A stretch of 20,778 nucleotides of DNA, taken from positions 1 to 20,778 of the IMG/VR virus record IMGVR_UViG_3300025880_001313; one strand, written 5' to 3'. Below are positions 1 to 20,778 of the stretch, one piece after another. This DNA comes from a virus. The translations under genes were made by a program, and so were the position numbers. Numbering within the stretch: position 1 is the stretch's first letter; every line of letters starts with the position of its first letter. The notes beneath the pieces were generated by a model, which saw only the letters and a list, made by a program, of their open reading frames with translations, ran no database searches and had not been told where the DNA came from.

Positions 1-854
1 AGACTGCTGCCGCATCTGACAAATATACTAAGTCAAGTGTCGCTAAGTTCAAAACGTCGAAGGATCCAAACGATCTCGAGATTAAGAAAGTTGCACCGAA
101 ATCGACTGGTGAATACAAGAACTGGTACACTGACGACGGCACGAAAATCGTAGCTGAAAAGATAGTTCTGCCAAATGGAGATAAAGCGTGGTTTAGTGGG
201 GGCAGGCAGATAGATCCACTAAAACTCCACTCTGAGGAACCTAAGTCAGCACACAAGAAACGTATGGTTGTTCAAGAGCAGATTACTCCTCTCATCGAAG
301 AGATATACAAATCTCAAGGAAGAAACAAGGTGGGTGAAAGCGATAGTGGAGTGCCACGGTACGAAGATAAACTTCGTGTAGGACCTTTACAGCTCGCAGA
401 GCAAATGGGTCGTTGGGCTCAAGAGAACGACTTCGCAATGGAGGATATAAGCAGAAGCGCGATTCTTGACAAAGCTATGACGGACATGTACAACGATGCT
501 GACCGTAACGTTGCGGAAATCAATAGCATTGTGCCATATCTCGAACAGAACATGTTAATGTATAAGAGCAACATGTCCCTAGAAATGTTTAGAAAAGCTA
601 ACAATAATGGCAAATCTTCCGAGCAATTAAGCCCGATGAGCATGGTTGAAATAAACGCTGCGATCATAAACGACTTGAAAGGTGATGAAGAATACTACAC
701 CGGCCAGCCTGATCAAGAACTTTTATCTCAAGCGTACTCGACAGGTTGGGCGAAGTGGAACGCACTTGAAGATGCTGAAAGGCGTAAGTGGGAAAAACGG
801 AGCAGCGACAGTACCAACGGCTTTCTTGAGTACATGGAGAGTCTACTTAACTAA
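1..854 (+). CDS. C-terminal part of unknown virion-type protein (5' partial)
   Basis: The frame is open from base 3 to the stop at 852-854, giving about 283 residues with no start inside the window that must be used. A methionine codon at 264 is internal, because the 260 bases before it stay open and read as ordinary hydrophilic protein. The visible part is charged, mostly helical in character, rich in Lys, Glu, Asp and Asn, and has no membrane segment or catalytic motif that I recognise. It ends in YMESLLN, 16 bases before the next gene, and so belongs to the same operon as the two large virion-type genes downstream. By position, just before a gp16-sized protein, it could correspond to a T7 gp15-like internal core protein. 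That is an inference from gene order, not from sequence similarity. Confidence 0.75.
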   Translation, partial: TAAASDKYTKSSVAKFKTSKDPNDLEIKKVAPKSTGEYKNWYTDDGTKIVAEKIVLPNGDKAWFSGGRQIDPLKLHSEEPKSAHKKRMVVQEQITPLIEEIYKSQGRNKVGESDSGVPRYEDKLRVGPLQLAEQMGRWAQENDFAMEDISRSAILDKAMTDMYNDADRNVAEINSIVPYLEQNMLMYKSNMSLEMFRKANNNGKSSEQLSPMSMVEINAAIINDLKGDEEYYTGQPDQELLSQAYSTGWAKWNALEDAERRKWEKRSSDSTNGFLEYMESLLN

Positions 855-870
855 TAACTGGAGTAATAAA

Positions 871-3800
871 ATGAGTAAATTAGGATCATTAGTTCGTGAG
901 AACTACGGCGGAGGTAGCGACGCTCCCTTCGTCTGGTCAGATGCTGATACCATTAAGACGCCTGACGGTCAACTGCATCGTCTGGAGTCTATAGATGCTC
1001 CAGAGATTGTTCGTTTTGATCAAGATGGGGTTGCCGACCCCGATAGAAAAGCTACAGCGGGCGCCAATATTGCGAGCATTGCGGCGCAGCGCGCGGCGTT
1101 AGAGAACGGGTACACTAACATTGTGCCTGTTCTCAACGAAGACGGTAGCCCAAAGATGGATGCTACAGGCTCTCGCCCCATCATTCGCCTTCACAACGCT
1201 GAAGGCAGAGACTACGCGTCGGAAGCCATTCGAAGTGGGATGTTTAAACCCACACGATTCTCTTCAGATGATGAACGCGCTTTACACGATTGGGCAGAGT
1301 TCACAGGCGCAGAGTCAGACTTTGATCAAGCGTCGGTAGCTGTGCAAAATGCTATAGCAGCAGAGACTGGCGAGCTGAGAGCTCGTCCAACAGCCATCAA
1401 CGAAGAGCAGTACTCGTATGGTGGATACTCTAGCAACTTAGCGTTTCGTAAATACGATCGCACATTAAATAACAAATCTCTTAACCCTATGTCTGATTCG
1501 TGGGAGCAAGGTTGGATCGGCGCTGAAGAAGGCGCCTATGGCTTCTTAGAGCTACTCGGAGACACTACTGGAATAGAGAAGCTAGCTGAGTCTGGAGAAA
1601 TCGGCGTGTATAGAGCGCGCGCTCAACAAGAAGAGTACGCCGACATACTTACGGATTGGAAAGATGTCAACGGTATAAACTCTGGTGTTAGCTACCTCGT
1701 TAACAATGCTGCAATGTCGTTGCCTTACATGGTGACAACAGCTGCGGCTGGCGTGGCAGGTGCTGCCGTAGGAGCTGTATCCGCACCTGTTCTTGGCACA
1801 GCTGTGGCGGTTGGTATTCCATCACTCGTCTACGCTGGTCAAACATGGAACGAAATGGAAGGCGAAAAGAATGCAGGTGTTGCACTAACTGCTGGCGTTA
1901 TACAGGGTGCTCTTGATAGAGTAGGTGTCGGAGCTCTTGTAGGCATGAAGCCTAAGGATATGGGCTTCGCTGCCGTGAGTAAAATCATGACGTCTAAAGG
2001 TATGCCGAGAGAGGCTGCAGAGCAGTATCTAGCTGAAGCGACGAAGCAAGAGATTGCAGACGTCGTGCGCGCTTCAGGTGAAGCAGCTGTAGCGAAAGTT
2101 GCAGCTAAACAAGCAGGCGTCAACTTTCTTAAGTCAGCGTCTAGAGAGGGCGTCACCGAAGTTATGCAAGAAGCAACTGGATATGTTTCAGCTAGCATCG
2201 GCTCAGATAAAGAGTTTGAATGGGAAGAGCTGAACCAGCGGATGATAGCCGCAGCTATTGCAGGCTCTGCTTTAGGTGGTGCATTCTCCGTACCAGGTTC
2301 TGTCGTTGATGGAGCTAAATATCATGGACTCATGGGAGACACTGAGATAGCGGATCATACAACTGCTGTCAAGTCTGCCATTTGGGCTGAGCAAGAAATA
2401 AAAGAAAACGGTTATATTCCTTCAAACAAAGAGAACCTTGCTGAGATCCACGCAGAAATGAAAGCTGGAGATTTCGGTACATTAGACGAGTACTCTGATC
2501 TGTGGCGCACAGCCGAGAAAGAGAAATCAACAGCTCAGCGCGTATGGGATAAGCTCTCTAACTTACCAGCTCTGTGGCAAGGATCTACTCGTAATCTCTT
2601 TTCAGACAGTATACTAGAACGATCACGCACTGCTCGCATTGCTGCCGATCTTTTTGGCGGCAACCCAGATCGCGTGTTCTCTGGCGACAGTTTTGAAGAT
2701 GCTAAGCACCACAAGGTCGCTACTTACAAGAACTTTATGACGCGCCCTGAAGAGATGTTCTATCAATTGAATGGTAATAAACCGTTTACTCAAAGCGATA
2801 AGAAACGAGTCAGTGCTAAACTGTACGACGTTATGAAAAAAGCGGTTGATAAAGATGGTAACTTTGATGCAGAGCTTGTTCCTAAAGATCTTGACAGCCG
2901 TGAAGCGTACATAAAGGTAGCAAAAGAACTCAACGCGTTGTCAGAGAAAATGTACGCTGACCAGAAGGTGCACAACCCTGAGCTTGGATACGTTAAGAAC
3001 TACTTGCACACATTCAAATCGCTTGATAAACAAGCGGTTCTCAAGAAGCGCACACAGTTTCAATCACTTCTACAGTCAGAATATGGCATGACTGCTGCGG
3101 AAGCTGATCAGATTGCTGGCGCTATCGTCGACGATCCTAACGTAGGAACCGTAGAAGAAGCGTTCTCAGTTGTATCAGGAGGTATTGTACCTGGATCTCA
3201 TAAGAAACGTACGCTCAACCTTGCACAGAAAGAGAAGTTCGCTGAGTTCATGGAACAAGATCTGTTTGCTAACGTATCGCACGCTACTAAAAGTGCAGCA
3301 CGATACGTTGCGCACCGTGAATACATCGGTCAGAACGGTAAGGTGATAACAACCATGCTCGATAGAATGAGTAGAGAAGGTCTCTCTGCCGCTGAAATCG
3401 GACGCATTGCTTCTGGTTTAAAAGACTATCTTGATGCTGAGTCAGGTACTTATAACCGCCCCACTTCGGAGTTTGGTAAGAAGGCGGAGGCGATTCAGAA
3501 GCACGCAATGATGCTGATGACGTTTGCAGGATTACCACTTGCTGTTTTCTCTTCGTTTGTAGAAGCTGCACTCATAGCTCGTGGTGTTGATGGCGCAGGC
3601 CTTAAAGTTATAAAGTCATTCTCTAAAGACTTTGCTGAGGGCATGGTAAACTACATGAACGACTTTGCTCTCACAGCGCAAGGCAAGACAAGCTATCGTA
3701 ATGATACAGCCGCTGAAGCTCGCATTCGCGATGCGGGATACTACGAGTGGGATGTGGGTGCGGCCACCACAACAGGTGTTTCTGAAGTTCATGCCAGACA

Positions 3801-4734
3801 CGCAAACTATTACAAAGCGTTCTTCAAAGCTAATGGCTTGACTCAATGGACTGATTACACTCGAGCTCTACGAGCATCATTCGCTGGAGACTTTCTCAAT
3901 GACAACATGGTGCTGATAATGAATCAGCGACGTGCAGGCACTCCTTACACTCGTGAAGTGCAAGAAGCAGAGCTCAAGCTGCGCAACCTCGGTTTAGACA
4001 TTGATCGTTTTTCTCCCATCTATGAAATGGTTGGAGCTAACATTAAGCTATCTGATGAGCAACAAATGTATTACGATGATTCAGTGCGCACTCTCACGTA
4101 CGGCTTCGTCAATGACGCGATTGTATTGCCTCAAGCATCCAACAGACCTTTGATGTATCAAGATCCTAGGTTTGCGCTGTTCATGCAGTTCCAAGGTTTC
4201 ATTTCAACCTTCACTACTAAGGTTCTTCCAAAACTTTGGCGTGACGCGTTTGGAAACTCTACTCCAACAATGATGTATTCAGCGTGGGCTACAATGATGA
4301 CTATGATCATGCTAGCTTTCGTGTCGCAGGCAATGAAAGACTGGATTAAGTACGATACGTTTGACGAAGGAGACGATGAGTATCCCTCAAAGACCGCAGG
4401 CAACCCGTATCTTAACACGCCAGAGTATATACGTCGTGGCGTGCTTTCGACAGGTCTGCTTGGAATCAGTGAACGCGCAATCAATACTGTGTTTCCTCTG
4501 TACGCGCAACGTAGCGACAACCCAGGAGACTGGCTGTACAATCAAGCGGTAGGCGAAAGCCCTGCGCTTGGCTATGTACAGAGAGTTGCGGGTGCTTCGT
4601 ATGCCCTCGCGTCTGGAGACGTCGGCAAAGGAGTAGAGCAAGGGCTGAAGGCAGCACCTGTCTTTGGACCGTTCAACCTCGCAAATAGAAAGATTGGCAA
4701 CTATGCTTCGGATTGGAACTTTAATGGAGAATAA
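871..4734 (+). CDS. Large internal virion (ejection) protein with N-terminal SNase-like domain
   Basis: The product is 1287 residues, close to T7 gp16 (about 1318), and lies in the gp16 position of the structural operon. I chose ATG 871 because GGAG lies 7 bases upstream; the frame is open back to 682 but that would overlap the previous gene by 170 bases. Residues 20-127 look like a staphylococcal nuclease fold: DADT (D26), then R37, D42 and E45 with the same R-x4-D-x2-E spacing as SNase R35/D40/E43, and R102 as a candidate for R87. T7 gp16 instead starts with a lytic transglycosylase, which I do not see here. Hydrophobic Ala/Gly/Val-rich segments lie near residues 280-320 and 465-485, and another hydrophobic stretch (TMMYSAWATMMTMIMLAFV) is near residue 1140. 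The rest is helical and unassigned. Role as an injected internal protein is inferred from size and context; nuclease activity is inferred from motifs. Confidence 0.72.
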   Translation: MSKLGSLVRENYGGGSDAPFVWSDADTIKTPDGQLHRLESIDAPEIVRFDQDGVADPDRKATAGANIASIAAQRAALENGYTNIVPVLNEDGSPKMDATGSRPIIRLHNAEGRDYASEAIRSGMFKPTRFSSDDERALHDWAEFTGAESDFDQASVAVQNAIAAETGELRARPTAINEEQYSYGGYSSNLAFRKYDRTLNNKSLNPMSDSWEQGWIGAEEGAYGFLELLGDTTGIEKLAESGEIGVYRARAQQEEYADILTDWKDVNGINSGVSYLVNNAAMSLPYMVTTAAAGVAGAAVGAVSAPVLGTAVAVGIPSLVYAGQTWNEMEGEKNAGVALTAGVIQGALDRVGVGALVGMKPKDMGFAAVSKIMTSKGMPREAAEQYLAEATKQEIADVVRASGEAAVAKVAAKQAGVNFLKSASREGVTEVMQEATGYVSASIGSDKEFEWEELNQRMIAAAIAGSALGGAFSVPGSVVDGAKYHGLMGDTEIADHTTAVKSAIWAEQEIKENGYIPSNKENLAEIHAEMKAGDFGTLDEYSDLWRTAEKEKSTAQRVWDKLSNLPALWQGSTRNLFSDSILERSRTARIAADLFGGNPDRVFSGDSFEDAKHHKVATYKNFMTRPEEMFYQLNGNKPFTQSDKKRVSAKLYDVMKKAVDKDGNFDAELVPKDLDSREAYIKVAKELNALSEKMYADQKVHNPELGYVKNYLHTFKSLDKQAVLKKRTQFQSLLQSEYGMTAAEADQIAGAIVDDPNVGTVEEAFSVVSGGIVPGSHKKRTLNLAQKEKFAEFMEQDLFANVSHATKSAARYVAHREYIGQNGKVITTMLDRMSREGLSAAEIGRIASGLKDYLDAESGTYNRPTSEFGKKAEAIQKHAMMLMTFAGLPLAVFSSFVEAALIARGVDGAGLKVIKSFSKDFAEGMVNYMNDFALTAQGKTSYRNDTAAEARIRDAGYYEWDVGAATTTGVSEVHARHANYYKAFFKANGLTQWTDYTRALRASFAGDFLNDNMVLIMNQRRAGTPYTREVQEAELKLRNLGLDIDRFSPIYEMVGANIKLSDEQQMYYDDSVRTLTYGFVNDAIVLPQASNRPLMYQDPRFALFMQFQGFISTFTTKVLPKLWRDAFGNSTPTMMYSAWATMMTMIMLAFVSQAMKDWIKYDTFDEGDDEYPSKTAGNPYLNTPEYIRRGVLSTGLLGISERAINTVFPLYAQRSDNPGDWLYNQAVGESPALGYVQRVAGASYALASGDVGKGVEQGLKAAPVFGPFNLANRKIGNYASDWNFNGE

Positions 4735-4736
4735 TT

Positions 4737-7700
4737 ATGGGAAAATTTAACACTAACGCAGGCTCAGGCAAGACTAGCAAGCTGCGTCAGCTGATGTCCC
4801 GACCCGAATCAGGAGTTACGTTACCTGTCGAACCGGTCGTCGATGCGGTCGGTGAAGTCGCACCGATCACACAAACCGGAGAGATGGCTGCAGCCGCCCC
4901 AGCACGCGACAATCCTGTGCTCAACGCGCCTGCAATAACAGAAGATTACAGTTCGTTCAATCGATCAGCGATGGATCCGTCTGTTAATCTGAGGCGATCA
5001 GAGGATCTGCCTTTGCCTCCTGAAGAAGTGAGTGTAGAGCAGCAGGATATGCTTGACTATCAAGCGCAAGATCGCAATAGAGTTGCTAATCTCAGAGACA
5101 GAGCGGTTGCTCCAGAGCCTGTTGTACTGAATCGTCAAGCGGTCGCATCCGGCATAGTTGATGGAGGTATCTTTAACCGTGCAAATCAGATGGCGGACTC
5201 CGCAAAGACAGGTACCCTCGTGCCTCCACAGTCTCTGCGAAACACCGCTGGATTTCCATTAGCTGAGGAAGGTGCGTCAGGTGTAGAAATCGCAGATGCG
5301 ATAGCGGCCACGCGGGAGGGATCGGTTCAAGCTGCTTTCAATCGAGTCGGCGCTATAGACAATACTGATCCACGCAATCCAGTAATAGATCTTGATATGA
5401 TCAAAGCAGGTTCTATTGTTACTGAGCACATGCTCATGACGCTATCTGAAGGTGACACAAATCTAGGCATTGATACTGTACCTGATCCTGTGAGTGATGC
5501 GCAAGGCATCACGGAATCAGCGGTTGCGTCTTCTGATATGTTCACAGAAAGAGACACCAGCAATCCCAAAGGATTTAAACGTGTGGCTAAGCAGCAAGGT
5601 AACGCGCACATCGGGCAACAAATCGCTCTCGAGTATCAACGCTTAACAGGTAACGAAGTGCCTACAAAGATACCTACAAAAGAAGCAGAAACTCTTGGCG
5701 ACACATTTAAAACTATGTGGGCGATTCAAAATCCTAACCTAGTTAAAGTAACTAAAGATCCAATAACTCTACAGAATTACTATGAGTTTACTCCACAAGG
5801 TGAAGATGTTATCGCTCAAGGCGTCGACACGCGTCGTAGATTGTTCCCATCTAAAAACGTTCAACCAGCTAAGACTCCGCCACCGAGAGGAAATCTTGTG
5901 GGCGATGTTGGTGACAACCAAGTGAAGAAAGTTCAAGGCCAAGTTGGTAAACAATCATTTGGTAAAGTTCTTGAACAATCGATGGTCAATCTTTCTACAA
6001 TCCCGCATGTCGTTGATTCACAACGTCTTCGCATTATCTACGCCACAGCGCTTCCTGTTTTGCAATCTGGTGATTACACTCGCGTGTCAGCTACGATGCA
6101 CAGCATAGGTCCAAGCAAACTGAAATCTTATGAAGCAAAACATGGACCAGATATTGCGATGATTGAAATAGAGAAAGCTGCAGATAAGTTAGCTCAGTCT
6201 ATCCAAGCTCTCGCGCAGGAGTCTGAGGGAGCCAACTACCTGACGTACGCCATTCAAGGATTTCAAGGTCGCATCTCACCACAGCAGTCTAAGTTTAATC
6301 CTGTGTCTTCGAAGACTGTGAGGATGGCAACTCGTAACGCCGTCCCATCTCCAGCAAAGCCTGGATCTCGTGTTGAATACAATCTCAAGCAGATGTACGC
6401 TGGCGCGTTAGTTCCAGGAGCCGATGGTGTATTGCCGGCTGAGCGTGAAATTAAGTTTGAAGCGTACGCCAGTAAGCTTGAAGCGTGGGGAGATCGCCTA
6501 GCGGTTGCGCTAGAGATGACAGACGCAGAATCAAAGGCCATCACAGGCGCTATTCAATCTGGCATGCCCTTGACTGACCCTGCGTTCCCTCTGATAAAAC
6601 CTTTAAATCTTGACGTTGAAGCAGATGCAGAACTTATCCAGAGCATTCTTGAAAAAGGTGAGGATGGACCAGCGTATGTGGACGGTCTCATGGACGCCGC
6701 TAAGTATCTAAAAGCTCGTCGGGCCAAGCAAACATACTACTCTTATTTCAATGGTTACATTGACGGTAAGACGAACGGTATCGCGTCTAATGGTATTCAG
6801 ATGGGTAATACAGAAACTGCGTATCGCACTGGTGTTCTGCGCGCTAGCAAGACTGATTACTTAGATGATGGTGATGTGCGCGACGCGTTGAGGCAAAGTC
6901 TTCTTCATGCAATTGATAACGATGGATTCGATGGAAGCATAGGTAACATCGCCTCTGAGTTAGATGCAGTGGCCACGGCAGTATTCTCACATCGTGAGAT
7001 GTTGAAAGAAACAACTATGGTCTTCGCATACGGTATGGACGCAAGGCATATGCACTTCAGTTTAGATGCCACGTTTGATTTGTTAGAAACAGATCCAAGT
7101 CTTATCAAAGATGAGGCAACGCGAGTTAAGTTTGTGTCCAGTTCAGACGCCGTTAGAAAAGCTTTAACTGATCCAACAACAGGCACTACGGTTGGTAGAA
7201 CGCTCTTAACAATGTTCAAGCCGCAGCTTGAGTCGGTCATATCGCCTGAAGCATTAGCCGCTCGTTCTATCATGCGAGCATCATCTGTTATGTTTGCATC
7301 TATGAACGCGCTCATGACTATGACTGGACCTACCGGTAACGACCTACACTTCGGACGAGATACGCAGATACCTGGCGAAGCCACTGAGACTAAGTATCGA
7401 ATTACGGGGGACAAAGTTCAAGGTGGATCTCGAGAGTTCACTTCGTACCATCAGCAATCTGAGCCAACAGCAATGGCTCCAAAGAAAAAGGCGGATGGTG
7501 CAGTGATATACGGTGGGCACGCCTATGGAGGGTCTGTTGTAGGCCCTGTGCAAGCTCTTGATGCAGCCACCGTAGCTCTATCAACTACTGGAAAGACTTG
7601 GAACAGATTGAAGCAAGCCAGTGGTGGGAACCCATACACTCTAACTATCTACGATGCTTTCAAGACTGATGCAATGGGCTATGACGTCATTCTTGAGGAT

Positions 7701-8216
7701 GTTAATAAGAATTGGTTAGACGTCTCTATGGAGTGGTCTTATCTTGAAGCTAATCAGAAGTCACTGCAAGATACAACTGCTAAGTGGAAAAAGGAGATTG
7801 CAAAGCGAGATCCTGAGTCTCCAGTCTCTGAGAACGAAGCTGCGTTCTTGAGATGGATAATGAAGGAACATGATGATGGTACTGGAAAATTTACCATGCC
7901 TAACTTTGAATCACGAGTTGTTAACGGAGGAGCGTTTGACAAACGTGGTATAAAAGCGAGTGAGGCAACTTCAGATTTCCAAGAAGCTATGCGAAAAGTT
8001 GGGTACGATTGGATGTCTCCTCCTGAGGAGGTTACAGTTTTACAACTGCGTACTTTTGTAGATCAAATAGGAAGCCTGCTTGCTGTTCCTAGTAGACTAG
8101 ATCGAATCATTAAGTACACCAACAAGCAGAAGCAGCAGCTACGTAAAGAGATCTTGGCTAAGGGGCATAAACATCCATCAGGTCGAGTCACTGCGTTGCA
8201 GTACTATGCGCATTAA
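4737..8216 (+). CDS. Putative virion-type single-subunit RNA polymerase (N4 vRNAP-like catalytic domain)
   Basis: The product is 1159 residues; GGAG with 7-base spacing overlaps the end of the previous gene. The first 400 residues are Pro/Ala/Asp-rich and unassigned. The C-terminal two-thirds carries the ordered catalytic motifs of T7/N4-type RNA polymerases. GFQGR at 508-512, followed by FNP, matches the T/DxxGR region. YIDGKTNG has motif A Asp at D676. R753-x3-K757-x7-Y765-G766 fits motif B exactly. PVQALDAA at 937-944 aligns with T7 PNFVHSQDGS (Gln where T7 has His784). TIYDAF has motif C Asp at D973. None of the catalytic residues is missing. It is very different from the gp1-like polymerase on the opposite strand. 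Placement in the virion operon suggests a packaged, injected polymerase, as known for N4; N4's protein is about 3500 residues, so this is much smaller. Promoter specificity and packaging are inference. Confidence 0.68.
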   Translation: MGKFNTNAGSGKTSKLRQLMSRPESGVTLPVEPVVDAVGEVAPITQTGEMAAAAPARDNPVLNAPAITEDYSSFNRSAMDPSVNLRRSEDLPLPPEEVSVEQQDMLDYQAQDRNRVANLRDRAVAPEPVVLNRQAVASGIVDGGIFNRANQMADSAKTGTLVPPQSLRNTAGFPLAEEGASGVEIADAIAATREGSVQAAFNRVGAIDNTDPRNPVIDLDMIKAGSIVTEHMLMTLSEGDTNLGIDTVPDPVSDAQGITESAVASSDMFTERDTSNPKGFKRVAKQQGNAHIGQQIALEYQRLTGNEVPTKIPTKEAETLGDTFKTMWAIQNPNLVKVTKDPITLQNYYEFTPQGEDVIAQGVDTRRRLFPSKNVQPAKTPPPRGNLVGDVGDNQVKKVQGQVGKQSFGKVLEQSMVNLSTIPHVVDSQRLRIIYATALPVLQSGDYTRVSATMHSIGPSKLKSYEAKHGPDIAMIEIEKAADKLAQSIQALAQESEGANYLTYAIQGFQGRISPQQSKFNPVSSKTVRMATRNAVPSPAKPGSRVEYNLKQMYAGALVPGADGVLPAEREIKFEAYASKLEAWGDRLAVALEMTDAESKAITGAIQSGMPLTDPAFPLIKPLNLDVEADAELIQSILEKGEDGPAYVDGLMDAAKYLKARRAKQTYYSYFNGYIDGKTNGIASNGIQMGNTETAYRTGVLRASKTDYLDDGDVRDALRQSLLHAIDNDGFDGSIGNIASELDAVATAVFSHREMLKETTMVFAYGMDARHMHFSLDATFDLLETDPSLIKDEATRVKFVSSSDAVRKALTDPTTGTTVGRTLLTMFKPQLESVISPEALAARSIMRASSVMFASMNALMTMTGPTGNDLHFGRDTQIPGEATETKYRITGDKVQGGSREFTSYHQQSEPTAMAPKKKADGAVIYGGHAYGGSVVGPVQALDAATVALSTTGKTWNRLKQASGGNPYTLTIYDAFKTDAMGYDVILEDVNKNWLDVSMEWSYLEANQKSLQDTTAKWKKEIAKRDPESPVSENEAAFLRWIMKEHDDGTGKFTMPNFESRVVNGGAFDKRGIKASEATSDFQEAMRKVGYDWMSPPEEVTVLQLRTFVDQIGSLLAVPSRLDRIIKYTNKQKQQLRKEILAKGHKHPSGRVTALQYYAH

Positions 8217-8220
8217 ACGT

Positions 8221-8290
8221 TAACAAAAAAAATAAGGCGAACCTAAGAGAGACCATTACGGTTTCTCAAGGTTCGCCTTTTTTTTTATTC
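8221..8290. terminator. Bidirectional intrinsic terminator between convergent operons
   Basis: A long hairpin has outer arms AGGCGAACC (8235-8243) and GGTTCGCCT (8270-8278), with an inner stem GAGAGACC/GGTTTCTC. It is followed by a run of T from 8278 to 8286 on the plus strand. On the minus strand the A-rich stretch at 8224-8233 supplies the matching U tract. It sits 5 bases after the stop of the virion-type polymerase and 12 bases beyond the end of the last minus-strand gene, so it can stop transcription from both arms. Confidence 0.93.
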
Positions 8291-8301
8291 GATCTAGTTA
8301 A

Positions 8302-8568
8302 TCATTTCAGTAGACCGTTCGCAGCAAGCAATCGCTTGATGCCTGTCGAATGAGTGTCTCTTATCTTGTTAGCTTCACTCTCTTCCATTCCAGCGTCTAT
8401 GTTCTGTCTGAATGCTTCGTCTAGCATAGCGTCATTGAGCCCTGGAGTGTACGCCAAGTCAGCGTTCAGTCCAAATGTCTCAACGTACTCCATGTCGTCA
8501 ATGGTTGCTCCTCTCAGAGCCATTATGTTGTAGTTAGTCTTATCAGCAGAAGAAGTATTTGCTGTCAT
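8302..8568 (-). CDS. Small acidic protein of unknown function, last gene of the minus-strand arm
   Basis: The product is 88 residues, with GGGAG 7 bases before ATG 8568. Its start overlaps the end of the RNA polymerase gene by 26 bases, so translation is probably coupled. The sequence is acidic and soluble, with no Cys, no membrane segment and no motif I recognise; the C-terminal half (SEANKIRDTHSTGIKRLLAA) looks helical. It ends just before the bidirectional terminator. T7 has small host-takeover genes close to gene 1, but I see nothing here to assign such a role. Confidence 0.7.
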   Translation of the reverse strand: MTANTSSADKTNYNIMALRGATIDDMEYVETFGLNADLAYTPGLNDAMLDEAFRQNIDAGMEESEANKIRDTHSTGIKRLLAANGLLK

Positions 8569-10732
8569 CTATGTCTCCCACGTTGAGCTTACCTATTGCA
8601 GGTTGCTCTACGCTATCAGTGTTGTTGGTTACTTGTTGTCGTATGGTGTCAAAGAAGTTATCACTTGAATACATATCTATGAATACCTCTTTGGTTCTCT
8701 GAAGTAAAACATCTACATCAGATGCATGAGTGGCAAAGCTGTCATGCACAGCTCCGAACGTGCCGTCCCATTCAGCTATCACAAGAGCCATGTGTGCTGC
8801 ATCCATCGAGTGGATAAAGTTAGGGGATATACCAGACATAAAACCTCTTATGTTAGGTCTATCTGTGGGCGTTTTCAGTACATGCTTTACATCCTTGCCA
8901 TTCAATCTAGCTCTTGCCTTGAAGTCTACAGTTGTGAAGTTCTCATAGCGTGCAACGAAGCCTGATGGAGTTGTCCACTCTATCACACTCTTACCGTTAC
9001 CGTATGTCAGTTCGTATGAGAAACTTTTAATAGCGATGGATGTATCATTCAATTCTATCAACTCATCTTCAGACAGCAGCTTCTGACTTAACAATTCTCT
9101 GCGTCTAGCTTTCAACTCGTTGAACTCTTTGCGTGAGCCACCGACTAACTCGTGTTTTCCTATTTGAAATTGAGCTAGTTCCTGTAAGTAAGACATTGTC
9201 TGCAAAGGCCCTGGACACACAGCATCGATTGCCTTAACTAGTAGCAAAGCTAACTTGTCACAATCCTTACGAGTTATCCCGTACGCGTCAGTGAACTCTT
9301 CAGCTCGAACATCGAAGTACATGTTCTCTGCTATCTTACCGGCTCCTGCTGAGTAGGCTCTCGTCATGCTGCCTCTCTTACTGATGCCTTTTCTTATGTG
9401 TTTCATAGGCATTCTCTGAAGCAATGAAGATAGACGCTTATCCGTTGCTGCTAGCTCTATCAGCTTCTTTGCAGTTTGAACGTAGAAGTCTTTCTGAATT
9501 ACTGTAGGAATCAGACCCACAAGTTCGCCTGTTAGAGTGTCTTTGCTTATAGCACCTAAGTGCTGCCACCCGTTATTTGAACCATCGATAGCTACAGGAA
9601 GTTGAGTTAGCCCTGTCTCCTGTACAAATCTCCACTCATAGCAGCTCGCTAAGAACATGTAAGGCTTCTCAGCTTTAAGATCTAACTCGCCTTGAAGGAT
9701 CTTATCCCAGTGGTTCATAGTCCAGTTCGCTCTATCGTTGAGTGTCATCTTGTCTACCGAGATGTCTTCCAAGCCCTCTTCTAAGAGGTGCGCGCGATAG
9801 TCTTGCTCACACCACTCAGGAATATCATTGAGAGCGTAGTGTTGGTTGTAGCAGGCGGCGGTATGAACCGCTAACCAGAACTGGCCGGCATCGTCAATAG
9901 GCTTAGCGTCTGCAAATAGAAGCAAACCCTTTGCCATGTCACAACTTTGATAGTTTAAAAACGGCTCTGTGTTATAGATTCGTCCACGGTAGTCTGCTTC
10001 AAAAGTCTGATAGAACGAATCCCAGTCTTTGAGGACTTCTGCCTTTGACTTTATAAACTTATACTCGATGACCTTGCTGCGCCGTCTCTGTTCTTTAGCA
10101 TCATTCTCGTGAGGTTCAGACGGTGGAGCCACTATCTTATCAATGATCGCATGATTGATCGTCCAGCGTACATTCTGTAGTTTCTCTATCGCTACCACGT
10201 AAGGTGCGTCAGCATCGTACAAGAAGTCATGCATTTTATGAGCGTTCTTAGTGACGGCTTGTGGCTCTTTGAAGCTGCCTAATATAGTTTCTTTCACTAA
10301 CTCTAACGGTATATCCGCAAGCTCTTCCCACTTCGGAGTTGCTTTGAGAATATAAGACTCATCACGCCGTGTTGGTGGAATGAGTTCAGCAAAGCCATGG
10401 TACACAAAGCCTTCGATAAACAGGTCACCAATTGTAAGCTGATGCTCTGTCTTCACAGGTTCTCGACTGATAAGTCTTGCGACCGCTTTACCTATCACCA
10501 TTGATGTTGCCGTCAGTCCTGCTTCACCTGGAAGATAGTCGCTTGATGTTCGTGTGAATTGGGATTGAATAATCTGGAATGAAACCGCGACTAGCTTCTC
10601 CAACTTGTCTTCCCAACCGTGGTGAGTTTTAACGAGCACACCACCCCTGTTTGCCTTCTGGTTATTTAGATTAACGCGAGAGACTTTGCGGTTCAGGTAC
10701 TCGATCACTTGATTTATTGCATACAAATTCAA
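8543..10732 (-). CDS. T7 gp1-like DNA-directed RNA polymerase
   Basis: Single-subunit phage RNA polymerase, expected to transcribe phage middle and late genes from phage promoters. Motifs in order: DYRGR with R251, VAIDGSNNG with motif A D383, K452-x7-Y460 for motif B, SPNFIHSMDAAH, and VHDSFATHA with motif C D664. At 729 residues it is about 150 shorter than T7 gp1 (883), and the position of R251 (R425 in T7) shows that the loss is in the N-terminal, promoter-contacting and product-handling domain. Motif B reads YS where almost all relatives have YG. No ATG is available: the frame begins after a TAA with TTG 10732 or TTG 10726. AAGGGG lies 2 and 8 bases upstream respectively, so the second TTG is the better-spaced start. 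A rare start codon may keep expression low. Confidence 0.93.
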   Translation of the reverse strand: MNLYAINQVIEYLNRKVSRVNLNNQKANRGGVLVKTHHGWEDKLEKLVAVSFQIIQSQFTRTSSDYLPGEAGLTATSMVIGKAVARLISREPVKTEHQLTIGDLFIEGFVYHGFAELIPPTRRDESYILKATPKWEELADIPLELVKETILGSFKEPQAVTKNAHKMHDFLYDADAPYVVAIEKLQNVRWTINHAIIDKIVAPPSEPHENDAKEQRRRSKVIEYKFIKSKAEVLKDWDSFYQTFEADYRGRIYNTEPFLNYQSCDMAKGLLLFADAKPIDDAGQFWLAVHTAACYNQHYALNDIPEWCEQDYRAHLLEEGLEDISVDKMTLNDRANWTMNHWDKILQGELDLKAEKPYMFLASCYEWRFVQETGLTQLPVAIDGSNNGWQHLGAISKDTLTGELVGLIPTVIQKDFYVQTAKKLIELAATDKRLSSLLQRMPMKHIRKGISKRGSMTRAYSAGAGKIAENMYFDVRAEEFTDAYGITRKDCDKLALLLVKAIDAVCPGPLQTMSYLQELAQFQIGKHELVGGSRKEFNELKARRRELLSQKLLSEDELIELNDTSIAIKSFSYELTYGNGKSVIEWTTPSGFVARYENFTTVDFKARARLNGKDVKHVLKTPTDRPNIRGFMSGISPNFIHSMDAAHMALVIAEWDGTFGAVHDSFATHASDVDVLLQRTKEVFIDMYSSDNFFDTIRQQVTNNTDSVEQPAIGKLNVGDIDDSKYFFC

Positions 10733-10759
10733 GTCCCCTTATAATTTATATTTGTGCAA

Positions 10760-10788
10760 GGCATAGCTCTTGTTATGAGAGCTACGCC
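10760..10788 (-). promoter_or_regulatory. Stem-loop in the leader of the RNA polymerase gene
   Basis: In the 69-base gap between primase-helicase and RNA polymerase genes, 11-base arms (10760-10770 and 10778-10788) pair with one G-U wobble around a 7-base loop. There is no U tract, so it is not an intrinsic terminator. By analogy with the RNase III sites between T7 early genes it may be a processing signal that separates the polymerase message. Processing is inference; the pairing is seen. Confidence 0.55.
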
Positions 10789-10801
10789 ACTGTGTTAGTA
10801 G

Positions 10802-12418
10802 TTATAGATCGACCGCTTCAAACTCCAATTCAACGGCGTCAGTCAGTCGAGTAGTACTTGGATCGTAGGTTGCTGCGCCTGCGTCACCAGTCCTGCCTGT
10901 GAAACGTGATTTGAGTACACGAAATTTAATTGTGTTCCGTGTTGTTTCATCTTCAGCAATTAAGTTACGAGCAAAAGCAATGATGTCGAACGAGATTTGT
11001 TTGATTGAACCACTGCCTTTGATGTCGTCGATAGACGCAAGATGGCCTTCCTCGAACGATTTACCGTCTTGTGCTTTGCGCAAGTGAGATATTAGACCAA
11101 GCCATACGTTATGTCTCTTCACTACTTTGAGCAGGTCTGACATGATCTTATCGATCGCTTCGTTACCTGACAGACCTTTGCTTCCTTCAGATACAGCTAT
11201 CGTTATGTGGTCTAGTACAAGATATTTGCAACCCATGAGGCACATGTACTCGATCTTATCAATCAGAGAGCTATCTCCCACTGAACCTTGGTGATCGAGC
11301 AGCACGAGCCGTTCATCACCGAACACTTTATCGAAGCCTGCTTTGAGATCCTTCTCGTCAAGTGGTGGAGGATCAGACACAGATTTCTTAAGTGACATAG
11401 AGATGAATTTCTCTGCTGTATCACCAATGCTTTCCTCGAGACTGATGAGGCCGATGCGGCTGTCAGTAGTGTCAAGTAAATCTAAAGCAATCTCTTTGAT
11501 CACTGTTGACTTACCTGAGCCAGTGCCACTCGTAAATAGAGTGATCTCGCCGTATCTCATGCCATCCAGTTTGTCGTTGAGACCTTGCAAGCACGATGGA
11601 TATGGTATTGATTTGATCTCTTGACGAGATTTGAAGTGTTCCCACACAGCATCACCTGAAACGATGTCAGCAGGTGACCACTCTTTTGCATCCCATATCG
11701 CACGAAGAATAGAAGTCTTACCGTGCTTAAGATAAGACTCGTTAGCGTCTTTCTCTGGCAGTGTAGCAACGTATGCTTTGCCTGTCTTGATGATCTTAGC
11801 GATTGTGTCTGTTGCCTTTTCGCCAGCATCATCGTTATCCATCATCAGTATTACTTTTTCAAAGCCATTTATCCAGTCACGTTGCCGCAGCACAGCGTTA
11901 GTGTCGCTTGCACTTGGAACACCTACGACAGGATAGATAACGCCTTTGTAGTCCTTGAATGCTTGTGCTACAGACATAACATCTATTTCACCTTCGCAGA
12001 TTACTAACGTTCTGCCACCAGAAAACTTAGACTGACCGAACATTTCCACAGACTTGAAGTCACCGCTGACAGCAAACGATTTTGGTAGCCTGCGTTCTTT
12101 GTATGCGACTGTAACTCCCTTCTTAGTGTATGGGTAATAGTGTGATTGTGGCTTACGGTTCTCATCGAATCCCATCTTGACGTCGAAGAAGTCGACTACC
12201 TCCTTAGTAATACCACGACTACTAAGAGCGTGACCACTAAGATCGTGTATGTGGGTGAGGTTAGTAGCTGAAGTATAGGGGGTAGGTCCATAGTCTTTCA
12301 TCTTATCTCTTTCTAGTTTAGGTTGAACTGTTCTCGAACATGAGAAGCAGTGGGTGTGTCCATCTTCGTATAAGTGGTTTGCGTCTGAGCTTCCACAACT
12401 ATCGCAGGGGACTTTCAT
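10802..12418 (-). CDS. T7 gp4-like primase-helicase
   Basis: Bifunctional replication protein of 538 residues (T7 gp4: 566), joining a DnaG-type primase to a hexameric DnaB-type helicase. The N-terminus has a zinc-binding module C5-x2-C8-x15-C24-x2-C27. TOPRIM motifs follow: VICEGEIDVMS and ILMMDNDDAGEKA. The helicase half has Walker A SGTGSGKST (K303), Walker B KYLVLDHIT, SHLRK, and the C-terminal arginine-finger region IKQISFDIIAFARN. Its ATG overlaps the stop of the upstream GIY-YIG gene as ATGA. A second in-frame ATG at 12301 (residue 40), preceded by an A/G-rich stretch, would give a product without the zinc module, comparable to T7 gp4B; use of this internal start is a guess. Confidence 0.95.
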   Translation of the reverse strand: MKVPCDSCGSSDANHLYEDGHTHCFSCSRTVQPKLERDKMKDYGPTPYTSATNLTHIHDLSGHALSSRGITKEVVDFFDVKMGFDENRKPQSHYYPYTKKGVTVAYKERRLPKSFAVSGDFKSVEMFGQSKFSGGRTLVICEGEIDVMSVAQAFKDYKGVIYPVVGVPSASDTNAVLRQRDWINGFEKVILMMDNDDAGEKATDTIAKIIKTGKAYVATLPEKDANESYLKHGKTSILRAIWDAKEWSPADIVSGDAVWEHFKSRQEIKSIPYPSCLQGLNDKLDGMRYGEITLFTSGTGSGKSTVIKEIALDLLDTTDSRIGLISLEESIGDTAEKFISMSLKKSVSDPPPLDEKDLKAGFDKVFGDERLVLLDHQGSVGDSSLIDKIEYMCLMGCKYLVLDHITIAVSEGSKGLSGNEAIDKIMSDLLKVVKRHNVWLGLISHLRKAQDGKSFEEGHLASIDDIKGSGSIKQISFDIIAFARNLIAEDETTRNTIKFRVLKSRFTGRTGDAGAATYDPSTTRLTDAVELEFEAVDL

Positions 12419-12909
12419 TCGTACTCTCTTTCTTCCTTAAGTTGGATGTTGTTTACTTGGTTTGTCCAGTGGTCGTCACCTATCATGTAGGATCTATCAC
12501 TCGGCGGTATGAACTTAATAGCTCCTATCTGCTTGTTGTAGAAGCGTGGAGTTACGTTATCACTGAGTTTGTCAGTCAGTACATTGAGCTTGTGTTGTAA
12601 GTTACACTCTACGTATGTGAGCCAGCCTTTTGTTTCACAGTTTATGATCATTACAAATTCAAAGTTTGCTTTGCCATGTTCTTCAAACGCTTCGTTCAGC
12701 CATCTGCTCGATCCGGTGTAGAACTCCCACTTGTTAGGAGTTTTAAACTTCTTTCTTCGAGTTTTACCAGGAACAATCTTCGATCGCTCTGACCAATATG
12801 CCTTTTTCCCTACGTATAACTGTTCGGTTACCGTATTGCGAACCAAGTATATGAACCCGTGATTCTTATCTGGATCAGGAGCTATTCCCTTCCAATGATG
12901 ATTGCTCAT
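12415..12909 (-). CDS. GIY-YIG family endonuclease-like protein
   Basis: The product is 164 residues. The GIY-YIG signature is visible as GFIY (18-21) and YVG (32-34) with ten residues between the FIY and YVG triplets, followed by an Arg in the first helix (YWSER). A likely catalytic Glu lies in TYVECNLQH, and then an Asn/Tyr-rich end (RFYNKQIG). The family cuts DNA in homing, repair and restriction. The gene overlaps the exonuclease upstream by 35 bases and the primase-helicase downstream by 4 bases, so it is well integrated in the replication operon and not a recent insertion. GAGG lies 9 bases before the ATG. It might be a mobile endonuclease of T4 Seg type or a domesticated recombination nuclease; substrate unknown. 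Confidence 0.7.
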   Translation of the reverse strand: MSNHHWKGIAPDPDKNHGFIYLVRNTVTEQLYVGKKAYWSERSKIVPGKTRRKKFKTPNKWEFYTGSSRWLNEAFEEHGKANFEFVMIINCETKGWLTYVECNLQHKLNVLTDKLSDNVTPRFYNKQIGAIKFIPPSDRSYMIGDDHWTNQVNNIQLKEEREYE

Positions 12910-13624
12910 TTCTTACAGCCTCACGTTGTTTGAACTTATCTCTGACTTCTTCGTACTCATCCCAGCTCTTCAACATTCTCAACAACGTGTAGTTTGTGTC
13001 AAGGTTGGATGCTTTGTGAGCACGATACGCAGCGCGCACACGACTCCAACGACGTTTCATCGGCACGTCTTTCAGTATCATAGCAGCTTTCTTAGGGCCA
13101 ACGCCTTTAATACCTTTGATGTTGTCTGCCGTGTCACCAACTAAGCATTGAAGCATCAGTAGTAGATTGGCTTCGTCTTCATCGATGTGTCGTGGTGGCT
13201 CTTTCTTAACAAAGTTGTAGTGCCAGCCTGGAATCTGCAGTAGATCTTTATCGATAGCTACAATGATTGGCTCTCTACCAGAGTCCATCATCTCGTAAGC
13301 CCAGATACTGACTAGATCGTCTGCTTCCATGTCGTCTGCTTCGATTGCATTGTACTCTTTGATCATGTGCTGACGGCCATACTCGACCGCAGCTTTGATC
13401 TTAGGGTCCAACGACTTGCGCTGCCCTTTGTACGATGAATCTACATTGTTTCTGAAGTTACCGTTGCCTTTCACTGCACACAGATAATCATTCACTCCAC
13501 AGTTTCTTTTGATTTCGTTCATAGTGTATTTGATACCCTTGCGAATATCTTTCTGACGCTGAGTGCTGCACGCTATACGGAAGTACAAACTATCTGCGTC
13601 GATCAGTAGTATATCTTGAAACAT
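12875..13624 (-). CDS. 5'-3' exonuclease (T7 gp6-like, FEN/PIN family)
   Basis: The product is 249 residues and probably removes RNA primers and degrades host DNA, like T7 gp6. Metal-binding acidic residues are visible in family order: LIDADS near the N-terminus, YKGQRK in the arch region, EADDMEADDLVS, and AIDKDLLQIPG. A helix-hairpin-helix DNA-binding motif follows (VGDTADNIKGIKGVGPKKA). AGGA stands 6 bases before ATG 13624. The C-terminus is Glu/Arg/Ser-rich and its final codons double as the start of the GIY-YIG gene. It lies between a zinc-finger protein and the GIY-YIG gene in the replication operon. Confidence 0.92.
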   Translation of the reverse strand: MFQDILLIDADSLYFRIACSTQRQKDIRKGIKYTMNEIKRNCGVNDYLCAVKGNGNFRNNVDSSYKGQRKSLDPKIKAAVEYGRQHMIKEYNAIEADDMEADDLVSIWAYEMMDSGREPIIVAIDKDLLQIPGWHYNFVKKEPPRHIDEDEANLLLMLQCLVGDTADNIKGIKGVGPKKAAMILKDVPMKRRWSRVRAAYRAHKASNLDTNYTLLRMLKSWDEYEEVRDKFKQREAVRNEQSSLEGNSS

Positions 13625-13636
13625 TATGTTTCCTTT

Positions 13637-13924
13637 CTAATCGTATTTCTTAGAGTAGTGGTCTGCGTGGTACTTTCGTTCTTTAGTTCCTGCAAACCCC
13701 TTGATGTTTAAATGGGTGGCGAGTCGATCACCAAACTGAGAAAAGTCAGTGTTCTCTTGTTCTATTTTACGAAAACATAGCTTGCAAATAGGTTGCACTT
13801 TGTTTTTAATAGTGAACTTGTATTCCGGTTCACCACAAATCTCGCAAGGTGTAGAGTCTTGCCGCAGTTTGCTTCTATGTTTCCACGCTGACTTCTTCTT
13901 TGCGCGTTCTAGATCCCAATCCAT
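13637..13924 (-). CDS. Small zinc-finger protein of unknown function
   Basis: The product is 95 residues, with a basic N-terminus (RAKKKSAWKHRSKLR) followed by CEIC and CKLC pairs 20 residues apart (about residues 27-50), an arrangement typical of a four-cysteine zinc ribbon. GAGGAG lies 10 bases before the start. It sits between DNA polymerase (48 bases upstream) and exonuclease (12 bases downstream), the place where several T7-like phages carry a recombination endonuclease. It lacks the His/Asn residues I would expect for an HNH or endonuclease VII active site, so a nucleic-acid-binding role is the most that can be said. Confidence 0.75.
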   Translation of the reverse strand: MDWDLERAKKKSAWKHRSKLRQDSTPCEICGEPEYKFTIKNKVQPICKLCFRKIEQENTDFSQFGDRLATHLNIKGFAGTKERKYHADHYSKKYD

Positions 13925-13972
13925 TAGTAGTCAACTCCTCATGTTGCTTAATCGAGGGTTTGTGGCCTCTGG

Positions 13973-15799
13973 TCAGTGAACTTCGGAGTAGTTGTTCCCG
14001 AAAGATGGGTCACCGCCTCCCATACATGCAACTCCGAACCATTTAGGAGCTTCAGCGAACGATTCTTTTAGGATCTGGCCTACACGGACTGCATCATCAG
14101 GATGAGCGGCCCAAGCTGACTCGTCATGGTACATTAGACGTGGCTCTGCTCGCAAGCCTTCTTCTTTTATCTTATGCATCTGGTAAGACACTGCTGCTTT
14201 GCATGTGATTGCCTCAGCTGATTGAAGAAGATAGTTAAGTGCTTGGTGGTCTGATGGAATGAATACAGTTCTACCGTCTAAGCCAGGAACTTTACCTTCA
14301 CCTGATGAGAACTTAGTGCGCTTCCATAGCTTTGTGAGCTTGTCTTTCAACTCTTGTAAGCCTTTGATGCCTTTAGCAAAGTCGACTCGAGATTTAGCAC
14401 CGACCGAAGCGTTTGCTTTACCAGTCAGTACTTGACCTAGCTTCGCATCACCAGCTCCGAAGAGGTACGCATACAAATAAGACTTCGCAACAGGACGGGA
14501 AGAGCCTAGAGCGTCAGCGTTACGTTGGTGCTGATCGCCAAATATAACTTCCTCAGTGAAGGCTTCATTACGCACGTAGTGGCACAGACCTCGCAGCTGG
14601 TTACCACTTGAATCAGCTCCCACAATTATGGTGCCTTCATCTGCGATGAGCAACTCACGTATTTCTCTACCCCACTCTGCGTTCACGGCAGGCAAGTTAA
14701 CAATGACTTCGTGACGAGCACGGAATGTTGGTGTGCCACATGTCCACATGTTACCGTGAAGGCGTCCATCAACAAGCTTGTCTACCCAACCTTCGATGAC
14801 CGCTTTCCTGGACCTAAGGGTGTAGTACTCGTCGATGAGCTTACCGTCTTCGCCGAACGCTGTAAGGGAGGTACTCGTAAGCTTTGGGCCTGTCGTGACC
14901 CACTCAAATCCGATTTTCTTTCTCTGGTATTCGTCTGGTTTCCAACCGTTTTCGAGAAGCCATTCTTTAACGAGCTCTGTTGATCCCAAATCGATCTGTT
15001 CTTCTCGCGTTCTTTGGAAGGTTTCTTCAGGTTGAATAAGGTGAGTATCGCTTGGCTTAACTTCATGCCCGAAGAACTCCGTTAATTGGTTGACGGTGTG
15101 ATGATTGAAGTCACCGTTCTTTTTGTACTTAGGATTGCGTGGCTCTTTATCAATGTATACAGTTTTCATACCGAGCTTCGGCTCTAGGGTTGCCTTGATA
15201 GTCTGCATACGATCGTGCATGCGTTCAAGGGTTGCCGTTGCTTTCTCTGAGTCAAAGTTCCAGCCCTTCTTTCGTACTACCGCATTGAAGATAGCTACGT
15301 CGTGCTCGACTTGTAGCCCGCGTTTTATCTTTGGGTTGCGCTCATAAATCGCTGCATATTCTTTGAGCAGTTCATTGTAGACCGCTACGTTTACCATGAC
15401 GTCTTGCACACAGTACCTCAGCATTTCACGGCTATACTTATCCCACTCGTTGAAAGTTATCTTTGAGTTACCTAAGTGCTCACCCCAACCGGCTAAACCG
15501 TGGCGGTGGGTTCGCTTGTAGCTGAGTACTTGAGACATCACAAACGTATCGTGGCATCGGTTGTTGTTCAGATCGACATCGTAGAGATCGTTGATCACGC
15601 GGTTATCGAATCCGATTATGTTATGGCCGATCAATAGTTCAGCGTTTTTGAGAAGACGTACACCATCTTCAATAGATCCGTGAAGGTTATCATGGTCTGA
15701 GAATTTGTACGTCACTTTAGTGTCGATGTTGTATGCAACGATACACCAGATTACACTGGGATCTAATCCGTCACACTCTAAATCATAAACGAGTTTCAT
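13973..15799 (-). CDS. Family A DNA polymerase with 3'-5' exonuclease (T7 gp5-like)
   Basis: Replicative polymerase of 608 residues. The proofreading domain has ExoI DLECDGL, ExoII HNIIGFDNRVI and ExoIII YCVQDVMVN with its acidic residues intact. The polymerase domain has motif A GADSSGNQLRG (D396), the O-helix RPVAKSYLYAYLFGAG and motif C MYHDESAWA (D559). The O-helix has K439 and Y443, the latter at the position of T7 Tyr526 and E. coli Phe762. The protein is nearly 100 residues shorter than T7 gp5 (704); I cannot place a full T7-like thioredoxin-binding insertion in the thumb, so processivity may depend on another factor. The upstream A/G-rich stretch (AGAAAG) is a weak ribosome site. Confidence 0.95.
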   Translation of the reverse strand: MKLVYDLECDGLDPSVIWCIVAYNIDTKVTYKFSDHDNLHGSIEDGVRLLKNAELLIGHNIIGFDNRVINDLYDVDLNNNRCHDTFVMSQVLSYKRTHRHGLAGWGEHLGNSKITFNEWDKYSREMLRYCVQDVMVNVAVYNELLKEYAAIYERNPKIKRGLQVEHDVAIFNAVVRKKGWNFDSEKATATLERMHDRMQTIKATLEPKLGMKTVYIDKEPRNPKYKKNGDFNHHTVNQLTEFFGHEVKPSDTHLIQPEETFQRTREEQIDLGSTELVKEWLLENGWKPDEYQRKKIGFEWVTTGPKLTSTSLTAFGEDGKLIDEYYTLRSRKAVIEGWVDKLVDGRLHGNMWTCGTPTFRARHEVIVNLPAVNAEWGREIRELLIADEGTIIVGADSSGNQLRGLCHYVRNEAFTEEVIFGDQHQRNADALGSSRPVAKSYLYAYLFGAGDAKLGQVLTGKANASVGAKSRVDFAKGIKGLQELKDKLTKLWKRTKFSSGEGKVPGLDGRTVFIPSDHQALNYLLQSAEAITCKAAVSYQMHKIKEEGLRAEPRLMYHDESAWAAHPDDAVRVGQILKESFAEAPKWFGVACMGGGDPSFGNNYSEVH

Positions 15800-15826
15800 C
15801 TTATTTCTTTCTATGTTTGCGTTACA

Positions 15827-16291
15827 TTATTGATTACTGAGTCCTGACCGTATGTCTACGTAGTGGCCACCAGCTTGCTTGTACGAGGCTTTGATGTTGT
15901 CTGCAACTTGGTCATATGTCATAGCGCCTACAAATTGCACAGTGACTTCATCACCAGGTTCTAGTGGTCGCTTCGGACGTTCAACCCACTCATAAAAGTG
16001 GTACTCGTCGATAATCTTTCGTTGCCGAATGATGTTCACAATGCGGCGAGGGCTTATGTTCCAGTACTTTTGAACAAACTTTAGATCTACGTTCTTGCCG
16101 TCGATCACAGCATCAGTTTCCCAACCTTCAGCAGCACTCCACTCACCGTTAGCAATGAATGTGTGCTCGACTATTTCACAGTCTAAGTCCATCCAGAACT
16201 TTCTATCGGTTCGACCAGTTTGGTTATACAGTTTTGAGTTAGCTGCTCGTTGTTCAATGAACTCATCAGTTACTTTAATGGTAATTTCCAC
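15827..16291 (-). CDS. Unknown protein, possible PD-(D/E)XK-type nuclease
   Basis: The product is 154 residues from GTG 16291, which has AAAGGA 6 bases upstream and begins one base after the stop of the previous gene. An ATG at 16321 is in frame but would overlap that gene by 29 bases and lacks a good ribosome site. Residues around TDAVIDGKNVDLKF resemble the D-x(n)-(D/E)-x-K core of PD-(D/E)XK nucleases, with acidic residues upstream. The later part has a basic segment (ISPRRIVNIIRQRK) and a beta-rich stretch (GDEVTVQFVGAM). It ends 27 bases before the DNA polymerase gene. A nuclease role in recombination or host DNA breakdown would fit the context, but the motif match is partial. Confidence 0.62.
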   Translation of the reverse strand: MEITIKVTDEFIEQRAANSKLYNQTGRTDRKFWMDLDCEIVEHTFIANGEWSAAEGWETDAVIDGKNVDLKFVQKYWNISPRRIVNIIRQRKIIDEYHFYEWVERPKRPLEPGDEVTVQFVGAMTYDQVADNIKASYKQAGGHYVDIRSGLSNQ

Positions 16292-16292
16292 G

Positions 16293-16520
16293 TTAATTCC
16301 TTTCAGATTCTTTGTAATCATAACTCATCTCGAGATACTCGACGAGTTCCTTCATGGATTCGCTGTACGTGTCAAGTGATGATTGTTTTCTACGGTCTAG
16401 TGAGTTGCGCATCTTGTTTATTGCATTCAGTTGTTTCTCGTTATCGGTAAACTTAGAACGCCATCTTGTTTCTATCAGCGCGTAACGATCTTCTAGATCC
16501 TTCAGCTCCTTATCGTTCAT
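16293..16520 (-). CDS. Small coiled-coil protein of unknown function
   Basis: The product is 75 residues, highly charged, with no Cys and no hydrophobic segment. Heptad-like spacing of Leu, Ile and Met runs through most of the chain (LEDRYALIETRW, LNAINKMRNSLD, MKELVEYLEMSY), pointing to one or two helices and probably oligomerisation. AAAGGA lies 7 bases before the ATG. It is the first gene after a 177-base non-coding stretch and is followed one base later by the possible nuclease gene. No family recognised. Confidence 0.7.
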   Translation of the reverse strand: MNDKELKDLEDRYALIETRWRSKFTDNEKQLNAINKMRNSLDRRKQSSLDTYSESMKELVEYLEMSYDYKESERN

Positions 16521-16697
16521 TGATAATCCTTTCTACTTTAAGGGAGCTCACTCTTAGGCGAGTGACCTCTTTATAGCGCACGCTCGCAAGAGCGGGCGTT
16601 AGAGCGGTGTTAAGCGCTTTACTGTAGCTTAGCCCAATTATATAGGGTATGGCTCTCAGAAGCGATCTCTCGGCCTCTAAGAGCCATTAGCGAGTAA
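16521..16697 (-). other. Structured intergenic region between reductase and small genes
   Basis: Going leftward it holds: an 8-bp stem ATGGCTCT/AGAGCCAT (16649-16656 with 16680-16687) directly after the reductase stop; a TATAAT-like sequence on the minus strand near 16637-16642 with no convincing -35 box; the palindrome AAGCGCTT (16613-16620); a 25-bp hairpin repeat also found at 20001-20025; and a hairpin CACTC/GAGTG near 16545. No run of U follows the first stem, so it is not a standard terminator. The density of hairpins suggests transcript processing or a promoter region for the genes to its left. Confidence 0.45.
16577..16601. repeat. 25-bp hairpin repeat, copy 1
   Basis: A 25-base sequence is identical in sequence and orientation to 20001-20025. 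It forms an interrupted stem CGC-A-CGCTC / GAGCG-G-GCG closed by a GCAA loop. Both copies are intergenic, 56 bases (this one, minus strand) and 33 bases (the other, plus strand) from the nearest gene start. Neither is followed by a U run. Exact duplication in non-coding DNA argues for a binding site, such as a phage promoter or a replication or processing signal. Confidence 0.8.
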
Positions 16698-17594
16698 TCA
16701 AGTGATGTCTACTAGCTCACAGACATCTCCTGAGCAGGCCAGCGTTTGACTTCCTGCAGTGTTGTCCTCACTTTCGTACTGTGATAGGTTTTCCCATTCA
16801 ATGCTGTCAGGCATTATCGCGTACATTTCAAGGTACTCTTCTTCTGTGCACTCTTGGTAAGGTGCCTGCTGGTACGTGTGTTCGCTGTAGGGTAAGAAAG
16901 AAACACCTGACATCTCATCGAAATGTTTGTATACAAAAGCACCGACTTCAATCCACTCGTCTGACTTGACGTTGATTGTAACCGAAGGCTTATGCTCACA
17001 CCAATGTCTCTGGTAAGCTAACCACATTTGCAGCTGCTCAATTGCTGAAGTGTCAGCAGTGACTACGGCTTTGTTTGGTGACTTCATAGGGAAGCTGAAC
17101 ACAACAGTTTGATCTGGCTTCATTACGCAAGGTTCTGATGGGATCCCCTGGTCTTTCATGAACTGTGTTAGTGGATCTTTAATGTCTCCACGCACTGTTC
17201 TTATGTAGAAAGGGCTGTGGCGGGCATGTATTCCCGAAGCTGAGTCAACAAGCTGCGATACCGTTCCAGATGGTTTCACAGCGCAACAGGCTGTGCTTTG
17301 CGGTATGCCAAGACGCTTTGCCCACTTAGCGTTGGTGTTGATTACCACATCTCTTACGTGCTCCAACATCTTATCTAACCCTTTGTTTTTCAATGTAGTC
17401 AAGGGGTTATCCATAATGCCTGTCATTGAAACACCTAATAAGCTTTCTTCTTCAGTGTTCGTCTTCCATATCTTACGAAGGTAAGGGAACTTAGTTTGTG
17501 TTGCTTGTATTGTACCAATAATAGCAGCGATCTCAGCCTTGCGGACAAGATCATCCACGGTATCCGTAGCACGTACTACGATTTCGCTTAGATT
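16698..17594 (-). CDS. nrdJ: Class II ribonucleotide reductase, exon 3 (C-terminal part)
   Basis: Third exon of the split reductase, join(19184-18194, 18020-17986, 17594-16698), 298 codons plus stop. Residues NLSEIVVRATDT continue directly from the micro-exon end FC, as in unsplit monomeric class II enzymes. An ATG at 17597 opens the same frame but is the last bases of the intron, not a true start: no ribosome site precedes it and TAA is the codon before. Further family sequence is clear: GVSMTGIMDNP, the barrel segment PSGTVSQLVDSASGIHARH, and a C-terminal CSGDVC (C629, C634 of the spliced protein). This C-x4-C matches the swinging-arm pair C731/C736 that re-reduces the active site in the Lactobacillus enzyme. 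The protein end is intact, which argues strongly that the gene is functional. Confidence 0.93.
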   Translation of the reverse strand, partial: NLSEIVVRATDTVDDLVRKAEIAAIIGTIQATQTKFPYLRKIWKTNTEEESLLGVSMTGIMDNPLTTLKNKGLDKMLEHVRDVVINTNAKWAKRLGIPQSTACCAVKPSGTVSQLVDSASGIHARHSPFYIRTVRGDIKDPLTQFMKDQGIPSEPCVMKPDQTVVFSFPMKSPNKAVVTADTSAIEQLQMWLAYQRHWCEHKPSVTINVKSDEWIEVGAFVYKHFDEMSGVSFLPYSEHTYQQAPYQECTEEEYLEMYAIMPDSIEWENLSQYESEDNTAGSQTLACSGDVCELVDIT

Positions 17595-17985
17595 CATTTA
17601 TGTTCACTAGTAGACGCTAGTTACTAGCGGTAGCATGTTATAGCCCAATCAGCAAACTTAAGCAGCTCCTCTGGAGAGGCACCACCTTTCACCATGTTTG
17701 CACGGTGAGAGACAACCATTACATTGCCTTCACGATTCATTTTCATTCTATAACTTCTTTCTCCTGCACGTTTCCGTACAGATCAGACTATATCATCACC
17801 CTAAGTTAATAGGGGCAGGGCGCTTCCACTCGCTTGAGTGTATGGACTTCATATACTGTTCTAGTATGTATGTCCTAGTCGTTGAACCTTCAGGGGCTTC
17901 CCAGCCCTAGCTTGGCTGCTGATTACCATATGTTTCCACGTAGGCTTCCCAGCAATTCACCCTGTTTTACTTCTGCTATCTATTA
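17595..17985 (-). ncRNA. Group I intron 2 in the ribonucleotide reductase gene (391 nt)
   Basis: P1 pairs exon TTCTGT (17991-17986) with the guide GCAGAA (17976-17971), including the conserved U-G pair at the splice site. P10 pairs exon 3 bases 17593-17589 with 17982-17978 over five bases. The core has recognisable P (GCTGGGAAGCC), Q (AATCAGCAGCCAAGC), R (GTTCAACGACTAG) and S (GATATAGTC) elements. P7 is GACTA 17880-17876 with TAGTC 17790-17786. The intron ends in G (17595). It begins TAATAG, giving in-frame stops right after the exon as in T4 td. Q and R resemble subgroup IA introns of phage genes. A 40-codon reading frame lies after the core; there is no full homing endonuclease. Splicing itself is inferred. 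Confidence 0.93.
17624..17746 (-). CDS. Possible 40-residue protein inside intron 2
   Basis: An ATG frame lies downstream of the S/P7 element, in the P9 region of the intron. The product reads MKMNREGNVMVVSHRANM at its start, then GASPEELLKFADWAI and CYR, with amphipathic character and a protein-like composition. Two in-frame ATGs (17746 and 17740) are available. The AGGAG upstream is 14 bases away, too far for a good ribosome site. The stop codon falls within a perfect CGCTAG/CTAGCG stem. It carries no LAGLIDADG, GIY-YIG or HNH motif and is too short for a homing endonuclease. It might be a remnant, a splicing aid, or noise. Confidence 0.35.
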   Translation of the reverse strand: MKMNREGNVMVVSHRANMVKGGASPEELLKFADWAITCYR

Positions 17986-18020
17986 ACAGAATTGGTATGG
18001 TCGAAGTATTATTTCACTGC
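17986..18020 (-). CDS. nrdJ: Class II ribonucleotide reductase, 35-nt micro-exon (exon 2)
   Basis: These 35 bases, joined to the last T of exon 1, read C-SEIILRPYQF-C. The first codon TGC is split T|GC across the junction and gives the radical-generating cysteine of the NPC motif (C331, equal to C408 of the Lactobacillus leichmannii enzyme). E333 equals E410. The last codon TGT gives C342, equal to redox C419; the spacing of 11 matches exactly. Upstream intron 1 ends in G (18021) and the downstream intron starts with TAA. Total exon length 991+35+897 stays in frame. Without this exon the protein would have no active site. Confidence 0.92.
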
Positions 18021-18193
18021 CTCACACTGTGGGGATGTAGTAGCTTACCCACTGTGCGCTGGACTATCGCATCAGCCTTTCGGCCGCCTCTTCGCTTAGT
18101 CTCTCACGCTGGCTTTACCCTTGCGCCCTGTCGCTCTGCTACGAGCTTCCAAGTCAATCAGAAGAAGTTTTAAATCCGCACAATTAAACGCTT
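18021..18193 (-). ncRNA. Compact group I intron 1 in the ribonucleotide reductase gene (173 nt)
   Basis: P1 is seven pairs between exon AATCCGT (18200-18194) and guide GCGGATT (18179-18173), with U-G at the splice site. P10 can pair exon 2 bases GCAGT with 18180-18184 (two wobbles). P3 is CTTCTTC (18167-18161) with GAAGAGG (18093-18087). P5 is GCTC/GAGC. P7 is GACTA (18101-18097) with TAGTC (18066-18062). P8 is GGCC-GAAA-GGCT (18085-18074). P9 is GTGGG/CCCAC (18052-18048 with 18033-18029). The last base is G. The first bases complete a TAA stop with exon 1, so unspliced message yields a 330-residue fragment. At 173 nt it is smaller than the well-known small bacterial tRNA introns (about 200-250 nt). 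No reading frame fits inside. Confidence 0.88.
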
Positions 18194-19184
18194 ACGGATT
18201 GGTACCAAATTCATAGGATGCGTCACGCCTCCCATTCTTGGCTGCTTGTTTCTTTGAAGCCTCACGGTTGAATATACCGCGCTCTCCAGAACCACTCTCG
18301 ACTAGTGCCATCCATTCACGCATGAACGATACGCTGTCGGGTTTCTCAGTGTACGCGACTGAGTTGTTTGCTAGAGCTCGTTGTGGATTAGTTTCCCACC
18401 AAGCACCAGACTTAGCGTGACGCATGCGATCATCTGATAAGTTAGATAGACTGATCATAGCTGAGCGCCTAACGCCACCTACAACAACAACTTCTCCAAT
18501 CTTACACATTATATCGTGAACTTCTAATGAGGACAGTCTGCGGCCTTTAGCGCTTTCAAACACTCGTGTGACGAAAGTGAATAAATCGACCAGTGGTGCT
18601 GGACCGCTGGCGCGACCACCAAATGATTTCAATCGAGCACCAGCGGGTCTAACCTTGGACATATCCCACTTTGGTTTCTCACCGGTGTATAGTAGTGCAA
18701 TGACCTGACGGAGTGCTTTCGCCCAACCTTCTTTGCTGTCTTTAACAATTACCGTTGTGTCACTCTCAAACATTTCGTCTGGGATTTCAGGAAGCTTTGT
18801 AACAAATTGACGCTCCACGGAGAACCCCACTCCCGTACCACACAGTAGAATGAACATAGCTTCATCAAAAGCTTTAGGATCATCGATGGGTAAGTAAGAG
18901 CAGTTAAACCCAGCAGTGTTATCACGTGACAAGGCGGTTCCTGCGGACATCATTGCTCGCATTGACGGAAGAACCTCAAGAGATAAGATAGCGTTTTCAA
19001 TTTTATCATACGTTTTCTTATCTTGGGCGTGCGGCTTGATAACGTTAATCATGTAACGATCAACTGTTTCCGCCCAGGTCTCGCGTCTGCCTTCTTCGTC
19101 TAGCCACCGCGCGTAACGTGAGGTCGCAATGAACTGCTGGTAGTCCGTCCCAAGGTGGTTGTTAGAGGTTACGTTAGTTTTCAT
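18194..19184 (-). CDS. nrdJ: Class II (adenosylcobalamin-dependent) ribonucleotide reductase, exon 1
   Basis: First exon of the monomeric B12-dependent reductase, which makes deoxyribonucleotides without oxygen or a separate radical subunit. AAGGAG abuts ATG 19190, leaving no spacing, while ATG 19184 has six bases, so I start there. Seen in order: SMRAMMSAGTALSRDN, FNCSYLPIDD with C95 (equal to C119 of the Lactobacillus enzyme), FILLCGTGVGFSVE, VRPAGARLKSFGGRASGP, GGVRRSAMISLS and SGERGIFNREAS. It ends in YEFGTNP at the first base of the radical cysteine codon, where intron 1 begins. The spliced product is 640 residues against about 739 in Lactobacillus. Frame, motif order and all five expected cysteines are intact after splicing. 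It follows the MazG-like gene by about 20 bases. Confidence 0.94.
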
Positions 19185-19204
19185 TAGCATCTCCTTAGTG
19201 TGTT

Positions 19205-19615
19205 TTAATTGCTTAGCATTTCAGGCAAATTGCCGTGGTTGTTTCTGTGTGATGGCGCTCGCCAGTTATCAGGCTTTATTAGATCTGGCAGCCCTAACTT
19301 ATTAGGACGTCCTGGTTTTACGCCAACTTCTTTGGACATGTTTGCTTCGTGAACTTTAGTCCACGCTTCATTCACGTCGACTCCAGACATTTCCAATGTG
19401 CCTACAGCGATGACTACGAGATCTATCAAGCCGTCTACCAGTTCTTCTGGGTCACCTTGGAGGTATGCATCCATCGTCTCTGAGAACTCTTCTGTTAGCA
19501 TTCTCATGCGTAGCTTCATCAATTCATTGAGTTTATCTGGGTTTGATTCAAGCCAATTTCTCAGCTTGAACTTTATGTGCATGTCTTCTACGTCTGTGAT
19601 TATGTTATTTATCAT
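19205..19615 (-). CDS. MazG-like nucleotide pyrophosphohydrolase
   Basis: The product is 136 residues. The all-alpha NTP-pyrophosphatase signature is visible: LTEEFSETMDAY (E-E-x-x-E) about residues 40-52, then ELVDGLIDLVVIAVGTLEMSG with the second acidic cluster, then EAWTKVHEANMSK, the usual phage MazG continuation. Residues 100-136 form a Pro/Asn-rich tail. Such enzymes hydrolyse nucleoside triphosphates or ppGpp-type nucleotides. The ATG overlaps the upstream gene's end by 11 bases, with GAGG 7 bases before it. Placement directly ahead of ribonucleotide reductase fits nucleotide-pool control during infection. Confidence 0.87.
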   Translation of the reverse strand: MINNIITDVEDMHIKFKLRNWLESNPDKLNELMKLRMRMLTEEFSETMDAYLQGDPEELVDGLIDLVVIAVGTLEMSGVDVNEAWTKVHEANMSKEVGVKPGRPNKLGLPDLIKPDNWRAPSHRNNHGNLPEMLSN

Positions 19616-19904
19616 CGTTATTCCTCATCCATGAACCCATCATAGCAGCATAATTCACAAGATCGATTACACTGTCTTCCGCTGATTCGAAATTTGTATC
19701 AGATCTATCGTCACGTTCCATGATAGAACGAATGCGATTTACTTTTGTAATAATCATGTGCATATAACTTTCATAACCAAATGGAAAGTACTGCTCTTCT
19801 GATATTTGCCCGCCTTGATAATCGGCAGACTTCTTTCTTTTCAGCTCAATTGCTTCTTCCATGAAGTCAATCGCTGTTATCTTCTGTTCGAGCATTTTAT
19901 TCAT
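19605..19904 (-). CDS. Small Nmad1/DUF1599-like protein, putative nucleotide-related
   Basis: The product is 99 residues from ATG 19904, which has AAAGGA 5 bases upstream; the frame is open to 20006 but that extension runs through the promoter-like gap and a hairpin. The sequence has the pattern KKSADYQGG, FGYESYMHMIITKVNRI and SAEDSVIDLVNYAAMM. This resembles the small MazG-like all-alpha domain called nucleotide modification associated domain 1, found in many phages. No catalytic assignment is possible from the sequence alone. It is the first gene of the minus-strand operon and overlaps the MazG-like gene, which supports a shared role in nucleotide handling. Confidence 0.72.
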   Translation of the reverse strand: MNKMLEQKITAIDFMEEAIELKRKKSADYQGGQISEEQYFPFGYESYMHMIITKVNRIRSIMERDDRSDTNFESAEDSVIDLVNYAAMMGSWMRNNDDK

Positions 19905-20058
19905 TATTCCTTTCATATGAAATACAAAATGTATCCGTCCCTTATAGAGGAACGGGGGCTGGGTTTTGCTAAGATGTAGCCTTAGACTTTTCTTCTTAAT
20001 GCGCACGCTCGCAAGAGCGGGCGTTCTTCCTCTCCCTTAAACATTATAGGAATCTATC
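19905..20058. promoter_or_regulatory. Divergent control region
   Basis: This 154-base gap separates the leftward replication operon from the rightward terminase-like gene, so it must hold at least two promoters unless transcription enters from outside. It has a 7-bp stem CCGTCCC/GGAACGG (19935-19955, one wobble). It has TATAAGGG on the minus strand (19946-19939), reminiscent of the CTATAGGG start region of T7-family promoters. It also holds the second 25-bp hairpin repeat (20001-20025), and TATAAT-like sequence on the minus strand near 20048. AGGA stands 7 bases before the plus-strand ATG. No element alone is a convincing promoter. Confidence 0.5.
20001..20025. repeat. 25-bp hairpin repeat, copy 2
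   Basis: Exact copy, same orientation, of 16577-16601. The stem CGCTC-GCAA-GAGCG is extended by CGC/GCG after one A-G mismatch. It stands in the divergent control region, 33 bases before the plus-strand gene and 96 bases before the minus-strand operon's first codon, a fitting place for a promoter or regulator site. Confidence 0.8.
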
Positions 20059-20478
20059 ATGACCGTTACACCCATCACTAAAAAGAAGTATCCTGCTGGG
20101 ACTCATCCGAATAGCCTCGCAGCTCTCACAGCCACGTGGGATTCAGATAAAGCACGCGAAGCACAATTGAAGTCCGCGGCGAGCCGGTCAGCAAATTCAC
20201 AGAAGCGTAATGACATGAAGGCTCGTTTAAAGTTGTTGAAGTCCATGGAGGAAGAGCTTAGAGCAGACAAAGTTGATTCTGTAGATGTTCTTCGTCTTAT
20301 TGCTTACGAAAAGATGGAGGAAGGCGATATGGATGCTGCTATTGAGATATTTAAATCAATTGCAGAGTTTGAAAAGCCTAAGCTTGCTCGCGTTGAAAGC
20401 AAAGTTGAAGAGATTAAAGCTGAATCACTTACTGATGAGGAGCTCATGGCTCGTATTAAAGAGGCACTGAAAGAATAA
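20059..20478 (+). CDS. Probable terminase small subunit (DNA packaging)
   Basis: The product is 139 residues. The N-terminus is basic and low in hydrophobics (TKKKYPAGTHPNS; KAREAQLKSAASRSANSQKR), fitting a DNA-contacting region. The middle is helical (ARLKLLKSMEEELRADK; VDVLRLIAYEKMEEGDMDAA). The end reads AEFEKPKLARVESKVEEIKA followed by SLTDEELMARIKEAL. The last pattern, a helical repeat and then a PKL segment and a TDEEL tail, is common in small terminase subunits, which recognise the packaging site and pass DNA to the large subunit. The gene is alone on its strand here, and tandem repeats follow its stop. The assignment rests on pattern resemblance; another DNA-binding protein is possible. 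Confidence 0.55.
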   Translation: MTVTPITKKKYPAGTHPNSLAALTATWDSDKAREAQLKSAASRSANSQKRNDMKARLKLLKSMEEELRADKVDSVDVLRLIAYEKMEEGDMDAAIEIFKSIAEFEKPKLARVESKVEEIKAESLTDEELMARIKEALKE

Positions 20479-20490
20479 GCAGATGCAATT

Positions 20491-20616
20491 TGCGCCTTGT
20501 CGGTTAGGCGAAAAGAAAGTCAAATGCGCCTTGTCGGTTAGGCGAAAAGAAAGTCAAATGCGCCTTGTCGGTTAGGCGAAAAGAAAGTCAAATGCGCCTT
20601 GTCGGTTAGGCGAAAA
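20491..20616 (+). repeat. Four tandem 34-bp repeats, each with a hairpin
   Basis: Three perfect 34-base units (20491-20524, 20525-20558, 20559-20592) are followed by a fourth cut after 24 bases (20593-20616). Each unit has arms CGCCT and AGGCG around an 8-base loop TGTCGGTT, then the A-rich spacer AAAAGAAAGTCAAA. There is no coding frame. They lie 12 bases after the probable small terminase gene and just before a terminator. Period, symmetry and place suit protein-binding iterons, for example a packaging or replication site, or structured RNA at the 3' end of the message. Confidence 0.92.
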
Positions 20617-20620
20617 ATTA

Positions 20621-20660
20621 CCCCAGAGCATCCTATTAAAGGATCTCTGGGGTTTTTTTT
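20621..20660 (+). terminator. Intrinsic terminator after the terminase-like gene
   Basis: CCCCAGAG (20621-20628) pairs with CTCTGGGG (20645-20652), with an inner ATCC/GGAT stem, followed by eight T. It ends the plus-strand transcript and lies between convergent genes; on the minus strand the hairpin is followed by a weaker TAATTTTT, so it may act in both directions. Confidence 0.93.
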
Positions 20661-20778
20661 ATTCGTTTTGTTCTTTGAGTGTTTCTACAAACTCTTCTAT
20701 GAACTCTATTGTGTCTTGGTGATCCATTCCTGGATGTCGTAACACTTCAATTTTAATGTCGTCGTCGGGATCTATTAC
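20659..20778 (-). CDS. C-terminal end of unknown acidic protein (5' partial)
   Basis: The minus-strand frame is open from the window edge to TAA at 20661-20659, giving the last 39 residues. It reads VIDPDDDIKIEVLRHPGM, then an acidic helical end EFIEEFVETLKEQNE. The beginning of the gene lies outside the window. No family can be recognised from so short a piece. Its stop lies within the T run of the terminator, as expected for convergent genes packed tightly. Confidence 0.65.
   Translation of the reverse strand, partial: VIDPDDDIKIEVLRHPGMDHQDTIEFIEEFVETLKEQNE

Follow-up and report, generated by a model that had tools for sequence, protein, structure and literature searches.

Bacteriophage N4 follows a known programme in which a packaged single-subunit RNA polymerase (RNAP) is followed by a second phage RNAP. 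Packaged single-subunit polymerases have so far been treated as a hallmark of the Schitoviridae, as proteins of ~3500 residues. The N4 virion RNAP (vRNAP), gp50, is composed of an N-terminal domain (NTD), the RNAP domain (about residues 998–2103) and a C-terminal domain (CTD) which inhibits the polymerase (PMC12633501). The catalytic set of N4 mini-vRNAP is made up of motifs A, B and C and TxxGR, and its structures show the initiating nucleotide bound by K437 and R440 (PMC4496689). One survey of N4-like viruses removed vRNAP candidates shorter than 2500 aa (PMC10654107).

Here, we examined a 20,778-nt window of viral DNA (positions 1 to 20,778 of IMG/VR record IMGVR_UViG_3300025880_001313), in which the initial annotation had proposed, from motifs, a second single-subunit RNAP in the virion operon of a phage that also has a gp1-like polymerase. 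This observation as a whole was confirmed: conservation among relatives, a match to the N4 vRNAP profile and the predicted fold identify the protein, P0001, as a single-subunit RNAP.

The P0001 gene and its neighbourhood

The P0001 frame (4737–8216, + strand) runs uninterrupted from ATG to stop and encodes a compact N4-type, vRNAP-like polymerase of 1159 residues. All the motifs quoted at the outset were found in it: GFQGR with R512, IDGKTNG with D676, R753-x3-K757-x7-Y765G, PVQALDAA and IYDAF with D973. As judged by profile alignment and conservation, R512 (6270–6272, + strand) belongs to a T/DxxGR-type motif (N4 R424), D676 (6762–6764, +) is the motif A catalytic aspartate (N4 D559), K757 to Y765 (7005–7031, +) constitute motif B (N4 K670 to Y678) and D973 (7653–7655, +), placed also by the AlphaFold2 model, is the motif C catalytic aspartate (N4 D951). 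As a single sequence, P0001 gave no match in Pfam, PHROGs or PDB sequences (phmmer), and tblastn found zero matches among 50,697 phage records. An hmmsearch of the PDB with an 11-sequence profile of the P0001 family likewise returned nothing. The protein appears to have been unannotated until now, including in its cultured relative, and no description of compact vRNAPs was found in the openly licensed literature. Two longer IMG/VR contigs and a single contig from a MAG encode exact copies of P0001. Contig L208 (CALGTL010000115.1), from an ‘uncultured Dehalococcoidia’ MAG, encodes a protein identical to P0001, the only match among bacterial genomes, and is probably mis-binned phage DNA.

The P0001 gene closes a virion block, in which the genes of two more giant proteins precede it. 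Directly upstream lies protein U (682–4734, + strand; start codon uncertain), which contains no cysteine, matches PHROG 6958 (virion structural protein, 9.9e-24) and is likely an ejection protein. It is preceded by the 3′ part of the gene of a second giant virion protein, UU (3–854, +), also without cysteine and ~1270 aa long in L001. We considered whether U could supply the NTD or CTD missing from P0001. Neither U nor the other upstream proteins matched the N4 CTD, the profile of the window family matched only the N4 RNAP domain, and a hydrophobic stretch of U matched the N4 NTD weakly (54%). This identity of U is therefore not claimed, and the hydrophobic stretch is no more than a lead.

On the other side, convergent with the P0001 gene, the gp1-like polymerase at 8543–10732 (− strand) proved real, with matches to Pfam RNA_pol (1.1e-51) and PHROG 414 (5.4e-95). 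It carries 7 cysteines and its nearest relative is gp30 of Roseobacter phage CRP-7 (35%). The phage is probably not T7-sized, as had been assumed, since the window is a fragment and relatives reach ~58 kb (58.1 kb for the isolate CRP-7, up to 57.7 kb for related contigs). Judged on the genome size and RNAP genes of CRP-7, these phages also differ from Schitoviridae, which have genomes of ~70–75 kb and a giant vRNAP.

Several other features were observed in the window. A group I intron (17764–17995, − strand; Rfam RF00028, E 1.2e-20) interrupts a B12-dependent ribonucleotide reductase gene with coding parts at 18192–19190 and 16698–17597; the CRP-7 ribonucleotide reductase is likewise annotated in separate pieces. 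A SegE-like GIY-YIG homing endonuclease (12415–12909, − strand; PF19835, 3.9e-26) lies between the primase-helicase and exonuclease genes. Directly past a 139-aa ORF (20059–20478) lies a tandem 34-nt repeat (20491–20616, + strand), in which the hairpin unit CGCCTTGTCGGTTAGGCG occurs about four times; a hairpin resembling a terminator, with a T run, comes next at about 20625–20656.

Conservation, lineage and predicted fold

Relatives were gathered with the gp1-like RNAP as bait, and the convergent gene was taken from the adjoining DNA. In most loci with enough sequence, an ORF of 1150–1500 aa was present at the convergent position. Loci L026–L029, which encode a relative of the gp1-like RNAP (40% identity over part of it), had no convergent compact vRNAP within the 4 kb scanned, and may mark a gain or loss of the two-polymerase system. 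The 32 non-redundant proteins encoded by convergent genes formed four BLAST clusters which were joined by profile comparison. Scanning directly with the window-type profile yielded 80 loci. The P0001-type gene is tail-to-tail with a gp1-like RNAP gene in 77 of these, ~260–2400 bp apart, and in the other 3 the contig ends within 724 bp.

Among 11 window-type relatives, with identities down to ~20%, only ~40 columns were invariant or nearly so. They include R512, D676, K757, G766 and D973, with Y765 and D942 present in 10/11. Seven columns were invariant in the full set of 32 proteins: M1, R512, D676, G699, R715, G766 and D973. In a larger set of 45 non-redundant window-type relatives (<85% identity), R512, R529, D676, K757 and D973 were found in every member and Y765 and D942 in 44. 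Motif B as initially drawn was thus only partly borne out: K757 and Y765 are kept, whereas R753, present in only 25 of the 45, is not a feature of the family. Near-invariance among proteins of ~20% identity indicates that the motifs are more than chance matches. In the CRP-7 branch, R479, R497, D678, Y774 and D979 align with R512, R529, D676, Y765 and D973, respectively; placement of the motif-B lysine is less certain, K762 being invariant there.

We then compared the family with the polymerase regions of 13 Schitoviridae-type vRNAPs, including that of N4. With hhalign, the 11-sequence window family matched this set at 98.5% (E 2.7e-15), with just 13% identity in the alignment, and the 45-sequence family at 98.8% (E 5.1e-17, 731 columns), while the controls, one profile reversed and six with shuffled columns, gave ≤0.1%. 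P0001 residues R512, K526, R529, D676, K757, Y765, D942 and D973 align with N4 R424, K437, R440, D559, K670, Y678, D929 and D951, respectively (numbering of D559, K670, Y678 and D951 taken from the N4 sequence itself). The match of the same window-family profile to gp1-like RNAPs was far lower (72.7%, E 3e-5; score of 55 compared to 165 for N4 vRNAP). On these profile comparisons, P0001 is therefore a single-subunit RNAP of the N4 vRNAP lineage and no second gp1. The proposal of an N4-like second RNAP is upheld by this difference in score, by catalytic residues which correspond one-for-one to those of N4 and by a right-hand polymerase fold.

AlphaFold2, run on the 11-sequence alignment, gave a model with a pTM of 0.61 and a confident polymerase domain. 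Residues 1–194 (4737–5318, + strand) are predicted to form a disordered N-terminal tail (pLDDT <50), and the polymerase region, residues 407–1159 (5955–8213, +), has a pLDDT of 70–95 in most blocks, with a low stretch at 874–931. In the model, strand 672–677 carries D676, and D973 sits in the turn that links strands 968–971 and 974–978, a predicted topology as expected for the palm. A structure prediction had been suggested as a check for a right-hand polymerase fold, and such a fold was indeed found: all 50 listed Foldseek matches in the PDB were T7 or mitochondrial RNAPs (best E 5e-14), with modest global TM-scores (0.35–0.40 by query length). Among viral models, the strong matches were phage RNAPs, some of them named as virion-encapsidated enzymes of N4-like phages of Vibrio, Erwinia and Roseobacter. 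The CRP-7 branch was modelled separately, from an 83% identical relative of gp33; this model reached a pTM of 0.63 and again matched RNAPs.

Proposed packaging, candidate promoters and alternative roles

None of the 1159 residues of P0001 is a cysteine; at the frequency seen in the other genes of the window there should be ~14, and assuming independence, the chance of finding none is ~1e-6. Cysteine is also absent from 40 of 45 window-type and all 21 other relatives of P0001, from the complete upstream U proteins (24/24) and UU proteins (2/2), and from the full Schitoviridae vRNAPs (7/7). The gp1-like RNAPs encoded by these phages carry 7–17 cysteines. From this near-total lack of cysteine and from the last position in the virion operon, as for N4 gp50, we infer by analogy that P0001 is packaged in the virion and ejected. 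Absence of cysteine may reflect passage through the tail and periplasm, although it is no unique proof of ejection since other giant phage proteins may avoid cysteine too.

A 30-nt hairpin element is found in the window at 16571–16600 (− strand; AACGCCCGCTCTTGCGAGCGTGCGCTATAA) and, upstream of the first early-strand gene of the window, at 19996–20025 (− strand), with a third copy at L126 397–427. It consists of AACGCCCGCTCTTGCGAGCGTGCGC followed by TATAA, ATTAA or TTTAA, with a 5-bp stem, a 4-nt loop and an exact 19-nt core. Its three copies in the 38-kb viral contig are all on the early (RNAP) strand, each upstream of a gene cluster, and a search of the available virion-gene sequence found no copy near these genes. 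Two of the three precede further stem-loops in the presumed leader. As N4 vRNAP uses hairpin promoters, we consider these elements as candidate promoters of P0001. They could be gp1 promoters instead: because the TATA and purine end also resembles gp1-type promoters, we do not assign them to either polymerase. Searches for repeated hairpins in relatives and CRP-7 revealed no common promoter and no comparable repeats. Sigma-70-like sites were fewer than in shuffled sequences (12 versus 24.6), from which we draw no conclusion since the consensus of the host may differ.

Could the motifs have arisen by chance in a virion protein unrelated to polymerases? Single-sequence searches were blank, as would be expected in that case, but the profile, conservation and control results argue against it, and the fold match together with the one-to-one conserved catalytic set rules it out, leaving it a negligible chance. 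An ejection protein derived from a polymerase, no longer catalytic but with a structural part in genome delivery, would be compatible with the very fast divergence of the family and with the uncertain motif-B lysine of the CRP-7 branch. Yet both aspartates, the T/DxxGR-type arginine and the lysine and tyrosine of motif B are the most conserved positions in a family otherwise of ~20% identity, which fits selection for catalysis and makes such a loss very improbable. Somewhat more plausible, while still unlikely, is an active N4-lineage RNAP that is made late and, rather than being packaged, works within the cell, where it might, for instance, serve late transcription or prime replication. The P0001-type gene always adjoins that of a gp1-like RNAP, and the final gene of a virion operon is not necessarily structural. 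Against this stand that same final position, like that of N4 gp50, and the near-total absence of cysteine, as in N4 vRNAPs and the adjoining giant virion proteins and unlike gp1.

We favour, with a probability of roughly 0.8, a catalytically intact free-standing N4-type RNAP which is packaged, ejected and transcribes the early strand before the gp1-like polymerase takes over. Homology, conservation of catalytic residues, fold, last operon position, near-total lack of cysteine and the almost universal tail-to-tail arrangement with a gp1-like RNAP gene are the computed part of this model, to which we add by inference packaging, ejection, early transcription and the hand-over to gp1. In this picture the head would contain P0001 and the other two giant proteins without cysteine, and all three would be ejected by way of the short tail. 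Once inside the host, P0001 would transcribe the early strand, perhaps starting at hairpin promoters, and its products would include the gp1-like polymerase, which would then take over the later genes. More tentatively, and at somewhat less than even odds, a widespread marine podovirus clade may start infection in this way, with a compact free-standing ejected RNAP delivered beside two giant ejection proteins that are separate and lack cysteine, and with little need for host RNAP, as the unfused counterpart of the N4 machine.

Comparison with described phages

What is new here is a compact free-standing enzyme, its occurrence in non-Schitoviridae phages and its wide marine distribution. The stand-alone form of 1150–1500 aa in many marine phages suggests that the trait is wider than Schitoviridae; the family would offer a minimal candidate for an ejected polymerase without the inhibitory domain of N4, and a conserved dark gene gains a likely function.

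Gp33 of CRP-7 (MK613349), the only cultured member found, is syntenic with P0001: its gene closes the virion block and converges on that of a gp1-like RNAP. This 1235-aa protein, annotated as ‘hypothetical protein’, is a homologue at the profile level with the R, D, Y and D catalytic positions kept; BLASTP detected no similarity between the two proteins, which are linked by profiles only. It differs from P0001 in motif A (EADARQSNAG) and in the placement of the motif B K and R. The published description of CRP-7 classes these phages as non-N4-like and does not identify gp33 as a polymerase (PMC6918029). CRP-7 provides a cultured test case for the two-polymerase programme. Alteromonas phage R22Y also has two RNAP genes, one of them called vRNAP, but its vRNAP has 2083 aa and belongs to an N4-like schitovirus (PMC11705849). 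With T7 gp1 and the RNAPs of Autographiviridae, P0001 shares the overall single-subunit fold and the order of motifs. The gp1 enzymes, including the neighbour at 8543–10732, carry cysteines and match PF00940, whereas P0001 does neither, and their profile score is far below that of N4 vRNAP.

N4 gp50 and the other Schitoviridae vRNAPs resemble P0001 in the lineage of the polymerase domain, the catalytic residues, the final position in the virion operon and the absence of cysteine, and the N4 genome, like that of the phage studied here, encodes another single-subunit RNAP. However, P0001 has 1159 aa (1150–1500 in its family) compared to 2842–3820 aa for published vRNAPs (PMC10654107), and phages with a P0001-type gene are not annotated as Schitoviridae. 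In contrast to N4 gp50, P0001 is free-standing and encoded beside separate giant proteins, and its partner is one gp1-like RNAP instead of N4 RNAPII.
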